Source: Streptosporangiales bacterium
Lineage (GTDB): Bacteria; Actinomycetota; Actinomycetes; Streptosporangiales; WHST01
Length of the DNA stretch: 64,000 nucleotides
Assembly: GCA_009379825.1 (NCBI GenBank)
Contig: WHTA01000002.1
Coordinates: 62,001-126,000 of the forward strand
Direction of reading: 5' to 3'
Below the pieces are notes generated by a model that was given only the letters and a program-made list of their open reading frames with translations, was not told the origin of the DNA and made no database searches. A program made the translations under genes and the position numbers. Positions 1 to 64,000 of this stretch are shown here, in pieces (within the stretch, counting starts at the first letter, position 1; the number at the start of each line of letters is the position of its first letter).

Positions 1-306
1 CAGGTGGCCGAGCCGGTTGTGCTTGCTGCGCAGCCACCGCCAGTCGTGGCGGCCGAACCGCTCGAGCGCCTGTACGTTCGCCCGGAACGCCCGGGCGAGC
101 AGGCCGAGCAGCGCGGGCACCGGCAGCGCGAAGCCCGCGTAGACGTGGATCGCGGAGACCAGCGGCCGGCGGCCGATCGCGGTCGCCACCGGGCCCACGT
201 ACAGGGCGACGGCGGTGAGCAGGCAGCAGGCGAACAGCGCGGCCGTGGTCCAGTGCACCCACCTGGTCATCCGGTCGAAGCGCGGGAGGTCGTTGCTCGC
301 GGCCAT
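1..306 (-). CDS. Cytochrome b561-like membrane subunit (partial, C-terminus missing)
   Basis: The minus strand is open from an ATG at 306 to the window edge (102 codons, no stop). The product begins MAASNDLPRFDRMTRWVHWT; a W-V-H-W motif followed by hydrophobic helices is typical of b-type cytochromes of the cytochrome b561/NarI kind, where the His binds heme. It starts 4 bases after the stop of the molybdopterin oxidoreductase upstream on the same strand, so the two are very probably co-transcribed and the cytochrome probably anchors that enzyme or passes electrons between it and the membrane quinone pool. Two hydrophobic segments are visible before the edge. The family call rests on a short fragment. 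Confidence 0.7.
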   Translation of the reverse strand, partial: MAASNDLPRFDRMTRWVHWTTAALFACCLLTAVALYVGPVATAIGRRPLVSAIHVYAGFALPVPALLGLLARAFRANVQALERFGRHDWRWLRSKHNRLGHL

Positions 307-310
307 CGGG

Positions 311-1018
311 TCAGCCGATTGGCTCGTCGTTGCGGCCGTTCGACCGGCCCACCCAGGCGTCCACGTCGTAGCCACGGCGCTCCCAGTAGCCGGGCACCAC
401 CTCGTCGCCGAGCTCGATGCCGCCGAGCCACTTCAGCGACTTGTACCCGTACATCGCGGCGACGTAGAGCCGCACCGGGCCACCGTGCGAGCGGGTGATC
501 GGCTTGCCGTACATCTGCAGCCCGACGAGGACGTCCCGCCTGTTGGCCTGCGCGAGCGTCAGCGACTCGGTGTAGGTGCCGTCGAACGAGCGGAAGCGTA
601 CGGCCTTCGCGCCTGTGCGTACGCCCACCTCGTCGAGCAGGTCGGCCAGCAGCACTCCGCGCCACGGCACGTCGAGCACCCGCCACCCGGTGACGCACTG
701 GAAGTCCTTCGTCATGGCGGTCTGCGGCATGGCCTGCAGGTCCGCGTAGCTGAACGTGGTCGGCCGGTCCACCAGCCCGCCGATCTTGAGCCGGTAGCTC
801 TCGGCGGTGCGGGTGGGTTCCGAACCGGTCACGGAGTAGTACCTGAAGCCGCCGCTCGCCGGCAGGATGCTGTCCCCGTCGGGCGTCAGGGGAGCGAGGG
901 CGCGGGAGAGGGCGTCGCCCACCGGGGCGCCGAAGGCAACCCCGAGCGCGCCCAGCCCGACCATGCCGAGCACGACACGGCGGCCGACGGGCGTGCCCCT
1001 CTCCTCGTTCGCGGTCAT
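311..1018 (-). CDS. Molybdopterin-dependent oxidoreductase, sulfite-oxidase fold
   Basis: A 235-residue protein. The N-terminus has a paired-arginine sequence (GRRVVLGMVGLGALGVAFGA) that looks like a Tat-type signal or membrane anchor. The rest matches the single Moco-binding domain of the sulfite oxidase/MsrP superfamily; the pterin-binding cysteine is probably C108 in FQCVTGW. No C-terminal dimerisation domain is present, as in the short YedY-like members. The next gene downstream codes for a b-type cytochrome, which fits a periplasmic-side redox enzyme coupled to the membrane. The physiological substrate cannot be deduced. Confidence 0.85.
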   Translation of the reverse strand: MTANEERGTPVGRRVVLGMVGLGALGVAFGAPVGDALSRALAPLTPDGDSILPASGGFRYYSVTGSEPTRTAESYRLKIGGLVDRPTTFSYADLQAMPQTAMTKDFQCVTGWRVLDVPWRGVLLADLLDEVGVRTGAKAVRFRSFDGTYTESLTLAQANRRDVLVGLQMYGKPITRSHGGPVRLYVAAMYGYKSLKWLGGIELGDEVVPGYWERRGYDVDAWVGRSNGRNDEPIG

Positions 1019-1162
1019 CTGTCCATTGCAGCGCGCGCCGGGCCGGGCCGGAAGGGCAGCGGCGCAAACATCACCAGTTCGTCATATCTGGGGCGGGCCC
1101 CCTCCGGCGCCGTACGGCATGCCCTGCTCGCCAGTTCGGCCCCGGCGTGGGAAACTTGGCGA

Positions 1163-1759
1163 ATGGCCAGCGGGAAGCCAGACCTCCACCTTGCTCAGGA
1201 CCCCGACGCTGACGCGCTCCTCTCCCGGGATCCACTTGCCCTCCTCACCGGCATGCTGCTCGATCAGCAGGTCGCCATGGAGTGGGCGTTCGGTGCGCCG
1301 AAGCTGCTCGCCGATCGGCTGGGCAGCAAGCGCCTCGTGGCCGCGGACATCGTGGCCCACGATCCTGAGCAGTTCGTGACCCTCGCTTGCACGCCGCCGG
1401 CGATCCACCGGTACCCGGCGGCGATGGCGAGACGCATCCAGAAGATGTGCACGTACCTCGTCGAGGAGTACGACGGGGACGCCGCGGCGGTGTGGAAGGA
1501 CGCGGCCAGCGGCCGCGACCTGATCCGCAGGCTGACGGCGCTGCCCGGGTTCGGCAAGCAGAAGGCCCAGATCTTCACCGCACTGCTCGGCAAGCAGCTC
1601 GGCGTACGGCCGGACGGCTGGCGCGAGGCTGCCGGTGCGTACGGGGAGGACGGGGTCCGGATGTCCGTCGCCGACATCCTCGACGAGACCACGCTCGCGG
1701 AGGTTCGCGAGTACAAGCGCGAGCAGAAGCGGGCGGCGAAAGCAGCAAAAGGGAGTTGA
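1163..1759 (+). CDS. HhH-GPD-type base excision repair protein
   Basis: A 198-residue protein beginning MASGKPDLHLAQDPDADALL. The ATG at 1163 is preferred over the much longer open frame upstream, which is antisense to the oxidoreductase gene. LLTGMLLDQQVAMEWAF and the later LTALPGFGKQKAQIF resemble the helix-hairpin-helix plus Gly/Pro region of DNA glycosylases; the second motif is the HhH. The protein fits a short actinobacterial HhH-GPD family of unknown lesion specificity. The C-terminal tail is basic and lysine-rich. It stands alone, 230 bases before the principal sigma factor, on the same strand. Confidence 0.8.
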   Translation: MASGKPDLHLAQDPDADALLSRDPLALLTGMLLDQQVAMEWAFGAPKLLADRLGSKRLVAADIVAHDPEQFVTLACTPPAIHRYPAAMARRIQKMCTYLVEEYDGDAAAVWKDAASGRDLIRRLTALPGFGKQKAQIFTALLGKQLGVRPDGWREAAGAYGEDGVRMSVADILDETTLAEVREYKREQKRAAKAAKGS

Positions 1760-1989
1760 TCGCGCGGGGGACCGGTAGGTAGGTCCGACGCCGGGTCGCC
1801 TTAGTTCCCCCATCCGTCCCAGTCGTCGAAGTGGCGTGACAGAATGGATAGCTGTGTGCAGCGCCCGGTGTGGCCTGTCCCTGCCTCGAAGAGGCCTGCC
1901 TTGCCCAGGGCGACTGGGCGATCGTCACCCGTTCAGGGTTCGTACCTGCACGGACGCCCTATGCCGCCGACGAGGAGGAAGTGACCACT

Positions 1990-3339
1990 ATGCCAAGCGC
2001 CGCCGGGTCGACACCGAAGCGCACGGCTACGGCTACGAAGCAGACCGCCGCGTCCGCGCCTGCTGGGAAGCTCGCCAAGAAGGCAGCGGCGAAGAACGGC
2101 AAACGCAAGTCCGTGCAGGCTGCACCCGATCCTGCGGTCGAGTCCGAGGACGCCGAGCACGATGCGGTAGATCTCGACGTCGTCGAGATCGACGACGCAG
2201 ACGCGGACACCGAGGCGACCGACGGCGATGACACCGAGGTGGTCGCCGAGGAGCCCGCCGAGGACGCCGACCCGGAGGAGGAGCCCGAGGTCGTCGCCGA
2301 GGAGCTCGCCCCCGGTGCCGCCAAGTCGAAGGAAGCCGACCCGAAGATCGGCGAGGGCGAGGACTCCTTCGTCCTCAGCGACAGCGACGACGACGCCCCC
2401 GCGGCGCAGGTCGTGGTCGCCGGCGCGACCGCCGACCCGGTCAAGGACTACCTGAAGCAGATCGGCAAGGTCTCGCTGCTCAACGCCGAACAGGAGGTCG
2501 AGCTCGCCAAGCGGATCGAGGCCGGCCTGTTCGCCGAGGAGAAGCTCAGCACCGACGGCCAGAAGCTCAACGCCAAGCCGCGCCGCGAGCTGGAGTGGAT
2601 CGCCGAGGACGGGCAGCGGGCGAAGAACCACCTGCTCGAGGCGAACCTGCGGTTGGTCGTCTCGCTGGCCAAGCGGTACACCGGGCGCGGGATGCTGTTC
2701 CTTGACCTGATCCAGGAGGGCAACCTGGGCCTGATCCGTGCGGTCGAGAAGTTCGACTACACCAAGGGCTACAAGTTCTCGACCTACGCCACCTGGTGGA
2801 TCAGGCAGGCGATCACGCGGGCGATGGCCGACCAGGCGCGGACCATCAGGATCCCCGTGCACATGGTCGAGGTCATCAACAAGCTGGCCAGGGTGCAGCG
2901 GCAGATGCTGCAGGACCTCGGCCGCGAGCCCACCCCAGAGGAGCTCGCCGTCGAGCTGGACATGTCGCCGGAGAAGGTCGTCGAGGTCCAGAAGTACGGC
3001 CGGGAGCCGATCTCCCTGCACACGCCGCTCGGCGAGGACGGCGACAGCGAGTTCGGCGACCTGATCGAGGACTCGGAGGCGGTGCAGCCGTCCGAGGCGG
3101 TCAGCCACACGCTGCTGCAGGAGCAGCTGCACTCGGTGCTCGACACGCTGTCGGAGCGCGAGGCCGGTGTGGTCTCCATGCGGTTCGGCCTCACCGACGG
3201 CCAGCCGAAGACGCTGGACGAGATCGGCAAGGTCTACGGCGTGACGCGGGAGCGGATCCGGCAGATCGAGTCGAAGACGATGTCCAAGCTGCGGCACCCG
3301 TCCAGGTCCCAGGTGCTCAGGGACTACCTCGACCAGTAG
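1990..3339 (+). CDS. rpoD: RNA polymerase principal (group 1) sigma factor, HrdB/SigA/RpoD type
   Basis: The start is taken as the ATG at 1990, 11 bases after GGAGG (1974-1978); a GTG at 1981 lies too close to that site. The 449-residue product has a Lys/Ala-rich and then acidic low-complexity N-terminus (about residues 1-135, region 1.1-like and poorly conserved in actinobacteria). Region 1.2 follows ([20 protein letters not shown]), then regions 2.1-2.4 including [20 protein letters not shown], region 3, and region 4 with the helix-turn-helix [15 protein letters not shown]. This is the housekeeping sigma factor that directs RNA polymerase to -10/-35 promoters. A perfect hairpin follows the stop. 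The 230-base leader holds no other supportable gene. Confidence 0.96.
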
Positions 3340-3356
3340 GGGAAGACCTGTTCAGG

Positions 3357-3387
3357 TGAGCCGCCGCGACGCTGTCGCGGCGGCTCA
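3357..3387. terminator. Hairpin terminator after rpoD
   Basis: TGAGCCGCCGCGAC (3357-3370) pairs perfectly with 3374-3387 around a 3-base loop, giving a 14-bp GC-rich stem 17 bases after the rpoD stop. It lies between convergent genes (rpoD and the small gene ending at 3395), so it can act in both directions. There is no U-tract, as is usual in high-GC actinobacteria. Confidence 0.8.
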
Positions 3388-3394
3388 CTGCTGT

Positions 3395-3601
3395 TCAGTA
3401 GTTGTTCTGGACGCGCACGTAGGGCGGCGTGCTGGTGAGACAGCGCAGGCAGGGCCAGCTGCCGCCGCAGCGCGAGCAGAGCCCGTCCTGTTCGTGTGGT
3501 GCCTCGGCGGGTAGTCGTCGCTGTCGGCGGCGCTCGCTCGCCGCTGCCCGATCTGCCCGCACTGCCGCACCGCGGTCCGGAACCGGTTCCTCTGTCATCA
3601 C
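3395..3601 (-). CDS. Small putative zinc-ribbon protein
   Basis: A 68-residue frame starting ATGATG at 3601, with a G-rich ribosome-binding site (GGGGGAG) about 8 bases upstream. The N-terminal half is charged. The centre has two CxxC-like pairs, LCSRCGGSWPCLRCLTS, which could bind one zinc ion. It converges on rpoD and shares the terminator hairpin. Support is the ribosome-binding site, GC-rich third positions and the cysteine pattern. No family is recognised; a role beside the transcription machinery would be guesswork. Confidence 0.55.
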   Translation of the reverse strand: MMTEEPVPDRGAAVRADRAAASERRRQRRLPAEAPHEQDGLCSRCGGSWPCLRCLTSTPPYVRVQNNY

Positions 3602-3700
3602 CAGGTCTCCCCCCTGTGGATGCTCCGGCCGTGCCCCGTTAGCGAACTAGTTGCAGTCTATCGGCTACTTGTCGTAACTCCCCTGGGGGAAATCTATCCT

Positions 3701-3758
3701 CAGCGTGATCAGGTTTTCCAGCACCAATCGCCAGCGTGATCCGGTTTTCGGGCACCAA
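3701..3758. repeat. Two 27-bp direct repeats, 31-bp period
   Basis: Copies at 3701-3727 and 3732-3758 share cagcgtgatc/ccggtttt-type sequence and end in gcaccaa; they differ at only about three positions. The 31-base period is close to three helical turns. They lie in the 255-base gap between the small zinc-ribbon gene and the DUF7455 gene. They may be tandem operator sites or the end of a lost insertion sequence (multi-repeat ends are known in IS21-type elements); the sequence alone does not decide. Confidence 0.6.
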
Positions 3759-3794
3759 ATGCGGCGACTTGCCCGGGCTCGTCCGGGCATACGA

Positions 3795-3835
3795 AGCGGC
3801 GGGCGGCGGAATCTGGGATTCCGCCGCCCGCCGCT
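3795..3835. terminator. 19-bp perfect hairpin, terminator of the DUF7455 gene
   Basis: Positions 3795-3813 (AGCGGCGGGCGGCGGAATC) pair perfectly with 3817-3835 around the loop TGG. On the minus strand it begins 22 bases after the stop of the DUF7455 gene, which makes it that gene's terminator. A weaker 7-bp hairpin (3770-3776 with 3783-3789) follows on the same side. Confidence 0.82.
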
Positions 3836-3856
3836 GGTCGGTGTGGGTAGTGGCCG

Positions 3857-4057
3857 TTAGCTCTCGCTGATGCGGGCCCGCTCGTCCTGGAACTCGATCG
3901 CGATCTTGCGGAGCGCGTGCTCGTACTCGTTGGCGTGGTGACCGCAGAAGAGCAGCTCGTTGCCCTTCTCCAGCACAACGCGGACGTATGCCTGGGCACC
4001 GCACCTGTCGCACCGCTCGGCGGCCGTCAGTGGGCTCTGGGCGAGGGTTGTGGTCAC
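3857..4057 (-). CDS. DUF7455 family small zinc-ribbon-like protein
   Basis: A 66-residue protein beginning MTTTLAQSPLTAAERCDRCG. C16/C19 (CDRCG) and the later FCGHH form a C2-CH-type metal site, with AYVRVVLEKGNELLFCGHHA as the conserved core and a helical C-terminus. The family is widespread in actinobacteria, usually next to the principal sigma factor and parE as here; its function is unknown. It is transcribed divergently from parE, across a gap of about 195 bases that must hold both promoters, and has its own strong hairpin terminator. Confidence 0.85.
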   Translation of the reverse strand: MTTTLAQSPLTAAERCDRCGAQAYVRVVLEKGNELLFCGHHANEYEHALRKIAIEFQDERARISES

Positions 4058-4252
4058 GTGGTCCCCCCTACGCTCGTGGGTGTCGTAGCTTCGGCCATCT
4101 AACCTTCACAACAGTCAGTACGAGGCAGTGCTTCCCGCTGCCGCAGTGGAACTCGTCACGGTGTCCCACCTTGGACGGCGAGGCAGCGCTGCCTCGTGCA
4201 CTTGGGACGCTACTCTGCCGATGCTGGATCCATCGAGTTGAAGGGTAATAAC

Positions 4253-6331
4253 GTGAGCGCGCTGCCTGCGGAGCGTGGCCACGGCTACACGGCCCGTCAC
4301 CTGTCGGTACTCGAGGGTCTCGAGGCGGTACGCAAGCGGCCGGGCATGTACATCGGGTCCACCGATGGCCGCGGCCTCATGCACTGCCTCTGGGAGATCC
4401 TCGACAACGCCGTGGACGAGGCGCTCGCCGGGGCGTGCAGCCACGTCGAGGTGTTGCTGCACGGGGACTCCTCGATCGAGGTGCGCGACGACGGCCGCGG
4501 CATCCCGGTCGACGTGGAGCCGCGGACCAAGCTGCCCGGCGTCGAGCTCGTGTACACCCGGCTGCACGCCGGCGGCAAGTTCGGCGGCGGCTCGTACACC
4601 GCGACCGGCGGGCTGCACGGCGTCGGCGCTTCCGTGGTCAACGCGCTCTCCGTCCGCCTGGACGTCGAGGTGGACCGGGGCGGCAAGACGCACGCGATGA
4701 GCTTCCACCGCGGAGTGCCCGGCGTCTTCGACGGCGAAGGTCCGGACGCGTCGTTCGCGCCGAAGTCCGGGCTGCGGACGGTCGGCAAGGTGGCCCGCAA
4801 GGTCACCGGCACCAGGGTCCGCTGGTGGTTCGACCGGCAGGTGTTCGTGAAGGACGCCGCGGTCGACATGGACGAGCTGCTCACCAGGCTGCGGCAGACC
4901 TCGTACATGGTGCCCGGCCTCACCCTCACCATGCGCGACGAGCGCGGCGACGAGCCGGTCGAGGAGTCGTTCAGACACGACGGCGGGATCGCGGAGTACT
5001 GCGAGTACCTGGCCCGCGACGAGCGGGTGTGCGACACGCTGCGGCTGACCGGCAGCGGGCATTTCACCGAGACCGTGCCCGTCCTCGACGACAAGGGCCA
5101 CATGAACCCGCAGGACCTCGAGCGGCAGGTCGACGTCGACGTGGCGCTGCGGTGGGGGACCAGCTACGACACCTGCGTGCGGTCGTTCGTGAACATCGTG
5201 GCCACGCCGAAGGGCGGCACACACGTGCAGGGCTTCGACCGTGCCATGACGAAGACGCTGAACGACCAGCTGCGCGCGGCGAAGGTGCTGAAGGCGTCCG
5301 AGGACGGCGTGCAGAAGGACGACGTGCTCGAGGGCATCACGGCGGTGGTGACCGTACGGTTGCCCGAGCCGCAGTTCGAGGGCCAGACCAAGGAGGTGCT
5401 CGGCACGCCTGCGGTCACCCGGATCGTGTCGAACGTGGTCGGCAAGGAGCTCAAGCAGTTCTTCGTCGCGCCGAAGCGCGGCCAGAAGGCGCAGGGCAAG
5501 GCCGTGCTCGACAAGGTGGCGGCCGCGTCGCGCACCAGGATCGCCGCCCGCGTGCACCGGGAGAACCAGCGGCGTAAGAACGCCCTGGAGAGCTCGGCGC
5601 TGCCGGCGAAGCTGGTCGACTGCCGGTCCACGGACGTGGACCGCACCGAGCTGTTCATCGTGGAGGGTGACTCGGCGCTCGGCACCGCGAAGCTGGCGCG
5701 GAACTCGGAGTTCCAGGCGCTGCTGCCGATTCGCGGCAAGATCCTGAACGTGCAGAAGTCCAGTGTCGCGGACATGCTGAAGAACAACGAGTGCGCGGCG
5801 ATCATCCAGGTGCTCGGTGCCGGCTCCGGGAGGAGCTTCGAGCTGGAGGCGGCCCGCTACGGGCGGGTCATCATCATGACCGACGCCGACGTCGACGGCT
5901 CGCACATCAGGAACCTGCTGCTCACGCTGTTCCACAGGTACATGGCGCCGCTGCTCGAGGCCGGCCGGGTGTTCGCCGCCGTGCCGCCGCTGCACCGGGT
6001 CGAGCTGACCAACCCGAAGAAGGGTGAGGACAAGTACGTCTACACGTACTCCGACGGTGAGCTGACCAGGAAGCTGGCCGAGCTGAGCAAGAAGAACCGG
6101 CGGTGGAAGGAGCCGGTGCAGCGCTACAAGGGCCTCGGCGAGATGGACGCCGACCAGCTCTCCGAGACCACCATGGACCCGCGCCACCGGATGCTGCGCC
6201 GGGTGCAGATGGAGGACGCCGCGGCGGCGGGCGAGGTGTTCTCGCTGCTGATGGGCAACGAGGTCGCGCCGCGCCGCGACTTCATCCTCGCCGGCGCGTA
6301 TGAGCTCGACCGCGCCCGCATCGACATGTGA
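4253..6331 (+). CDS. parE: Type IIA topoisomerase subunit B, ParE-like
   Basis: A 692-residue protein read from GTG 4253, which has GAAGGG 7 bases upstream; the frame is open further upstream without a better site. It shows the GHKL ATPase domain (EILDNAVDEALAG, DDGRGIPVDV, GGLHGVGASVVNALS), the transducer domain, and the TOPRIM domain with EGDSALG, IRGKILNVQ and MTDADVDGSHI (acidic Mg-binding residues). The C-terminus carries QRYKGLGEMDADQL. With ParC (12.7-15.2 kb) it should form topoisomerase IV, which decatenates replicated chromosomes. A canonical GyrB would be expected near the origin instead, so ParE is preferred, but GyrB-like is the alternative reading. Confidence 0.93.
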   Translation: MSALPAERGHGYTARHLSVLEGLEAVRKRPGMYIGSTDGRGLMHCLWEILDNAVDEALAGACSHVEVLLHGDSSIEVRDDGRGIPVDVEPRTKLPGVELVYTRLHAGGKFGGGSYTATGGLHGVGASVVNALSVRLDVEVDRGGKTHAMSFHRGVPGVFDGEGPDASFAPKSGLRTVGKVARKVTGTRVRWWFDRQVFVKDAAVDMDELLTRLRQTSYMVPGLTLTMRDERGDEPVEESFRHDGGIAEYCEYLARDERVCDTLRLTGSGHFTETVPVLDDKGHMNPQDLERQVDVDVALRWGTSYDTCVRSFVNIVATPKGGTHVQGFDRAMTKTLNDQLRAAKVLKASEDGVQKDDVLEGITAVVTVRLPEPQFEGQTKEVLGTPAVTRIVSNVVGKELKQFFVAPKRGQKAQGKAVLDKVAAASRTRIAARVHRENQRRKNALESSALPAKLVDCRSTDVDRTELFIVEGDSALGTAKLARNSEFQALLPIRGKILNVQKSSVADMLKNNECAAIIQVLGAGSGRSFELEAARYGRVIIMTDADVDGSHIRNLLLTLFHRYMAPLLEAGRVFAAVPPLHRVELTNPKKGEDKYVYTYSDGELTRKLAELSKKNRRWKEPVQRYKGLGEMDADQLSETTMDPRHRMLRRVQMEDAAAAGEVFSLLMGNEVAPRRDFILAGAYELDRARIDM

Positions 6332-6337
6332 CCCGCC

Positions 6338-6823
6338 TCAGGCGTGGTGCAGCAGCCGGTCCGGGCCGAGCGGTAGCTCGCTGAGCAGCAGCCGGCTGCG
6401 CGACTCCCGGACGCCGTGGTTGCGCTTCAGCTGGTCCGCCACCCGCTCGAACTCCCTGGCGTCGCGGCACGCGATGCGCAGCTGGTAGTCGTACTCGCCG
6501 GTGGTGTGGGCCGCGGCGACGACCTGGGGGAGCCTGGCGAGGCTCTCCTTGAAGTCCTCGCTCAGCACGTCTTCGCGCAGCCTGATGTCGGTGAGCATGA
6601 CCAGCGAGTGGCCGAGCGCCTCCAGGTCGAGGTCCGCGTGGTACCCGTCGATGACGCCGGCCCGGCGCAGCCGGCGGACCCGCTCTGCGGTCGTGTTGGC
6701 GGAGAGCCTGACCTGCTTCGCCAGCTCCTGGTACGTGGCGCGGCCGTCGGCCAGCAGCAGGGCGAGCAGCTCCCGGTCGATGTCGTCCAGCGAGGTGTCG
6801 GGGTTTCCTCGGTTAGTGCTCAT
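6338..6823 (-). CDS. Lrp/AsnC family transcriptional regulator
   Basis: A 161-residue protein. The N-terminal helix-turn-helix (about residues 12-60: LDDIDRELLALLLADGRATY, LAKQVRLSANTTAERVRRLR) is followed by the RAM/Lrp sensor domain (HSLVMLTDIRL, YDYQLRIACRD). Proteins of this type sense amino acids as octamers. It converges on parE with a 6-base gap and is divergent from the membrane protein at 6911, with 87 bases between them. It may therefore regulate that gene, a common arrangement for Lrp proteins beside exporters. Confidence 0.9.
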   Translation of the reverse strand: MSTNRGNPDTSLDDIDRELLALLLADGRATYQELAKQVRLSANTTAERVRRLRRAGVIDGYHADLDLEALGHSLVMLTDIRLREDVLSEDFKESLARLPQVVAAAHTTGEYDYQLRIACRDAREFERVADQLKRNHGVRESRSRLLLSELPLGPDRLLHHA

Positions 6824-6910
6824 CGTTACAGATCTTATCGCGGAATCGGCAGCAGATCTCTCGAGGATTCCGAGCCATGTTCGGCCGAGGGGCTGGAAGG
6901 CTCATGGTAC

Positions 6911-7735
6911 GTGGAACTCCTCGTCTTCCGTGCCCTGATCACTGCCCTCCTCGTCGGAACCACCAGCGTCGTACAGGCCCGCTGCGGCCCGAAGGCAACC
7001 GGTTGGTTGGTAGGTCTGCCACTCACGTCGCTGCCGTTCCTGTTGTTCGTGGGCATCGGTGAGGGGGCCTGGATGGCGCGCTCGACGGCGGCCGGCATCG
7101 TCATCGGGCAGGTCACGGCGGTGGCGTGCTGCGCGGTCTACGCGTACGTGGCACGGCACCGCGGCTGGGTCGCGGCGAGCTGTGCGGCCGGTGCGGTCGC
7201 GGTGTGCGCGGGCGGCGGGCTGGTCGCCTGGCACCTGCCGTGGTGGTGCGCGGTGCTGCTGCTCGGGGCGTTCCTCGCCGGCACGCTGGCCTGCTGGCCG
7301 CAGATCCGCAGCACGTCGCGTACCGGACACCAGCGGTGGAAGCGCGACGCGTTCTTCCGCACGGCGGTGGCGACCGCGTGCGTCGTGGTCGCGACGAAGG
7401 CGTCGGGCGCGTTCGGGCCCGAGGTGGCCGGCGCGCTCGTCGCGTTCCCGACCGTGCCGCTGATCCACGCCGCGTTCACCCAGCGGGCGACGGGGACGGC
7501 CGCGTCAGTGCAGCTGATCGAGAGCATGCTCACCGGCATGTGGTGCGGTGGCACGTTCGTCCTGCTCGTCGCCGCGTTCGCCGGGCCGCTCGACGTGCTG
7601 CCCAGCTGCGCGATCGCCATCGGCGGTGCGGCTATCGTGCGCGCCGTCGCCGCGCCGCTGACCCGCGCGCTCACCCGGCTGCGGCTGGCCGCGCGCCTGC
7701 GGTACCGGTGGCGGCTGCTGGTGCGGGTCTCGTAA
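6911..7735 (+). CDS. Multi-pass membrane protein of unknown function
   Basis: Read from GTG 6911, with GGAAGG 10 bases upstream; the frame is open further upstream only because it runs antisense to the lrp gene. The 274-residue product has about eight hydrophobic helices, beginning LLVFRALITALLVGTTSVVQ, with a cytoplasmic basic loop (RTGHQRWKRDAF) in the middle and a basic C-terminus. Two similar halves are suggested by ATACVVVATKASG, but no family is recognised with confidence. Divergence from an Lrp regulator suggests a small-molecule exporter; this is inference. Confidence 0.75.
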   Translation: MELLVFRALITALLVGTTSVVQARCGPKATGWLVGLPLTSLPFLLFVGIGEGAWMARSTAAGIVIGQVTAVACCAVYAYVARHRGWVAASCAAGAVAVCAGGGLVAWHLPWWCAVLLLGAFLAGTLACWPQIRSTSRTGHQRWKRDAFFRTAVATACVVVATKASGAFGPEVAGALVAFPTVPLIHAAFTQRATGTAASVQLIESMLTGMWCGGTFVLLVAAFAGPLDVLPSCAIAIGGAAIVRAVAAPLTRALTRLRLAARLRYRWRLLVRVS

Positions 7736-7767
7736 CGGTGGCCGCCGCACCGGGCTAGGGTTCACTG

Positions 7768-8332
7768 GTGCGAATCTGTGTGTTCTGTGGTTCCTCGCCG
7801 GGACGTAGCCCGGTCTACGTGGAACAGGCCAAGACGTTGGGGCGGTTGCTGGCCGAGCGCGGCATCGGCCTGGTGTACGGCGGCGCGCGCGTCGGCACCA
7901 TGGGCGTGCTCGCCGATGCGACGCTGGCCGCCGGCGGTGACGTCGTCGGCGTCATCCCGCAGCAGCTGGTGGACCGCGAGATCGCGCACAACGGGGTCAG
8001 CGACCTGCACGTGGTCGCGGACATGCACGAGCGGAAGGCGCGGATGGCCGGCCACGCCGACGCGTTCATCGCCCTGCCAGGCGGCGCCGGCACGCTGGAG
8101 GAGCTGTTCGAGGTGTGGACGTGGGCGCAGCTGGGGCTGCACGAGAAGCCGATCGGCCTGCTCGACGTCGTCGGGCTCCGAGCCGATGAGCCGGATGGTC
8201 GAGCACATGGTCGACGAGGGCTTCCTGCGGGCCGAGCACAGCGCGATGCTGCTGCTCGACCCCGACCCGGGCAAGCTGGTCGACCGCATCGTCGAGTACG
8301 AGCCGCCGCACTCCGTCGCGAAGTGGCAGTAG
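7768..8332 (+). pseudogene. LOG family phosphoribohydrolase, frameshifted
   Basis: The first 135 or so residues ([20 protein letters not shown] onward) match the LOG/TIGR00730 Rossmann fold, which cleaves cytokinin-type or other nucleoside 5'-monophosphates; the PGGAGTLEE active-site motif is intact. Near 8172-8180 the expected reading moves to the +1 frame, which continues as [20 protein letters not shown] to a stop at 8332, exactly what the family has there. One extra base (or two missing) in tcgtcgggctcc explains it. Repaired length is about 187 residues, normal for the family. It is either a sequencing error or a recent inactivation; the gene is otherwise undamaged. Confidence 0.85.
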
Positions 8333-8338
8333 CCGGCG

Positions 8339-9556
8339 TCAGCGGCTGCGGCGGGGTTCTGCCCGCCGCGACAGCGAGTCGAGCAGCACGGCGATCACCA
8401 ACACCAGCCCGGTGACCATGAACTTGACCGGCGCGCTCACGCTGAGCAGGTCGAGGCCGTTGCCGATGGACCCGATGACGAGCATGCCGAGCAGCGCGGC
8501 CCACACGCTGCCGCGCCCGCCGAACAGGCTGGTGCCGCCGATGACCGCCGCCGCGATCGCGTAGAGCAGCACCTCACCACTGCCGCTGCTCTGCGTCACC
8601 GCCGTGAGCCTGCTTGCGGCGAGGATGCCGCCGACCGCGGCCAGCCCGGACGAGATGGTGAACGCCGCGATCCGAACCGCGTCCACCCTGATGCCGGCAC
8701 GCCGTGCGGCCTCGATGTTTCCGCCGACGGCGAACAGGTGCCTGCCGAACGCCGTCCGGCGGAGCACGAACGCGCATGCCACGATGATCACCAGGTAGAC
8801 CAGCATGACCATCGGCACGCCGCGGTCGGCGTTGAGCACGATGACCACCAGGCCCAGCACCACGGCGAGCCCGACGACCTGTACGGCCAGCAGCGCCACG
8901 CTGCCGGCCGGCAGGTCGGCGCGGGTGCGCGCGTACCTGCGCGTGAACTGCACCGCGGCGAAACCGGCCACGCAGACGGCCGCGAACGCCCAGCCGTAGG
9001 CGGGCACGAAGAACTGCTCGGTGAGCGCGTTGACGGGGCCGTCCGGCAGGTTGATCGAACCACCCTGGCCGAGCACGTACAGCTGCAGGCCCTGCCAGCC
9101 GAGTAGCCCGGCGAGCGTGACGACGAACGCCGGCATCCGCAGCTTCGTGAACAGCACACCGTGGATCAGCCCGATCAGCACGCCGGTCAGCACCGCCGCC
9201 ACCACCGAGGCGAGGTCGCCCATGCCGTAACGGGTGATGGAGACCGCGAGGACGGCCGCCGTGACACCGCTCACCGACCCGACCGACAGGTCGATCTCAC
9301 CGAGCAGCAGCACGAACGTGACGCCGACGGCCATCGTGCCGATCGCCGCGATCTGCAGCATCAGGTTGGTGATGTTGACGGCCGTGAGGAAGCGCTCGTT
9401 GAGGATGGTGAAGACGATCCAGGTGACGACCAGCCCGATGATCACCGGCAGCGAACCGAGGTTGCCTGCGCTCAGCCGCCGACCGGCCGCGGTGACGTAC
9501 CCGCTCAGCGAGCTCTCCGGCTCGACCAGGCGAGGGTCCCGTTCGATCGTGCTCAT
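8339..9556 (-). CDS. Sugar ABC transporter permease (RbsC/XylH type)
   Basis: A 405-residue protein starting at ATG 9556, which overlaps the stop of the ATPase gene as ATGA. It has about ten membrane segments and the conserved [14 protein letters not shown] and [18 protein letters not shown] loops of branched ribose/xylose-type permeases (BPD_transp_2). It is the membrane channel of the importer encoded with 9553-10362 and 10429-11553. It ends 6 bases from the LOG gene, with which it converges. The sugar is not determined by sequence; the length and the binding protein fit xylose-type systems. Confidence 0.93.
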
Positions 9557-10362
9557 GAGCGTTCTCCTCCCGCCGTCGAGGCGTCCGCCGAGTGTTCCGC
9601 AGTGGCCTCCGCGAGCGCGGCGTCCAGGCGTTCCTTGGTGGCCCCGGTGATCGCCGCCACCACGTCCGCGTTGCGTGCGTCGGCAGCGCGGAACGAGCCG
9701 CCGTTGCCGCCCAGCCTGAGCACCTCGATCCGGTCGGCCACGGCGAACACGTCGGCCAGGTTGTGGCTGATCAGGAGTACGGCGAGGCCGCGCTCGCGCA
9801 GCCGGGTGACCAGCTGCAGCACCTGTGCGGTCTGTGCGACGCCGAGGGCAGCGGTGGGCTCGTCCAACAGCACGACCCGCGGCTCGCCGATCAGCGACCT
9901 GGCGATGGCGACCGACTGCCGCTGGCCGCCGGACAGTGACGCCACCCGGGTACGTACGGAAGGGATGCTGACGGAGAGCTGGGCGAGCAGGCCGTGCGCC
10001 TGCTTCTCCATGGCGACCTCGTCGAGCCGGCGCAGCCGTAGCGGCTCGTTGCCGAGGAACAGGTTCGCGACGACGTCGAGGTTGTCGCACAGCGCGAGGT
10101 CCTGGTACACGGTGGCGATGCCGAGGCCGGTCGCCTGCTGCGGGGTGGTGATCCGCGCGGGATGACCGCCGATCTCTATGCTGCCCGCGTCGAACGGCTG
10201 CACCCCGGCGAGACCCTTGATCAGCGTGGACTTGCCGGCACCGTTGTCGCCGACCAGCGCGACGACCTCGCCGCCGTGCACGTCGAGGTCGACGTCGCGC
10301 AGGGCCTGGACCGCGCCGAAGTGTTTCTCTGCACCGCTTACCCGCAGGACTGGGTCACTCAT
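9553..10362 (-). CDS. Sugar ABC transporter ATP-binding protein, single cassette
   Basis: A 269-residue protein with Walker A (GDNGAGKST), Q-loop (TVYQDLALCDN), signature (LSGGQRQSVAIARSL), Walker B (VVLLDEPTAALG) and the H-loop (LLISHNLADV). Ribose/xylose importers normally carry a fused double cassette of about 500 residues; this is a single-cassette form, also common in actinobacteria, and would act as a homodimer. It lies between the binding-protein and permease genes and overlaps the latter by four bases. Confidence 0.93.
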   Translation of the reverse strand: MSDPVLRVSGAEKHFGAVQALRDVDLDVHGGEVVALVGDNGAGKSTLIKGLAGVQPFDAGSIEIGGHPARITTPQQATGLGIATVYQDLALCDNLDVVANLFLGNEPLRLRRLDEVAMEKQAHGLLAQLSVSIPSVRTRVASLSGGQRQSVAIARSLIGEPRVVLLDEPTAALGVAQTAQVLQLVTRLRERGLAVLLISHNLADVFAVADRIEVLRLGGNGGSFRAADARNADVVAAITGATKERLDAALAEATAEHSADASTAGGERS

Positions 10363-10386
10363 CGAAATCCTCCACGGTGGTGGATG

Positions 10387-10422
10387 CGCCGTCGACCCCG
10401 CGCCGGCACGGGATCGACGGCG
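10387..10422 (-). terminator. Intercistronic stem-loop between binding protein and ATPase
   Basis: CGCCGTCGACCCCG (10387-10400) pairs with 10409-10422; the single mismatch becomes a G-U pair in the minus-strand transcript, giving a 14-bp stem with an 8-base loop. It lies in the 66 bases between the binding-protein stop and the ATPase start. Such structures commonly end or stabilise the upstream message so that the binding protein is made in excess over the membrane parts. Confidence 0.7.
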
Positions 10423-10428
10423 AACCGG

Positions 10429-11553
10429 TCAGTCTCGGGCTTCGATCCCGTGCTTCTTGCACGCCGCCTCGTACTTGCCGGCGCAGAGCTGCTCGTAGGT
10501 GACCCACTCGTCCTTCAGCACCGTGTCTTCCAGGTCGTCGGCGGTGACCGCCTGCACCGGGAGGAAGGTGGAAGGGATCTTCGCCTCACCGTTGTCGGTG
10601 TCGGCTTCCTTCTTCGGGGTCTTGCCCTGCAGCAGGTCGTACGCGATCTCCGCCGCCTTGGCGGCCTCGTCCTTGATCGGCTTGTAGATCGTCATGTACT
10701 GCTCGCCGGCCACGACCCGCTGCAGCCCGGCGACCTCGGCGTCCTGGCCGGTGACTGGGACCTGCTCGAGGTCCATGTCCGCCTTGCGCATGGCGGCGAT
10801 GGCACCGCCTGCCGTGCCGTCGTTGGCCGCGTAGACGCCGACGATCTTGTCCTTGCCGAGCGCGGTGATCGCCTGGTCCATCTGCTTCTGCGCGTTGTCC
10901 GGGCTCCACTCCGGGGTGTCGTACTCCTTGCCGATCTTCACCTTGCCGTCGAGTACGGAGTGCGCGCCCTGCTTGAAGAGCTTCGCGTTGTTGTCCGTGG
11001 GGGAGCCGTTGATCATCACGATCTGGCCCTTCTTCCTGGTGCCGAGCTCGTCCAGCCTGGCCACCAGTGACTTCGCCTGCTCCTCGCCGACCTTCACGTT
11101 GTCGAACGAGATGTACCAGTCGGGCTCCGAGCCGAGGATCAGCCGCTCGTACGAGAGCACGGGCACGTTCTGGCCCTTGGCCTTGTCCACGATCTTGGCC
11201 GCCGCCTCACTGTCGACCGGGTCGAGGACGAGGACGTCGGCACCGTTGGTGAGCGCCGCATCGGCTTGCTGCTGCTGGAGATCGGCGCTCTGCGTGGCGT
11301 TCTTGTAGTCGATCTTGCAGTCCGGGCAGAGCTCCTTCATCCGCTGCTCGAAGAACGGCCGGTCCGCCGCCTCGTAACGCGCGGTCTTGTTCTCCGGCAA
11401 CAGCAACGCGATGCGACCGGACTTCTTGCCTTCCCTGGTCTTTCCTTCGTTGGCCTCCTCCTCGCCGCTCTGCGTTGCGCCGCAAGCGCTCGCGCCGAAC
11501 AGCGCGAGTGCGGCGAACGCGGCGAGCAGCCGTGACCTGCCAGACGTCGCCAT
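10429..11553 (-). CDS. Sugar ABC transporter substrate-binding lipoprotein
   Basis: A 374-residue protein from ATG 11553, with GGAGG upstream. A basic N-terminus and hydrophobic stretch (LLAAFAALALFGASAC) end in a lipobox-like cysteine. The mature part is a periplasmic-binding-protein type 1 fold of the xylose-binding (XylF/ChvE) kind: NGADVLVLDPVDSEAAAKIV, SYERLILGS, GVYAANDGTAGGAIAA, VPVTGQDAEVAGLQRV. It is anchored outside the membrane and delivers sugar to the permease. Downstream genes encode the ATPase and the permease; lacI lies 28 bases upstream. Confidence 0.93.
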   Translation of the reverse strand: MATSGRSRLLAAFAALALFGASACGATQSGEEEANEGKTREGKKSGRIALLLPENKTARYEAADRPFFEQRMKELCPDCKIDYKNATQSADLQQQQADAALTNGADVLVLDPVDSEAAAKIVDKAKGQNVPVLSYERLILGSEPDWYISFDNVKVGEEQAKSLVARLDELGTRKKGQIVMINGSPTDNNAKLFKQGAHSVLDGKVKIGKEYDTPEWSPDNAQKQMDQAITALGKDKIVGVYAANDGTAGGAIAAMRKADMDLEQVPVTGQDAEVAGLQRVVAGEQYMTIYKPIKDEAAKAAEIAYDLLQGKTPKKEADTDNGEAKIPSTFLPVQAVTADDLEDTVLKDEWVTYEQLCAGKYEAACKKHGIEARD

Positions 11554-11581
11554 CGTCGTCCTCCAAGGTGGTGGGATCTCT

Positions 11582-12628
11582 CTACGGGTTCTCCCGCGGA
11601 TGCCAAGGCGGTACCTCTCCGGAACCGCGGGGTACGAGCCGGGTGGGCAGCACAACGTGCCTGGGTGGGCCGCTGTCGCCGTCGAGACGTGCGAACAGCA
11701 CGCTCGCCGCCTGCTGGCCGATCTTCGTGGGATCCTGCGCGACCACCGTGACCGGCGGGTCGAGCAGGTCGGCGAGCTCGAAGTCGTCGAAACCGACGAC
11801 GGCGAGGTCGCGACGGTCCATGGCGGCGAGTACCCGTAGCAGCGTCGCGCTGATCCTGTTGTTGCCCGCGACGACGGCCGTCACCGGGTCGGCGAGCTCC
11901 AGCCAGGTGCGGACCCGGTCGGCGAGCGCGAACGGTTCGTGCGGACCCATCGCGACCATGTCGCGTACCGAGAGCCGGCGTGCCGCCATGCTGCGCTTGA
12001 ACGCGGCACGGCGCCGTTGGGCCGTCCAGAACGCCGGGTCGTCGCCGAGGAACGCGATCCTGCGGTGCCCTTGGTTGGCCAGGTGCGACACGGCGGCCTT
12101 GATGCCGCCGTCGTTGTCGACGACCACGACGTCCGCGGGGCAGCCGGTGCCAGGCCGGTCCACGAAGACCACGGGCGTGCCGCGGTCGACCTCGGGCTGC
12201 AGCCAGCTGTGGTCGTCGGCCGCGGGCACGATGATCAGCCCGTCGACCTGGCGGGCGCAGAAGGCGAGCGCCAGGTCGTGCGCGCGCCGCGGGTCGGACT
12301 CGCCGGAGCCGGTGAGCAACAGGTGCCCCCGCAGCCGCGCGGTCTGTTCCACCCCGGCGGCGACCGCGGAGTAGAACGGGTCGGCGAGGTCCTCCACCAC
12401 CAGGCCGATGCTCGCGGTGGCGGCGCCGCGGCGCAGCAGGCTGGCGCCGTCGTTGCGCCGGTAGTTCAGCTCCTCGATCGCCTTGCGCACCCGGTCCACG
12501 GTGCCGGTGTGCACGCCGGGCTCGTCGTTGACGACCCGCGACACGGTCTTCAGCGACACACCAGCACGCCGCGCCACGTCGGCCATCGTCGGCCGGGCGC
12601 GTGACCTACTCGTCGACAACGTTGTCAT
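11582..12628 (-). CDS. LacI family transcriptional regulator of the sugar transporter
   Basis: A 348-residue protein. The N-terminal DNA-binding domain (MADVARRAGVSLKTVSRVVN) is followed by the hinge helix and a sugar-binding core (LVVEDLADPFYSAVAAGVEQ, VVFVDRPGTG, DLAVVGFDDFELADLLDPPV). It is the first gene of a minus-strand series with the binding protein 28 bases downstream, so it very probably controls that ABC transporter and itself. A 12-bp palindrome typical of LacI operators overlaps its start codon, pointing to autorepression. Confidence 0.92.
   Translation of the reverse strand: MTTLSTSRSRARPTMADVARRAGVSLKTVSRVVNDEPGVHTGTVDRVRKAIEELNYRRNDGASLLRRGAATASIGLVVEDLADPFYSAVAAGVEQTARLRGHLLLTGSGESDPRRAHDLALAFCARQVDGLIIVPAADDHSWLQPEVDRGTPVVFVDRPGTGCPADVVVVDNDGGIKAAVSHLANQGHRRIAFLGDDPAFWTAQRRRAAFKRSMAARRLSVRDMVAMGPHEPFALADRVRTWLELADPVTAVVAGNNRISATLLRVLAAMDRRDLAVVGFDDFELADLLDPPVTVVAQDPTKIGQQAASVLFARLDGDSGPPRHVVLPTRLVPRGSGEVPPWHPRENP
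12614..12627. promoter_or_regulatory. LacI-type operator over the lacI start codon
   Basis: GACAACGTTGTC (12615-12626) is a perfect palindrome with the central AACGTT typical of LacI/GalR operators; the minus strand reads TGACAACGTTGTCG. It covers codons 1-5 of the lacI gene (ATG at 12628), so bound repressor would block its own transcription. Confidence 0.72.
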
Positions 12629-12731
12629 CAGGGTGGACTCTGGCCGCCCCGCCGCAGCCTGTCAAGGCCGAGCAGGCAACGGCTGTGCAACAACCACCAG
12701 GTGAGCGCGCCGGCCGGGCCGGCTACCAGCC

Positions 12732-15161
12732 CTAGCCGATGGCGGCGATCGGCTTCTTCAGCGGCGTGCCGGAGCCGTCGCGGCGGCCGTGTTCTGTGGG
12801 GAGGTCGATCGCTACGCCTGAGGCTGCGGCGGCCCGTGGTGGGGCGGTGCCGACCCAGGCGAGCACGAGGGTGTCCTCGCCCTTCAGGAAGCGGTGGCAG
12901 CGCACGCCGCCGGTGGCGCGGCCCTTGGCCGGGTACTCGGTGAACGGGGTGACCTTCGCCGCGCCAGGGATGGTGCTCGGCAACGTGTCGGACGCGCCCG
13001 CGACGGTGACGACGACCGTGTCCGGGTTCGGCGTGACAGCGCCGAACCACACCACCTTCGCGTCGGTGGTGAGCTTGACGCCGGTCATGCCGCCGGCGCT
13101 GCGGCCCTGCGGACGGACGTTCGACGCGGCGAAGTGCAGCAGCTGGGCGTTCGTTGTCACGAAGCACAGCTCCTCGTCGTCGCTCTCCAGGTCGGCGACG
13201 CCGACGACCTCGTCATCCTCGCGCAGCGAGATGACGTCGAAGCCGTCCCTGTAGCCCGGGTAGTCGGCCGTCACCCGTTTGACGACGCCGGCCGCCGTGC
13301 CGATGGCCAGGCCGGCGCCGCCGGCCACGAGGGAGGTCAGCCCGACGACCCGCTCGCCGCGCTCGAGCGAGACGAACTCGCGCAGTGGCGCGCCGCCGGA
13401 CAAGCTCGGGCTGCCGGCTGCCGGTGGCAGCGCGGGCAGGTCGAGCATCGGCAGCTTCAGCAGCCGGCCGGTGCTGGTGACCGCTCCGACCTCACCGCGC
13501 GCGGTGGCACGTACGGACGAGACGAGCACGTCGTGCTTGGCGCGTGCGCCGTCGCGGCCGATCTCGTCGACACCGGTGGTGCGCGCGAGCAGCCCGGTCG
13601 ACGAGAGCAGCACCAGGCACGGGTCGTCCGTGACCTCGAGCGGCGCGGCGGTCGCCGGCTGGCCGGCGGACTCCAGGAGCACCGTACGGCGCGGCGTGGC
13701 GAACTGCTTCGCGATCTCCGTGAGCTCTTCTGAGACCACCCGGCGCAGCTCGTCGTCGGAGTCCAGGATGGCGGTGAGCTCGGCGATCTGCTGGCGCAGC
13801 TCCTCGCCTTCCTGCTCCAGCTCCAGCCGGTCGAACTTGGTCAGCCGCCGCAGCGGGGTGTCCAGGATGTACTGCGCCTGGATCTCGGAGAGGTCGAAGA
13901 TCTGCATCAGCCGTTCCTTGGCGTGTGCGGAGTTCTCGCTCTCCCTGATCACCTGGATGACCTCGTCGATGTCGAGCAGTGCGACCAGCAGGCCGTCGAC
14001 CAGGTGCAGCCGCTCCTCGCGCTTCTTCCTGCGGAACGCGGTACGCCTGCGTACGACGTCGAACCGGTGCTCGACGTACACCTGCAGCATCTCGCGCAGC
14101 CCGAGCGTGCGCGGCTGGCCGTCGACGAGTGCGACGTTGTTGATGCCGTAGGACTCCTCGAGCTGCGTCAGCCGGTACAGCTGGTCGAGCACGGCGTCGG
14201 GGTTGAAGCCGCCCTTCAGCTCGATCACCAGCCGCAGCCCCTGGTGCCTGTCGGTGTAGTCCTGCACGTCGTGGATGCCGGCGAGGCGCTTCGACCGCAC
14301 CAGGTCGCCGATGCGCTCCTTCACCTTCTCCGGCCCGACGGACAGCGGCAGCTCGGTGACGACGATGCCCTTTCGCCGTGCGGTGACGTTCTCCACCCGC
14401 GCCGTCGCACGCATCTTGAACGAGCCGCGCCCGCTCTCGTACGCGTCCCTGATCCCGTCCAGACCGATGATCTTCCCGCCGGCCGGCAGGTCAGGGCCCG
14501 GCACGTAGCGCATCAGCTCGTCCAGGTCGGCGTCCGGGTTCTCGATCAGGTGCTGGCAGGCCGCGACGACCTCACCGAGGTTGTGCGGCGGCATGTTCGT
14601 CGCCATGCCCACGGCGATGCCGGCGGCACCGTTGACCAACAGGTTCGGGATCGCGGCCGGCAGCACCTCGGGCTCGGTGAGCTGGCCGTCGTAGTTCGGC
14701 CGGAAGTCGACGACGTCCTCGTCCAGGCTGTCCGTCATGGCGCCGGCCGGTTCCGCCGGCCGGCACTCGGTGTACCTGTACGCCGCGGGCCCGTCGTCGA
14801 GGGAGCCGAAGTTGCCGTGCCCGTCGACCATCGGCAGCCGCATGGTGAACGACTGCGCCATCCGCACGAGCGTGTCGTAGATCGCGGTGTCGCCGTGCGG
14901 GTGCAGCTTGCCCATCACGTCGCCGACGACGCGCCCGCACTTCACGTGCGCGCGCTCGGGACGTAGGCCCATCTCCCGCATCTGGTAGAGGATGCGGCGT
15001 TGCACGGGCTTCAGCCCGTCGCGGGCGTCGGGCAGTGCACGCGAGTAGATGACCGAGTACGCGTACTCGAGGAAGCTCTCCCGCATCTCCGAGGAGACGT
15101 CGATGTCGACGATCCGCTCCTCGAACTCCTCTGGTGGTGGTGTCTTCGTGCGCCGTGGCAT
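12732..15161 (-). CDS. parC: Type IIA topoisomerase subunit A, ParC-like
   Basis: An 809-residue protein from ATG 15161, preceded by GGGAG. The breakage-reunion domain carries the quinolone-site region [20 protein letters not shown] (T92 and D96 match E. coli GyrA S83 and D87) and the catalytic tyrosine Y130 in AAYRYTECR. The rest is the tower/coiled-coil domain and a beta-pinwheel C-terminal domain (from about residue 500) with degenerate repeats. No classical GyrA box is evident, which favours ParC over GyrA. It is the partner of the ParE at 4253, about 6.4 kb away on the opposite strand. Confidence 0.92.
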
Positions 15162-15273
15162 GCCCCGATTCTCCCGGGGGCGGCCGGCTCGCCCCAACTG
15201 GACCCGCCGACGAGCCCCCGCTTTCGCTGCGTGACGACGTATCGCGGATCGTTACCCAGTTACCAGGCTCGGG

Positions 15274-15906
15274 ATGGACAATGGGTCGATGGGCCAAGAC
15301 ACCACAGGTCGGACCCGGCACTGGACGGACCGTGCCGTGGGCGGACTGCTCGTGGTCGGCGGCTCGCTGGCCGTGCTGTGGGCGATCGAAATCGTCGACA
15401 CCGTGCTCGGGGGGCGGCTGGACGGCTACGGCATCCACCCGCTCGACGTCGGCGGCCTGCAGGGGCTGCTGTTCGCGCCGTTCCTGCACGCCGGCTTCGA
15501 GCACCTGATCGCGAACAGCATGTCGTACGCGGTGTTGGCGTTCGTCGCGTACCTCGCGGTGAGCGCGGCGCGGTTCGTGGCCGTCATCGTGCTCACGGCG
15601 CTGACCAGCGGGTTCGGGGCCTGGATGCTGACCAGCCCGGGCACCGTCGTGGTGGGCGCGAGCGGCGTCATCTTCGGGTTGCTCGGGTTCCTCCTGGTCC
15701 GCGGCATCTTCGTACGCAGCATCGGCTCCATCATGATCAGCATCGCGGTGCTGTTGCTGTACGGCGGGATGCTGACCGGGATCATCCCCAGCACGCCGTA
15801 CATCTCCTGGCAGGCCCACCTGTTCGGGTTCGTCGGCGGCGTGCTCGCCGCCTGGCTGATGCGGCGCCGCAGTGGAGGGGCGAACGGGTACGGCGTTGGC
15901 CGGTGA
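15274..15906 (+). CDS. Rhomboid family intramembrane serine protease
   Basis: About 210 residues with six predicted membrane helices. The catalytic serine lies in VVVGASGVIFGLLGF and the histidine in SWQAHLFGFVGG, the Ser-His dyad of rhomboid proteases; the HAGFEHLIANSMSYAVLA helix-2 region with H and N is also typical. Such enzymes cut membrane proteins within the bilayer. The start could be ATG 15274 or ATG 15289; neither has a strong ribosome-binding site. It is divergent from parC and its end overlaps the helicase frame. Confidence 0.9.
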   Translation: MDNGSMGQDTTGRTRHWTDRAVGGLLVVGGSLAVLWAIEIVDTVLGGRLDGYGIHPLDVGGLQGLLFAPFLHAGFEHLIANSMSYAVLAFVAYLAVSAARFVAVIVLTALTSGFGAWMLTSPGTVVVGASGVIFGLLGFLLVRGIFVRSIGSIMISIAVLLLYGGMLTGIIPSTPYISWQAHLFGFVGGVLAAWLMRRRSGGANGYGVGR

Positions 15907-18751
15907 CGCAGCGTCGCTCGACGACGTCGGGGCGGCGTTCGAGACGACGCAGTTGTCCGTCCCGTTGCGGCGGCACCAGCGGGAGGCGCTCGACGCCCTC
16001 GACCAGGTGGTACGCGGTGACCGCAGGCGCGCCTGGGTGGTGTTGCCGCCCGGTGCAGGGAAGACGCTGGTCGGGCTGGAGTTCGCCCGCAGGGCCGGCC
16101 AGCCGACGGTGGTCTTCGGCCCGAACACGGCGATCCAGACGCAGTGGGTGCGCGAGTGGGCGCAGTTCACGCCCGCCGTCGTGCCCGTCGGCACCGACCG
16201 GGCGCTCGACGCGCCGCTGACCGCGCTGACCTACCAGGCGCTGGCGACGTTCTCGCCCGACGACGAGGTCGACGAGGACGGGCAGCAGACCGACCCCGCA
16301 GCGCAGTCGGCGTCGCTGCTCGACCGGCTGCACCCCAACGGCCAGGCGCTGGTGGCGGCGATGCACGCGCAACCGGAGCTCACCGTCGTGCTCGACGAGT
16401 GCCACCACCTGCTCGAGGTCTGGGGGCGGCTGCTCGTCGAGCTGCTGGCCGAGATCCCGCAGGCCAGGGTGCTCGGGCTGACCGCGACCCCGCCGGACTC
16501 GCTGAGCGTCGAGCAGCGCGACCTGGTGGCCGAGCTGTTCGGCGAGACGGCGTACGCGGCGACCATTCCGGCCGCGGTGCGGGAGGGCACCCTCGCCCCT
16601 TTCGGTGAGCTGGTGTGGCTCACCACGCCGACGTCGGACGAGACCGACTGGCTGGCGGGGGAGACCGAGCGCTTCCTCGAGATGGTCACCGACCTGACCG
16701 ACCCGTCGTTCGGGTCCGTGCCGTTCCTGCATTGGCTGGACCAGCGGTTCGTGCGCCGGTCGGCCGACGGCACCGAGGTCGTGCCCTGGTACAAGATCGA
16801 GCAGGAGGCGCCGGACGTCGCACGCGCCGTACTGCGATTCCACAACGGCGGGCTGCTCGGCCTGCCTACCGGTGCACGGTTGCGCGAGGAGCACCGCGCC
16901 CGGCCGACCGCGGACGACTGGGTGCTGCTGGTCGACGACTGGGTGCGCAACTGCCTGACGAAGACCGACTCTGCCGGCGATCTCGAGGCGGCCGAACGGA
17001 TCAGGGACGCGCTGCCGAGCATCGGCTACCGGCTGACCCGTGCCGGGATCAGGGCCGGCAGGTCACCGGTCGACCGGGTGCTCGCACGTAGCGCGGCGAA
17101 GACCGACGCGGTGGTGGAGATCGTCCGGGCGGAGAGCGCGAACATCGGCGACCGGATGCGGCTGCTCGTGCTGTGCGACCACGAACGGGCCACGGCGACA
17201 CTGCCGGCGCGGCTGTCCGGGGTGCTCGCCGAGGACGCGGGGTCGGCGCGGCTGGTGCTCGAGACGCTCGTCGGTGCCGAGACCGCGGCACTCGACCCGG
17301 TGCTGGTGACCGGCCGGGTGGTGGCCGCCGCCGCGGACACCGCAAGGGCGCTCGTCGCGTACGTCACCGAGCATGCGCCCGAGGTGCGGCTCGACCCGGT
17401 GTCGCCGGAGGTGACCGGCGTGGTCGAGATCACCGGCGACTGGCGCAGCCGGCATTGGGTGCGCCTGGTCACGGACTTCTTCGAAGCCGGCGGCTGCCGC
17501 GTCCTGGTCGGCACGAGGGCCCTGCTCGGCGAGGGCTGGGACGCCAAGGGCGTGACCGGCGTGGTCGACCTGACCACGGCGACTACGCCGACGGCCGTCG
17601 TGCAAACCCGTGGCCGCGCCCTGCGGATCGACCCGCGCTGGCCGGACAAGGTGGCGTTGACCTGGACGGTCGTGTGCGTCACCGAGCAGCACCCGAAGGG
17701 CGCCACCGACTGGGGCAGGTTCGTCCGCAAGCACGAGGGCTACTACGCGCTCGACGACCACGGCGAGGTGGTCGGCGGCGTGGCCCACGTGGACGCGGCG
17801 CTGTCGCCGTACGCGCCGCCGCCTGTCGCCGAGTTCGCCGGCGTCAACGCGGCGATGCTGCAGCGGGCCGGTGGCCGGGAGCTGCTGGGCGAGCGCTGGC
17901 AGGTGGGACAGCCGTACCTGGACCGGTTCGTGCACACGCTGCGCGTACGTACCGACGTCCGGCCGACGGCGACCAGGCGGGCGGAGACCCTCGTCGCCGG
18001 CGGGGCGAGCACGGCGGCGCCGGTCGCCGTGCCGGCCGCGGACGGTGTGCGGGTCAACCGCGGCTCGGTCCCGTCGCGCGGCAGGCGGCCGGTGGTGCTC
18101 GCCGGCACCTCGCTGCTGCTCGCGTTCACCGTCCTGCGGCTGCGGTTGTTCATCGCGGCGATCGTCTTCGTGCTCGGCATGATCGCGGCACTCGTCATGG
18201 GTGTGGTGCAGGTCTGGCGGGCCGGCCGGCTGGTGCTGGCGGCCGCGGAGCCGGTGGACACGCTGCGCATCGCCTACGCGGTCGCCGACGGCCTGCGTGA
18301 CGCCGAGCTGTCCCCGGTCGGCGCCGACGGCGTGCGGTGGAACGTCGAGCCGGACGGCAGCTACCAGTTCGCCCTCGAAGGCGTGGCGGAGGATGTCTCC
18401 GCGCGGTTCGCCCGCGCGCTCGACGACGCGATCAGCCCCATCGCCACGCCGCGGTACGTGGTGCCGCGCTACCTGCTCGACCCGCCGACCGGAGACCTCA
18501 CCCAGCTGCTCGACGGGACCCGCCTGCTGGCCGGCAAGCTGCGGCCGAAGGCCGTCGTCTGGCACGCGGTGCCCGAGGAGCTCGGCGTGAACGCGGGCCG
18601 CGCGAAGGCGTACGCGCAGGCGTGGCGCCGCTGGGTCAGCGACGGCGAGCCGCTCTACACCGGCAGCCCGGAGGGCGCCGGCGTCCTCCAGGCCCAGTCA
18701 GGCGCCGACCCGTTCGCCGTGACCACCGCAATGCGCGTCGCCTGGCGCTGA
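15872..18751 (+). CDS. SF2 DEAD/DEAH-type helicase with C-terminal membrane segments
   Basis: Up to 959 residues from GTG 15872, overlapping the rhomboid gene by 35 bases; a TTG at 15896 is an alternative. The N-terminal half has Q-motif-like RRHQREALDALDQVVRGD, Walker A PPGAGKT (60-65), DECHH (175-179) and LTATP (203-207). The second RecA domain ends with GVVDLTTATTPTAVVQTRGR (motifs V/VI). Around residues 738-790 lie two strongly hydrophobic stretches (VVLAGTSLLLAFTVL, FIAAIVFVLGMIAALVMG), then a soluble domain of about 170 residues. A membrane-tethered helicase is odd; overlap with a rhomboid gene may be meaningful. The substrate is unknown. Confidence 0.85.
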   Translation: MEGRTGTALAGDAASLDDVGAAFETTQLSVPLRRHQREALDALDQVVRGDRRRAWVVLPPGAGKTLVGLEFARRAGQPTVVFGPNTAIQTQWVREWAQFTPAVVPVGTDRALDAPLTALTYQALATFSPDDEVDEDGQQTDPAAQSASLLDRLHPNGQALVAAMHAQPELTVVLDECHHLLEVWGRLLVELLAEIPQARVLGLTATPPDSLSVEQRDLVAELFGETAYAATIPAAVREGTLAPFGELVWLTTPTSDETDWLAGETERFLEMVTDLTDPSFGSVPFLHWLDQRFVRRSADGTEVVPWYKIEQEAPDVARAVLRFHNGGLLGLPTGARLREEHRARPTADDWVLLVDDWVRNCLTKTDSAGDLEAAERIRDALPSIGYRLTRAGIRAGRSPVDRVLARSAAKTDAVVEIVRAESANIGDRMRLLVLCDHERATATLPARLSGVLAEDAGSARLVLETLVGAETAALDPVLVTGRVVAAAADTARALVAYVTEHAPEVRLDPVSPEVTGVVEITGDWRSRHWVRLVTDFFEAGGCRVLVGTRALLGEGWDAKGVTGVVDLTTATTPTAVVQTRGRALRIDPRWPDKVALTWTVVCVTEQHPKGATDWGRFVRKHEGYYALDDHGEVVGGVAHVDAALSPYAPPPVAEFAGVNAAMLQRAGGRELLGERWQVGQPYLDRFVHTLRVRTDVRPTATRRAETLVAGGASTAAPVAVPAADGVRVNRGSVPSRGRRPVVLAGTSLLLAFTVLRLRLFIAAIVFVLGMIAALVMGVVQVWRAGRLVLAAAEPVDTLRIAYAVADGLRDAELSPVGADGVRWNVEPDGSYQFALEGVAEDVSARFARALDDAISPIATPRYVVPRYLLDPPTGDLTQLLDGTRLLAGKLRPKAVVWHAVPEELGVNAGRAKAYAQAWRRWVSDGEPLYTGSPEGAGVLQAQSGADPFAVTTAMRVAWR

Positions 18752-18854
18752 CCACTGCGGTTCTCGCCGACCACGGGGTGGTCATTGCGCCGCGCGTGGA
18801 CAGGGCTCGAGCACATCAGGTTCGGCTGAGCGAGCGTGACCCCGCCGCGGCAGG

Positions 18855-19742
18855 TCAGTCGGTGGGGCGGGCGCCGGTCTGGACGAGGACGCGGGCGGCG
18901 AGCGCCGCGCCCGCGGCGAGGGCGTCGGTCGGTGGTGAGCCGGCGCGCCAGTGCGGCAGGAAGCCGGCGCAGAACGCGTCGCCGGCGCCGGTCGGGTCGA
19001 CGACCTCGACCTGGTGGGCCGGGCAGTGCACCGGGTTCTCGCCGTTCGCCGTCCACACGGCGCCCGAGCTGCCCTCGGTGACCACGACGTGCGGGAAGTG
19101 CTTGGTCAGCGCTCGGGCGGCGGCGTACGTGTCGTACTCGCCGGAGAGGAAGCTCGCCTCCGCCTTGTTCGCGACCAGCAGCGTGCCGCCGCGGGCCAGG
19201 CCGAGGAACGTGTCGCCGCCGAGCCGTTCGAGCAGCGGCACCGAAGGGGTGTCGAGCGAGACGGTCGAGCCGCGCTCGATGGCGTAGCTCATGGCGGTCA
19301 TGGCGCCGTCGCGGCCGCCCTCGTGGGCCAGCGGGAAGCCGGACAGGTGCAGGTGGGTGTCCTGGTCGAACACGTCGGGCGGGATGTCCTCCGGCCGCAG
19401 TGCGGCGTTCGCGCCCGGGTCGGGGAACTGGCTGCGGTCGCCGCGCTCGCCGACGATGACGACGCAGGTGCCGGTCGGCCGTGCCTGGTCCATCACCACC
19501 CGGGGGTCGATGCCGTAACCGAGCAGCTCCATCTCCCTGGTGCGGCCGACGACGTCCGGGCCGCGCCTGGCCACGTAGACGACGTGTTCGCCCTGGATGC
19601 CCAGCCAGGCGGCGACGTTCGCGCCTGATCCACCGCCGTAGCTGTCCACCCAGGCCGGGGTGTCCATGCCGAGCGTGACAGGTCCCATGACCCTGGCGAC
19701 CACGTCAGTCATGAGATCGCCGACGACGACAAACCTGCTCAT
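18855..19742 (-). CDS. PfkB-family carbohydrate/nucleoside kinase
   Basis: A 295-residue protein. GGGSGANVAAWLG is the N-terminal substrate/lid motif and VVDPTGAGDAFCAGFL is the C-terminal signature with the catalytic Asp of ribokinase-like kinases. It phosphorylates a sugar or nucleoside with ATP; the exact substrate is unclear. ATG 19742 has GGAG 8 bases upstream. It is a single gene, convergent with the helicase over a 103-base gap without recognisable content. Confidence 0.88.
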   Translation of the reverse strand: MSRFVVVGDLMTDVVARVMGPVTLGMDTPAWVDSYGGGSGANVAAWLGIQGEHVVYVARRGPDVVGRTREMELLGYGIDPRVVMDQARPTGTCVVIVGERGDRSQFPDPGANAALRPEDIPPDVFDQDTHLHLSGFPLAHEGGRDGAMTAMSYAIERGSTVSLDTPSVPLLERLGGDTFLGLARGGTLLVANKAEASFLSGEYDTYAAARALTKHFPHVVVTEGSSGAVWTANGENPVHCPAHQVEVVDPTGAGDAFCAGFLPHWRAGSPPTDALAAGAALAARVLVQTGARPTD

Positions 19743-19878
19743 GTCCCACTCCGTCTCGGGCGTCGCGGTCGTCCCTGTGTGCCAAACCGTACAAGGGGAC
19801 CGGGTGATTGTTCGCGGACACTCCGCGCGGGTAGCCGGATCGGGACGAGTATTCCCTGCACAGCGGACCGGGACGTGA

Positions 19879-19911
19879 CGAACCCCACCGGACGGTGTCC
19901 GGTGGAGTTCG
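19879..19911 (-). terminator. Hairpin terminator after the DMT-GT4 gene
   Basis: CGAACCCCACCGGAC (19879-19893) pairs with 19897-19911 around a 3-base loop; the one mismatch is a G-U pair in the minus-strand transcript, giving a 15-bp stem. It begins 18 bases after the stop of the fusion gene at 19930. Confidence 0.75.
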
Positions 19912-19929
19912 CCTCTGACCCGCTTCTCG

Positions 19930-22008
19930 TCAGGCGGCGACGGGTTCGGATGCGCCGCGACGGGCGGGCAGCCGGAAGCCGGTGACCTCGCCGTAGATCT
20001 GCTCGAACCGCTGCAGCGAGGCGGTCTGGTCGTGGCCCATGGCGATGACCAGGCTCTCCCGCCCCATCCGGGCCCGCAGCGTGTCGTCGGTGAGGATCGT
20101 GCGGACGTGCTCGCCGAGCTCGGCGTGGTTGCGCGGCCGGTGCAGGAAGCCGTTCCTGCCGTGCTGGCAGAGGTGCGGCAGTGCCATGGCGTCGGCGGCG
20201 ACCACCGGCCGCCCGGTGGCCATCGCCTCCAGCGTGACCAGGCTCTGCAGCTCGGCCGTCCCCGGCATGCAGAACACGTCGGCGGACGAGTAGAGCCCGG
20301 GCAGGTCCTCGTCGGGGACGTAACCGAGGAACCGGACGTACTCCGCGACCCCGCGGTCGCTCGCCCGCGCCTCCAGGTCGTCGCGCAGGTTGCCGATGCC
20401 GGCGACGACCAGCTCCGCGTCGACGTGTTCCCGCACCGCCGGCAGGGCGTCGACGAGGTCGTCGATGTGCTTCTCCGCGTCGAGCCTGCCGACGAACAGG
20501 ATGCGCTTCCTTTCGCCGTTGTGCGTGCCGTCCGGCTGCGCCTTGAACCGGTCGAGGTCGATGCCGCACGACACCGGTTCCACGTGCTTCCCGATGCCGG
20601 ACGCCGTCACCAGTCGCGCGGCCGTCGGCGTCGGTGTGGTGAGGGCGCTCGCCGGAGCGAACACGCTCGCCAGGTCGTGCCACGCCAGCTTCGTGATGAG
20701 CCTGGCGACCGGCTCGGGCAGCGGCAGGTAGGGCAGCAGGTTCTCCGGCATGAAGTGGTTGGTGGCGACCAGCGGCAGGTTCGTGCGACCGGCCAGGCGG
20801 CACAGCGCGCGGCCGATCAGGAAGTGGTTCTGTACGTGGCTGACGTCCGGCTGCACCTCGGTGCAGACCTCGGCCACGTCGCGGCGCACGGTCGCCGGGT
20901 TGGCGACCCGGAACGTGTGGTGGAACGGCGTGCGTACGGACCGCACCCGGTGCACGGTGATGCCGTCCTCGTACTCCACGACGGCGTCGCCGTCCTCGGC
21001 CGGACAGCAGACGTGCACGTCGTGTCCGCGGGCGGCGAGGCCGTGCGCCAGCCGGTAGGTGAAGAACGCGGCGCCGTTCACCTGCGGTGGGTACGTGTCC
21101 GCGCCGATGAGGACGCGGAGCCCGGCCGTCGGCGCCGGCCGGGCGGTGACGGCAGGTACGAGGTGACCGGTGTAGGGGCGGCGAAACCGACGGCAGAGCA
21201 AGACGACCCCCGTAACGATGAGTGGGACGGCGACAGCGGCGACGAGCACGTCGTCCACCCGGGCGGGCTGGCCGAGGAACAGGCTGCCGATGCCGATCGC
21301 AGCGAGCGGGTCGGTGACGGTGATGACCGCGATGGCGAGGCCGAGCCTGCCGGTCTGGAACGCCGACTGCTGCAGCAGCAGCCCGATCCCCGCGACGGCG
21401 AGGGCGGCGAGTGTGATCCAGCTGAACAGGGCGAGCACACCGGCACCGCCGACGGCGTGCATCAGCGGCCGCAGCAACGCCGACGTCACGCCGAACGCGA
21501 TCCCCGTACCGGCTGCGAGCACGAGCGTGCGTACCGGCCCGGACACCCGCCGTACGACGAGCGCGGCCAGGCCGAGCACGCCAACGACGACACCGGCGAG
21601 CGGCACGACATCGGTGAAGCTGAGCTCGGGCACCGCCGCCGTGGCGCGCAACGTGGTCATCAGCAGTGCCAGGCCGGCGGATACCACCACCGCGCTGACG
21701 ACCTCGCCGGCGAGCGGCCGGCGGCGGCGCAGCAGTGCGGCGGCAGGCACCGCGAAGACGACGGTCATCACACCGATCGGCTGCACGAGCGCCAGCGGCG
21801 CGAAAGCAAGTGCCAGCACGTGGAGTCCGGCGCCCGCTGCGTTGGCCACCACACCGGCGAGCCACCTGGGCCGGTGGACGAGCTGCAGCAGCAGCCGGGG
21901 ATGCAGGCCCTGTGGCGTAATGGCCGCCGCTTGCTGATGCTGGAGAGCGGCACCGACGGCGTAACACGCGGCACCCGCGAGCGCCAGGACCATGGCAAGC
22001 ACTGTCAT
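19930..22008 (-). CDS. Fusion of a DMT-type permease with a GT4 glycosyltransferase
   Basis: A 692-residue protein. Residues 1 to about 275 form nine or ten membrane helices with internal duplication (QPIGVMTVVFAVPAAALL ... VTDPLAAIGIGSLFLGQPAR), as in drug/metabolite transporters (EamA/NIPA-like). After a short linker, residues from about 295 onward are a GT-B glycosyltransferase: GADTYPPQVNGAAFFTYRLA, HVQNHFLIGRAL, ILFVGRLDAEKHIDDLVDAL, GYVPDEDLPGLYSSADVF and the E-x7-E-like LQSLVTLEAMATGRPVVA, as in GT4 phosphatidylinositol mannosyltransferase-like enzymes. The reading frame is continuous with no sign of a frameshift. It may couple lipid or sugar flipping to glycosylation at the inner face; this is inference. 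Confidence 0.88.
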   Translation of the reverse strand: MTVLAMVLALAGAACYAVGAALQHQQAAAITPQGLHPRLLLQLVHRPRWLAGVVANAAGAGLHVLALAFAPLALVQPIGVMTVVFAVPAAALLRRRRPLAGEVVSAVVVSAGLALLMTTLRATAAVPELSFTDVVPLAGVVVGVLGLAALVVRRVSGPVRTLVLAAGTGIAFGVTSALLRPLMHAVGGAGVLALFSWITLAALAVAGIGLLLQQSAFQTGRLGLAIAVITVTDPLAAIGIGSLFLGQPARVDDVLVAAVAVPLIVTGVVLLCRRFRRPYTGHLVPAVTARPAPTAGLRVLIGADTYPPQVNGAAFFTYRLAHGLAARGHDVHVCCPAEDGDAVVEYEDGITVHRVRSVRTPFHHTFRVANPATVRRDVAEVCTEVQPDVSHVQNHFLIGRALCRLAGRTNLPLVATNHFMPENLLPYLPLPEPVARLITKLAWHDLASVFAPASALTTPTPTAARLVTASGIGKHVEPVSCGIDLDRFKAQPDGTHNGERKRILFVGRLDAEKHIDDLVDALPAVREHVDAELVVAGIGNLRDDLEARASDRGVAEYVRFLGYVPDEDLPGLYSSADVFCMPGTAELQSLVTLEAMATGRPVVAADAMALPHLCQHGRNGFLHRPRNHAELGEHVRTILTDDTLRARMGRESLVIAMGHDQTASLQRFEQIYGEVTGFRLPARRGASEPVAA

Positions 22009-22096
22009 CGATGAGCCCTTTCGCGAACGTGAATTCGTGTTCTCCAGCCTGGTCGCGAACGGCGGGCGCAGCCATGGCGCGGGCGCCCGGAAGGTT

Positions 22097-22114
22097 GGTG
22101 GGGTTTACCCCACC
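22097..22114. promoter_or_regulatory. Inverted repeat in the divergent control region of the two-component system
   Basis: GGTGGGG (22097-22103) and CCCCACC (22108-22114) form a perfect inverted repeat with a 4-base spacer. It lies in the 199-base gap between the DMT-GT4 gene and the histidine kinase gene, about 94 bases before the kinase start. It may be a regulator site or part of a leader hairpin. No promoter elements could be fixed. Confidence 0.4.
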
Positions 22115-22207
22115 TCCCGTAGGTGGCTTACCTGATGTCCGCCTCCATGCTGGCCGCCTAAGGTGAAGCACGAGGTGACGTGGACACGTCGAGGAGAAGA
22201 CCAGGAA

Positions 22208-23497
22208 ATGACGGCATCCGAGCCGCCTGTCGAGGACGGCGCGCGGTCTGGTCAGGCGGAGCCGGGCCGGCTGCCGCCGTGGTTGCGCGCACCGTTGACG
22301 TGGACGCCGTGGAAGTACACGATCCACGTGCTCCTCGGGCTCATCCTCGGCGTGCTGTACTTCGCGCTCGTCCCGCCGTTCACCGCGCTGGCGTTGGTCA
22401 CGACGCCGTTCCTCTTCCTCGGTACGCCGTTGCTGTGGCTGAGCATGGGGTTGGCGCGCGCGTTCGCGAACCTGGACCGGGCGCGGTTGCGCGGTTTCGC
22501 CGGCGTGGACGTACCGCCGAGCCCGCTCGAGGGCAGGACGGGTGTCGTGCGTTCGCTGTCCACGCTGCTGCGGTCGCGGGACAGGTGGCGCGAGATCGGG
22601 TACTGCCTCGCACGCCTGCCGGTGAGCGCCGTGCAGGCCGGCCTGGTGGGCGGTAGCTGGGGCTTCGGCATCACCCTGCTCACCGGTGCGCCCTTCGTGC
22701 TGTTCGACTCCGGCAGCTGGGCCGTCGCGCAGACGTCGCTGATGCTCGCCGGCGGCGTCGCCCTGCTCGTCACCGCGCCCTGGCTCGCGCGTGCGGCCAT
22801 CATCGTCGACGCCGTCGTCGTACGCAGCCTGCTCGGCCCGAGCGAGAAGGAGCGGCTCACCGAAGAGGTCAGCACCCTACGGACCAGCCGCGCCGGGGTG
22901 GTCGCCGCGGCGGACGCGGAGCGGCGCAGGATCGAGCGCGACCTGCACGACGGCGCGCAGCAGCGGTTGGTCGCGTTGGCGATGGACCTCGGCGTAGCGC
23001 GGGCGCGTTACGCCGACGACCCCGACGAGGTGCGTGTGCTGATCGTCAAGGCGCACGAGGAGTCCAAGGCCGCGTTGGCGGACCTGCGCGAGCTGGTGCG
23101 CGGCATCCACCCTGCAGTGCTGACCGACCGCGGCCTGGACGCGGCACTGTCTGCGCTCGCCGCGCGTTGTGCGGTGCCCGTAGCGGTCGACGTCGACGTG
23201 GCGGAACGGGCGGACCTGACCGTCGAGGCGGCTGCCTACTTCGTGGTCGCCGAGGCGCTGACGAACGTGTCGCGGCATTCTGGTGCCACGCAGGCGAAAA
23301 TCGCCGTCGTCAGGATCGACGACCGGCTGCGCGTGTCGATCGAGGACGACGGGCGCGGTGGCGCGACGATGGCAGCGGGAACCGGCCTGGCCGGTCTGGA
23401 GCGGAGGGTGGCGGCGTTGGACGGTGTCTTCGAGGTGCACAGTCCGTACGGCGGTCCCACCACGATCATCGCGGAGCTGCCATGCGCGTCGTACTAG
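22208..23497 (+). CDS. NarL-type sensor histidine kinase
   Basis: A 429-residue protein from ATG 22208 (GAGGAGAAG upstream). The N-terminal half has about five membrane segments with no large extracellular domain. The HisKA_3 dimerisation domain has the phospho-acceptor in RRIERDLHDGAQQRLVALAM, and the ATPase domain has AEALTNVSRHSGATQ (N box) and SIEDDGRGG, GTGLAGLERRVAALDG (G boxes). It phosphorylates the response regulator encoded immediately downstream, which overlaps it by 16 bases. The signal is unknown; a membrane or cell-envelope cue is plausible given its topology. Confidence 0.92.
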   Translation: MTASEPPVEDGARSGQAEPGRLPPWLRAPLTWTPWKYTIHVLLGLILGVLYFALVPPFTALALVTTPFLFLGTPLLWLSMGLARAFANLDRARLRGFAGVDVPPSPLEGRTGVVRSLSTLLRSRDRWREIGYCLARLPVSAVQAGLVGGSWGFGITLLTGAPFVLFDSGSWAVAQTSLMLAGGVALLVTAPWLARAAIIVDAVVVRSLLGPSEKERLTEEVSTLRTSRAGVVAAADAERRRIERDLHDGAQQRLVALAMDLGVARARYADDPDEVRVLIVKAHEESKAALADLRELVRGIHPAVLTDRGLDAALSALAARCAVPVAVDVDVAERADLTVEAAAYFVVAEALTNVSRHSGATQAKIAVVRIDDRLRVSIEDDGRGGATMAAGTGLAGLERRVAALDGVFEVHSPYGGPTTIIAELPCASY

Positions 23498-24126
23498 CCG
23501 AAGACTCCGTGCTGCTGCGCGAGGGCCTGGTGCGGCTGCTGGAAACCGCCGGCTACGACGTGACGGCGGTGGCGGACGCCGACGAGCTGTTGCGCGCGGT
23601 CGAGGCCGAGCCACCGCATGCCGTGGTGGCGGACGTGCGGATGCCGCCTACGCACACCGACGAGGGGCTGCGGGCGGCACTGGTGATCAGGAAGAACCAT
23701 CCGGACGTCGCCGTACTCGTGCTGTCGCAGTACGTCGAGGAACGTTATGCGGTGGACCTGATCGCGGGGGAGTCGCGCGGGGTCGGCTACCTGCTGAAGG
23801 ACCGGGTCGCCGACGTGGACGAGTTCCTCGCCGCGCTGCGCCGGGTCATCGACGGCGGCACGGCGCTCGACGCGGAGGTGGTCGGGCAGCTGCTGGTCAG
23901 GAGCCGGCGCAGGGACCCGCTCGCCGAGCTGTCGAACCGCGAGCGGGAGGTGCTCGCGCTGATGGCGGAAGGCCGCTCGAACACCGGCATCGCCGAGCAG
24001 CTGGTACTCAGCCACGGTGCGGTCGAGAAGCACGTGAGTGGCATCTTCACCAAGCTGGGCATGCCACCGGGCAGCCAGCACGATCACCGAAGGGTATTGG
24101 CCGTATTACGGTTCCTCGACTCGTGA
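23482..24126 (+). CDS. NarL/LuxR-type response regulator
   Basis: A 214-residue protein starting at ATG 23482 inside the end of the kinase gene. The receiver domain (MRVVLAEDSVLLREGLVRLL) has the acidic pair E7/D8, the phospho-acceptor Asp in VVADVRMPP, and the conserved Lys in GYLLKDRVAD. The C-terminal HTH reads LSNREREVLALMAEGRSNTG, then IAEQLVLSHGAVEKHVSGIF. Partner of the upstream histidine kinase; its targets are unknown and may include its own operon. Confidence 0.93.
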   Translation: MRVVLAEDSVLLREGLVRLLETAGYDVTAVADADELLRAVEAEPPHAVVADVRMPPTHTDEGLRAALVIRKNHPDVAVLVLSQYVEERYAVDLIAGESRGVGYLLKDRVADVDEFLAALRRVIDGGTALDAEVVGQLLVRSRRRDPLAELSNREREVLALMAEGRSNTGIAEQLVLSHGAVEKHVSGIFTKLGMPPGSQHDHRRVLAVLRFLDS

Positions 24127-24160
24127 CCACGGCCGTCCGCCCAATGCCAACATTGGCTCC

Positions 24161-24690
24161 ATGATTGGAACCAGCAAGGATCTGGAAGCCGAGATCCGCA
24201 AGCGGGACGTGTATCCGGACTTCGTGGTCGAACAGATCCAGGACATGGTCGCCGGGGAGTCGATGCGCGACTGGTTCTGTTGGCACCGGGCCCGGCCGGG
24301 CGCAGGCGGCTCGACCGCGCAGGTCCTGATCTTCGCGCTCACCGAGTCGAGGTTCCTGTACCTGAACGCCGACAACACCCCGCACCGCGGCCAGTCGTGC
24401 TGGTCCACCGGTGTCGCCGGCGTGCCGTTGCGTAACGTCACGTCCGTCGTCAGCCGGTCGCGCCGCTACCCGGCGAACGGGGACGGCAAGCCGGACGTGC
24501 CGGACGTCGCGTACCTGCTGGTGAGCTGGAACAGCGACAAGAAGCTCAACGCGACGCCCGACGACGGCAGGTTCTCCGGCAGCCTACGTCGAGCGACGCG
24601 TTGATCCGCGTGGACACCGAGACCGAGGGCGCGGACGGCGTGCGGCGGCTGCGCGCGTTCGGCTCCGGACTGACGCGGGCGGTCGCCCGC
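24161..24690 (+). pseudogene. Divergent DUF5998-like gene, frameshifted
   Basis: From ATG 24161 the frame gives MIGTSKDLEAEIRKRDVYPD ... PLRNVTSVVSRS and closes at 24604 after 147 residues. The neighbouring -1 frame between about 24583 and 24690 reads PTSSDALIRVDTETEGADGV then RRLRAFGSGLTRAVAR, which aligns with the end of the intact DUF5998 gene just downstream (TSDDLTLRVSGTAEGDDAVQ). So the C-terminal part is present but out of frame, with the break at about 24565-24585. If repaired, no stop separates it from the next gene. It is a divergent tandem copy, damaged or misread. Confidence 0.7.
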
Positions 24691-24759
24691 GTTCAGCTGA
24701 CCCGCCGTCCGGCGTTGGTTGCGTCCCTGGCCGGAACGGCGAGGTGCCAGGATGGGGGG

Positions 24760-25335
24760 ATGACGACTAGCACGCTGGATGATCTGCGTACCGAGGTGGA
24801 GCGCTGCGGCTACTTTCCCGAGCTGGTGGTGCACGGGGTCGAGACGGCGCTGGGTAGTGACCCGGCGACGGACTGGATCGTCCACCACGAGGCGACGTTC
24901 GACGTCGAGATGGAGGTACGGCGCCACGTCTCCGTGCTGGTGCTGACCGGTACCCGGCTGCTCGTCCTGCACACCGACGACCACCCGCCGGTCGACGGCG
25001 CCTCGCAGCCGCACGCGACGACGAGCGTCGAAGCGGTGCCGCTGCGCCAGATCCAGTCGGTGCTGTTGAGCTCGGTGATCCCGGAGCCGGCGAACTACGC
25101 GGCCGGCCGGGCGCCTGCCGAGGCCACGCTCACCGTGGGGTGGGGGATCGTCGGCCGGGTCGACCTCGAGCCGGCCAGCTGCGCCGACGAGAACTGCGAG
25201 GCCGACCACGGCTACACCGGGCAGCTCACCTCCGACGACCTCACCCTCCGGGTGAGCGGCACGGCGGAAGGCGACGACGCGGTGCAGCGGTTGGTGGACT
25301 TCGCCGCCGCGCTGTCCGCGGCCACCAGCCGGTGA
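24760..25335 (+). CDS. DUF5998 family protein
   Basis: A 191-residue protein from ATG 24760 after a G-rich ribosome-binding site. Typical family features are TLDDLRTEVERCGYFPELVV at the start, HHEATFDVEMEVRRHVSVLV, VEAVPLRQIQSVLLSSVI, and a cysteine pair in CADENCEADHGYTGQL. It is soluble and its function is unknown. In actinobacteria it is commonly found upstream of a nucleotide-pyrophosphatase-like gene, as here (82 bases downstream). It is the intact copy of a tandem pair. Confidence 0.85.
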   Translation: MTTSTLDDLRTEVERCGYFPELVVHGVETALGSDPATDWIVHHEATFDVEMEVRRHVSVLVLTGTRLLVLHTDDHPPVDGASQPHATTSVEAVPLRQIQSVLLSSVIPEPANYAAGRAPAEATLTVGWGIVGRVDLEPASCADENCEADHGYTGQLTSDDLTLRVSGTAEGDDAVQRLVDFAAALSAATSR

Positions 25336-25416
25336 CAGGCCTTCCGGCCCGCGTCACGCGATGTGACTAGCTGCTGCGGTGAGCCGCTACTGTGACCGGA
25401 TGAATGGGGTGGGCAC

Positions 25417-26547
25417 GTGACACAGCCGCCACCGGTCGTGCCTCGCTACGGTGAGGCGACGCTCGCGGAGCTGCTGCCCTCCGTGCTCGCCGCACACGGT
25501 GTGCCTGGGGAGCAGAACGCGCTGCGGCTGGGCGGCACCGACCGCGGCTGCGTGTTGCTCATCGACGGCCTTGGGCGTGCACAGCTGCGCGCGCACGCGT
25601 CCGCCGCCCCGTTCCTCTCGTCCATGCGGGAGGCCGCGGCGCTGATGTCCGCGGCCCCTTCGACCACCGCGACCAGCCTGGTGTCGTTCGGCACCGGGGT
25701 ACCACCGAGCACCCACGGCGTGCTCGGCTTCAAGGTGCGTATCCCGGGTGAGATGCGGCTGCTCAACCACCTGCACTGGTCGAAGCGGGTGGATCCGGTG
25801 GGCTGGCAGCGCCAGCCCACCGTCTTCGGTCGGGCCACCGCGGCTGGGTTGCCGGCGTTCTTCGTCGGACCGGCGTCGTTCAAGGACTCCGGGCTCACCG
25901 TGGCGGCGACCCGTGGCGCGTCGTTCGTGGCCGCGGAGACGGCCGAGGAACGCATCGACGCCGCGGGCGCCGCACTGACCCGGGTGGACCGCGGCTTCGC
26001 GTACGTCTACTGGGGCGACGTGGACCTCACCGGGCACGTGCACGGTGTCGACTCCGAGGAATGGCGCACGGCCTTGCGCGACGTCGACACACTGACGCAA
26101 CGGCTGACCGAGCGACTGCCTGCGGGCACGGCGCTGTGGGTCACGGCGGACCACGGCATGGTGGACGTCACCGACGGCGACAAGATCGACGTGGAGAGCA
26201 CGCCCGGCATGGCCGACGGTGTGCTGCTGCTCGGCGGTGAGCCGCGGTTCAGGCACATCTACGCGCGGTCGGGAGCCGCGCCCGACGTCCTCCAGGCCTG
26301 GCGTGAGGTGCTGGCCGGCCGGGCGTGGGTGGTGTCCAGGGACGAGGCGGTGGCCGCCGGGTGGTTCGGGCCGAGCATCGAGGCCGGGTTGCTGCCGCGG
26401 ATCGGCGACGTGCTCGCCGTGCCGTACGACCGGTCGGCGATGGTCGCGCCGCGTGCGGAGCCGCAGGGCGCGGCGCTCGTCGGCTACCACGGCTCGCTGA
26501 CCCGCGCCGAGCTCGAGGTGCCGCTGTTGGAGACGCGCGTCGGTTGA
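25417..26547 (+). CDS. Alkaline-phosphatase-superfamily nucleotide pyrophosphatase/phosphodiesterase
   Basis: A 376-residue protein from GTG 25417. LLIDGLGRAQL supplies the first metal Asp, SAAPSTTATSLVSFGTGVPP the nucleophilic Thr with metal ligands, VYWGDVDLTGHVHG the Asp/His metal site, and WVTADHGMVDVTDG the final Asp-His pair. These define the NPP branch of the two-zinc phosphatase superfamily. No signal peptide is seen, so it probably acts in the cytosol. The sulfurtransferase gene follows after 20 bases and may share its transcript. Confidence 0.87.
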   Translation: MTQPPPVVPRYGEATLAELLPSVLAAHGVPGEQNALRLGGTDRGCVLLIDGLGRAQLRAHASAAPFLSSMREAAALMSAAPSTTATSLVSFGTGVPPSTHGVLGFKVRIPGEMRLLNHLHWSKRVDPVGWQRQPTVFGRATAAGLPAFFVGPASFKDSGLTVAATRGASFVAAETAEERIDAAGAALTRVDRGFAYVYWGDVDLTGHVHGVDSEEWRTALRDVDTLTQRLTERLPAGTALWVTADHGMVDVTDGDKIDVESTPGMADGVLLLGGEPRFRHIYARSGAAPDVLQAWREVLAGRAWVVSRDEAVAAGWFGPSIEAGLLPRIGDVLAVPYDRSAMVAPRAEPQGAALVGYHGSLTRAELEVPLLETRVG

Positions 26548-26567
26548 CGCCGGCAGGAGGGAACAAC

Positions 26568-27410
26568 GTGGGTACGTCGGAGCTGGTGCAGGTCGCCGAG
26601 TTGGCCGAGCAGCTGCGCGGTGCCGCGCCGCCGACCTTGCTGGACGTGCGGTGGTCGCTCGGCGGGCCGCCCGGTGAGCTCGCCTACCGGGAGGGTCACC
26701 TGCCGGGCGCGGTGTACGTCGACCTCGACACGGCGCTCGCCGCGCCCCCGGGCGCGGGCGGCCGGCATCCGCTGCCGGCACCGGCCGACTTCGGTGCGTC
26801 CATGCGGGCGGCCGGGGTGTCGCAGGACCGCCCGGTCGTGGTCTACGACGGCGGCGACTGCATGGCCGCCGCACGCGCCTGGTGGTGCCTGGCGTACTAC
26901 GGGCATCGCCAGGTGCGGGTGCTCGACGGCGGGTACCAGGCCTGGGTGGCGGCGGGCGAACCGGTGAGCACCGAGCCACCGGCGCCGTCCACGGGTGACT
27001 TCGAGGCGCGTCCAGGCGGTCTCGAGCTGGTGGACGCGGACGAGGCCGCGGCCGTCGCACGTGCCGGGGTGCTGCTCGACGTACGTACCGGGGAGCGCTA
27101 CCGCGGCGAGACCGAGGCGGTGGACCCGGTCGCCGGACACATCCCCGGCGCGGTCAGCGCGCCGACGGCCGACAATTCCGGGCCGGACGGCAGGTTCCTC
27201 GACGCCGAGGCGCTGCGCGACCGGTTCGACGCGCTCGGCGTCACGGGCGACACGCAGGTCGGTGCATACTGCGGATCCGGCGTCAGCGCCGCGCACACGG
27301 TGTTGGCGCTGCGGCTCGCCGGTGTGCCCGCGGCGCTCTACGTCGGTTCGTGGTCGGACTGGATCACAGACAGCACACGCCCGGTCAGCGTCGGCGAGAA
27401 GCCTGGCTGA
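26568..27410 (+). CDS. Sulfurtransferase with two rhodanese domains
   Basis: A 280-residue protein from GTG 26568 (AGGAGGG 6 bases upstream). The inactive N-terminal rhodanese domain (LLDVRWSLGGPPGELAYREG) and the active C-terminal one (LLDVRTGERYRGETEAVDPV) are separated by a linker. The persulfide-carrying cysteine is in AYCGSGVSAAH; the CGSGV loop is typical of 3-mercaptopyruvate or thiosulfate sulfurtransferases. It moves sulfane sulfur to an acceptor. It follows the phosphodiesterase gene closely. Confidence 0.9.
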   Translation: MGTSELVQVAELAEQLRGAAPPTLLDVRWSLGGPPGELAYREGHLPGAVYVDLDTALAAPPGAGGRHPLPAPADFGASMRAAGVSQDRPVVVYDGGDCMAAARAWWCLAYYGHRQVRVLDGGYQAWVAAGEPVSTEPPAPSTGDFEARPGGLELVDADEAAAVARAGVLLDVRTGERYRGETEAVDPVAGHIPGAVSAPTADNSGPDGRFLDAEALRDRFDALGVTGDTQVGAYCGSGVSAAHTVLALRLAGVPAALYVGSWSDWITDSTRPVSVGEKPG

Positions 27411-27435
27411 CCGGGCGCGGTCGCGATGGCAACGG

Positions 27436-27675
27436 CTAGCTGCCGAGCATCGGGTTGAAGGCGACGTTGTAGACGATCGAGAAGATGCCGACCACGATGC
27501 TGACGATCAACGCGACCGTGTAGAGGGTCTTCGACCCTCCGCTCTGACCCGCCTTCACCATGCCGATGATGGCGATGATCAGGCCGGCGGGCCAGCAGAG
27601 AACGGCACAGATGATGCCGATGATGCCGAGGGTGTTGGACTGCTGGCCGGCAGGTGATCCTTGCGGCGTGCTCAT
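27436..27675 (-). CDS. Small two-helix membrane protein (DUF4190/CD225-like)
   Basis: A 79-residue protein from ATG 27675. A short polar N-terminus (MSTPQGSPAGQQSN) precedes LGIIGIICAVLCWPAGLIIA, a Gly/Lys loop and a second helix VALIVSIVVGIFSIVYNVAF. This two-helix pattern fits DUF4190/CD225-like proteins, often paired with DUF2752 proteins, as here (38-base gap). Function unknown. Confidence 0.8.
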   Translation of the reverse strand: MSTPQGSPAGQQSNTLGIIGIICAVLCWPAGLIIAIIGMVKAGQSGGSKTLYTVALIVSIVVGIFSIVYNVAFNPMLGS

Positions 27676-27713
27676 GCAGATTCCTTTCGGGGTTGCGTGG
27701 GACGTCGTCCCGA

Positions 27714-28139
27714 TCAAGGCAGCAAGTCGACTCTGAAGAGCTGCCAGACTTCGGCCGCGACGAACAAGGCGATGCAGATTAGCGCACGCGGCCGACTGCG
27801 CAGGCTGGTGTCCCACCAGCGGTCGATGCCTGTCAACGGCGCGGTTGCGATCAAAGCGATGATGGTGACTGTGAACGGGTTCGCCGCGAGCGCACCCAGC
27901 AGATCGAGCTGGCCGATGTGCACAGCGGCTGTCGTGGTGCCGCACAGCGGGCAGGGGATACCGATCGTCCCGCGCAGGGCGCAGAGCGTAGTGGGCCGCC
28001 ACGGTAGCTGCAGGTTTGCGAGCACCAAGGCGACGGCACCGAGAACCCCCATTCTGATCGACGTTCGACGAAGGGCATCGGTGAACGTCCCTTGCCACGG
28101 ACGGCGAAACGGTGGTCTCGCCTGGCTCTCGACGGCCAT
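27714..28139 (-). CDS. DUF2752 membrane protein
   Basis: The conserved core GIPCPLCGTTTAAVHIGQLD with its CPxCGxT motif identifies DUF2752. About four membrane helices are present in 141 residues. ATG 28139 is preferred because GGGGAGG lies just upstream, although only 3 bases separate them; ATG 28217 would add 26 residues. It is followed on the same strand by the two-helix protein gene. Function unknown; the Cys pair suggests a metal or disulfide site. Confidence 0.78.
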   Translation of the reverse strand: MAVESQARPPFRRPWQGTFTDALRRTSIRMGVLGAVALVLANLQLPWRPTTLCALRGTIGIPCPLCGTTTAAVHIGQLDLLGALAANPFTVTIIALIATAPLTGIDRWWDTSLRSRPRALICIALFVAAEVWQLFRVDLLP

Positions 28140-28345
28140 CTGCCTCCCCGTGATGCCTGCGGCATCCTTGCGGATGCGGCACGTCCGGTCAAGCTCTGGT
28201 AAAGCGAGTCGCGCCATTGCGGGGTGTGCTCCGGCGGATCTCCCGGGGTGTCGCAGTGCTGCGACGTCACGCCAGGCGGATCGGTTTCCGCGTCGGCCGG
28301 GTGTCTTGCCTGGCGGACAGAGTTCGGTTTCCCGTTACGTGCCGA

Positions 28346-30820
28346 TTACCCGACGCCGAAGCACACGAAACCGAGCGTTCCGGTGCTCGTGCCGGCGTCG
28401 GCGAGCGCCTGGCCGGGCGGACTGCCGGCCGCGAGGAGCCGGTGGAAGCGCGTCATGACGGCGTGCGTCTCGTCGTCCGCGACCGGCGTGACGCTGGCGA
28501 CCAGCGTGGTGGTGCCGAGCGCGAAGAACGCGGCCGCCACGCCCTGCAGCTCGTCGCCGGCGTGCACGGCGGACAGCGCGGTGTCGCACGACGACAGCAC
28601 GAGCCGGCGCGGGGCCACCTCCAGGTGTTCGAGGTCGTAGACGGTGACCGGCCCGTCCGCCAGGTCGAGAGCAGAGAACTGCGGGTTGTCGGAACGGAAC
28701 GTCCCGTGCGCCGCGATGTGTGCGACGTCGGCGCGGTCGAGCGCGCCGAGCGCGGCCGAGACGGTCGCCCTGCGACCGGTGAACTGCCTGGCCCGTTGGT
28801 AGTGCCGTGCCACCATCCGTGCCTCGCGCGGGGCGTGTTCCAGCCCGGGGCCGGCCAGCACCACGGCGCCGCGCCTGCGCGCCCGCCTGCGGGTGCCGCG
28901 CGCCGCGGACAGCCACATGGTCGCCGACGGCGCCACGGACAGCGGCCGGTCGCGCAGGTTCGGCAGGGCGCTCCACGGCAGCGCGTGCAGCGCGCCGGTC
29001 GGGGTGAGGACCACCTCGCGGTCGCCGATGTACGGCAGCAGCGGGCCGAGCAGCAGTGTGTCCAGCCGGCCCGCGGCGTGCGCGACGCCGGCCTCGGCGG
29101 CCGCGAGGCTCGCCCGCGAGCCGTGCCGCCTGGCGAGCCGGTGCAGGGCGAACCGCAGCGCGTCCATCTCCGCCGTCGCCTCGGTCAGCGTGCAGAGCTC
29201 GTGCAGCCGGCACCTGCCCGCCACCACGGTGACCGCGACGAGCGCGCCGTCGTACTCGGTGAGCTCGACCAGCGCCCGGTCGCCGAGCTGCGCCTGCAGC
29301 TCACCGCGATCGAGGGTCGTCGACGTGCCCTGGCCGCCTGGCCCGCTTGCGATCCGGCTGCGGTCGCGGATGGCGCGCTCCAGCCGCACCTGCTCGGCGG
29401 CGAGCTTCGGCGACACGACGCCACGTGCGGAGCTGGCGGCGAGCTCCGCGGTGACCCTACGCAGGTGCGCGAGGTCGGCGGCCAGCCGGCCGTCGTGCGG
29501 TGGTCGTACCGGCGGACGACGCAGGGCGTTGGCCCGCCACCTTTCGACCCAGGTGAGGTAGTGCCAGGCGTCACCGGCCCGCTTGGTCAGCTGCACGCCC
29601 AACGTGGCGAGGTCCTCGCCCCAGCCGCTCGCCCTGACCCGGAGGTCGGTGGCGCCAAGCGTGGCGGCGAACTCGTCCACGGCACGCAGGCCGGCCCTGG
29701 CGGCACGCAGGGCGCCGCCGACGTCGTCGTCGACGAGGCGGCGCAGCGCCGTGGCGTACCAGGCGGGCGCGCGTACCGCGATCGGCCCGCGCTGCCTCGC
29801 GTGGCTGGCCCGGTCGAGCTCGGTGCGGGCGATCCTCGTGTGCCCGAGCCGGCGGGCGAGGTCGCCGGCCAGCACGTGGCTGTGCACGGCGGCGTGCGCC
29901 CAGCCGCGCCGGCGCAGCTGGCCGGCCGACCGGCGGAGCTGGTCGAGCAGCCCGCGGTCCGCCTCGCCCCGGTCGACCCGGGCGTGGAGCGCGAGGTGGT
30001 GGGCGAGCGACGTCCATCCGGGGCGGCGCTGTTGCCGGAACTGGGCGGCCGCGCCGGTGGCGACCCTGGCCGCGGCGTCCGGGTCCTTGTCCAGCAGGTG
30101 CAGCCGGGCGAGCAGCACCTCCGCCTCGGGCACGTCCACGGCGAAGCCACCGGCGGCGAGTGCCTCGATCGCCTCCTCGAGCTTCTCCCTGGCCTCGTGG
30201 ACGAGCCGTCCGGTGAGGTACGCCTCGGCGACGTCGAGCAGGCTGGACGCCTCGACGCTGCCGGCCGGCAGCCACTGCTCGGCCGCCGCGAACGACCGCA
30301 ACGCGGCGGGGAGGTCGCCGGAGCGCAGCTCGACGAAGCCCAGGTTGTGCTTGGTGCGGAACGCGTAGATGTCCAGCCGGTTGTCGGTGGCGAGCTGGTG
30401 TGCCACCTGCAGGTCGCGGCGGGCGGCCGGGTAGTGCCCGAGATAGCCGAGGACGGCGGCGCGGTTGGAGAGCACCCGGCACGTCCACTCCGCGTCGCCG
30501 CCCGGCCGCAGCAACCGCAGCGCGCGGTCGTAGTCGCGGAGCGCTTCGGCGTACCTGCCCGCTCGGCTCAGCGCCAGCGCGCGCTGGGTCTCCAGCTGAC
30601 CGAGCTCGACGCCGTGCAGCGCCGGCCGTGCCGCCCGCGCCGCGGCGAGCGCATCGGGCAGCCGGCCGAGGTCGGCGAGCACCGGCACCAGGCTCAACCG
30701 CGCCTGCGCCGCCCGTCGCTGCGAGCCGGCCAGGTCGGCGTGCTCGATGGCGTCGCGCAACAGCCGTTCAGCCTGCCGCGCGTCGCCGCGCAGCCTGCTC
30801 TCCAGGGCGAGCACGCGCAA
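28346..30820 (-). CDS. TPR-CHAT protease (caspase-like)
   Basis: The first standard start is TTG 30820 (824 residues), but coding-like sequence continues upstream to about 30955 (IAEQPDFIERAEAARDAV), so the real protein is probably 45-50 residues longer and starts at a non-standard codon (ATA 30955 or CTG 30967). Residues 1 to about 400 are alpha-helical TPR-like repeats (NRAAVLGYLGHYPAARRDLQ, RTKHNLGFVELRSGDLPAAL). The C-terminal third is a CHAT peptidase: H705 in VAHIAAHGTF and C745 in LVLSSCDTALS form the dyad, flanked by GALHALPWSALPNL. It is the last gene of an operon with a subtilase, a sigma factor and a 150-residue protein. Confidence 0.88.
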   Translation of the reverse strand: MRVLALESRLRGDARQAERLLRDAIEHADLAGSQRRAAQARLSLVPVLADLGRLPDALAAARAARPALHGVELGQLETQRALALSRAGRYAEALRDYDRALRLLRPGGDAEWTCRVLSNRAAVLGYLGHYPAARRDLQVAHQLATDNRLDIYAFRTKHNLGFVELRSGDLPAALRSFAAAEQWLPAGSVEASSLLDVAEAYLTGRLVHEAREKLEEAIEALAAGGFAVDVPEAEVLLARLHLLDKDPDAAARVATGAAAQFRQQRRPGWTSLAHHLALHARVDRGEADRGLLDQLRRSAGQLRRRGWAHAAVHSHVLAGDLARRLGHTRIARTELDRASHARQRGPIAVRAPAWYATALRRLVDDDVGGALRAARAGLRAVDEFAATLGATDLRVRASGWGEDLATLGVQLTKRAGDAWHYLTWVERWRANALRRPPVRPPHDGRLAADLAHLRRVTAELAASSARGVVSPKLAAEQVRLERAIRDRSRIASGPGGQGTSTTLDRGELQAQLGDRALVELTEYDGALVAVTVVAGRCRLHELCTLTEATAEMDALRFALHRLARRHGSRASLAAAEAGVAHAAGRLDTLLLGPLLPYIGDREVVLTPTGALHALPWSALPNLRDRPLSVAPSATMWLSAARGTRRRARRRGAVVLAGPGLEHAPREARMVARHYQRARQFTGRRATVSAALGALDRADVAHIAAHGTFRSDNPQFSALDLADGPVTVYDLEHLEVAPRRLVLSSCDTALSAVHAGDELQGVAAAFFALGTTTLVASVTPVADDETHAVMTRFHRLLAAGSPPGQALADAGTSTGTLGFVCFGVG

Positions 30821-30951
30821 CGCGATCGACCTGGCCTCGGCGTCGTCGCAGGCGTCGAGGATGGCCGTCGCCTCTGCACGTGCCTGGTCCGGGTCGACCG
30901 AGACCGCGTCCCTGGCCGCCTCCGCTCGCTCGATGAAGTCGGGTTGCTCCG

Positions 30952-31404
30952 CTATATCGACACCCAGCTCGTCGCCACCCGGCGCGCGGGGTCGGTCAGC
31001 TGACAGACCATGCTCACCAGGCCGGCGGGTACGGACACGACGCTGAACCGGCCGAGCTGGTCGGTGGTCACCGTGCTGGCGCCGCCGTCCCAGTGCACGT
31101 CGATCTCCGCCGGTTGCGGCGGGACGAGCTGGCCGAGCAGCCGGCGGCGCGCCCCGTCGTCGGCGACCTCCACCTCGATGGACAGCTCGCCCGCGGTGAA
31201 CGTCAGCAGCCGCGGGCCGGTGGCCGGCCGGGTACGCACGCCGCTGTCGGCGAGCACCGAGTCGGCGGCCAGCTCGGCCAGCTCCGCGTCCACGTCGCGG
31301 AGGGCGAGGCCCGCCACGGCCGCCTCGTACGCGGCCAACGGCACCGGGTCGACCGCGTCGAAGGCCGAGCCGAGGCGCGCCAACACTGCTTCCTCACCGC
31401 TCAT
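30952..31404 (-). CDS. Conserved-type protein with C-terminal beta-domain, operon partner of sigma and CHAT
   Basis: A 150-residue protein whose start overlaps the sigma gene by 11 bases and whose TAG overlaps the presumed CHAT start, so translation is probably coupled at both ends. The N-terminal half is helical and acidic (LRDVDAELAELAADSVL). The C-terminal part (TVTTDQLGRFSVVSVPAGLV) has the T-D-x-x-G-x-F ... P-x-G pattern of carboxypeptidase-regulatory-like beta-sandwiches. No signal peptide or membrane helix is seen. It may be an anti-sigma factor, adaptor or substrate in this module; none of these is shown by sequence. Confidence 0.75.
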   Translation of the reverse strand: MSGEEAVLARLGSAFDAVDPVPLAAYEAAVAGLALRDVDAELAELAADSVLADSGVRTRPATGPRLLTFTAGELSIEVEVADDGARRRLLGQLVPPQPAEIDVHWDGGASTVTTDQLGRFSVVSVPAGLVSMVCQLTDPARRVATSWVSI

Positions 31405-31972
31405 CGTCGTCCCCCTCCAACAACTGACGCAGGTGTTTCAGACAGCGACCCCGGGTGGGACCGAGGCTGCCGACGGGCATGTCCAGCTCCGCGGCGACCT
31501 CGGCGTAGCTCGTCGTGGGGCTGGCGGAGAGCACCCGCAGCAGGCGCTGACAGCGATCGGACAGTTGCACGAACGCGCGCAGTACGCCGCGGTGCTCCTC
31601 GGAGAGGAGCAGCGCGGCTTCGGGGGTGTCGAGGTCGGTCGCGGACTGGTCGAGACCGTGGTCCTCCACCGGCCGCTCCCTGGCGCCGCGGCGGGAGACC
31701 CGGATCGCCTCGTGGCGGGCCGTGGCCACCAACCAGCCGCCGACGGCTGCCGGGTCGCGGAGGCGGCCCAGGTGCTCGACCAGCCGCAGCCAGGTGGTCT
31801 GGTAGACGTCGGCGGCGTCCATCCGGCCGAGGCCCTGCGCTCGGGCGACCGACCAGACCAGCGGCGAGAACCGGTCGACCAGCTGTCGCCAGGCCTCGGT
31901 GTCGCCCTCACCGGCGAGCTCGAGCAAGGTGGTGTTGCACGGCTCGCCGGTGCGCGGGTATGTGCGTTCCAC
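31394..31972 (-). CDS. ECF-like sigma-70 factor
   Basis: A 192-residue protein from GTG 31972 with GGGAGG 6 bases upstream. Region 2 is VDRFSPLVWSVARAQGLGRM, then DAADVYQTTWLRLVEHLGRL with the D-x-x-Q core-binding pattern; region 4 is LSDRCQRLLRVLSASPTTSY, then AEVAAELDMPVGSLGPTRGR as the recognition HTH. Regions 1 and 3 are absent, as in ECF factors. It is encoded 39 bases after the S8 protease gene and overlaps the next gene. No zinc-binding anti-sigma gene is adjacent, so its control must differ from the common anti-sigma type. Confidence 0.9.
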   Translation of the reverse strand: MERTYPRTGEPCNTTLLELAGEGDTEAWRQLVDRFSPLVWSVARAQGLGRMDAADVYQTTWLRLVEHLGRLRDPAAVGGWLVATARHEAIRVSRRGARERPVEDHGLDQSATDLDTPEAALLLSEEHRGVLRAFVQLSDRCQRLLRVLSASPTTSYAEVAAELDMPVGSLGPTRGRCLKHLRQLLEGDDDER

Positions 31973-32011
31973 ACGTACCTCCCGCCGGGCCGAACATCGA
32001 CACCGGTGAGA

Positions 32012-33196
32012 TTACCTGGTACGGCGCGGCTCCAACACCGCGAGGCCGAGGTCGGGGACGTAGCTGTGCTTGCTCGGGTCGAGCAGGATGCGGGCCGCCT
32101 CGGGTGCGTCCACCCCCTGCTTCGCGCAGATCCCGGCGATCGCGCCGGCGACCTGGGGCGCCGCGAACGAGGTGCCGCTCCAGTCGGCGTAGCCGAGGAA
32201 CAGGTCCTCGTCGGTGTCGCCGGCGCCGGTGTCCACGTCCGGGCCGTTGAACCAGACGAAGCTGCTGCTGACGTCCTGGCCGGGCGCGCACGCGTCCACC
32301 CAGAAGCCGTGGTTGCTGAAGTGCGCGGGCTCGCCGCCGGCCTCCTCGAGCGCACCGACGGCGATGACCGAGTTGGCTGCGGCGGGCCAGAACGGCCGCT
32401 CGGTGCCCTGGTTGCCGGCGGCCGCGACGACGACGGTCTTCGGGCCGAGCGCGTGCAGCGCCTCGAGGAGTAGGGGAGAGGGACGGTCGTCGTGGGTGTA
32501 GCCGCCGAGCGAGAGGTTCAGCACGTCGATGCCGCCGGACTTCCGCGGCCGCAGGTCCGCGATCGCCTTGATCAGCTCGAGCTCGTCGCAGACGCCGTCG
32601 CTGGAGAGCACCCGTACCGGCGTGACGTGGGCGTCCGGCGCGCGGTGGAGCAGCAGGCCGGTGACGAACGTGCCGTGGCCGGCCTGGCTGTCGAGCTCGA
32701 AGTCGAGGTCGGCGTCGTACTCCTCGGCGTTCGCCGGCCCGCAGTCGGCGAACCAGTCGCGGTCGGTGAACCACGGGTGTGCGGAGATGCCGGTGTCGAG
32801 TACGGCTGCGGTGGCGTGCTTGGCCCCGGGGGACGGCGCACGCGGTGGGCGCGGCTTGCGCGACGGCTGGGTGGGCGGACCGCTCGGGCCGCCGTTCCAC
32901 GCCGGCTCCCCGGTGTAGATGAGGTTCGGCGCCACGCGGGCGTACGGCTCCAGGTCGGCGGTCACCTTGCGCAGGTCGACCCTGGCGCGCTTATTCAGGC
33001 GGATACGTACGATGCCCGCGCCGCGGACGTCCTCGCTGCTGTCCACCCACTTGCGGAGACGGTCGTCCACGACGGTGGCGGCATGCTTGCGACTGCACAA
33101 CAACTCGTGCTTCTTCGCCAGGGCATGGCCTTCGTCGTCGAGCACGATGGCACCGTGGCGGCGGCTGATCCGGTTGGGGCGCTCGGGGTCACTCAT
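32012..33196 (-). CDS. Subtilase (S8) serine peptidase without signal peptide
   Basis: A 394-residue protein from ATG 33196 (GAGGAG upstream). Catalytic D134 (AAVLDTGISAHP), H174 (GHGTFVTGLL), oxyanion N262 (AAAGNQG) and S343 (WSGTSFAAPQVAGA) are all present. Residues 1 to about 100 (SRRHGAIVLDDEGHALAKKH ...) form a separate domain, possibly an inhibitory prodomain, followed by a Pro/Arg-rich linker. No secretion signal or membrane helix is visible, so it should act in the cytosol. First gene of the operon that also encodes the sigma factor, the 150-residue protein and the CHAT protease. Confidence 0.9.
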   Translation of the reverse strand: MSDPERPNRISRRHGAIVLDDEGHALAKKHELLCSRKHAATVVDDRLRKWVDSSEDVRGAGIVRIRLNKRARVDLRKVTADLEPYARVAPNLIYTGEPAWNGGPSGPPTQPSRKPRPPRAPSPGAKHATAAVLDTGISAHPWFTDRDWFADCGPANAEEYDADLDFELDSQAGHGTFVTGLLLHRAPDAHVTPVRVLSSDGVCDELELIKAIADLRPRKSGGIDVLNLSLGGYTHDDRPSPLLLEALHALGPKTVVVAAAGNQGTERPFWPAAANSVIAVGALEEAGGEPAHFSNHGFWVDACAPGQDVSSSFVWFNGPDVDTGAGDTDEDLFLGYADWSGTSFAAPQVAGAIAGICAKQGVDAPEAARILLDPSKHSYVPDLGLAVLEPRRTR

Positions 33197-33539
33197 CCGG
33201 CTGTATCTCCTCACACAGTTGGTACCCGTTCGGGGAGGGTACGAGGGGCCGTGCGCCCCCGCTGGCACGGCCCCTCGCGTTTGCCGGCCCCGGATGCCTG
33301 GGCGCGTGTGCAGCGCCTCGAGCATCGGCAGCCCCCGGCCGGCCTGACACGACAGGTCGGTGTGTGTATGCCGTGTCATCGAGACGGAGTTGCCGCGGTG
33401 GGCTCAGATACATCGGACGGGGGATCGGTCATGACACGGACGCAGAGTGTCGACGCGCTGCCGCACCGTGGCGGTGTCTCCGGGAACGGCTGCCGACGTC
33501 GCTCTGCCTGCTGATGGTCGCCGGCCCTCGGGCAGGTGT
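33197..33539. other. 343-base gap, control region of the S8-sigma-CHAT operon
   Basis: No gene is supportable here. It lies after the MFS gene (minus strand, ending 33540) and before the S8 gene (starting 33196). It holds a strong hairpin (33242-33277) and, closer to the start, a TACCC/GGGTA inverted repeat. The promoter of the protease-sigma operon must lie here, but no -10/-35 pair could be assigned with confidence. Confidence 0.6.
33242..33277. terminator. 13-bp perfect hairpin upstream of the S8 gene
   Basis: CGAGGGGCCGTGC (33242-33254) pairs perfectly with 33265-33277 around a 10-base loop. On the minus strand it lies 46 bases before the S8 start codon and about 260 bases after the MFS stop. 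It could end read-through from the MFS gene or act as an attenuator in the operon leader. Confidence 0.6.
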
Positions 33540-34919
33540 TCACGGCCGGCGGCCAGCCGTGTGCCGAAGGGTCAGCGCGGTGACGACGGTGACGCCCATT
33601 GCCGCGGCGCCGAGCCAGGACGCCGTCGTGTATCCGGTGTCGGTGGGGAACGTCGAGCCGGCCGGGGTGTGGGCGGCCAGGGTCAGGCCGGCCAGGGCGC
33701 TGCCGATGGAGAAGCCGACGCTGCGGACGACCTGGTTGAAGCTCATCGCGCTCGACGTCTCCTCCGCCGGGGTGCCGGCGAGGATCGCTGCCGGCATCGC
33801 CGCCGAGAAGGCGCCGACGCCAAGCCCGAGCACGCCCATCACCGCGAACGACAGCCACAGCTGGCTGCGGGTCAGCGCGAACAGCGCAAGCGCCGCCAGC
33901 ACTACCGTGCCACCCGCCGCCAGTACACTCGCCGGAGCGAGCCGCGTACGCAGCGGCCGCACCAGCCTGCCGCCGGCGAACCCCAGCGCGGAGAACGGCA
34001 CCAGCACCAGGCCAGCGACGAAGACGTCCACGCCGACCCCGTAGCCGGCTGAGGCGGGCGTCTGCACGTAGCGGGTCACCAGGGTCAGCAGCAGGTACAT
34101 GCCGACGCCGCCGAGCAGCATGACGGCGTTGGCGCCGGCCACCGCAGGCTTGCGCAGCAGGGCGAGATCCACCAGCGGGGCGGCGCACCGGCGTTCGCGG
34201 TGCACCCACGCGCCGCCCAGCACGGCCGCGGCGGCCAGGAGCGCGGCGCCGAACGCCGGGCGCTCGGTCCACACGGCGGTCTGGCTGATTGCCAGGAGCA
34301 ACGCAGACAGCCCGCCGCCGAGCAGCAACGCGCCCGGCAGGTCGAGCGCCGCCGAGCGGCCGGCCGGCGGCCGGGGCACGGAGCGCCACGCGGCGACCAG
34401 CGCGACCGCCGTGATGAGCAGGCCGAGTCCGTACGCCGCGCGCAGCCCGGCGACGTCGGTCAGCAGCCCGGCAAGCGGGTAACCGACGCCGACGCCGATG
34501 GTCGAGGCCACCGAGAGCAGCGCGATCGTCGGGCCGGGGCGCTCGGCGGGCAGGTGGTCGCGGGCGGCGCCCATCATCAGCGGCGTCAGCCCCAGCCCCG
34601 CGCCCTGGCCGACCCGGCCGGCAAGCAGCCAGCCGAACGAAGGCGCCACCACCGTCAGCAGGCTGCCCGCCACGGTGACGGCCAGGGCGGCGAGGACGGC
34701 CTGGCGACGGCGCGGGCCGGTGCCCAGCCGACCCAGCACCGGGGTGGCGATCGCGCCGACGAGCAGCGGGGCGGTGAGCGTCCACTGCGCGGCCGCCAGC
34801 GAGACGTCGAGCTCGCCGGCAACCGAGGTGATCAGCGGCGCCCCGAGGCTGCCGCCGACGGCGACGACGAGTGCGATGAACATCAGCGTCGGCACCAGCG
34901 GACGCCGGGTGTCGGTCAC
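33540..34919 (-). CDS. MFS multidrug efflux transporter
   Basis: A 459-residue protein from GTG 34919, which overlaps the tetR stop as GTGA. About 14 hydrophobic helices (e.g. FIALVVAVGGSLGAPLITSV at the start) and the loop LAGRVGQGAGLGLTPLMMGA with ARDHLPAERPG resemble the DHA2 drug:proton antiporter group. The adjacent TetR regulator and its palindromic site suggest an inducible efflux pump. The exported compound is unknown. Confidence 0.88.
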   Translation of the reverse strand: MTDTRRPLVPTLMFIALVVAVGGSLGAPLITSVAGELDVSLAAAQWTLTAPLLVGAIATPVLGRLGTGPRRRQAVLAALAVTVAGSLLTVVAPSFGWLLAGRVGQGAGLGLTPLMMGAARDHLPAERPGPTIALLSVASTIGVGVGYPLAGLLTDVAGLRAAYGLGLLITAVALVAAWRSVPRPPAGRSAALDLPGALLLGGGLSALLLAISQTAVWTERPAFGAALLAAAAVLGGAWVHRERRCAAPLVDLALLRKPAVAGANAVMLLGGVGMYLLLTLVTRYVQTPASAGYGVGVDVFVAGLVLVPFSALGFAGGRLVRPLRTRLAPASVLAAGGTVVLAALALFALTRSQLWLSFAVMGVLGLGVGAFSAAMPAAILAGTPAEETSSAMSFNQVVRSVGFSIGSALAGLTLAAHTPAGSTFPTDTGYTTASWLGAAAMGVTVVTALTLRHTAGRRP

Positions 34920-35500
34920 CGGTTCGCCTCGGTGGTGACATGCGTGAAGAGGCCGGCGTGGATGCGGGTCGTCGCCTGGCGCGCCCAGTCGGCGTCGACG
35001 TCCGCGGTGCCGAGGGCGGCGTTGGTGTTGAGCAGCATCCCGTACGCCATGAACGTCTTGACCTGCACCGGGTCGAGGCCGGTGGCGTCGCTGACCGTCT
35101 GCCAGAGCCGGCCGAAGCTCTCCCGCACCGCCTCGCACACCTCGGCGTCGCCGCACGCGGCGAATGCCTGCAGCTGGAGCAGCAGCAGGGGGCGGTCCTT
35201 CAGGCTGGCGTCGTAACGCCGGCCCATGGCGGCCAGCGCCTCGAGGCCGGACGCCGTGTCCGCGGATGCGGCGAGGCCGTCCGCCATCGCGGCGAAGGCG
35301 CGGCGGACGACCTCGAGGAAGAGCTGCTTCTTGGTGCCGAAGAGGCGGAAGACGTAGGCGTGCGTGATGCCCGCCTTACGCGCGATCACCTCGGCCGACA
35401 CCCCGTGCAGGCCGTGCTCGGCGAACTCGTCCCCGGCGATCCGCAGCACCTGCTCGCGGCGATCCGCGCCGGCCAGCCGCTTACCGCGCTGTGCGGGCAC
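34916..35500 (-). CDS. TetR family transcriptional regulator
   Basis: A 194-residue protein. The start is GTG 35500 because the string GGAGGTGACC places a strong ribosome-binding site 5 bases before it; GTG 35506 overlaps that site. The N-terminal HTH reads VLRIAGDEFAEHGLHGVSAE, then VIARKAGITHAYVFRLFGTK; the C-terminal domain binds a ligand. It shares four bases with the MFS gene it probably represses. An imperfect palindrome lies 24 bases upstream. Confidence 0.9.
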   Translation of the reverse strand: MPAQRGKRLAGADRREQVLRIAGDEFAEHGLHGVSAEVIARKAGITHAYVFRLFGTKKQLFLEVVRRAFAAMADGLAASADTASGLEALAAMGRRYDASLKDRPLLLLQLQAFAACGDAEVCEAVRESFGRLWQTVSDATGLDPVQVKTFMAYGMLLNTNAALGTADVDADWARQATTRIHAGLFTHVTTEANR

Positions 35501-35523
35501 GGTCACCTCCCGGTAGGAACTAG

Positions 35524-35541
35524 TAAGTCACCTGTAACTTA
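35524..35541. promoter_or_regulatory. Putative TetR operator
   Basis: TAAGTCAC-CT-GTAACTTA (35524-35541) is an 18-bp inverted repeat with 7 of 8 positions symmetric. It lies 24 bases before the tetR start and is AT-richer than its surroundings, as expected for an operator of the TetR/MFS pair. Confidence 0.65.
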
Positions 35542-35634
35542 GCAGGACCATGCACGAGGATCGTTCGGACCACCTACGGCATTGCGACGGCACAGCTGGC
35601 CGGCGGCGGTGCTGCGTCTCATAGGCTCGGCTGC

Positions 35635-36138
35635 GTGTCGACACCGCTGCGAGCTCCGCTGCACACCGTCTCGCGTCGCGCGGTCTACCAGTGGGCCGTC
35701 GAGGGACTCCTGCAGCTCGCCGTGTTGCTCGCGCTCGGCCTGTTGCTCACCTGGTGGAACCCCGCCTTCCTGCCGCCGGAGGCGTCGCGCTGGCGGTGGG
35801 CGCTGCCGATCGCGCTCGGCCTGGTGGGGCTCGTGTTCGTCGTCGTCGAGCCGTGGTGGCGCTTCCGGGTGCACCGGTGGGAGGTGACCGACGAGGTCGT
35901 CTACACCAGGGCAGGCTGGTTCAGCCGGGAGTGGCGGGTGGTGCCGATCAGCCGGATCCAGAGCGTCGACACCCGGCGGGGGATGCTGCAGCGGATGTTC
36001 GGCCTCGCCACGCTCGTCGTACAGACCGCTTCGCACGCGGGGTCGAGCGAGATCGTCGGGCTGCCGGCCGACGTCGCCGTGCGGCTGTCGTACGACCTCG
36101 CCCAGCGGGCGAACGTGCTGCCGGACGACGCCACGTGA
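35635..36138 (+). CDS. Membrane protein with a bacterial PH domain (short)
   Basis: A 167-residue protein from GTG 35635. Two membrane helices (LQLAVLLALGLLLTWW, ALPIALGLVGLVFVVV) are followed by one bPH2 (DUF304) domain: WEVTDEVVYTRAGWFSREWR, then VVPISRIQSVDTRRGMLQRM. Such pairs of a short and a long PH-domain membrane protein (YdbS/YdbT-like) are common; in Bacillus they affect resistance to certain antimicrobial compounds. Overlaps the next gene by GTGA. Confidence 0.87.
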   Translation: MSTPLRAPLHTVSRRAVYQWAVEGLLQLAVLLALGLLLTWWNPAFLPPEASRWRWALPIALGLVGLVFVVVEPWWRFRVHRWEVTDEVVYTRAGWFSREWRVVPISRIQSVDTRRGMLQRMFGLATLVVQTASHAGSSEIVGLPADVAVRLSYDLAQRANVLPDDAT

Positions 36139-37655
36139 GGCGCGGGGAGCCGGAGCTCGCGGCTGCCACGAACACCGGCGCGCCTGTGCCTGACCCGGTG
36201 GACGCGGTGGCCGTGCCACCGCGCAGGCTGAGCGCGCGCAGCCTGATCGTCGACCCGTTCAGGCGGCTCGGTGCGTTCCTGCTGCCGGTGACCGTCGCGT
36301 TCCTGCTGTCCGGCCACTTCACCGTCGACCGTGCCGCGTTCTACGGGCTCGGCGCCGGGCTGCTGTCCGTCGTCTACTCGGCGGTGCGGTGGCTGACGTT
36401 CCGCTACACCGTCCGCTACGGCCGGCTCGACATCACCTCCGGTCTGCTGCACCGCAGGTCGCGGTCGATCCCGCTGGACCGGATCCGGGGCGTGGACGTC
36501 GCCGCGTCGCCGCTGCACCGGCTGCTGCGGGTCGTCGTGGTGCGCGTGGACGCGGCGGCCGGCGGCAGCGGTCAGGTGGACGAGGGCGTGCTCGACGCGG
36601 TGAGCGTCGCGGAAGGCACGCGGCTGCGGCGGCTGCTGCTTGCGCGGCGGCCCGCGGGCGGCGCCGAGGCGACCGCAGGGGGTGCGGCCACGACCGGTGA
36701 CGTGCTGGCGAAGGTGAAGGCGTCGTGGTTCCTGTACTCACCGCTGACCGGTGCGTACCTGTTCGCCCCGCTGGCCGTGCTCGGCACCGTGTGGGGCTGG
36801 GCCGGGCAGGAACCGTTCAGCGAGCGGCGGGTGATCGGGTGGGCGGAGTGGCTGGCCGGCGACCCGTGGTTGCTCGGGCTCACCGCCGGCTGTCTGCTCC
36901 TGCTCGGCCTGCCGGTCGCGTCGATCGCCGTGACGACGGTGTTGAACTGGGGCTTCACCGTGCGGAGCACCCCGGACGCGCTCAACCTGCAGCGCGGGCT
37001 GCTCACCCGCAGGCACGTGACGCTCGAACGGCGCCGGGTGCGCGGCTGGGAGCTGGTGGAGGCGCTGCCGGCCAGGCCGACGCACAGCGGCCGGCTGCTC
37101 GCCCTGGTCACCGGCCTCAGCGGGCGCTCCCGCGCCGAGCTGCTCCCCGTCGGGCCGGTCGCCGCCATCCGGCTGCTCGCCGGGCAGACCGTCGGCTCGG
37201 TGCCCGGCCCGCTGCGCCGGCACCCGCGGGCCGCGCGGCGGCGACGGCTGTTCCGGGCCGTGGTGCCGTGGCTGCTGGTTACCGGGCTGACCGGCTGGGG
37301 CGGGCAGTTCGGCGCCGCCGCGGTGGCTGCCGTGCTGGCCGTGGTCGGGGTGCCGCTGGCGCTCGACAGGTACCGCTCGCTCGGGCACGCCTACGCGGAC
37401 GGGTTCCTGTGTGTCCGCAGCGGCTCCTGGTCCAGGCGGACCGTCCTGGTGCAGCAGCAGGCCGTGGTCGGGTGGCAGGTGCGGCAGACGTTCTTCCAGC
37501 GCCGGCAGGGCCTCGCCACGCTGGTCGTCGGGGTAGGCGCGGGCAGCGGCGGGTATCGGGCGGTGGACATGGACGCCCGCGCCGCAGGCGAGCTCGCACG
37601 CCAGGTCACGCCGCGCTGGGTGGAGCCGTTCCTGGCGGCGGAGGAGCGTTCCTAG
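36135..37655 (+). CDS. Membrane protein with repeated PH domains (YdbT-like)
   Basis: A 506-residue protein from GTG 36135, translationally coupled to the short PH protein. Three bPH2 modules are visible: YGRLDITSGLLHRRSRSIPL, then STPDALNLQRGLLTRRHVTL, then ADGFLCVRSGSWSRRTVLVQ, each after a pair of hydrophobic helices. Together the two proteins probably form a membrane complex; the function is not established. Its stop overlaps that of sepH, which is encoded on the other strand. Confidence 0.87.
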   Translation: MRRGEPELAAATNTGAPVPDPVDAVAVPPRRLSARSLIVDPFRRLGAFLLPVTVAFLLSGHFTVDRAAFYGLGAGLLSVVYSAVRWLTFRYTVRYGRLDITSGLLHRRSRSIPLDRIRGVDVAASPLHRLLRVVVVRVDAAAGGSGQVDEGVLDAVSVAEGTRLRRLLLARRPAGGAEATAGGAATTGDVLAKVKASWFLYSPLTGAYLFAPLAVLGTVWGWAGQEPFSERRVIGWAEWLAGDPWLLGLTAGCLLLLGLPVASIAVTTVLNWGFTVRSTPDALNLQRGLLTRRHVTLERRRVRGWELVEALPARPTHSGRLLALVTGLSGRSRAELLPVGPVAAIRLLAGQTVGSVPGPLRRHPRAARRRRLFRAVVPWLLVTGLTGWGGQFGAAAVAAVLAVVGVPLALDRYRSLGHAYADGFLCVRSGSWSRRTVLVQQQAVVGWQVRQTFFQRRQGLATLVVGVGAGSGGYRAVDMDARAAGELARQVTPRWVEPFLAAEERS

Positions 37656-38485
37656 TCGCGCTGCCTGCGGGTGCCGAAGATGATCTCGTCCCAGGACGGC
37701 ACCGACGCGCGCTTGGAGCTCTTGTTGTTGTTCTGCTGGCTGGCGATCCGCAGCGGCTCGGTGGTCTGCTCGTCCTGGCTCAGCGGCTCCTGGGTGGGGA
37801 CGCTCACCGTCGGGGCCGCGTCGGCGCCGCCGCTGACGGCGGCCAGCCGCGGCCGCTCGATGACCTCCTCAGGCTCCGGCTCGGCTTCTGCCTGCAGGTG
37901 TGCAGAGCCGTTCGCGCTGACCAGGGTCGCCGCCTCGTCGTCGACCGGGCGTACGTGCCTGGCCGAGACGTCGTAGATCCACTCGGCGGCGCCGGTGCGG
38001 TTCGCCATCTTGTAGTGCAGGCGCACCTTCCAGCTGCCGTCGTCGCGCCGCCACGCGTCCCACTCCTGGTCCTCGGGAGCCACCCCGCGCGCCTGCAACC
38101 GCTGGCGCACCAGCTCACCGAGCTCGGGTCCCGGCTGCGACTCGCCGGGCCGGCGCACGGCGGTACGTTGCGCCACCTCGGCGATGTGCATGCGTTCACG
38201 GATCACCGGGGTCGCGAACGCCTCGATGCGCTCGAGCGGCAACCCGGCGGCGCTCGCCACCTCTTCCGGGCTCTGGCCGCCGCGAATACGTGCTTGAATC
38301 TCCTTCGGGCGCACCGTGGTCTCCATCTGCGTCTCTGGCCGCCCGCTACGCTCGTGGTCGCCTCGGACGGCTGCCCGGACACGTCCGTCGATGGGTACGC
38401 GGAAGTGGGCGCCTGTCGCGTCGGGGGCGGCGAGGAGCAGGAACTCCCCGTCGTCGCTGATCCCGACCAGGCGCAACTCCTGCAT
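37652..38485 (-). CDS. sepH: Cell division protein SepH (DUF3071)
   Basis: A 277-residue protein from ATG 38485 with GGAGG 5 bases upstream. The N-terminal DUF3071 domain (MQELRLVGISDDGEFLLLAA) contains the HTH-like IQARIRGGQSPEEVASAAGL, then LPLERIEAFATPVIRERMHI. The C-terminal half is low-complexity and ends with the conserved SVPSWDEIIFGTRR box. Known SepH binds FtsZ and promotes Z-ring assembly in actinobacteria. It is divergent from the transglycosylase gene; GTAGTCGACTAC (38501-38512), a 12-bp palindrome, lies just upstream. Confidence 0.93.
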   Translation of the reverse strand: MQELRLVGISDDGEFLLLAAPDATGAHFRVPIDGRVRAAVRGDHERSGRPETQMETTVRPKEIQARIRGGQSPEEVASAAGLPLERIEAFATPVIRERMHIAEVAQRTAVRRPGESQPGPELGELVRQRLQARGVAPEDQEWDAWRRDDGSWKVRLHYKMANRTGAAEWIYDVSARHVRPVDDEAATLVSANGSAHLQAEAEPEPEEVIERPRLAAVSGGADAAPTVSVPTQEPLSQDEQTTEPLRIASQQNNNKSSKRASVPSWDEIIFGTRRQRD

Positions 38486-38610
38486 ACTGGCCTCCGGACG
38501 GTAGTCGACTACGAGTAGCAGTCTCTCTGGTCTGTCTCGCCCACTACTACAACCGCGCCCGGCGAGTCGCAAAGTCGACAAACCGATGCAGTGCCAGGGG
38601 GTGAACGCCG

Positions 38611-39735
38611 GTGCCGGAAAGGCACGCCGGGTGGCCGGTAGTAGTCGTTGCGACGCTCTGTGCGACCACTCTGGTGGCGGCGGTCACGGTGCTCGTCGCG
38701 GACCTGCGCGGGCACACCATCCGGCCGGACGAACGGGCGGCCACCGGCAGCGCGTCGAGCACCACGGCCGACGACCCGGGGGTGGCACCGCTGAACCGGG
38801 TGGTGACGCCCGACCTGCTCGTGGTGTCGCCGCGCCGGATCTCGCCGGCGGCGGTCGCCGAGGTGGAGCGCTCGCGGACGGTCACCGAGACGTTGCGGGT
38901 GCGGGCCGGACGGGTGCGGCTGGGGTCGAAGCGCGCCGGGTTGCTCGGCGTGGACCCGTCGGTGTTCCGCGCCTGGACGCCGTTGGCCTCGGCGAAGTCG
39001 GACGCGTTGTGGCGCGCGCTCGCCCACGACCAGCTGGTGCTGAGCTTCGCCGCGCGCGACGCCCACCGGGTGGGCCTGGACAGGACCTACCCGGTGACCG
39101 GGTCGCGGACGCTGCCGATGCGCCTCGGCGGGGTGGCCGAGCTGCGGCTGGCCGGCGTCGACGGGCTGGTGACGGAACCGACGGCGGACGGGCTCGGCCT
39201 GACCGCGGACACCGGCATGCTGGTGAACGCGCCCGCAGTGCCGATGCCGGTGCTGAAGCGGCTCGTACGGAAGGCGGTCGGCGCGGACGCGCGGCTGGTC
39301 CGGCTGCGGCCGCAGGCAACCGCAGGCCCACGCCCGGAGCGCGGCGACGGCACCGCGGCGGCCGACTCGTACCGCGAGCTGTACGAGTTCGCCGCCAGCC
39401 GCTGCACCGGCCTGTCGTGGACCGTACTGGCGGCGATCGGGCAGGTGGAAAGCGGGCACGGCCGCAACATGGGCCCGTCGAGCGCGGGTGCGCTCGGTCC
39501 GATGCAGTTCATGCCGGCGACCTGGCGGTCGTACGGGGTGGACGGCGACGGTGACGGCGACCGCGACGTCTGGGACCCGCGCGACGCGGTGCCGGCGGCC
39601 GCCGACTACCTCTGCGCGAGCGGTGCCGGCGACGGTGGGCGGTCGCTGTACCGCGCGGTCTACGCGTACAACCACTCGGACGCGTACGTACGCGAGGTGC
39701 TGGCCACGGCCGCCGTCTACGCCGCGTCAGGATGA
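38611..39735 (+). CDS. Lytic transglycosylase (SLT/GH23 domain)
   Basis: A 374-residue protein from GTG 38611 (AGGGG 10 bases upstream). A signal anchor (VVVVATLCATTLVAAVTVLV) is followed by a variable region of about 190 residues. The C-terminal SLT domain has the catalytic Glu in AAIGQVESGHGRNMGPSSAG, with ALGPMQFMPATWRSYG and YAYNHSDAYVREVL. It cleaves peptidoglycan glycan strands outside the membrane. Divergent from sepH, which suggests a cell division context. Confidence 0.9.
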   Translation: MPERHAGWPVVVVATLCATTLVAAVTVLVADLRGHTIRPDERAATGSASSTTADDPGVAPLNRVVTPDLLVVSPRRISPAAVAEVERSRTVTETLRVRAGRVRLGSKRAGLLGVDPSVFRAWTPLASAKSDALWRALAHDQLVLSFAARDAHRVGLDRTYPVTGSRTLPMRLGGVAELRLAGVDGLVTEPTADGLGLTADTGMLVNAPAVPMPVLKRLVRKAVGADARLVRLRPQATAGPRPERGDGTAAADSYRELYEFAASRCTGLSWTVLAAIGQVESGHGRNMGPSSAGALGPMQFMPATWRSYGVDGDGDGDRDVWDPRDAVPAAADYLCASGAGDGGRSLYRAVYAYNHSDAYVREVLATAAVYAASG

Positions 39736-39791
39736 CTGCACGAGTACCGGTCGACCTGAAGTGACGGTGGTCACGGTGGTTTCATGGGGGT

Positions 39792-40814
39792 ATGGCCGAA
39801 GCGGGCTACGACGCCGTCCTACTCGTCTCGTTCGGTGGCCCTGAGGGTCCCGACGACGTCATGCCGTTCCTGGAGAACGTCACCCGCGGCCGCGGCGTGC
39901 CCAGGGAACGCCTGCTCGAGGTCGCGGAGCACTACCATCACTTCGGCGGGGTGAGCCCGATCAACGGGCAGTGCCGTGACCTGCTCGCCGCGCTGCGCGC
40001 GGACTTCGCCGGCGCGGGTCTGGACCTGCCGTTCTACTGGGGGAACAGGAACTGGCACCCGCTGCTGCCGGACACGCTGCGCGAGATGGCCGCCGACGGC
40101 GTACGCAACGCGCTGGCGTTCGTGACCTCGGCGTACCAGTCGTACTCGTCGTGCTGCGTGTACCTGGAGGACATCGAGCGGGCCCGCGCCGAGGTCGGTC
40201 CGGACGCGCCTGCGGTGGCGAAGCTCCGGCCGTTCTACGACCACCCGGGTTTCATCGAGCCGATGGTGCGGCTGACCCGCGAGCAGCTGCTGGACCTGCC
40301 TGCGGCCGACCGTGCCGCCGCGCGGCTGGTGTTCGTCGCGCACAGCATCCCGACGTCGATGGCAGAGGCGAGCGGGCCGTCCGGCGGCGCGTACCCGGCG
40401 CAGGTGCACGAGGCGGCCAGGCTGGTGGCCGAGGCGGTCGGCGGCCACGACTGGGACGTGGCCTGGTGCAGCCGCAGCGGGTCGCCGAGCCAGCCCTGGC
40501 TGGAGCCGGACGTCTGTGACCACCTGGTCGAGCTGCGCGACAAGGGCGTGCGGTCGGTGGCGATCGTGCCGGTAGGGTTCGTCTCCGACCACATGGAGGT
40601 CATCTACGACCTCGACACCGAGGCGCTGGACAAGGCGGCGGAGCTCGGCATGAGCGCCGTGCGGGTGCCTTCGGTCGGGGTGGCGCCCGAGTTCGTCGCC
40701 ATGGTGCGGGAGCTGGTGCACGAGCGGTTGGACCCGAGCACGCCGCGGCGGTCGCTCGGCCGGCTGGGGCCGGCCGCCGACAAGTGCGCGCCCGGCTGCT
40801 GCCGCGCGAAGTAA
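39792..40814 (+). CDS. hemH: Ferrochelatase (coproporphyrin III type)
   Basis: A 340-residue protein from ATG 39792. The chelatase fold is shown by YDAVLLVSFGGPEGPDDVMP, ALAFVTSAYQSYSSCCVYLE, VFVAHSIPTSMA (metal-binding His) and VAIVPVGFVSDHMEVIYDLD. Extra cysteines (SSCC internally, KCAPGCC at the C-terminus) match the [2Fe-2S]-binding actinobacterial ferrochelatases. In these organisms it inserts iron into coproporphyrin III (CpfC). Its stop is 2 bases from the convergent LysR gene. Confidence 0.92.
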   Translation: MAEAGYDAVLLVSFGGPEGPDDVMPFLENVTRGRGVPRERLLEVAEHYHHFGGVSPINGQCRDLLAALRADFAGAGLDLPFYWGNRNWHPLLPDTLREMAADGVRNALAFVTSAYQSYSSCCVYLEDIERARAEVGPDAPAVAKLRPFYDHPGFIEPMVRLTREQLLDLPAADRAAARLVFVAHSIPTSMAEASGPSGGAYPAQVHEAARLVAEAVGGHDWDVAWCSRSGSPSQPWLEPDVCDHLVELRDKGVRSVAIVPVGFVSDHMEVIYDLDTEALDKAAELGMSAVRVPSVGVAPEFVAMVRELVHERLDPSTPRRSLGRLGPAADKCAPGCCRAK

Positions 40815-40816
40815 CG

Positions 40817-41776
40817 TCAACGGTCCAGCCAGCGGGTGCCCGCCGGGATGTCCGGCCGCTCCTCGGTGCAGGCGATGTGGTCGAGCAGCAGCCGTGCCGG
40901 GCCGGTGAGCGGCCGGTCGCTGGGGTACATCAGGCCGAGCCGCCGCTCCACCACCGGCTCTTCGAGCAGCTGGCTGTGCACACCGGCGAAGTCGATCAGC
41001 GGCAGCACGAGCGACGGCACGGTCGCGACGCCGAGGCCCGCGGCGACGATGCCGCCGAGCGCCGGGATGGTCGCGACCTCGAAGACCGTGTGCGGCACCA
41101 GGCCCAACCGGCTGAACGTCGCGCTCGCGAGCTGCCGCACGCTGCTGTCGTCCGGCAGCGACGTGATGGCGTGCTCGGCCGCGTCCGCCCAGCTGACCTG
41201 GGTGGCGGCGGCCAGCTCGTGGTCCGGCCGGCAGGTCAGCTGGAAGTCGTCGCCGATCAACGGGTGCCGCGCGAGGCCCTCGCGGCGGTCCCACAGCAGC
41301 GAGATCGCGACGTCGGCCTTCGCGGCGAGCACCAGCTGGACGTTGGCCTCGTCCGGGCCGTCGATCATCTTGACCGTCACGTCCGGGTAGCGCGCGGCGA
41401 ACGACGAGACGATCTGGGGTAGCACGACGGCCGTGACCGAGGGGATGGCGGCGATGGTGACGGTGCCCGCCGAGCCGCCGCAGTACCTGTCGTAGCGCCG
41501 GAGCTCGGTGGCGTGGGTGCTTGAGATGACCGTCGCCACCTCGAGGAAGGCGTGCCCCTCGGCGGTGAGGTCGAGCCGGCGCCCGGTGCGTTCGAAGAGC
41601 CGGTGCCCGAGGTGTCGCTCGAGTGCGGCGATGGTGCGGCTGAGTGCCGGCTGGGAGACGCGTAGGGCGCGGGCGGCGGCGGAGAAGTTGCGTGCCCGTT
41701 CGACCTCCAGGAATGCCCGGATCTCACGAATCGACGGGCGATCGTCATCCACGCACGGACTATAACAAGAGTGCAT
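40817..41776 (-). CDS. LysR family regulator of the catabolic cluster
   Basis: A 319-residue protein; ATG 41776 is used, with GTG 41752 as an alternative, and neither has a clear ribosome-binding site. The N-terminal HTH reads AFLEVERARNFSAAARALRV, then SQPALSRTIAALERHLGHRL, and a type 2 periplasmic-binding-like effector domain follows. It is divergent from the Rieske gene, and the 125-base gap holds palindromes. It is the obvious candidate to activate the catabolic operon in response to its substrate. Confidence 0.92.
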   Translation of the reverse strand: MHSCYSPCVDDDRPSIREIRAFLEVERARNFSAAARALRVSQPALSRTIAALERHLGHRLFERTGRRLDLTAEGHAFLEVATVISSTHATELRRYDRYCGGSAGTVTIAAIPSVTAVVLPQIVSSFAARYPDVTVKMIDGPDEANVQLVLAAKADVAISLLWDRREGLARHPLIGDDFQLTCRPDHELAAATQVSWADAAEHAITSLPDDSSVRQLASATFSRLGLVPHTVFEVATIPALGGIVAAGLGVATVPSLVLPLIDFAGVHSQLLEEPVVERRLGLMYPSDRPLTGPARLLLDHIACTEERPDIPAGTRWLDR

Positions 41777-41788
41777 GATTCAACGCGA

Positions 41789-41816
41789 AATTTATGTTGG
41801 ATTTGACAGATAAATT
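41789..41816. promoter_or_regulatory. Probable LysR operator, AATTTAT-N14-ATAAATT
   Basis: Perfect 7-bp half-sites (41789-41795 and 41810-41816) separated by 14 bases, in an unusually AT-rich patch between the divergent LysR and Rieske genes. A TTGACA (41803-41808) lies within it, but no -10 at 17 bases is evident. The layout suits LysR-type control of the cluster. Confidence 0.62.
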
Positions 41817-41863
41817 CCGCCTAATCTCAGGACACCGTCTGCGAGGACTCCGCCGTCGCCTCG

Positions 41864-41880
41864 CAGTGAATCACTGTGAT
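41864..41880. promoter_or_regulatory. Overlapping palindromes just before the Rieske ribosome-binding site
   Basis: CAGTGA-A-TCACTG (41864-41876) is a perfect palindrome and overlaps ATCAC-T-GTGAT (41870-41880), another one. They end 6 bases before the GGAGGTGA site (41887-41894). They may bind a second regulator or form a leader hairpin. Confidence 0.5.
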
Positions 41881-41901
41881 CGACCCGGAGGTGATTCGCG
41901 A

Positions 41902-42267
41902 GTGCAGGACTACTTTGTCGGCAATTTCTCGGAGCTCAGCGAAGACAACCGCAAACTCGTCACCATTGCCGGCGAGGAGATAGTCGTCTTCCGTCACCGG
42001 GACACGGTATATGCGCTGGAAAACCGCTGTTTGCACATGGGTGGCCCGATCGCCGAAGGGCTGCTCGTGGACCGGGTGGAGAGCGTGGTCGACGAGGAAG
42101 GCAACGACCTCGGTGACCGGTTCTCCGACGACGTCACGCACGTCGTGTGCCCGTGGCACGGCTGGGAGTACGACATCGCGTCCGGCAGGTGTGCGGCGCT
42201 CCCGCGGCTGCGCCTGCGGACGTATCCGACCGACGTGCGTGAGGGGCAGGTCTATGTCCGACGATGA
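41902..42267 (+). CDS. Rieske [2Fe-2S] protein with an enlarged cluster loop
   Basis: A 121-residue protein from GTG 41902, 7 bases after a perfect GGAGGTGA site. Cluster ligands are C43/H45 (CLHMGGP) and C83/H86 (CPWHGWEYD). The 37 residues between H45 and C83 exceed the roughly 16-20 usual for Rieske ferredoxins; the extra part (VDRVESVVDEEGNDLGDRFS) is acidic. No oxygenase subunit is encoded nearby, so its partner is unclear; the co-encoded amidohydrolase is one possibility. First gene of the catabolic operon; it overlaps the next by 14 bases. Confidence 0.88.
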   Translation: MQDYFVGNFSELSEDNRKLVTIAGEEIVVFRHRDTVYALENRCLHMGGPIAEGLLVDRVESVVDEEGNDLGDRFSDDVTHVVCPWHGWEYDIASGRCAALPRLRLRTYPTDVREGQVYVRR

Positions 42268-42556
42268 CGGTGCGTCACTGCGAGCCGATGAGGTGTCGAC
42301 ACTCGGCCTGCTGGCCGAACGGGTGGCGAGGGCCTCGCCCGAGGTGGTGCTCCCCGACGACGTGTTGCGGCAGCTGTTCACCGCGGCCGTCACGCAGTAC
42401 TCGGCGCGATACGAGCAGGAACCGGACACGCCACCCCTGGTCGCCGCGGACGTCACGGCGACCGACGTCGCCACGTGCTCCATCGAGATGTTGAAGGTCG
42501 TCGACCTGCAGCTCTTCGAGCTCACCTTGTGGGGCAGCCGGATACCGCAGGACTAG
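42254..42556 (+). CDS. 100-residue protein of unknown function in the catabolic operon
   Basis: Starts at ATG 42254 inside the Rieske gene, with GAGGGGCAGG just upstream. The product (MSDDDGASLRADEVSTLGLL ...) is acidic, helical and soluble, with CSIEMLKVVDLQLFELTLWG near the end. It is encoded between the Rieske and amidohydrolase genes and is tightly coupled to the former. It may be a small subunit or chaperone of one of them. No family is recognised. Confidence 0.75.
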   Translation: MSDDDGASLRADEVSTLGLLAERVARASPEVVLPDDVLRQLFTAAVTQYSARYEQEPDTPPLVAADVTATDVATCSIEMLKVVDLQLFELTLWGSRIPQD

Positions 42557-42567
42557 CAGGAGGCGCA

Positions 42568-43821
42568 ATGGAGCACGACACGGTCACCGGGTCGGCCGCG
42601 GCCCGGGTCGAGGACCTCGAGGTCGCCGACCCGACGACGTTCCACACGTCGAAGCACCTCTCGCACGCGCGCCAGCAGGCGGAGGAGCGCAACTACGGGG
42701 ATCTCCTCATCGTGGACGCGGACGCGCACCACTACGAGACGGAGTCGTGGCCCGACATCGTCAAGTACATCGAGGACCCGGTGCTGCGCTACCGCGCCCA
42801 ACACGGGGGTGCGGGCGGTGCGCAGTACGGCTCGCCGAACGCGTTGCTGATCGACCCGGCGCTCGACCAGAGCCACTCCGGCCGGATCGTGCGGTACCAG
42901 CGGCGGCGGCACGAGCGCGGCACGTCGCAGGACCGGCCGCGCGACGTCGACCTGATCCGCCGGGAGATGGAGAGCATCGGCATCGACTACCAGGTCGTCT
43001 TCCCGACCCCGATGCTCGACCTGGGCATGCACCCTGACTCCCGGATGGAGAACGCGCTCAGCTGGGCGTACACCCGCTGGCTGACGGAGGAGGTGCTGCC
43101 GCACGAGCCGCGCATCCGCACCATGATCTACCTGCCGTTCAACGACCCGAAGGCGTCGCTGCGCGCGGTGGAGACGTTCGGTGACCGGCCGGGAGTGGCG
43201 GGCTTCATGGTGACGGCCGCGCGCTACCGCGCCGTGCACGACAACGCGTACAGCAGCGTGTACCGCGCGATCGAGGAGTCCGGGCTGCCGCTCGGCTTCC
43301 ACGCCGCGATCTTCAACCGCGACCGGCTGCTCGAGGGGATGAACCGGTTCCTCTCGGCGCACGCCATCGGGTTCGTGCTGCACAACCTGATCCATCTCAC
43401 GAACATCGTCATCAACGGCATTCCCGAGCGGTTCCCGCGGCTGAAGATCATCTGGATCGAGTCCGGGCTGGCCTGGCTGCCGTTCATCATGCAGCGCCTG
43501 GACAACGAGTACATGATGCGGACCTCGGAGGCGCCGCTGCTGAAGAAGCTGCCGAGCGAGTACATCAGGGACAGCTTCTACTTCACCACCCAGCCGATGG
43601 AGATGCACGACCTGCGGGCGCTCGAGGTCACGTTCGACATGATCAACGCGGAGACCCAGCTGCTGTTCGCTTCCGACTACCCGCACTGGGACTTCAACCT
43701 GCCGAGCACCATCTACGACCTGCCGTTCCTGTCCGAGAAGGCGAAGCACCGGATTCTCGGACAGAACGCCGCCGAGCTGTTCAAGCTGCCAGAGTCGAGC
43801 ACGCCTTCCTCCGCAACGTAG
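42568..43821 (+). CDS. Amidohydrolase-2 family protein (ACMSD/decarboxylase-like)
   Basis: A 417-residue protein from ATG 42568 (GCAGGAGG upstream). LLIVDADAHHYETESWPDIV corresponds to the first metal-binding strand (D-x-H-like), GFHAAIFNRD to the second, and LFASDYPHWDFNLPS to the final Asp metal ligand, the pattern of the amidohydrolase_2 (TIM-barrel) group. Members decarboxylate or hydrolyse aromatic and related acids with one divalent metal. The N-terminal 40 residues are additional. Neighbouring Rieske, dehydrogenase and importer genes suggest one degradative pathway. The substrate is unknown. Confidence 0.87.
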   Translation: MEHDTVTGSAAARVEDLEVADPTTFHTSKHLSHARQQAEERNYGDLLIVDADAHHYETESWPDIVKYIEDPVLRYRAQHGGAGGAQYGSPNALLIDPALDQSHSGRIVRYQRRRHERGTSQDRPRDVDLIRREMESIGIDYQVVFPTPMLDLGMHPDSRMENALSWAYTRWLTEEVLPHEPRIRTMIYLPFNDPKASLRAVETFGDRPGVAGFMVTAARYRAVHDNAYSSVYRAIEESGLPLGFHAAIFNRDRLLEGMNRFLSAHAIGFVLHNLIHLTNIVINGIPERFPRLKIIWIESGLAWLPFIMQRLDNEYMMRTSEAPLLKKLPSEYIRDSFYFTTQPMEMHDLRALEVTFDMINAETQLLFASDYPHWDFNLPSTIYDLPFLSEKAKHRILGQNAAELFKLPESSTPSSAT

Positions 43822-43834
43822 CCCTGGAGGGACC

Positions 43835-44884
43835 ATGAGAGTACGGTTCAAGCACCTGTTCACCGCGGTGCTTGCCAGTGCCGTCGTCGCGTCCATGACG
43901 GCATGTGCGGGCGGGGGGACGGAGACCACCGCGGACGGCAAGCAGAAGATCAAGGTCACGTTGACGTCGACGGCGTTGTCGTCCGCGCCGGTGCTGGCCG
44001 CGATCGCCGAGGACACCTTCGCCGACCACGACCTGGCCGTGGAGTGGACCGAGGTCGGCGGCGACTCCACCAAGGCGATCGCCACGGTCACCCGCGGCCA
44101 GGCGGAGTTCGCCACGGCCGGCACGGCGACCGCGCTCGACAGCATGAAGGAGGGCCTGCCGTTACGGCTGATCTCCAACGTCGAACGACCCGCGCTGACC
44201 GTCGCGCTGCGGAAGAACGTCGCCGACCGGGTGGAGAAGGAGACCGGCGTGACGCCGGACTCACCGATCGAGGAGCGGGTGCAGGCGTTGAAGGGGCTGA
44301 AGTTCGGCGCGCACCCGCCGGGTGCCACGAACTACACGCTGCTGCGCGCGATCCTCGACAAGTACGACGTGGACGCGACCGAGGACCTCAAGCTGCTGCC
44401 CTCGGACCAGCGGACGGTGGCGTCGTCGCTGAAGGCGGGCAAGTTCGACGCCGCCATGTGGTCCGCCGGGCCGTTGGAGACGCTCGGCGACGACGAGGCC
44501 GTGGAGTGGATCGCCACGGCCGACGGTGACCTGGGCGGCTTCAAGGACTACCTCTACATGGGTGCGGTCGCGTCCAAGGAGATGCTCGAGAGCGATCCGG
44601 AGCTCACCGAGAAGTTCGTCGCGTCGCTGCGCGACGGCGCGAAGCTGGTGCTCGCCGACGACGCGGCCACCCGCGCCGCGGTGAAGAAGAAGTTCTTCCC
44701 CACCCTGAGCAAGGACGTGTACGAGCGGACCTGGAAGTCGGCGAAGGAGGCGACGGTGCCGTCGCAGGGCTTCACCACCAGGGAGTTCGAGTACACCATC
44801 GACCTCACGAAGAGCGTCTACAAGCGCGACTACAGCAAGCTCTCGTTCACCGAGATCGTCCCCAAGTTCGCCCGGGCGGAGTAG
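43835..44884 (+). CDS. NitT/TauT-type ABC transporter substrate-binding lipoprotein
   Basis: A 349-residue protein from ATG 43835 with GGAGGG adjacent. The signal sequence (FTAVLASAVVASMTAC) ends in a lipobox with C24. The mature part is an NMT1/SsuA-like binding protein: LTSTALSSAPVLAAIAEDTF, RGQAEFATAGTATALDSMKE, GLKFGAHPPGATNYTLLRAI. It captures a small organic compound outside the cell for the ATPase and permease encoded next. Confidence 0.9.
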   Translation: MRVRFKHLFTAVLASAVVASMTACAGGGTETTADGKQKIKVTLTSTALSSAPVLAAIAEDTFADHDLAVEWTEVGGDSTKAIATVTRGQAEFATAGTATALDSMKEGLPLRLISNVERPALTVALRKNVADRVEKETGVTPDSPIEERVQALKGLKFGAHPPGATNYTLLRAILDKYDVDATEDLKLLPSDQRTVASSLKAGKFDAAMWSAGPLETLGDDEAVEWIATADGDLGGFKDYLYMGAVASKEMLESDPELTEKFVASLRDGAKLVLADDAATRAAVKKKFFPTLSKDVYERTWKSAKEATVPSQGFTTREFEYTIDLTKSVYKRDYSKLSFTEIVPKFARAE

Positions 44885-44904
44885 GGCAGAGGAGGCGAGG
44901 GCGC

Positions 44905-45723
44905 ATGACGCTTACGGTGAGTACTGGAGACCACGTCATCGAGCTCGACGACGTGGCGATGGCGTACGGCGACTCCGACACCCCGGTGATCGCCGGTGTC
45001 GACCTGCGGGTCGAGCGCGGCGAGTTCGTGACCCTGTTCGGGCGCAGCGGTTGCGGCAAGTCGACCCTGTTGAACATCGTCGCGGGCCTGCTGCCGCCGA
45101 CCAAGGGCGAGGTCAGGTTCCGCGGCAGCCGGGTCGAGGGCGTCAACACGCAGGTGAGCTACCTCACCCAGGAGGACACCCTGCTGCCGTGGCGGAGCAC
45201 GCGGAAGAACATCGAGCTGCCGCTGCGGCTGCGTGGCTACCCGAAGACCGAGCTGCGGCCGCGGGTCGACGAGTACCTGGAGCTGCTCAACCTGCGGGAG
45301 GCGGCCGACAAGTACCCGGCGCAGCTGTCCGGCGGGATGCGGCGGCGCACGTTGATCGCCCGCAGCATGGTGTACGAGCCTTCGGTGCTGCTGATGGACG
45401 AGCCGTTCGGCGCGATCGACGCCAGCCTGCGCGAGGAGCTGCACGAGGAGCTGCGCCACGCCGTGGAGCAGCTCGACCTGACCGTGGTCTTCGTGTCGCA
45501 CGACATCGCGGAGGCCGCGTTGCTGTCCGACCGGGTGGTGGTGTTCAGGACCAGCGAGACGGCGCCCACCCGGTTGAGCAGCGAGCTCGAGATCCCGTTC
45601 GGCCGGCCGCGCGACCTCGCGGAGATCCGACTCAGCACGCAGTACGTCGAGCTGCAGCGCCGGCTGCGGATGGAGCTGGACGGCGAAGGCTCGCCCGCGA
45701 GCGCGGGGGAGGTGGCCCGATGA
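44905..45723 (+). CDS. NitT/TauT-type ABC transporter ATP-binding protein
   Basis: A 272-residue protein from ATG 44905. Walker A GRSGCGKST, Q-loop YLTQEDTLLPW, signature LSGGMRRRTLIARSM, Walker B LLMDEPFGAID and H-loop FVSHDIAEA are all present. It is the energising subunit of the importer; four bases overlap the permease gene (ATGA). Confidence 0.93.
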   Translation: MTLTVSTGDHVIELDDVAMAYGDSDTPVIAGVDLRVERGEFVTLFGRSGCGKSTLLNIVAGLLPPTKGEVRFRGSRVEGVNTQVSYLTQEDTLLPWRSTRKNIELPLRLRGYPKTELRPRVDEYLELLNLREAADKYPAQLSGGMRRRTLIARSMVYEPSVLLMDEPFGAIDASLREELHEELRHAVEQLDLTVVFVSHDIAEAALLSDRVVVFRTSETAPTRLSSELEIPFGRPRDLAEIRLSTQYVELQRRLRMELDGEGSPASAGEVAR

Positions 45724-46577
45724 CCGCGACACAGGTGGCGCCTACGGACCGCGTCGACACCGGCGGTGCGGCGCAGAAGAAGACCGTAAGGCGGCGGCAG
45801 CGCGTGGTGCGGCGGGTGATCCAGCTGTTGCTGCTCGCGGGCTTCCTGGCCGCCTGGGAGGGCGCGTCCCGTACGGTCATCGAGCCGTACTACATCAGCA
45901 GCCCGAGCAAGATCGCGGTACGTGCGGTGGCGATGCTCGCCGACGGCGCGCTGGTCACCAACGCACTGATCACCTTGGGGTCTGCGGTCGGCGGGTTCCT
46001 CATCGGCGGGGTGGCGGCGATCCTCATCGGGTACCTGCTCGGGGTGTCACCGTTCTGGGCGGCGATCGTGGAGCCGTTCATCACCGCGCTGTGGGGGATG
46101 CCGCGCACCGCGGTGATTCCGCTGCTGGTCATCTGGGTGGGCATCGGTGCGCCGCTCGCCGTGGTGGTGGCCGCGATCCTCACCTTCTTCCTGCTCTTCT
46201 ACAACACGTACTACGGCATCAGGGACGTCAGCCAGGGCCTGATCGACGCGGTGCGCGTGATGGGCGGCAACCGGCTGCACGTGGCGTTGTGGGTGCGGCT
46301 GCCTTCGGCGTTCGTCTGGATCGCCGCCGGGATGAAGATGTCGCTGCCGATGTCGCTCGTCGGCGTCGTGACGGCGGAGATGCTGGCGTCCAACCGCGGG
46401 CTCGGCCACCTGGTGCAGTTCTACGGCAACAGCTTCGACACCACGTCCACGTTCGTCGTGCTGCTCGCGCTGCTGGTCGTCGGGCTGGTGATGGAGCGGC
46501 TGGTGCACGTGCTGAACGCGCGGGCGCTCGTGTGGCGGTCGGTCTCCGCGCTCGACAAGGACGGCCCCGGGGCCTGA
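45720..46577 (+). CDS. NitT/TauT-type ABC transporter permease
   Basis: A 285-residue protein from ATG 45720. It has six predicted helices and the conserved cytoplasmic loop IDAVRVMGGNRLHVALWVRL, then LPSAFVWIAAGMKMSLPMSL, which contacts the ATPase (EAA loop). A basic N-terminus (KKTVRRRQRVVRR) precedes the first helix. Completes the importer with 43835-45723; the next gene, a dehydrogenase, follows after 22 bases. Confidence 0.92.
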   Translation: MTATQVAPTDRVDTGGAAQKKTVRRRQRVVRRVIQLLLLAGFLAAWEGASRTVIEPYYISSPSKIAVRAVAMLADGALVTNALITLGSAVGGFLIGGVAAILIGYLLGVSPFWAAIVEPFITALWGMPRTAVIPLLVIWVGIGAPLAVVVAAILTFFLLFYNTYYGIRDVSQGLIDAVRVMGGNRLHVALWVRLPSAFVWIAAGMKMSLPMSLVGVVTAEMLASNRGLGHLVQFYGNSFDTTSTFVVLLALLVVGLVMERLVHVLNARALVWRSVSALDKDGPGA

Positions 46578-46599
46578 GGCGACGAGAGGAGCCGCCGGC

Positions 46600-47609
46600 G
46601 TGCAGGCATGTGTGCTCACCGGAGTCGGAACGGTTGTCGTCGAGGACCGGCCGCGGCGGGTGCCGGCGCCGCACCAGGTGGTCGTGCGGGTGGACGCGGC
46701 AGGGGTGTGCGGCACCGACGTGCACCAGTGGGAGGGCACGCTGCCGACCGAGTTCCCGCGGGTGCCCGGCCACGACTTCGCCGGCACCGTGGTCGAGGTC
46801 GGCGCCTCGGTGGCCACCGAGGTCGGGGCCCGCGCCGTCGTGAAGCCCTCGTTCCCGTGCGAGGCGTGCGACTGGTGCCGCAGGGACGCCCACGAGTACT
46901 GCGAGAACAAGCGCCTGGTCGGGTTGTGGTCGGACGGCTGCATGACCGAGTACGTCGCGGTGCCTGCGGTGAACCTGGTGCCGCTGCCGGACGGCGTGTC
47001 GGCGGAGGCGACCGCCAACCTGGAGCCGTTCGCCGTCGCGCTGAACACCATGACGAGGGTGCAGCCGGCGATCGGGGAGTGGGTCGTGGTGCTCGGCTGC
47101 GGGCCGATCGGGCTCGCGCAGATCAGTATGGCGAAGCTGTCCGGTGCCCGGGTGGTGGCCGTCGACATCCGGGCCGAGGCGCTGTCGATGGGCACGACGT
47201 TCGGCGCCGACCACACGGTCGACGCGGCCACCGACGACGTGCACGCGGCGGTGCTCGAGCTGACGGGGGACGGCGCCGACATCGTCATCGAGGCGGCCGG
47301 CACGCAGCCGACGGTGGAGAGCATGGTCGGCCTGGCGCGCAAGCACGGCCGGCTGGCGAACGTCGGCATCCAGACCACCATGGGCCACCACGACCTGGTG
47401 CCGTTCATCCTGAAGAGCTCACCCTCTATGGGGTGGGCGGCAACGGCGGCAAGGGCCAGTATGAGACCTGTGTACGGCTGACGGCCGAGGGAGCGATCAG
47501 ACCGGACCTGCTGATCACCCACCGCAGGCCGCTGGCGGAGGCGGCGGACGTGTTCGAGCTCGCCAGTGCCAAGCGCGACGGCGTCATAAAGGTGGCCCTG
47601 ACGCCCTGA
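46600..47609 (+). pseudogene. Zinc-dependent alcohol dehydrogenase, frameshifted
   Basis: From GTG 46600 the product shows the catalytic zinc region (GVCGTDVHQWEG, GHDFAG), the structural zinc cysteines (CEACDWCRRDAHEYC) and the NAD(P) fold (LGCGPIGLAQ). At about 47413-47418 the frame breaks: the expected continuation ELTLYGVGGNGGKGQYETCV ... DLLITHRRPLAEAADVFELA lies in the -1 frame and ends at 47609. A single missing G in aagagctc explains it. Repaired length is about 336 residues, normal for medium-chain dehydrogenases. It is in the middle of an otherwise intact operon, so sequencing error is a real possibility. Confidence 0.86.
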
Positions 47610-47648
47610 CGTACCGAGACCGATGACCGGCGAAGCCGAGGAGGAGCC

Positions 47649-49145
47649 GTGACACAGTCAGCACCAGCCGGCAGCGAGGAGATCGCGGGCTACCAGATGT
47701 CGATCGGCGGCGAGTCGGTCGACGCGTTGTCCGGCAACACGTTCGAGAGCAACAACCCGTACACCGGGCAGGCCTGGGCGCGGGTACCGGACGGCGACGA
47801 GGCGGACGTCGACGTAGCGGTGCGTGCCGCGAAAGCGGCGCTGGACGGGCCGTGGGGCCAGCTGTCCGGCGCCGAGCGCGGCAAGATCCTGCGCCGGCTC
47901 GGCGACATCATCGCCAGGGACGCCGACGAGCTCGCACGGATCGAGACCCAGGACAACGGCAAGCTGCTGCGCGAGATGTCCGGGCAGCTGCACTACCTGC
48001 CGGAGTGGTTCTACTACTACGCCGGGCTGGCGGACAAGATCGAGGGCGAGGTCATCCCGTCCGGGCGGTCGAACTTCCTCGTCTACACCAGGCACGAGCC
48101 GGTGGGCGTAGTGGCGGCGATCGTGCCGTGGAACTCGCCGCTGCTGCTGATGTTCTGGAAGCTCGCGCCCGCACTGGCGGCCGGCTGCACGTTCGTGGTG
48201 AAGCCGTCCGACTACACACCCGTGTCGACCATCGAGGTCGCCGCACGCGTGCAGGAGGCCGGGGTGCCGCCCGGTGTCTTCAACGTGGTGACCGGCTTCG
48301 GCCCAGCCGTGGGCAAGGCGCTGACGGCGCACCCGGACGTCGACCGGGTGGCGTTCACCGGGTCGACGCAGACCGGCATCCAGGTGGCGGCCGCCGCCGC
48401 CCAGAACCTCGCCCGCGTCTCGCTGGAGCTGGGCGGCAAGTCGGCGCAGGTGGTGTTCGACGACGCCGACCTGGACGCCGCGGCCAACGGCGTGATCGCC
48501 GGCGTCTTCGCCGCGACCGGCCAGACCTGCATGGCAGGCTCGCGGCTGCTCGTGCACGAGGACGTCCACGACGCGCTCGTGCAGCGCCTGGTCGACCGGG
48601 TGAAGACCGTACGCCTCGGCGACCCGCTCGAGCCGGAGACGGAGATGGGCCCGGTCGCCAACCAGGCTCAGTTCGACAAGGTCATGAGCTACCTCGACTC
48701 GGCCGTCGAGGACGGCGGCACCGTCGCGTACGGCGGCGCCGCCGACGAGATGGGCGGGCTGTTCGTGCGACCGACGGTGATCACCGGCGCCAAGCCGGGC
48801 CTGCGGGCGTTCGACGAGGAGATCTTCGGGCCGGTCGTGTGCGTGATGCCGTTCACGGACGAGGACGAGGCGGTCGCCGCCGCGAACGCGACCTCGTACG
48901 GCCTCGCCGGCGGCGTCTGGACGAAGGACATCCACCGCGCGCACCGCGTCGCACACCAGATCAAGGCCGGCAGCGTGTGGATCAACGCGTACCGCGTGGT
49001 CGCGCCCGGCGTGCCGTTCGGCGGCTTCAAGATGAGCGGCCTCGGGCGGGAGAACGGGATCGCGGCTATCCACGAGTACACCGAGACGAAGGCGATCTGG
49101 GTGGAGCTGACGGGGGCGACCCGCGACCCGTTCGTGCTCGGCTGA
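47649..49145 (+). CDS. Aldehyde dehydrogenase
   Basis: A 498-residue protein from GTG 47649 (GAGGAG upstream). Catalytic Glu in VSLELGGKSAQVVF, catalytic Cys in ATGQTCMAGSRLLV, NAD-binding FTGSTQTGIQVAAAA, and PWNSPLLLMFWKLAPALAAG match the ALDH superfamily. It oxidises an aldehyde to the acid with NAD(P). With the alcohol dehydrogenase upstream it could carry out the two-step oxidation of an alcohol released in the pathway. Confidence 0.93.
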   Translation: MTQSAPAGSEEIAGYQMSIGGESVDALSGNTFESNNPYTGQAWARVPDGDEADVDVAVRAAKAALDGPWGQLSGAERGKILRRLGDIIARDADELARIETQDNGKLLREMSGQLHYLPEWFYYYAGLADKIEGEVIPSGRSNFLVYTRHEPVGVVAAIVPWNSPLLLMFWKLAPALAAGCTFVVKPSDYTPVSTIEVAARVQEAGVPPGVFNVVTGFGPAVGKALTAHPDVDRVAFTGSTQTGIQVAAAAAQNLARVSLELGGKSAQVVFDDADLDAAANGVIAGVFAATGQTCMAGSRLLVHEDVHDALVQRLVDRVKTVRLGDPLEPETEMGPVANQAQFDKVMSYLDSAVEDGGTVAYGGAADEMGGLFVRPTVITGAKPGLRAFDEEIFGPVVCVMPFTDEDEAVAAANATSYGLAGGVWTKDIHRAHRVAHQIKAGSVWINAYRVVAPGVPFGGFKMSGLGRENGIAAIHEYTETKAIWVELTGATRDPFVLG

Positions 49146-49169
49146 CGGCGGCTGAACAGGAGACGGGCG

Positions 49170-50501
49170 ATGAGCGGACCGACGCTGCCCACCGGACGGC
49201 GCAAGACGTTGCTCGTCATCGTGCTTTGTTGGGCGACGATCCTCTTCGACGGGTACGACCTCACCGTCTACGGCACGGTCGTGCCGTCGTTGCTGCGTGA
49301 CCCCGGCTGGCAGCTCAGCCCGGCGGCCGCGGGCGCCATCGGCAGCTACGCGCTGATGGGCATGCTTGTGGGCGCGTTGGTCATCGGCACGCTGACCGAC
49401 ATCGTCGGGCGGCGGAAGCTGGTCATCGCCTGCCAGGCCTGGTTCTCGCTCGCCATGGCGTTCGCCGCGGTCGCCCCGTCGCCCGAGGTGCTCGGGGTGG
49501 CGCGGTTCCTCGCCGGGCTCGGCCTCGGTGGCGTGATGCCCACCATCACCGCGCTGACGCTCGAGTACGCGCCGGTGGCGAAGAAGCAGTTCACGTACGC
49601 GGTGATGTACACCGGCTACTCGGTCGGCGGAGTGCTCGCCGCGCTGGTCGCGATCCCGCTGATCCCCGCCTTCGGCTGGCGGGTGATGTTCGGTCTCGGC
49701 GCGGTGCCGTTGGTCTTCCTCACGCCGCTGTGCCTGAAGCTGCTGCCGGAGTCGGTGGCGTTCCTGCGTGCGAAGGGTCGGCTGGCCGAGGCGGAGGCGA
49801 CGGCGAAGCGGCTCGGCATAGCGGTCGCGCCCGAGCCGGAGCCCGTCGAGGAGACCGGGGCGCCGCGCGGCCGGCTGGCCCCCGTGACACAGCTGTTCCG
49901 CCGCGACTACGTGGCGGGCACGGTGCTGCTGTGGGCGGCCGCGTTCCTCGGCCTGCTGCTCGTCTACGGCCTGTCCACCTGGCTGCCGGAGATCATGCGG
50001 CAGTCCGGCTACCCGCTCGGCTCGGCGCTGCTCGTGCTCACCTCGTTGAACGTCGGCGCGGTGGCGGGCACCATCCTCGCCGGCCGCATCGGCGACCGGC
50101 GCGGCTCGAAGACCGTGCTGATCGCGTCGTTCTCCGCCGCCGCGATCGCGAACGTCGTGCTGAGCGTGAACCTCGGTCTCACCGTGAACATGCTGGCGAT
50201 CGCCGTCGCGGGCTTCGGCTCGATCGGTACGGCCATCCTGATGAACGCGTACGTCGCCTCGTTCTACCCGGTCACCAGCCGCGCCGCCGCCGTCGGCTGG
50301 TCGCTCGGCGTCGGCCGGCTCGGCGCGATCCTCGGGCCGATCCTCGGCGGGTTCATCGTGGGGTCCGCGCTCGCGGTGGAGTGGAACTTCTACCTGTTCG
50401 CCTTCGCTGGCGTGCTCGGTGCACTGCTGATCGCGCTGGTGCCGAAGTCGCCGCTGCTCCGTCGGCACGCCGTGCCGACGACCACGGCAGAGCGGAAGTG
50501 A
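49170..50501 (+). CDS. MFS transporter, aromatic acid:H+ symporter type
   Basis: A 443-residue protein with 12 predicted helices. DGYDLTVYGTVVPSLL is the helix-1 signature of the AAHS group (PcaK/BenK-like), and LTDIVGRRKLVIACQ is the cytoplasmic loop 2-3 motif with RIGDRRGSK repeated in the second half. It probably takes up an aromatic or related acid. It is the last gene of the cluster; a hairpin terminator follows at once. Having two importers (ABC and MFS) in one cluster is noteworthy. Confidence 0.9.
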   Translation: MSGPTLPTGRRKTLLVIVLCWATILFDGYDLTVYGTVVPSLLRDPGWQLSPAAAGAIGSYALMGMLVGALVIGTLTDIVGRRKLVIACQAWFSLAMAFAAVAPSPEVLGVARFLAGLGLGGVMPTITALTLEYAPVAKKQFTYAVMYTGYSVGGVLAALVAIPLIPAFGWRVMFGLGAVPLVFLTPLCLKLLPESVAFLRAKGRLAEAEATAKRLGIAVAPEPEPVEETGAPRGRLAPVTQLFRRDYVAGTVLLWAAAFLGLLLVYGLSTWLPEIMRQSGYPLGSALLVLTSLNVGAVAGTILAGRIGDRRGSKTVLIASFSAAAIANVVLSVNLGLTVNMLAIAVAGFGSIGTAILMNAYVASFYPVTSRAAAVGWSLGVGRLGAILGPILGGFIVGSALAVEWNFYLFAFAGVLGALLIALVPKSPLLRRHAVPTTTAERK

Positions 50502-50539
50502 GCTCTCGGCCCGAGCCGGGGGAAACTCGGGCCGAGAGC
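50502..50539 (+). terminator. Strong hairpin closing the catabolic operon
   Basis: GCTCTCGGCCCGAG (50502-50515) pairs perfectly with 50526-50539 around a 10-base loop, one base after the MFS stop. It is the natural 3' end of the operon starting at 41902. The remaining 200 bases up to the GNAT gene hold nothing recognisable. Confidence 0.85.
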
Positions 50540-50744
50540 CGGTCAAACGGGGCAGCGAGCGTTCAGGTCCAGCAGAGCGCAGAGGACGGGCGCTGTTCGC
50601 GATCGGACGCGGGGATCGGCACGGCACCTCCGTTGGCTGAGCTCGCGGCCGGACTCACCAAATGGCAACTCGTGTTGATCCACGAGCTGTCTTGAATGTG
50701 CCCCTCGGCGCGTGGGATGACAACACCAGCCAACTCTCCGTTAC

Positions 50745-51917
50745 TCACTCGTTACGGCGTTCCCGCGCCTCGGCACTCTGCCGGTCCTCGCGGCCACCGT
50801 CCGCTGTCGTCGACGCGAGCTGGTCCAGCCGCACCATGTCGTCGACGGTGCCGTCGCCCAGCGGCGCGGCCGCGCGGTCCACGCCGGTGCGGACGAAGCC
50901 GGCCCGCTGCGCGACCCGTACGGACGCCTCGTTGCCCTGCGCCGCGCACACGACGAGCCGCCGCAGCCCGAGCCCGCCGGCGTCGGCCGGGGCGAAGGCG
51001 TGCCGGCGGACCAGCCGTGCCGCGGTGGTCGCGATCCCGCGGCCGCGCGCCGCGGGGTGCAGCAGGTAGCCGAGCTCCGCGGTGTCCGGGCCGCCGTCGC
51101 GGTCGAGGTGCAGCCCGAACGAACCGAGCATCCGGTCGTCGACCGGGTCGGCGGCACACCAGAAGACGCCGCGGTCGGCCGCGTGCTCCTCCTCCCTGGT
51201 GGCGATGTACTCGGCGGCGGCCTCGGCCGTGTACGGATCCGGCAGCTGCGGTAGCCAGTGCCTGGTGCGCGGGTCGGTGCACGCCTCGACGCACCCCTCG
51301 GCGTCGCCGGCGCGGAACGGGCGGAGGACCACACCGGCACCGGTCAGCCTGGCCGGCCGCAGCCACCGGGTCCGCGGTTGGCGCGGGTCGTCGCGCAGCA
51401 ACGTCGCGCACCAGGTGTCGCGTCGGGTGCCGCGCTGGTTCAGCTGCCCGCGCAGCGTGCCCTCGACGCGGAAGCCCACCCGCCACGCGGCCCTGCGGGA
51501 CGCCCAGTTGCCCACGATGGCGCTCCACTGCAGCACCTGCAGGGCGAGGTGCTGTTGCGCGAACGCCCAGTCGGCGACCGCGCGCAGCGCGACGGTCGTC
51601 AGGCCGCGGCCGCGGGCGCCCGGGTGCAGGCCGTACCCGATGTCGGCCGCGCCCGCGCCGTCCAGCCGCAGGTCGATGCTGCCGAGGAACGCGTCGGTGG
51701 CGGGGTCGGCGAGCGCGAACGCCAGCGACCGCTCCTCCTCCCAGCCGCGGGCGACCAGGTCGACGAACTCCTCGGCATCCGCGCGGCCGTACGGCGAGGG
51801 CACCGTCGTCCACCGTTGCGACTCGGGGTCGATGCACTGCTCGACGATGGCCGGGACGTCGTCGGCGCGATGCGGGCGCAGCCGGACGCCGCCGGCGTCT
51901 ATCACCTGCGGGTCCAT
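50745..51917 (-). CDS. Double-domain GNAT N-acetyltransferase
   Basis: A 390-residue protein from ATG 51917. Two complete GNAT domains lie in tandem: the first has GYGLHPGARGRGLTTVALRA (acetyl-CoA loop) and NWASRRAAWRVGFRVEGTLR, the second GYLLHPAARGRGIATTAARL and NEASVRVAQRAGFVRTGVDR. Both resemble RimJ/RimL-type enzymes acting on protein N-termini or small amines. The tandem form suggests internal duplication. Divergent from the S9 peptidase gene (82 bases). Confidence 0.9.
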   Translation of the reverse strand: MDPQVIDAGGVRLRPHRADDVPAIVEQCIDPESQRWTTVPSPYGRADAEEFVDLVARGWEEERSLAFALADPATDAFLGSIDLRLDGAGAADIGYGLHPGARGRGLTTVALRAVADWAFAQQHLALQVLQWSAIVGNWASRRAAWRVGFRVEGTLRGQLNQRGTRRDTWCATLLRDDPRQPRTRWLRPARLTGAGVVLRPFRAGDAEGCVEACTDPRTRHWLPQLPDPYTAEAAAEYIATREEEHAADRGVFWCAADPVDDRMLGSFGLHLDRDGGPDTAELGYLLHPAARGRGIATTAARLVRRHAFAPADAGGLGLRRLVVCAAQGNEASVRVAQRAGFVRTGVDRAAAPLGDGTVDDMVRLDQLASTTADGGREDRQSAEARERRNE

Positions 51918-51999
51918 CCGGCGATGCTCTCGAAGCCCACCGGGCCGGGCAACCGATTTCGCGATAGCGTGCAGCTCACGCCTAGGGAAGGAGGCGCCC

Positions 52000-54018
52000 G
52001 TGCCGGACGCGGGTGTGTTCGCCGAGTTGGAGCGCTTCCTCGACCTCCCGCGGGTCGCGGGCCTGACGCTGTCCCCCGACGGCAGCCGGCTGGTGGCGAC
52101 CGTCTCGGTGTTGTCCGGGGACAGGAAGAAGTACGTCGGCTCGCTGTGGCAGGTCGACCCGGCGGGGGAGCAGCCCGCGCGACGGCTCACCAGCTCCGAC
52201 AACGGCGAGTCCGGGGCGGTCTTCACCCCTGACGGGTCGTTGCTGTTCCTCTCCGACCGGCCGGTGCCGGATGCCGCGGACGCCGAGGACGAGCACCGGA
52301 CGGCGGTCTGGCAGCTGCCGGCCGCCGGCGGCGAGGCGACCAGAGTGCTCGCCGCGCCCGGCGGTATCGCCGACCTCGCGGCCGCGCGCTCGGCCGGCAC
52401 GCTCGTCTGCGCGACGTCGGTGTTGCCCGGCGCGGCCGGCGCCGACGACCGGGAGCTGCGCAAGGCACGCAGGGACCGCGGGGTCTCCGCAGTGCTCTAC
52501 AGCGACTTCCCCCTGCGCCACTGGGACCACGACCTCGGCCCGGCCGAGCCGCACCTGGTCACCCCGGGCGCGGACGGTACGGACGGCACCGACCTCACCG
52601 ACCTCACCGCCGAGCCCGGGCGGGCGCTGGACAATGCGTCGTACGACGTCGTCCCCGACGGCAGCGCGGTCGTCACCACGTGGGCGGTGCCGCGCGGCCC
52701 GGGGGAGCTACGCAACCAGGTGCGGGTGATCGACGTGGCCACCGGGCAGGTGCGGGTGCTGCTGGACGACGAGCACGCCGACTACGGCTCGGTGGCCGTG
52801 TCGCCCGACGGACAGTGGGTGGTGGCCGGCCGGGAGAGCTGGCCGACGTACACCGAGCCGAGCGACACGACGTTGTGCCTGGTGCCGCTGGCCAGCGGCG
52901 AGGAGCGCGACCTGCTGCCCGACCTGGACAGGTGGCCGGCCGCGCCGGTCTGGGCGCCGGACAGCAGCGCGGTCTACGCCACCTTCGACGACGTCGGCAG
53001 AGGGCGGATCGTGCGGGTCGAGCGCGAGTCTGGTGCCGTCACCGTGTTGACCGGCGACGACGGCGTGTACAGCGCCGTGTGCCCGCACCCGGACGGCGAC
53101 CGGCTCTTCGCGTTGCGGTCGGCGGTGACCGGGCCGCCGGCGCCGGTGGTGCTGGACGCGCGCGCGAAGGACCAGCAGCCCACCCCGCTGCGCGGGCCGG
53201 CGGAGCCGCCGGAGCTGCCCGGCCGGCTGACCGAGGTGGCGGCGGTCGCCGACGACGGCCAGCCGCTGCGGGCGTGGCTGGCGCTGCCGCACGACGCCGG
53301 CGCGGACCGTCCGGCGCCGCTGCTGCTGTGGGCGCACGGCGGCCCGGAGTCGTCGTGGAACCAGTGGTCGTGGCGCTGGAACCCGTGGCTGCTCGTCGCC
53401 AACGGCTACGCGGTGCTGCTGCCCGACCCGGCGTTGTCGACCGGTTACGGCATCGAGTTCCACCAGCGGGGCTGGGGTTCCTGGGGTGACAAGCCTTACA
53501 CCGACCTGATGACCGTGACCGATGTCGCCGTGGCGCGCCCGGACGTCGACGAGGATCGCACCGCCGCGCTCGGCGGCTCGTTCGGCGGGTACATGGCGAA
53601 CTGGATCGCCGGACACACCGACAGGTTCAAGGCGATCGTGACGCACGCGAGCCTGTGGGCACTCGACCAGTTCAGCGGCACCACGGACGTCCCTGCGTAC
53701 TGGCAGACGCAGTTCGGCGATCCGGCCCAGCACCCCGAGCGCTACGAGCAGCACTCTCCGCACGAGTTCGCGCACCGGCTCGGCACGCCGATGTTGGTGA
53801 TCCACGGCGACAAGGATTACCGGGTGCCCGTCGGGGAAGGGCTGAGGCTCTACTGGCAGTTGGTCAAGTCCGGCGTGGAGGCGCAGTTCCTGTACTTCCC
53901 GGACGAGAACCACTGGATCTTGAAACCAGGAAACGTGATCGCTTGGTACGACACCATCACGGCGTTCCTCGCCACCCACGTACTCGGCGAACCGTGGCAA
54001 CGGCCACAGCGGCTATGA
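52000..54018 (+). CDS. S9 family (prolyl oligopeptidase-like) peptidase
   Basis: A 672-residue protein from GTG 52000 (AGGAAGGAGG upstream). Residues 1 to about 400 form a WD-like beta-propeller (VAVSPDGQWVVAGRESWP, PVWAPDSSAVYATF). The C-terminal alpha/beta-hydrolase has the serine in AALGGSFGGYMANWIAGH, Asp in LVIHGDKDYRVPVGEG and His in FPDENHWILKPGN, an acylaminoacyl-peptidase-like arrangement. No signal peptide is present. It removes residues from short or N-acylated peptides. Confidence 0.92.
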   Translation: MPDAGVFAELERFLDLPRVAGLTLSPDGSRLVATVSVLSGDRKKYVGSLWQVDPAGEQPARRLTSSDNGESGAVFTPDGSLLFLSDRPVPDAADAEDEHRTAVWQLPAAGGEATRVLAAPGGIADLAAARSAGTLVCATSVLPGAAGADDRELRKARRDRGVSAVLYSDFPLRHWDHDLGPAEPHLVTPGADGTDGTDLTDLTAEPGRALDNASYDVVPDGSAVVTTWAVPRGPGELRNQVRVIDVATGQVRVLLDDEHADYGSVAVSPDGQWVVAGRESWPTYTEPSDTTLCLVPLASGEERDLLPDLDRWPAAPVWAPDSSAVYATFDDVGRGRIVRVERESGAVTVLTGDDGVYSAVCPHPDGDRLFALRSAVTGPPAPVVLDARAKDQQPTPLRGPAEPPELPGRLTEVAAVADDGQPLRAWLALPHDAGADRPAPLLLWAHGGPESSWNQWSWRWNPWLLVANGYAVLLPDPALSTGYGIEFHQRGWGSWGDKPYTDLMTVTDVAVARPDVDEDRTAALGGSFGGYMANWIAGHTDRFKAIVTHASLWALDQFSGTTDVPAYWQTQFGDPAQHPERYEQHSPHEFAHRLGTPMLVIHGDKDYRVPVGEGLRLYWQLVKSGVEAQFLYFPDENHWILKPGNVIAWYDTITAFLATHVLGEPWQRPQRL

Positions 54019-54331
54019 GGCGCCCGCGACGCGGGCGGCTGGTGCTACTAGCGAGTGGTCTTGGTCACCCGGCAGAGACCCGCGCTGGTGTCACCATGTG
54101 CAACGGGTTGATTGCGGCTCACCGTCGGGTGTGCCTGACGTAACGGCTAAATGCCTGGTCACGGCTGCATGTGACGGATAGCACAGGACGCAAGCGTCCA
54201 ATGGACGATACCCGGCTGTGCTCGACTGGCGGGATAGTGCACAATCTCTGCGCCGGGCCGGGCACAAACCACGGTCGCCGTGCGTTACATCCACCGCGCC
54301 GGGTTTGAGGACACACGTTCGGGGAGACGAA
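54019..54331. other. 313-base gap before the DUF4193 gene
   Basis: No gene is supported. It opens with a short hairpin (CGCCCGC 54021-54027 with 54031-54037) three bases after the S9 stop, a likely terminator. GGACGC-AA-GCGTCC (54186-54199) is a perfect inverted repeat that could be an operator or a transcript hairpin. The promoter for the following genes must lie in the second half, but no convincing -35/-10 pair could be assigned. Confidence 0.55.
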
Positions 54332-54628
54332 ATGGCAACCGACTACGACGCGCCGCGCAAGACCGAAGAGGAAGTCAGCGAAGACAGCATCGAGGAGCTC
54401 AAGGCTCGCAGGCGGGAGAAGTCCGCGGTTGCTGTCGAGGACGAGGCCGAGCTGGCCGAGAGCTTCGAGCTGCCGGGCGCGGACCTATCCAACGAAGAGC
54501 TCAGCGTCCGGGTACTTCCCCGGCAAGCCGACGAGTTCACCTGCTCGCGCTGCTTTCTCGTGCACCACCGCAGCCAGCTCGTGGAGAACAAGAAGGGCAA
54601 GCTGGTCTGCAAGGACTGCGCGGCCTGA
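54332..54628 (+). CDS. DUF4193 family protein with zinc ribbon
   Basis: A 98-residue protein from ATG 54332 (GGGGAG upstream). The acidic N-terminus (MATDYDAPRKTEEEVSEDSI) and the C-terminal CSRCFLVHHRSQLVENKKGK ... CKDCAA, a C2C2 zinc ribbon, are the signature of DUF4193, a protein found throughout actinobacteria. Function unknown; the shape resembles small transcription-linked zinc-ribbon proteins. Genes for an EcsC-like protein, DUF3093 and dUTPase follow, as in other actinobacteria. Confidence 0.9.
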   Translation: MATDYDAPRKTEEEVSEDSIEELKARRREKSAVAVEDEAELAESFELPGADLSNEELSVRVLPRQADEFTCSRCFLVHHRSQLVENKKGKLVCKDCAA

Positions 54629-54643
54629 GCTGAGAGGACCACG

Positions 54644-55438
54644 ATGGCCGGGGACGAACCGCCCGGGGAGACCGAGCTCAGGTCCGACGAGCAGCAGCCC
54701 GACGCGCCGGTGGCCGAAGAGGTCGCAGAGGCTGTCGAGCAGCTGCTGCACGCCGAGCAGCAGACCGCCGACGCGCAGCGCCACAAGCTGGTCGGCAAGG
54801 TGGTCTCCTCGATGGGTAGGAACGCCAAGTCCGTTCGTGCCAAGGGCGGTGTCGCAGGCTGGCTGGTCGGCGTCCTCGAAGAGGTCGCACCCCGGGTCCG
54901 CGTCCGCGACCTGGAGGCGCTCCGCGCACACCACCACGGCCTGACCGGTGAGGCCCTGGCCGACTCCCTCGTACGCCACTCCTCCCGCGGGTCCGCGGTT
55001 GTCGGCGCCGCCGGTGGCGCGCTGGCCGCGGTCGAGTACACAGCGCCCCCGACGCTGTTGTCCGCCCCGGTCCAGGTGGCGGCGGAGACGATCATCGTCT
55101 CCGCCCTCGAGCTCAAGCTGATCGCCGAGCTGCACGAGGTCTACGGAGTGCGGATCGAGGGCCCGCCGCGGCAGCGTGCGGTCGCGTATCTCCAGGGGTG
55201 GGCCGCGCAGCGCGGCGTCAGCCCGCTACAGCCCGGGTCGGTGAGCGCCGTCCTGGGTATCGGTGCCCGCAGGAACCTGCGGCAGCGGATGCTCAACCGG
55301 CTCGGCAGGAACCTGACCACCCTCGGGCCGTTCCTCACCGGGGCGGTCGCCGGCGCCTATCTGAACCGGCGCGGCACCAAGCTGCTCGCCGACGCGATCC
55401 GCAACGACCTGCGCGGACACACGCTCGACCCGCAGTGA
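54644..55438 (+). CDS. Conserved protein, EcsC-like
   Basis: A 264-residue protein from ATG 54644, 15 bases after DUF4193. An acidic helical N-terminus is followed by a region with amphipathic and hydrophobic helices (SAVVGAAGGALAAVEYTAPP, AAETIIVSALELKLIAELHE). This pattern resembles the EcsC family but the match is weak. The C-terminus (TTLGPFLTGAVAGAYLNRRG) has another glycine-rich helix. Cytoplasmic, perhaps membrane-associated; function unknown. Confidence 0.78.
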   Translation: MAGDEPPGETELRSDEQQPDAPVAEEVAEAVEQLLHAEQQTADAQRHKLVGKVVSSMGRNAKSVRAKGGVAGWLVGVLEEVAPRVRVRDLEALRAHHHGLTGEALADSLVRHSSRGSAVVGAAGGALAAVEYTAPPTLLSAPVQVAAETIIVSALELKLIAELHEVYGVRIEGPPRQRAVAYLQGWAAQRGVSPLQPGSVSAVLGIGARRNLRQRMLNRLGRNLTTLGPFLTGAVAGAYLNRRGTKLLADAIRNDLRGHTLDPQ

Positions 55439-55444
55439 CCCCGG

Positions 55445-55753
55445 CTAGTCGTCCAGCTCGTCCAGCTTCTTCAGCACCGCCGGCAGGTCGCCGGTGGCGC
55501 GCCGCCATACCTTCGCGGCCTCGCGGGTGACGACCAGCCGCGCCACGCCGACGGCGACTCCGGTCGCGACCGCCCAGAGGACGGCCTCGCGCAGCGCCAC
55601 GTCCGGCGACTCGGGCGACTCGGGCGGCTTGTTGCCGGTGGTCTTGGTCCAGGTGAGCTCGAGGACCTTACGCGTCACGACACCGGCGGCGAAGGCGCTG
55701 AGCCCGCCGACGATCGTCCACCCGATATCGGGCTTCGGCTTCTTCTTGCCCAT
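55445..55753 (-). CDS. DUF4235 small membrane protein
   Basis: A 102-residue protein from ATG 55753 (GGAAGG 9 bases upstream). MGKKKPKPDIGWTIVGGLSA is followed by two hydrophobic helices (VGGLSAFAAGVVT, AVLWAVATGVAVGVARLVV) around a Pro/Glu-rich loop, which is typical of DUF4235. It converges on the EcsC-like gene. Function unknown. Confidence 0.82.
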   Translation of the reverse strand: MGKKKPKPDIGWTIVGGLSAFAAGVVTRKVLELTWTKTTGNKPPESPESPDVALREAVLWAVATGVAVGVARLVVTREAAKVWRRATGDLPAVLKKLDELDD

Positions 55754-55812
55754 GTCGTGTCGCCTTCCCACGATTCGGTCGGTTACGCGATGAGACAGTC
55801 TCGCAGAGTGGA

Positions 55813-56286
55813 TCACCGTGCGGCGGCGGAGGGCTCGTCGAGTGCGGCGGCGACCTCGTCCGGCCGGCGGGTGGAGAACAGCAGGTAGCCGGGCGCACCG
55901 GCGGCACCGTCGGTGGTGACGAACACCGCGTGCCTCGCGTAGCCGCGCAGCAGCACGACCGCGGTGGCGTCCGGGTGGTCGGCGAGTGCCCGGCGCGCCT
56001 CCGTACGCTCGATGACCGTCACGCCGGTGACGCGGGCCAGCTCCACCCGGTGTGTGCCCACGGCGAGCGTGTCGCGGTCGACGCGGACGGGGAACGCCCA
56101 GCGCACCAGCAGCGCCGCGGTCGTGGCGCCGAGCACCAGGTACGTCAGCACCGCGGCCAGCGGACCGAGGCCGAGATGCACCTCGGCGCCGAGGATCGCC
56201 ACCGTCACGCCTGCGACCGGCCACCACCACCAGGGCACCCAGAGGCGTTCGGCGAACCCGGCCGCCTCGTCCGGCTGCGTGGCCAT
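55813..56286 (-). CDS. DUF3093 membrane protein
   Basis: A 157-residue protein from ATG 56286. Two N-terminal membrane helices (WWWWPVAGVTVAILGAEVHL, LAAVLTYLVLGATTAALLV) precede a soluble domain ending LLFSTRRPDEVAAAL. The WVPWWWWP entry and the RPxE-like C-terminus match DUF3093, typically encoded beside dut in actinobacteria, as here (divergent, 115 bases). Function unknown. Confidence 0.86.
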   Translation of the reverse strand: MATQPDEAAGFAERLWVPWWWWPVAGVTVAILGAEVHLGLGPLAAVLTYLVLGATTAALLVRWAFPVRVDRDTLAVGTHRVELARVTGVTVIERTEARRALADHPDATAVVLLRGYARHAVFVTTDGAAGAPGYLLFSTRRPDEVAAALDEPSAAAR

Positions 56287-56401
56287 CCGTCGCTCCTCCC
56301 GAGGGCGCTGCCGTCGGCGCCCGATCTGCTGTCATTCTTCTCCCCGGCGGTACGTTTGTCCGCACTGCCCCGCCCGCACCGCACCCGCTCGGAGGACCCC
56401 G

Positions 56402-56869
56402 ATGGCCGTCGACGTGCTGATCCGCCGGCTCGCTGCCGACGTCCCGCTGCCCGGCTACGCCCATCCAGGCGACGCCGGCGCGGACCTGAGCACGAACGAG
56501 GACGTGACGCTGGCGCCGGGGGAGCGCGCCAACGTCGGCACCGGCATCGCCATCGCGCTGCCGGACGGGTATGCGGCGTTCGTGCACCCCAGGTCCGGGC
56601 TCGCCGCCAGGCTCGGTGTGACGCTGGTCAACGCGCCGGGTACCGTCGACGCGGGCTACCGTGGCGAGATACGCGTTACGCTCATCAACACGGACAGAAC
56701 CGAGTCGGTGCGGTTCCGCCGGGGGGACCGGATCGCCCAACTTGTCGTTCAGCAGGTCGAGCGGATGCGTGTGCACGAGGTCGAGCAGCTGCCCGGGTCG
56801 GACCGGGGAGCCGATGGCCATGGTTCGACGGGCGGGTTCACCGACTCCGTCGGGCACACCGCGCGATAG
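56402..56869 (+). CDS. dut: dUTP diphosphatase (dUTPase)
   Basis: A 155-residue protein from ATG 56402. The five trimeric-dUTPase motifs are present: PGDAGADLST (1), HPRSGLAARLGVTLVNAPGT (2 and 3, with the catalytic Asp in the following VDAGYRGEI), RRGDRIAQLVVQQ (4) and the C-terminal GSTGGFTDSVG (5). It hydrolyses dUTP to dUMP, keeping uracil out of DNA and supplying the dTMP pathway. Confidence 0.96.
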   Translation: MAVDVLIRRLAADVPLPGYAHPGDAGADLSTNEDVTLAPGERANVGTGIAIALPDGYAAFVHPRSGLAARLGVTLVNAPGTVDAGYRGEIRVTLINTDRTESVRFRRGDRIAQLVVQQVERMRVHEVEQLPGSDRGADGHGSTGGFTDSVGHTAR

Positions 56870-56921
56870 CCTGCCGAACGCCGATCTGCAGACCTGAGGC
56901 CTGAGGAAGCGAAGGGACATC

Positions 56922-57752
56922 GTGATCTTCCGACGCCGTCGCGCCAAGGACAAGCGCGCCGAGGAGCCGGCCGTCGAGGAATCGGCCGCCGCGGACGACG
57001 ACTCCGATCTCGACGACGACACCGTCGCCGAGGAGGACGCGTCCGTCGATGACTCGGCCGAGGAGGACGAGACCGCGGACGACCTCGACGACGAGGACGA
57101 GGACGAAGACGAGGACGAAGCGGACGACTCGCCGCGCGCCGACGGTCCGTGGGACGTCGACGAGGACTTCCCCGAGGCGGAGCGGATCGACCTGGGGTCG
57201 TTGCAGGTGCCGGTCGTCGACGGCTTCGAGATCCAGATCCGGATGGACAACAACGTCCCGGTCGCGGCGAACGTCCTGCACGGCGACAGCGGCCTGGAGA
57301 TCATGGCCTGCGCCGCCCCGAAGACCGGTGGGCTCTGGGACGAGCTGCGCAGCGAGATGATCAAGGGGCTGAAGAGCTCCGGCGGCAAGGTGGCGTCCGT
57401 GGACGGGACCTTCGGCCGGGAGCTGATCGCCGAGGTACCGGTGACCGGCCCGGACGGCACCCAGGGCACCCAGCACGTCAGGTTCTTCGGCATCGACGGC
57501 CCGCGCTGGTTCCTCCGCGGCGCCTTCTCCGGGCGTGCGGTGGACGAACCCAAGCAGGCCGTGCCGCTCGAGGACATCCTGCGGGGGACGGTCGTCGACC
57601 GCGGGCAGGAGCCGATGGCACCGCGCGAGCTCATCCCGATGGACCTGCCGCGGGACGCGAAGGAAGCGCTCGGGTTGACCACGCAGGAGGACGACACCGA
57701 GGCCGCCAACCGGTTCAAGTCGTTCCGGCGGGCACCCGACTCGGCTGGGTAG
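56922..57752 (+). CDS. DUF3710 family protein
   Basis: A 276-residue protein from GTG 56922 with GAAGGGA upstream. Residues 1 to about 75 are a highly acidic low-complexity tail (DDDDLDDEDEDED-like runs). The DUF3710 core starts at DGPWDVDEDFPEAERIDLGS and ends in NRFKSFRRAPDSAG. It is conserved across actinobacteria downstream of dut; function unknown. It is followed by the OB-fold and DUF3159 genes. Confidence 0.9.
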   Translation: MIFRRRRAKDKRAEEPAVEESAAADDDSDLDDDTVAEEDASVDDSAEEDETADDLDDEDEDEDEDEADDSPRADGPWDVDEDFPEAERIDLGSLQVPVVDGFEIQIRMDNNVPVAANVLHGDSGLEIMACAAPKTGGLWDELRSEMIKGLKSSGGKVASVDGTFGRELIAEVPVTGPDGTQGTQHVRFFGIDGPRWFLRGAFSGRAVDEPKQAVPLEDILRGTVVDRGQEPMAPRELIPMDLPRDAKEALGLTTQEDDTEAANRFKSFRRAPDSAG

Positions 57753-57812
57753 CATGGCAGACGAGCAACGACTCCGTAATGGTCGAGTCGGGGGCCACGG
57801 TCGAGGAGCCTC

Positions 57813-58199
57813 ATGGCAAGCGGTGACGATCGCCGGCTGACGCTAGCGCAGCGGATCAGGCGGCTCTTCTCGTCCACGGAAGAGCTCGACGCCGAGGAGT
57901 TGCAGGAACGCTCCGAGGAGCTGGGGGCGACTCCCGTCAAGGAATGCGCGGACCGGTGCCGCGCCGTCGTCGCGGGCACCGTCCGCACCGTGACCATGCA
58001 GCCGCGCGCGGGCGCGCCCGCACTCGAGGCGGAGCTCTTCGACGGGTCCGACACGCTCACCCTGGTGTGGCTGGGGCGACGTAAGATTCACGGCATCGAG
58101 CCCGGCCGGCGGCTGCGCGCCAGTGGCATGGTCACGACCGCGGAAGGGCGCAGGGTGATCTACAACCCGAAGTACGAGCTGATTGCGAGTGGCCATTGA
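57813..58199 (+). CDS. OB-fold nucleic-acid-binding protein
   Basis: A 128-residue protein from ATG 57813. A helical N-terminus (TLAQRIRRLFSSTEELDAEE) precedes an OB-fold (RAVVAGTVRTVTMQP ... LTLVWLGRRKIHGIEPGRRL ... RVIYNPKYELI) of the RecG-wedge-like tRNA_anti type. It probably binds single-stranded DNA or RNA. Its stop overlaps the DUF3159 start by four bases (TTGA). Confidence 0.87.
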   Translation: MASGDDRRLTLAQRIRRLFSSTEELDAEELQERSEELGATPVKECADRCRAVVAGTVRTVTMQPRAGAPALEAELFDGSDTLTLVWLGRRKIHGIEPGRRLRASGMVTTAEGRRVIYNPKYELIASGH

Positions 58200-58909
58200 C
58201 CGGGCCGGACCAGCCGGGGGAGTCGCGCACCGAGCCGACCGCCACCACAGCCGAGGACGCCGAACCGGCCGAAGCCACGCCCACGCCGGAGGAACAACGC
58301 AAGTCGCTGCTCGGCGCCGTCGGCGGCGGCCGTGGTGCGCTGGAGACCAGCGTGCCCGGCCTGCTCTTCGTCACCATCTTCTCCATCTGGCGGGACGTGC
58401 AGCTCTCCGCGATCGTGGCGGTGGCCCTCGCCCTCGTCTTCCTCGCGATCCGGGTCGGTCGGCGCAGCACCGTGCAGTACGCGGTCGGCGGCTTCGTCGG
58501 CGTGCTCATCGCGGGGCTGTTCGCCGTCAGCACCGGCGAGGCGAAGGACTACTTCGTGCCGTCGATGCTGAAGAACCTCGGCTTCGCGGCGCTGTACCTG
58601 GTGTCGGTGCTCGTGAGGTGGCCGCTGCTCGGCGTGATCATCGGCCCGCTGCTGAAGGAGAACTTCGCGTGGCGCGCGGTGGACGCCCGCCGGCGCGCGT
58701 ACGCGCAGGCGACCCTGCTGTGGGCGGCGATGTTCGCGGTGCGGCTCGCGGTGATCTTCCCGCTGTACCACCTGGACATGACGTTCGCCCTCGGCGTCGC
58801 CGGTGTCGCCCTCGGCTGGCCGGTCTTCGCCGTGGTCGCGTGGGTGACCTGGCTGATCATCCGCCGAGTGCCACCGGTCCGCCCGGACGCCCCGCCGGGT
58901 ACCCGTTAG
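58196..58909 (+). CDS. DUF3159 membrane protein
   Basis: A 237-residue protein from TTG 58196, coupled to the OB-fold gene. After an acidic 40-residue leader come about six membrane helices (LLFVTIFSIWRDVQLSAIVA, LVFLAIRVGRRSTVQYAVGG, FALGVAGVALGWPVFAVVAW) with conserved FSIWRDVQLS and GFVGVLIA, the DUF3159 pattern. Function unknown. Its stop overlaps that of the convergent trkA-like gene by four bases. Confidence 0.88.
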   Translation: MTGPDQPGESRTEPTATTAEDAEPAEATPTPEEQRKSLLGAVGGGRGALETSVPGLLFVTIFSIWRDVQLSAIVAVALALVFLAIRVGRRSTVQYAVGGFVGVLIAGLFAVSTGEAKDYFVPSMLKNLGFAALYLVSVLVRWPLLGVIIGPLLKENFAWRAVDARRRAYAQATLLWAAMFAVRLAVIFPLYHLDMTFALGVAGVALGWPVFAVVAWVTWLIIRRVPPVRPDAPPGTR

Positions 58910-59565
58910 GTCCGGTGGAACAGGGCGTCCAGCTCGCTCTCCACGTTCTCCGTGGTGACCAGCAGCAGCTCGTCGCCGGCTTCGAGGGGGTCGTCGCCGC
59001 TCGGCACCAGGACCCGGCCGCCGCGCAGGATGGCGACCAGCGCGGTGTCCGCCGGCCAGGCCACCGAGCTGACCTTCTCGCCCACCAGGGTGGACGTCTC
59101 AGGCAGCGTCGTCTCCACCAGGTTGGCGTTGCTCTGCCGGAACGTCATCAGCCGCACCAGGTCGCCGACGGAGACCGCCTCCTCGACCAGGGCGCACAAC
59201 ATCCGGGGGGTGGACACCGCCACGTCGACTCCCCAGGAGTCGTTGAAGAGCCACTCGTTGTTCGGGTGGTTCACCCTGGCCACCGTGCGGGGGACGCCGA
59301 ACTCGGTACGGGCGAGCAGCGACACCACCAGGTTGACCTTGTCGTCGCCGCTGGCCGCCACGACCACCTGGCAGCGTTCGAAGCCGGCCTCGTCCAGCGA
59401 GGCGATCTCGCAGGCGTCCGCGAGCAGCCACTCGGCGCGCGGCACGGAGTCGACCCGGATGGCGCGCGGGTCTTTGTCGACGAGCAGCACCTCGTGCCCG
59501 TTGTCGAGTAGTTCGGTGGCGATCGACCGGCCGACTGCGCCGGCGCCAGCGATGGCAACACGCAT
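58906..59565 (-). CDS. TrkA-type K+ transport regulatory protein (second of pair)
   Basis: A 219-residue protein from ATG 59565. The N-terminal Rossmann domain (MRVAIAGAGAVGRSIATELL) binds NAD(H) or ATP and the C-terminal TrkA_C domain (RLMTFRQSNANLVETTLPET) binds a further ligand. Such RCK proteins gate Trk/Ktr potassium channels. It starts one base after the preceding TrkA-like gene, so the two may form a hetero-oligomer. No channel gene is adjacent; the divergent APC permease is a possible alternative partner. Confidence 0.9.
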   Translation of the reverse strand: MRVAIAGAGAVGRSIATELLDNGHEVLLVDKDPRAIRVDSVPRAEWLLADACEIASLDEAGFERCQVVVAASGDDKVNLVVSLLARTEFGVPRTVARVNHPNNEWLFNDSWGVDVAVSTPRMLCALVEEAVSVGDLVRLMTFRQSNANLVETTLPETSTLVGEKVSSVAWPADTALVAILRGGRVLVPSGDDPLEAGDELLLVTTENVESELDALFHRT

Positions 59566-59566
59566 C

Positions 59567-60232
59567 TCAGTCGCTTCCCTCCGGCGGCTTGCTGAGCGTC
59601 CCCACGACCTCCGCCTGGGTGCCCGTACGCACCGCCACGTGCACGAGATCGTCCTCTTGGATGGCGGTCTGCCCGGTCGGGAGCACCGCCTCGCCCATCC
59701 GCGCGATGGACACCACCCGGCTCCCGGTCGCCTCCTCGGCGGCCTGCACCGTGTTGCCCGCCCAGCTGGGGTGGATGGGCACCTCGGTCAGCATGACGGT
59801 GCCGGTGGCGTCCTGCCAGTCCGGGGCGCTCTGCTCGGGGAACAGCCGCCGCAGGATCTGGTCGGCGGTCCACTGCACGGTCGCCACGGTCGGGATGCCG
59901 AGCCGCTGGTACACCTCGGCGCGGCGCGGGTCGTAGATCCTCGCGACGACGTTCTCCACGCCGAAGGTCTCCCTGGCGATCCGCGCGGTGATGATGTTGG
60001 AGTTGTCGCCGCTGCTCACCGCGGCGAAGGCATGCGCCTGGTCGATGCCGGCCTCGATGAGCACATCCCGGTCGAAGCCGTACCCTTCCACCCGTTTGCC
60101 CTCGAAGTGGCTGCCCAGCCGGCGGAAAGCCGTCGTGTCTTGGTCGATGATGGCTACGGAGTGGCCGCGTTGTTCCAGGGTGTTGGCCAGAAGGGAGCCC
60201 ACCCGACCGCAGCCCAGGATGACGCAGTGCAC
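59567..60232 (-). CDS. TrkA-type K+ transport regulatory protein (first of pair)
   Basis: A 221-residue protein; GTG 60232 is preferred because GAAGGGA lies about 8 bases before it, the same ribosome-binding string as in front of the DUF3710 gene. ATG 60262 would add 10 residues. HCVILGCGRVGSLLANTLEQ is the GxGxxG nucleotide-binding site, and the C-terminal domain is TrkA_C (VLPTGQTAIQEDDLVHVAVR). Divergent from the APC permease across 91 bases. Confidence 0.9.
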   Translation of the reverse strand: MHCVILGCGRVGSLLANTLEQRGHSVAIIDQDTTAFRRLGSHFEGKRVEGYGFDRDVLIEAGIDQAHAFAAVSSGDNSNIITARIARETFGVENVVARIYDPRRAEVYQRLGIPTVATVQWTADQILRRLFPEQSAPDWQDATGTVMLTEVPIHPSWAGNTVQAAEEATGSRVVSIARMGEAVLPTGQTAIQEDDLVHVAVRTGTQAEVVGTLSKPPEGSD

Positions 60233-60323
60233 GAGATGTCCCTTCGCCGTCGGTAGCGCCATTCAGACGCTACACGCTTGGCGGGTGTGACGGCGCCAGG
60301 GTGGGCCGCTAGCCTCGTCTGCT

Positions 60324-62339
60324 GTGCCCAGCGCTCCCTACCTGCTGAAGCGGCTGCTCGTCGGGCGACCCCGTCGCTCCGAACAACTGCACCAGACGCT
60401 GCTGCCCAAGCGCATCGCGTTGCCGGTGTTCGCGAGCGACCCGCTGTCGAGCGTTGCCTACTCGCCGGACGAGATCTTCCTGATGCTCTCGCTGGCGGGC
60501 ACCGTCGCGTACACGTACAGCTGGAAGGTCGGCCTGGTCATCGCGTTCGTGATGCTGGCCGTCATCGCCTCGTACCGGCAGAACGTCCGCGCCTACCAGA
60601 GCGGCGGCGGCGACTACGAGGTCGCGACGACGAACCTGGGCAGCGGGCCCGGCCTGATGGTCGCAAGCGCCCTGCTGGTCGACTACGTGCTCACCGTCGC
60701 GGTGTCGATCTCGTCGGCAGCCCAGTACGCGGCCACCGCGATGCCATTCCTGCAGGGCGGGCAGGTCTGGCTCGCCGTCGGCGCGACGGTGTTCCTGATG
60801 GCGATGAACCTGCGGGGCATCAAGGAGGCTGGTACGGCCTTCGCGGTGCCCACGTACGTCTTCATGGTGGCCGTGCTCGGCATGGCCGCCGTCGGGTTCC
60901 TCAGGTACTTCTTCGGTGAGCTGCCCGCGGCGGAGAGCGCGAGCCTGGAGATCAGGGCGGACGACGACTTCGTGAACGGGTTCGGTGGGTTGGCCGCGGG
61001 TTTCCTGTTGCTGCGGGCGTTCGCCTCCGGCTGTGCGACGCTGACCGGTGTCGAGGCGATCGCCAACGGTGTGCCGGCGTTCCGCAAGCCGAAGGGCAAG
61101 AACGCGGCGACCACACTGCTGATCCTTGGCGTCGTGGCGGTGACCGGCGCGCTGAGCACGGTCATGCTCGCCAACCTGACCCACGCGCGGGTCGCCGAGC
61201 GCCCGGCCACCCAGCTGATCCGGCCGAACGGCGAACCGGTGGGCCCGGAGTACCACCAGGACCCGTTGATGACCCAGATCGCCGAGTCGGTCTTCAGCGG
61301 CTTCGCCCCCGGCTTCTACGTGGTGGCGGCCGCCGCCGGCGTGATCCTGCTGCTGGCCGCCAACACGGCGTTCACCGGGTTCCCGGTGCTCGGCTCGATC
61401 CTGGCCAGCGACGGCTACTTGCCCAAGCAGCTGCACACCCGCGGCGACAAGCTCGCCTTCAGCAACGGGATCCTGCTCCTCGCCGGCTTCGCCATCGTGC
61501 TGATCGTGGCCTTCGACGCGGAGGTCACCCGGCTGATCCAGCTGTACATCGTCGGTGTCTTCGTGTCGTTCACGGTCAGCCAGCTGGGCATGGTGCTGCA
61601 CTGGACGAAGCTGCTACGCACCGAGCGCGACGGCGCCCGCAGGCGCGGGATGCAGCGGTCGCGGGCGATCAACGCGTTCGGCCTGTCCGTGACGGGCATC
61701 GTCCTCGTGGTGGTGCTGATCACGAAGTTCACGCACGGCGCCTGGATCACCATCCTCGCGATGGCCGTGCTCTTCACGGTTATGCGGGCGATCAAGCGGC
61801 ACTACGGCCGGGTGGAGGCCGACCTGCGGCCGGACGAGGCGGCCGACACCATGCTGCCGTCCCGGGTGCACGGGATCGTCCTCGTCTCCCGGATCCACAA
61901 GCCGGCACTGCGCGCCGTCGCGTACGCGCGGGCGACCAGGCCGGACGTGCTCGAGGCGGTCTCGGTGCAGGTCGACCCGGAGGAGACCAGGAAGCTGCAG
62001 GCCGAGTGGGAGCGGCTGGGGCTGCCGGTCCGGCTGAAGGTGCTCGACTCGCCGTACCGGGAGATGACCAAGCCGTTCGTCGACTACCTCAGGGCCATCC
62101 GCAGGAAGAGCCCGCGCGACGTCGTCACGGTGTTTCTGCCGGAGTACGTGGTGGGGCACTGGTGGGAGCAGCTGCTGCACAACCAGAGCGCGCTGCGGCT
62201 GAAGGCGCGGTTGCTGTTCGAGCCAGGCGTCATGGTGACCAACGTGCCCTGGCAGCTGCGGTCCTCGGACCGGATCGTCGGCAAGCTCGAACGCGACGAG
62301 GTGTCGCAGCGTTCGTCGAGTGGTCCCGATGCAGGCTGA
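60324..62339 (+). CDS. APC family permease
   Basis: A 671-residue protein from GTG 60324. Twelve membrane helices (residues about 40-490) show FASDPLSSVAYSPDEIFLML, then the GGGDYEVATTNLGSGPGLMV turn, a pattern of KUP/APC-like permeases widely found beside trkA genes in actinobacteria. The C-terminal 170 residues (LVSRIHKPALRAVAYARATR) form a soluble USP-like domain. The neighbouring TrkA pair suggests possible K+ or amino-acid transport control. Confidence 0.88.
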   Translation: MPSAPYLLKRLLVGRPRRSEQLHQTLLPKRIALPVFASDPLSSVAYSPDEIFLMLSLAGTVAYTYSWKVGLVIAFVMLAVIASYRQNVRAYQSGGGDYEVATTNLGSGPGLMVASALLVDYVLTVAVSISSAAQYAATAMPFLQGGQVWLAVGATVFLMAMNLRGIKEAGTAFAVPTYVFMVAVLGMAAVGFLRYFFGELPAAESASLEIRADDDFVNGFGGLAAGFLLLRAFASGCATLTGVEAIANGVPAFRKPKGKNAATTLLILGVVAVTGALSTVMLANLTHARVAERPATQLIRPNGEPVGPEYHQDPLMTQIAESVFSGFAPGFYVVAAAAGVILLLAANTAFTGFPVLGSILASDGYLPKQLHTRGDKLAFSNGILLLAGFAIVLIVAFDAEVTRLIQLYIVGVFVSFTVSQLGMVLHWTKLLRTERDGARRRGMQRSRAINAFGLSVTGIVLVVVLITKFTHGAWITILAMAVLFTVMRAIKRHYGRVEADLRPDEAADTMLPSRVHGIVLVSRIHKPALRAVAYARATRPDVLEAVSVQVDPEETRKLQAEWERLGLPVRLKVLDSPYREMTKPFVDYLRAIRRKSPRDVVTVFLPEYVVGHWWEQLLHNQSALRLKARLLFEPGVMVTNVPWQLRSSDRIVGKLERDEVSQRSSSGPDAG

Positions 62340-63516
62340 GCCGGCGGTACGCGTCGGTGACGTGCTGGAGCTTGCCGTCACCGCGGTGGCACACGGCGGG
62401 TCGTGCGTCGCCAGGCACGAGGGGCAGGTCGTCTTCGTCCGGCACGCCCTGCCCGGCGAGCGGGTGCGGGCGCGGGTGACCCAGGTGCGCAGCAAGTTCC
62501 TGCGCGCGGACTGCGTGGAGGTGCTGGCGGCGTCGGCCGACCGGGTCGAGGCGCCGTGCCCGTACGCGGGGGTGTGCGGCGGCTGCGACTGGCAGCACGC
62601 GGCTCTGCCCGCGCAGCGCGCGCTGAAGGCTGCGGTCGTCGAGGAGCAGCTGCAGCGGCTCGCCGGCATCGAGCTCGAGGTGCCGGTGGAGGAGGTGCCT
62701 GGCGCGCCCGACGGGCTGGACTGGCGCACCCGGGTCGCGTACGCTGTCGACGCCGACGGCCGCGCCGGCTTCCACGCGTACCACTCGCACGACGTGGTGC
62801 CGGTCGACCGCTGCGCCATCGCTCATCCCGCGGTGCGGGAGCTGGGCATCGAGACGAAGCGGTGGCCGGGGGAGCGCCGGATCACGGTGGCCGCGGCACC
62901 GACAGGCGGCGGCAGTGTGGTGCAGCCTGGCGGGGCGAAGGCGCAGCGTCGGTCGGTGCGGGAGCACGCCGCCGGCCGCACCTGGCAGGTCACAGGCACG
63001 GGTTTCTGGCAGGTGCACCCTGGCGCCCCTGACACCCTGGTGGACGCCGTGCTCGACGGCCTGCAGCCGCAGCCGGGGGAGTCGGCCCTCGACCTCTACG
63101 CCGGCGTGGGCCTGTTCGCCGGTGCGCTCGCCGAGCGGCTGGGGCCGGGCGGCTGGGTTACGGCCGTGGAGTCCGGCCGCGACGCCGTCGGGGACGCGCG
63201 TGCGAACCTGGCCGACCTGCCGACGGTGGACATGCGGCAAGGCGACGTCCTGCACGTGCTCCGTGGGCTGCGGCTGCGCCGCGCCGACCTGGTGGTGCTC
63301 GACCCGCCGCGGCGCGGCGCCGGGCGGGAGGTGGTGGACCTGCTCTGCCGGCTGCAGACCCGCAGGACCGCCTATGTGACGTGCGACCCGGCGGCGCTGG
63401 CCAGGGACGTGCGGTACTTCCGCGACCACGCCTGGCAGCTGCGCGGGGTGCGCGCGTTCGACCTGTTCCCGATGACCCACCACGTCGAGTGCGTGGCGAT
63501 CCTGGAACCGGCCTAG
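62329..63516 (+). CDS. TRAM-domain class I SAM-dependent RNA methyltransferase (RlmD/TrmA-like)
   Basis: About 395 residues from ATG 62329; GTG 62320 is the alternative, and both overlap the permease gene. An N-terminal TRAM domain (VGDVLELAVTAVAHGGSCVA) is followed by the [4Fe-4S] cysteines of CPYAGVCGGCDWQHA, the SAM site (ALDLYAGVGLFAGAL), DPPRRGAGREVV and the catalytic-cysteine region AYVTCDPAALARDV of m5U methyltransferases. It methylates uridine in rRNA or tRNA. Confidence 0.92.
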   Translation: MQAEPAVRVGDVLELAVTAVAHGGSCVARHEGQVVFVRHALPGERVRARVTQVRSKFLRADCVEVLAASADRVEAPCPYAGVCGGCDWQHAALPAQRALKAAVVEEQLQRLAGIELEVPVEEVPGAPDGLDWRTRVAYAVDADGRAGFHAYHSHDVVPVDRCAIAHPAVRELGIETKRWPGERRITVAAAPTGGGSVVQPGGAKAQRRSVREHAAGRTWQVTGTGFWQVHPGAPDTLVDAVLDGLQPQPGESALDLYAGVGLFAGALAERLGPGGWVTAVESGRDAVGDARANLADLPTVDMRQGDVLHVLRGLRLRRADLVVLDPPRRGAGREVVDLLCRLQTRRTAYVTCDPAALARDVRYFRDHAWQLRGVRAFDLFPMTHHVECVAILEPA

Positions 63517-63520
63517 CCGG

Positions 63521-64000
63521 TCACTCCGACGTGGCGGCCTCGAGCTGCCGCTTCCGCTGCTGCGACTCGACGATGGCGTTCTCGCGGTCCGGCAGCGCGC
63601 GCAGCGCGGCGTGCGAGTCGCCGCTGCCGACGGTGTCCACGTCCGGCTGCGTGGTGGCCAGCTGCAGGCCCCACAGCGCCATCAGGAAGAAGACGATGTA
63701 GTTGATCCCGGAGAAGCCGAGCTCGTTGTGCGCCAGCCAGGTCGGGACGCCGGCGATCGCGTGCTCCTCGTGGGCCAGCATCGGGGCTGCCGCGGCGATG
63801 CCGGCGGTGACGAGGAAGACCACGAACGCGAAGCCGCCGTAGCCCTTCGATGCCCCCGGTGTGCGCGCGGCGCCGATCGCGAGTACGCCCATCACCAGGT
63901 GGAAGACGTCGATGGCGAGGGTCTCCCCGAGGATCCAGCCGGGGATGCCGGCGAGGTGGAAGACCAGGCCGGCGGCGCCGACGACCAACAGCGACAGGCC
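63521..64000 (-). CDS. DUF4383-like membrane protein (partial)
   Basis: The minus strand is open from the window edge to a stop at 63521 (160 codons); the start is outside. At least four hydrophobic helices are visible (GLSLLVVGAAGLVFHLAGIP, ETLAIDVFHLVMGVLAIGAA, FAFVVFLVTAGIAAAAPML, GINYIVFFLMALWGLQLA), then a polar, basic C-terminal tail. The organisation fits DUF4383. It converges on the methyltransferase gene. Function unknown. Confidence 0.72.
   Translation of the reverse strand, partial: GLSLLVVGAAGLVFHLAGIPGWILGETLAIDVFHLVMGVLAIGAARTPGASKGYGGFAFVVFLVTAGIAAAAPMLAHEEHAIAGVPTWLAHNELGFSGINYIVFFLMALWGLQLATTQPDVDTVGSGDSHAALRALPDRENAIVESQQRKRQLEAATSE

Follow-up and report, generated by a model that had tools for sequence, protein, structure and literature searches.

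In the stretch of DNA analysed here (64,000 nucleotides, hereafter the window), one gene is predicted to encode a transporter-like membrane domain followed by a glycosyltransferase. An initial annotation read this arrangement as coupling the movement of a substrate across the membrane to glycosyl transfer, for example in lipid mannosylation. This raises the question of whether the fusion is real and, if so, what the membrane partner does for the enzyme.

The fusion gene and its neighbours

An ORF check of the window showed that the 692-residue frame is uninterrupted and free of stop codons from 22008 to 19930 on the minus strand. The coordinates and length in the initial annotation were exact, and it was silent on the strand. 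Its central observation, a continuous DMT and GT4 frame without a frameshift, is likewise confirmed: the same fusion is open in two further genomes of the family, G001 (72% identity) and G002 (69%), and therefore in 3/3 genomes of this family. The linkers of these relatives have diverged in sequence and kept the reading frame. Because all three family genomes carry the same fusion, it is not an assembly error, and together with the open linkers this rules out an assembly or frameshift artefact. An AlphaFold2 model of the whole protein, made with 66 alignment rows, had a mean pLDDT of 91.3 and a pTM of 0.78. Thus, the window contains a DMT-GT4 fusion in one frame. ARAGORN also placed a tRNA-Ala at 20867-20955 on the plus strand, antisense to the glycosyltransferase domain, which we took as false; it had no Rfam support.

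The gene lies between a sugar kinase gene and a divergent two-component system (Table 1). In G001 the order is a topoisomerase subunit, a rhomboid protein, a helicase (these three named by eye), PfkB, fusion, histidine kinase and response regulator. The kinase side is also conserved in G002, where the contig stops before the position of PfkB. The PfkB kinase was considered as a partner of the module and set aside, its adjacency being known from the window and G001 alone (78% identity). Further along, at 24038-25335 of the window, two adjoining genes match one G001 frame and are probably tandem paralogues.

Table 1. Positions of the features discussed. Plain numbers are positions in the window; numbers after an L handle are positions in that related locus.
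Feature	Position	Strand	Basis or remark
Fusion gene, 692 codons plus stop	19930..22008	-	DMT_1 membrane domain, then GT4 glycosyltransferase
DMT_1 membrane domain, residues 1-275	21184..22008	-	NF038012, domain model, loop Lys/Arg bias
Linker, residues 276-297	21118..21183	-	poorly conserved, part disordered; identity 18-40% among genus members
GT4 (GT-B) glycosyltransferase domain, residues 298-676	19981..21117	-	PF13439, PF00534, PF13692; Foldseek
Motif TNHFMPENL, residues 416-424	20737..20763	-	invariant across 19 aligned fused proteins
RLDAEK, residues R508-K513	20470..20487	-	R508 and K513 invariant in 19/19 fused proteins
EX7E motif ELQSLVTLE, residues 586-594	20227..20253	-	E586 and E594 invariant in 19/19 fused proteins
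PfkB-family sugar kinase, downstream neighbour	18855..19742	-	PF00294; order kept in G001, 78% identity
Sensor histidine kinase, upstream divergent neighbour	22163..23497	+	PF13796, PF07730, PF02518; kept in G001 and G002
LuxR-type response regulator, kinase partner	23494..24126	+	type by eye; G001 and G002, 81-87% identity
VTT/DedA genes before GT4	L172:7570-8987		
VTT/DedA genes before GT4	L091:1542-3043		
VTT/DedA genes before GT4	L092:2673-3218		
VTT/DedA genes before GT4	L094:1155-1730		
Double-GT4 region	L169:9806-12192		
Double-GT4 region	L170:9362-11772		
Double-GT4 region	L171:9095-11529		

The membrane domain

Residues 5-273 match the NCBIfam profile NF038012 (DMT_1) with 70.8 bits against a cut-off of 50, which places the domain in that family. 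No match to Pfam EamA (PF00892) was found in the fusion protein at E <= 0.1; the best Pfam match of the membrane half is NIPA (PF05653), whose 21.9 bits lie below its cut-off of 26.2. The label DMT/EamA-like given at the outset thus stands for DMT and not for EamA. Judged by these profiles, the membrane half appears better described as a member of the DMT superfamily of the NIPA-like, nine-helix form, for which EamA-like is a loose term.

Nine transmembrane helices are predicted, with the N-terminus outside and the C-terminus in the cytosol. Across 51 aligned domains, the loops on the side of the C-terminus hold on average 4.25, 2.63, 1.67, 0.33 and 3.51 Lys and Arg residues, and those on the opposite side 0.00, 0.47, 0.12 and 0.41. 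By the positive-inside rule this bias puts the N-terminus outside and the glycosyltransferase in the cytosol, in agreement with the cytoplasmic placement first proposed.

Modelled alone with AlphaFold2, the DMT domain had a pLDDT of 93.3 and a pTM of 0.90. The top VIA-align rows for this model were Gdx-Clo, EmrE, SLC35B1, 5i20 and CMP-sialic acid transporters, with Z scores of 8.2-10.5. Gdx-Clo ranked highest (Z 10.5, rmsd 2.4 over 103 residues), SLC35B1 and 5i20 scored 8.6 and 8.4, and even the highest of these values is below the level regarded as safe for helical bundles in the method's own note. The SMR structures align with the N-terminal half of the model. A Foldseek search with the same model returned nothing at E <= 0.001, its best matches being ABC and MFS chains (best E 0.034). 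PHROGs profiles added nothing.

The conserved buried residues of the domain are Q23, W49, Q76, P77, D233 and P234. Among three family members dN/dS ranged over 0.25-0.32 in the DMT part, 0.32-0.34 in the glycosyltransferase part and 0.50-0.89 in the linker; comparison of the first two shows that the membrane part is constrained as tightly as the enzyme.

The glycosyltransferase domain

The initial annotation described the C-terminal half as a complete GT4 enzyme, and the profiles bear this out. PF13439 matches residues 310-487 with 87.6 bits and PF00534 residues 489-651 with 126.9 bits, so that the profiles of both Rossmann domains lie far over their cut-offs, which identifies the domain as GT4. 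In an alignment of 19 fused proteins H418, like the other four residues R508, K513, E586 and E594 (Table 1), is invariant. We take H418 to be the position of the conserved active-site histidine of GT4 enzymes, EX7E to be their catalytic motif, and R508 and K513 to be their donor-phosphate-binding pair. In the whole-protein model residues 277-288 of the linker form the sole longer stretch with a pLDDT below 50.

Foldseek matched the glycosyltransferase half to the structures of MshA, BshA, PimA and PimB' at 18-26% identity. The matches also include the GT4 enzyme PglA (8dqd), whose PDB title names a C55-PP-sugar acceptor. The domain scored above the cut-off of no curated NCBIfam equivalog, with 85.2 bits against 462.5 for MshA and 103.2 against 273.7 for BshA.

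Related loci in other genomes

We assembled 123 related loci from the best 80 of a genome scan and from additions by genome searches, and classified them with profiles built from the loci themselves. Two of them, L112 and L062, have identical glycosyltransferases, leaving 122 distinct loci; other GT4 genes of the window's genome (L002-L008) were left out. Some labels were corrected by hand: three genes labelled 'codir_down' proved to be upstream genes nested in over-long frames, L043 was relabelled as an interrupted fusion, and DMT in L057 proved to be a 23-bit fragment only.

Forty-seven of the 123 loci are fused, contradicting the idea, entertained at the outset, that the fusion might be absent from all relatives. 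In 57 others an intact DMT gene lies directly upstream of the GT4 gene on the same strand, and in 6 the DMT gene is convergent; DMT is therefore a separate gene in 63/123 loci. One fusion (L043) is interrupted by an insertion and 12 loci are without an intact DMT. The scan query included the DMT part, which inflates the share of loci with DMT among those found by the scan, and loci found with the glycosyltransferase alone give a fairer estimate: a DMT partner was present in 22 of 23 (L108-L130; the exception begins at a contig end) and, in a second set, in 9 of 10 (L177-L186).

The fused form occurs chiefly in Pseudonocardiaceae and Glycomyces and also in Rhodococcus rhodnii, Actinocatenispora, Actinacidiphila and the window's family. 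The adjacent form is that of Micrococcaceae, Microbacteriaceae, Brevibacterium, Saccharopolyspora and genomes of family f78, whereas Nocardiopsis and Murinocardiopsis have the convergent one. In Kibdelosporangium philippinense (L043:3901-7728) an insertion of about 1.5 kb apparently splits the fusion within the membrane domain. A typical Micrococcaceae module was seen on an Acidobacteria-labelled contig (L080, JABBNV010000028.1), which is probably misplaced. A plasmid collection yielded 4 records, none reaching 80% coverage; one record of the collection, NZ_LT559118.1, is chromosome-like at 11.85 Mb.

We found no description of a DMT-GT4 fusion in the titles, abstract openings and selected passages of the literature covered, which included few subscription journals. 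The parts covered of three papers, PMC3901891 (on the glycolipid synthase CpoA of S. pneumoniae), PMC6237770 and PMC3196553, held no evidence of the pair.

Evolution and phylogenetic profile

Loci more than 85% alike were thinned, leaving 69 rows for the glycosyltransferase tree. On this tree the fused label takes 4 changes, at least 2 of them forced by strong branches. The AU test ran on 64 rows, after further removal of the outgroup L008 and of the long rows L102, L094, L095 and L089. It rejected a single clade of all 24 fused rows (p-AU 0.00015); with the window's family set aside, a single clade of the remaining 21 fused rows was not rejected (p 0.209). From the first result it follows that fusion, or splitting, occurred at least twice. 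The partnership of DMT and GT4 is old.

In a tree of 58 DMT domains linked to a glycosyltransferase and 39 unlinked DMT_1 proteins, the two groups separated with 2 changes, and the linked DMTs form a subfamily of their own. The unlinked genes often occur as tandem pairs (L134, L138, L139, L153, L154, L159 and L161), perhaps encoding two-subunit transporters.

All 80 genomes of family f2 (32 genera) matched the full-protein query at E <= 1e-50. This family is Micrococcaceae-like, since its locus L096 shares 89% identity with a locus of a named member of the Micrococcaceae. In family f9, which is Microbacteriaceae-like (74% identity to Agreia), the glycosyltransferase of L097 was matched in 58 of 60 genomes, taken one per genus and including one genome of 0.9 Mb. 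Matches were found in 103/150 genomes of the window's order, in 14 of 396 in a sample of the phylum at a strict threshold, and in 1 of 81 genomes of f4, an arabinan-making family (PF04602 in 12/13 genomes).

Replacement of the membrane partner and other neighbours

Families f19 and f28 contribute four loci without DMT, and in all four a gene of the VTT type (PF09335, DedA family) lies directly before GT4, in the place of DMT. VTT was identified by profile in L172 (the same locus as L093), L091 and L094 and by blastp in L092/L173, and a blastp search of every frame of each fetched locus confined VTT relatives to these four. Some of these genes overlap one another by ATGA. DedA proteins are proposed translocases of undecaprenyl phosphate (C55-P), according to passages of PMC9876793. 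That a family of lipid translocases can replace DMT is the strongest sign that DMT moves a lipid.

Neither DMT nor a detected VTT accompanies the glycosyltransferase in L087, L099-L103 and L185. In three of these, from f9 genomes (L099-L101, seen in L169-L171), a second, different GT4 gene overlaps or adjoins the first, with no DMT nearby. The paired enzymes may add two sugars successively.

Seventeen Micrococcaceae-type loci (counting L096) have a CDP-alcohol phosphatidyltransferase gene just upstream of DMT; it touches or overlaps the start of DMT in 16 and lies 37 bases away in one. The product is ClsA/PgsA-like, its nearest curated family being cardiolipin synthase ClsA (134.7 bits, cut-off 240). 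A DUF998 (PF06197) membrane gene touches or overlaps the start of the module in the majority of loci from Pseudonocardiaceae; in many f78 loci (many of L107-L130) it comes after the glycosyltransferase. Its profile matched 62 frames over all loci. DUF998 regularly accompanies the pair as a third partner, yet it does not adjoin the window gene; a title listing of the literature gave no function for it.

Regulatory genes were also seen. A response regulator and a histidine kinase often lie beside the module in varying positions (L016, L018, L022, L036, L043, L069 and the Nocardiopsis loci). These pairs are of the OmpR type where scanned; the window has a divergent kinase with HisKA_3 instead. 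In Amycolatopsis saalfeldensis, a gene downstream of the fusion (L069:8082-9143) weakly resembles a diglucosyl diacylglycerol synthase (89.9 bits; cut-off 500).

The candidate lipid

Passages of the review PMC4365757 name seven genera as sources of dimannosyl glycerides: Micrococcus, Curtobacterium, Saccharopolyspora, Rothia, Nocardiopsis, Arthrobacter and Sinomonas. Four of them occur by name among our loci, namely Arthrobacter, Sinomonas (including Sinomonas atrocyanea), Saccharopolyspora and Nocardiopsis, a match that was noticed post hoc. The other three, Micrococcus, Curtobacterium and Rothia, are presumably members of f2- and f9-type families. The glycosyltransferase is also present in genera for which the same passages report no dimannosyl glyceride, and Arthrobacter makes a galactosyl diglyceride as well (PMC4365757). 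In excerpts of PMC3836763, the lipomannan of M. luteus and Stomatococcus sits on a glycosylated diacylglycerol anchor, and the lipoglycan anchors of Pseudonocardineae are inositol-based. Many Pseudonocardineae carry the fusion, which runs counter to the fit with a mannosyl-glyceride anchor.

MptB, an enzyme of the lipomannan chain, is absent from the window's own genome, and a lipomannan role in this organism is therefore unlikely; a glycolipid free of polymer would still fit. The lipid mannosylation first suggested thus remains plausible from the genera among the DMT-GT4 loci, with the lack of MptB in the window's genome counting against it. The likeliest product would be a mannosyl glyceride, mono- or dimannosyl, of which we infer both the sugar and the acceptor.

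Proposed function and alternatives

With somewhat better than even confidence, we read DMT-GT4 as a lipid glycosyltransferase-flippase pair, in which the lipid acceptor, the mannose donor, the direction of transport and the coupling are all putative. We favour this reading because VTT/DedA can take the place of DMT and because the pair is nearly universal in two families. At the cytoplasmic face, the C-terminal GT4 domain would glycosylate a membrane lipid with a nucleotide sugar as donor. The N-terminal DMT domain would receive the sugar-lipid product and bring its head group across to the outer leaflet. Producer and flippase would be held together by fusion, by operon pairing or by gene neighbourhood. 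The likeliest products would be mono- or dimannosyl glycerides, which in Micrococcus double as the lipid anchor of lipomannan. The initial interpretation is supported in part. Its coupling of transport to glycosyl transfer is supported, as the two findings named as telling against it, a fusion without relatives and a membrane part serving as a mere anchor, both fail; its lipid mannosylation is plausible and unproven.

More tentatively, and as a possibility that we hold at well under even confidence, GT4 could be the enzyme that makes (di)mannosyl glycerides in actinobacteria and DMT the dedicated flippase of these lipids. DMT_1 and VTT/DedA would then be glycolipid translocases that can stand in for each other beside one enzyme, and the fusion would play the part of MprF for actinobacterial sugar lipids. 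A 2011 review, in the part covered, has Ac1PIM4 probably carried by unidentified flippases (PMC3229680). The flippases of actinobacterial mannolipids are missing, and the DMT-GT4 pair supplies a concrete candidate for both a flippase and the glycolipid synthase that it would serve. The candidate gains weight from having been fused at least twice, from its near-universal presence in two families, and from a membrane partner that a lipid-translocase family can replace.

The lipid could instead be polyprenyl phosphate, with GT4 adding sugars to a C55-PP-linked glycan and DMT or VTT flipping the product or returning the C55-P carrier. The DedA/VTT proteins that replace DMT in 4 loci are themselves proposed C55-P translocases (PMC9876793), ArnE/ArnF, of a related SMR fold, flip undecaprenyl-phosphate-aminoarabinose (PMC9574504, in part), and PglA with its C55-PP-sugar acceptor is among the structural matches. 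The CDP-alcohol phosphatidyltransferase neighbours in 17 loci suggest glycerolipids, however, and inspection of the flanks by eye revealed no polymerase, ligase or polyprenyl-phosphate sugar transferase. We regard a polyprenyl acceptor as unlikely.

It is quite improbable that DMT imports or exports a soluble substrate (a sugar, nucleotide, Mg2+ or precursor) used or made by the glycosyltransferase. The weak NIPA match (21.9 bits) is to a magnesium transporter family, SLC35 nucleotide-sugar and ADP transporters are among the VIA-align rows (with Z below the safe level), and the reference list of PMC9574504 includes a choline importer tied to teichoic acid modification. Against this, DMT is swapped for VTT/DedA, a lipid-translocase family. 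Moreover, nucleotide sugars are synthesized in the cytosol and so already share a compartment with the enzyme.

An anchor or scaffold function for the membrane part would explain why a glycosyltransferase acting on membrane lipids is placed at the membrane, and in some loci (L087, L099-L103) the enzyme does stand alone. We rejected it as the main reading and consider it very improbable, because DMT also occurs as its own gene (63/123 loci), where it gives no covalent anchoring, retains buried polar residues within the membrane, and is under purifying selection equal to that on the enzyme. Finally, part of the neighbourhood is common to close relatives only, as chance proximity or an assembly artefact might produce, but recurrent fusion, convergent pairs and operons over many families leave this a negligible chance.

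Comparison with known systems

MprF, the lysyl-phosphatidylglycerol synthase-flippase, resembles the reading of DMT-GT4 as a glycosyltransferase-flippase pair in that one protein modifies a lipid inside and moves it outward, and it has the same order, with the flippase part N-terminal and the synthase part after it (PMC5898192, in part). Passages of the same paper describe archaeal AglD-type proteins, in which a glycosyltransferase is likewise joined to a predicted flippase. MprF differs in combining a UPF0104-type flippase with another transferase domain, where the window protein has DMT_1 and GT4. AglD-type proteins have the reverse order, with a C-terminal flippase that is UPF0104 rather than DMT, and a different glycosyltransferase, in AglD presumably a GT2.

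ArnE/ArnF have an SMR/DMT fold, which the DMT domain may share, and are tied to a sugar-lipid flipping pathway (PMC9574504, from excerpts); they differ in being separate small subunits. PimA, PimB', MshA and BshA resemble the glycosyltransferase half in their GT-B fold and EX7E motif and are its nearest solved structures; they differ in their low identity in the Foldseek rows (18-26%), and the window enzyme falls under the curated cut-offs of MshA and BshA. We know of no GT4 partner of ArnE/ArnF and of no transporter partner of the latter four enzymes. The dimannosyldiacylglycerol and lipomannan anchor pathway of M. luteus fits the distribution of the pair in its lipid and its organisms; the parts of the literature examined tie no DMT-GT4 gene to it. 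The logic of a synthase joined to a flippase is thus already known from MprF and AglD, and the pairing of DMT_1 with GT4 differs from both in the families that it brings together.

Follow-up and report, generated by a model that had tools for sequence, protein, structure and literature searches.

Two described systems tie CHAT proteins to the control of ECF sigma factors. In type III-E CRISPR, the TPR-CHAT protease Csx29 cleaves the sigma inhibitor Csx30 (PMC10028731), and in Myxococcus xanthus the ECF sigma factor DdvS is held by DdvA (PMC4374960), an anti-sigma factor in which structure determination has shown a CHAT domain. A further gene context has been described for the group ECF54, which is listed in a review of non-canonical ECF sigma factors and has conserved carboxypeptidase, subtilase and CHAT neighbours, and which has been suggested to be controlled by proteolysis with no anti-sigma factor involved (PMC8999054). 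The model protein of this group is SFT86700.1 from Geodermatophilus amargosae. The locus described here lies in a 64,000-nucleotide stretch of DNA, referred to as the window, and its genes and catalytic codons are arranged as follows.

32012..33196, minus strand: S8 subtilase, 394 residues, ATG start with GAGGAG upstream (Peptidase_S8, 7e-29)
32795-32797, 32675-32677 and 32168-32170, minus strand: codons for D134, H174 and S343 of the S8 catalytic triad
31394..31972, minus strand: ECF sigma factor, 192 residues, GTG start (Sigma70_r2, 2e-11)
30952..31404, minus strand: small protein, 150 residues, ATG start, homologous to longer anti-sigma-like forms
28346..30970, minus strand: TPR-CHAT cysteine protease, approximately 820-870 residues (Pfam CHAT, 7e-35, and TPR matches)
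28706-28708 and 28586-28588, minus strand: codons for the His and Cys of the CHAT dyad

The arrangement agrees in most respects with the initial annotation, which had described four same-strand genes with a 39 nt gap between the S8 and sigma genes and an 11 nt overlap between the sigma and small-protein genes; all four lie on the minus strand within 28346-33196, with Pfam support that is sub-threshold for the small protein, and both junctions were reproduced. The coupled stop and start proposed at the CHAT junction does not hold, as the end of the small gene has no ATG, GTG or TTG in its vicinity. The CHAT reading frame is open across the small gene, and the first of these codons is a TTG at 30820, which lies 131 nt beyond the stop of the small protein (30952) and within the first TPR. 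CHAT homologues often have GTG or ATG starts at -8 to +20 relative to the small-protein stop, and the start of the window CHAT gene is therefore in doubt, with a non-canonical codon or a sequence error both possible. The S8 triad is intact and is invariant in 22-23 of 23 relatives, one row of the 23 aligned having a gap at the Asp. The CHAT dyad, H705 and C745 when numbered from the TTG and H755 and C795 in P0004, is likewise intact and is invariant in all 38 relatives. The one protein, with its S8 domain and Asp-His-Ser triad, is thus a subtilase, and the other combines a CHAT domain above the Pfam cut-off, the His-Cys dyad and a modelled TPR superhelix, as is typical of TPR-CHAT proteases of clan CD. 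The initial annotation saw no secretion signal in either protease; none of the four proteins has a transmembrane-like stretch, and all four look cytosolic. A search for a promoter motif upstream of the S8 or sigma gene was swamped by related genomes, and no conserved motif was obtained.

The locus fits ECF54, putative membership resting on gene context together with the ECF type of the sigma factor, and the locus type is thus already known as an ECF54 context for which proteolytic control was proposed earlier. The sigma factor aligns as sigma2 plus a sigma4-like C-terminus (GSLGPTRGRCLKHLR) and scores 69 bits against TIGR02937, above the cut-off of 42.9. Subtilase and CHAT neighbours are both present, and the carboxypeptidase-related neighbour corresponds to a sub-threshold CarboxypepD_reg match, which is the sole Pfam match of the small protein and is seen in 13 of 32 members of its family. 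In the AlphaFold2 model of the small protein (pLDDT 87), two helices at the N-terminus are combined with a nine-stranded Ig/transthyretin-like beta-sandwich, and the 'carboxypeptidase' of ECF54 is probably this non-enzymatic, CarboxypepD_reg-like sandwich. We considered a catalytic carboxypeptidase for the small protein and rejected it on the basis of the modelled fold and of a match of the long form to NOMO2. Structure searches with the model gave a best Z of 9 to CrdA and otherwise generic sandwiches, and there is no anti-sigma or Csx30 chain among the listed matches, a result that is uninformative either way.

Longer homologues of the small protein, of about 190-250 residues, are encoded at the corresponding locus position in genome G222 and in f21, a distant family of the phylum. 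Long and short forms align in hhalign (97%, 122 columns), and the C-terminal part of the long form is the same sandwich. The N-terminus of the long form resembles an anti-sigma domain that lacks zinc ligands (for example FxRLVDWVEGRLPEEEARAVEEQVAxAD...WLRxF...PPPEVRxxLxxRF). Nine of 12 long homologues match the NCBIfam 'antisigma' model (NF052375; best 5e-5), four match zf-HC2 and two match RskA_N, all of these matches being below the curated cut-offs. In hhalign comparisons the long N-terminus scores 24-32 over about 65 columns against zf-HC2 anti-sigma domains of related genomes, where decoys reach no more than 15.6 and shuffles no more than 14.8, although against the RsrA-like subset alone its score of 17.4 does not beat shuffles (20.6). 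The N-terminus of the window protein scores 13.6 against anti-sigma domains, equal to the controls, and anti-sigma models match none of the 32 short forms. The short, window-type protein retains a PP-helix and the sandwich and has lost most of the anti-sigma-like region, and we take it to belong to an anti-sigma-like family in a reduced form. The initial annotation had stated that no ordinary anti-sigma gene is present, which is correct insofar as the window copy has no detectable N-terminal anti-sigma domain, but is incomplete in that the gene belongs to an anti-sigma-like family. The same distinction bears on ECF54, which shares with the window an ECF sigma factor with subtilase, CHAT and 'carboxypeptidase' neighbours but is described without an anti-sigma factor; it is the long homologues of the partner, and not the window short form, that match anti-sigma models.

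Comparison of the CHAT protein with the described systems reveals both likenesses and differences. In the AlphaFold2 model (pLDDT 88), the TPR and CHAT parts align with Csx29 chains (Z 21-24) and with separases, and DdvA (PDB 8rot, 8rw5) is among the strongest Foldseek matches; in a sequence-profile search with the TPR-CHAT protein, no CHAT protein other than DdvA appears in the top 60 matches. The TPR part resembles the ligand- or peptide-sensing regulators MalT, Rap and AimR, and a role as a sensor would suit it for this reason, TPR matches in general being common. The analogy drawn in the initial annotation to Csx29, Csx30 and the CASP sigma factor (Craspase) has gained support from the conserved gene association, the Csx29-like TPR-CHAT model and the anti-sigma-like N-termini of the small-protein homologues, and both loci combine a TPR-CHAT protease with an ECF sigma factor and a protein that partners it. 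However, the window CHAT protein lies outside the Csx29 family itself (NF041237, 12.4 bits against a cut-off of 300), the small protein has no sequence match to any solved structure, the locus has an extra S8 protease, and no association with Cas7-11 was seen, there being no Cas family among nine neighbouring genes scanned with Pfam (MFS, TetR, DUF2752, rhodanese, phosphodiesterase, PH domain, DUF5998, DUF3071 and one without a match). With DdvS and DdvA the window shares an ECF sigma factor paired with an anti-sigma-like protein and a CHAT domain, but DdvA is a single transmembrane protein, whereas the anti-sigma-like and TPR-CHAT parts in the window are separate, soluble-looking proteins.

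The gene association is widely conserved, with neighbourhood far beyond chance. The initial annotation held that rarity of the four genes as neighbours elsewhere, or absence of the catalytic residues from most homologues, would speak against it, and neither is the case. Of 61 related genomes 47 have the small protein, as do 46 of 396 genomes sampled across the phylum, and within the order its family occurs in 325 of 347 genomes. A sigma-factor scan gave 80 named loci, including ones in Acidimicrobiia, Solirubrobacter, Amycolatopsis, Dactylosporangium, Jiangella, Nocardioides and Streptomyces. Within the sample of 396 genomes, all 34 that are CHAT-positive are also sigma-positive and 31 of them are small-protein-positive, and 45 of the 46 genomes with the small protein have the sigma factor; Fisher p values for co-occurrence are 1e-31 to 1e-47, a calculation that ignores shared ancestry, although many families show the pattern. 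A core function of the gene set is suggested by its near-universal presence in the order. Anti-phage defence was considered and rejected: no PADLOC system fits, with only weak subtilase, IetS and BovA matches, the small protein was not found in viral contigs, and the near-universality also speaks against it.

Within these loci the genes are not equally constrained. In all 128 cases the sigma factor and small protein share a strand, compared with 67 of 105 for CHAT and 70 of 85 for S8, both protease genes often being inverted, divergent or located elsewhere. Among 60 loci with enough flanking sequence, the small gene adjoins the sigma gene in 53, and CHAT lies close by in 37 and S8 in 35. In some genomes (loci L293, L294, L299 and L300) the S8/CHAT pair is apart from the sigma/small-protein pair, and in four genomes (G178, G222, G249 and G102) a sigma/small-protein locus has no proteases and an S8/CHAT pair is encoded elsewhere. 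A search for alternative partners at sigma/small-protein loci without proteases found mostly unrelated neighbouring genes. The small protein is thus the fixed partner of the sigma factor, and the two form a rigid core. It is also paired with the proteases, both in a few loci where S8, CHAT and the small protein occur but a sigma factor is not close by (L064 and L067) and in two arrays (L185 and L186), each of which has two protease sets and more than one copy of the small gene; in L186 each protease set and the sigma factor has one copy. The small protein is therefore the element common to the sigma half and the protease half of the system. No natural fusions among the four proteins were found in about 170 loci.

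We propose that the locus encodes a cytosolic switch of the ECF54 type, in which the small protein restrains the sigma factor and is cut by TPR-CHAT, alone or with S8. This proposal, to which we give about an even chance of being correct, is favoured by conservation of the gene set, the intact catalytic residues of both proteases, the co-occurrence, the strict sigma/small-protein pairing, the anti-sigma-like homologues and the Csx29- and DdvA-like CHAT model. We infer its steps, from sigma binding and cleavage to protease order, signal and regulon, as follows. The small protein would keep the co-translated ECF sigma factor inactive until the TPR superhelix of the CHAT sensor-protease binds a signal, perhaps a peptide or protein, and the His-Cys dyad becomes activated. 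TPR-CHAT would then cut the small protein, with the S8 protease either joining this step or finishing it, and the freed sigma factor would transcribe its regulon, probably including its own operon. The proposed logic, release of a sigma factor through proteolysis of its inhibitor, is that of the regulated proteolysis of RseA by DegS and of RsiW, but the window operon has no membrane anti-sigma factor or site-2 protease and its proteins look cytosolic. Several observations speak against the switch. The short form has lost most of the anti-sigma-like region, and the long N-terminus does not beat shuffles for the RsrA-like subset; the sigma-less loci and the arrays show that the small protein also goes with proteases alone; and there is no clustered inter-protein coevolution signal between the sigma factor and the small protein in an underpowered set of 160 pairs (Neff 129), and no predicted cleavage site.

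There are other models to consider. The published ECF54 proposal, based on the carboxypeptidase, subtilase and CHAT neighbours (PMC8999054), is that the proteases degrade the sigma factor itself and so keep its level low, in a manner comparable to ClpXP and AntA and with no anti-sigma factor, and the small protein would then be an adaptor or be unrelated to sigma inhibition. The loci in which S8 and CHAT accompany the small protein but no sigma factor is nearby would suit such a protease adaptor. However, anti-sigma-like N-termini occur in small-protein homologues encoded at this position, such that the description 'no anti-sigma factor' seems not to hold for this gene set. The small protein also remains beside the sigma gene where, as is often the case, the proteases lie elsewhere, and we consider degradation of the sigma factor itself to be unlikely. 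The proteases could instead be outputs, with the sigma factor being freed from the small protein by some other cue and activating CHAT and S8 for other targets, as in protein turnover, development or cell death. That CHAT and S8 are often divergent from the sigma gene or far from it, much as members of a regulon would be, that CHAT proteases can be effectors, and that BovA-type defence models match weakly are all consistent with this; the near-universality in the order is unlike that of a variable defence or killing system, though, and in arrays every set of proteases comes with a separate copy of the small protein, which suits a link as substrate or regulator; we do not think it probable that the proteases are simply outputs.

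The absence of a detectable anti-sigma domain from the short form, and the retention of the small protein beside proteases in sigma-less loci and arrays, also fit a model in which it is mainly a partner of S8 and CHAT, whether as substrate, inhibitor or scaffold, with the sigma link reflecting co-expression and the anti-sigma function lost along with the N-terminal domain in this lineage. The small protein is nonetheless the strictest partner of the sigma factor in both position and strand, and sigma/small-protein pairs persist without nearby proteases; we regard a role confined mainly to the proteases as very doubtful. Restraint of the sigma factor by the small protein, relieved by proteolysis, is the model that we carry forward.

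Relative to the ECF54 literature, the new elements are the anti-sigma-like character of the partner family, a likely source for the 'carboxypeptidase' label in its sandwich, the division into two sub-modules, and the near-universality in one order. More tentatively, and with the balance somewhat against it, we suggest that the locus represents a widespread, CRISPR-independent actinobacterial counterpart of the Csx29-Csx30-sigma switch, in which soluble CHAT and S8 proteases jointly gate an ECF sigma factor via an anti-sigma protein reduced to its last helices and a beta-sandwich, and that CRISPR captured an older module. If the small protein is an anti-sigma factor hidden under the 'carboxypeptidase' label, then ECF54 gains a testable switch. 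Control of sigma factors by TPR-CHAT proteins would then be a common bacterial device rather than a peculiarity of CRISPR systems, and Csx29, DdvA and ECF54 would be joined in one theme.

Two loci, L186 (G413:C77) and L185 (G157:C7), are arrays that each contain two S8/CHAT sets and one sigma factor, and the L186 array has three copies of the small protein, one per S8/CHAT set and one for the sigma factor. At a further locus, L147, the CHAT domain lies at the N-terminal end of an 810-residue protein with a CBM9-like domain at its C-terminal end; this is a different CHAT architecture in an unchanged slot, immediately behind the sigma/small-protein pair.

L147:9058-11490, CHAT-domain protein, 810 aa
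window 33222-33242, inverted repeat GTACCC-N9-GGGTAC
window 37655-38581, DUF3071 gene
L092:6137-7357, DUF3071 gene, Jiangella muralis

The inverted repeat, a possible operator, immediately precedes the ribosome-binding site of the S8 gene. A DUF3071 gene is found about 4.5 kb from the operon, and another is close to the sigma/small-protein pair in Jiangella muralis, a proximity that may be coincidental.

Besides the operon's sigma factor, the window's own genome encodes another of that type (L290, G000:C14:85603-86112; 191 bits), and a recognisable small protein, S8 and CHAT are all absent within 8 kb of it. The related sigma factors at L083, L105 and L129 lack the small protein; behind them come large proteins whose N-termini appear, by eye, AAA-ATPase-like and which are perhaps another control partner.
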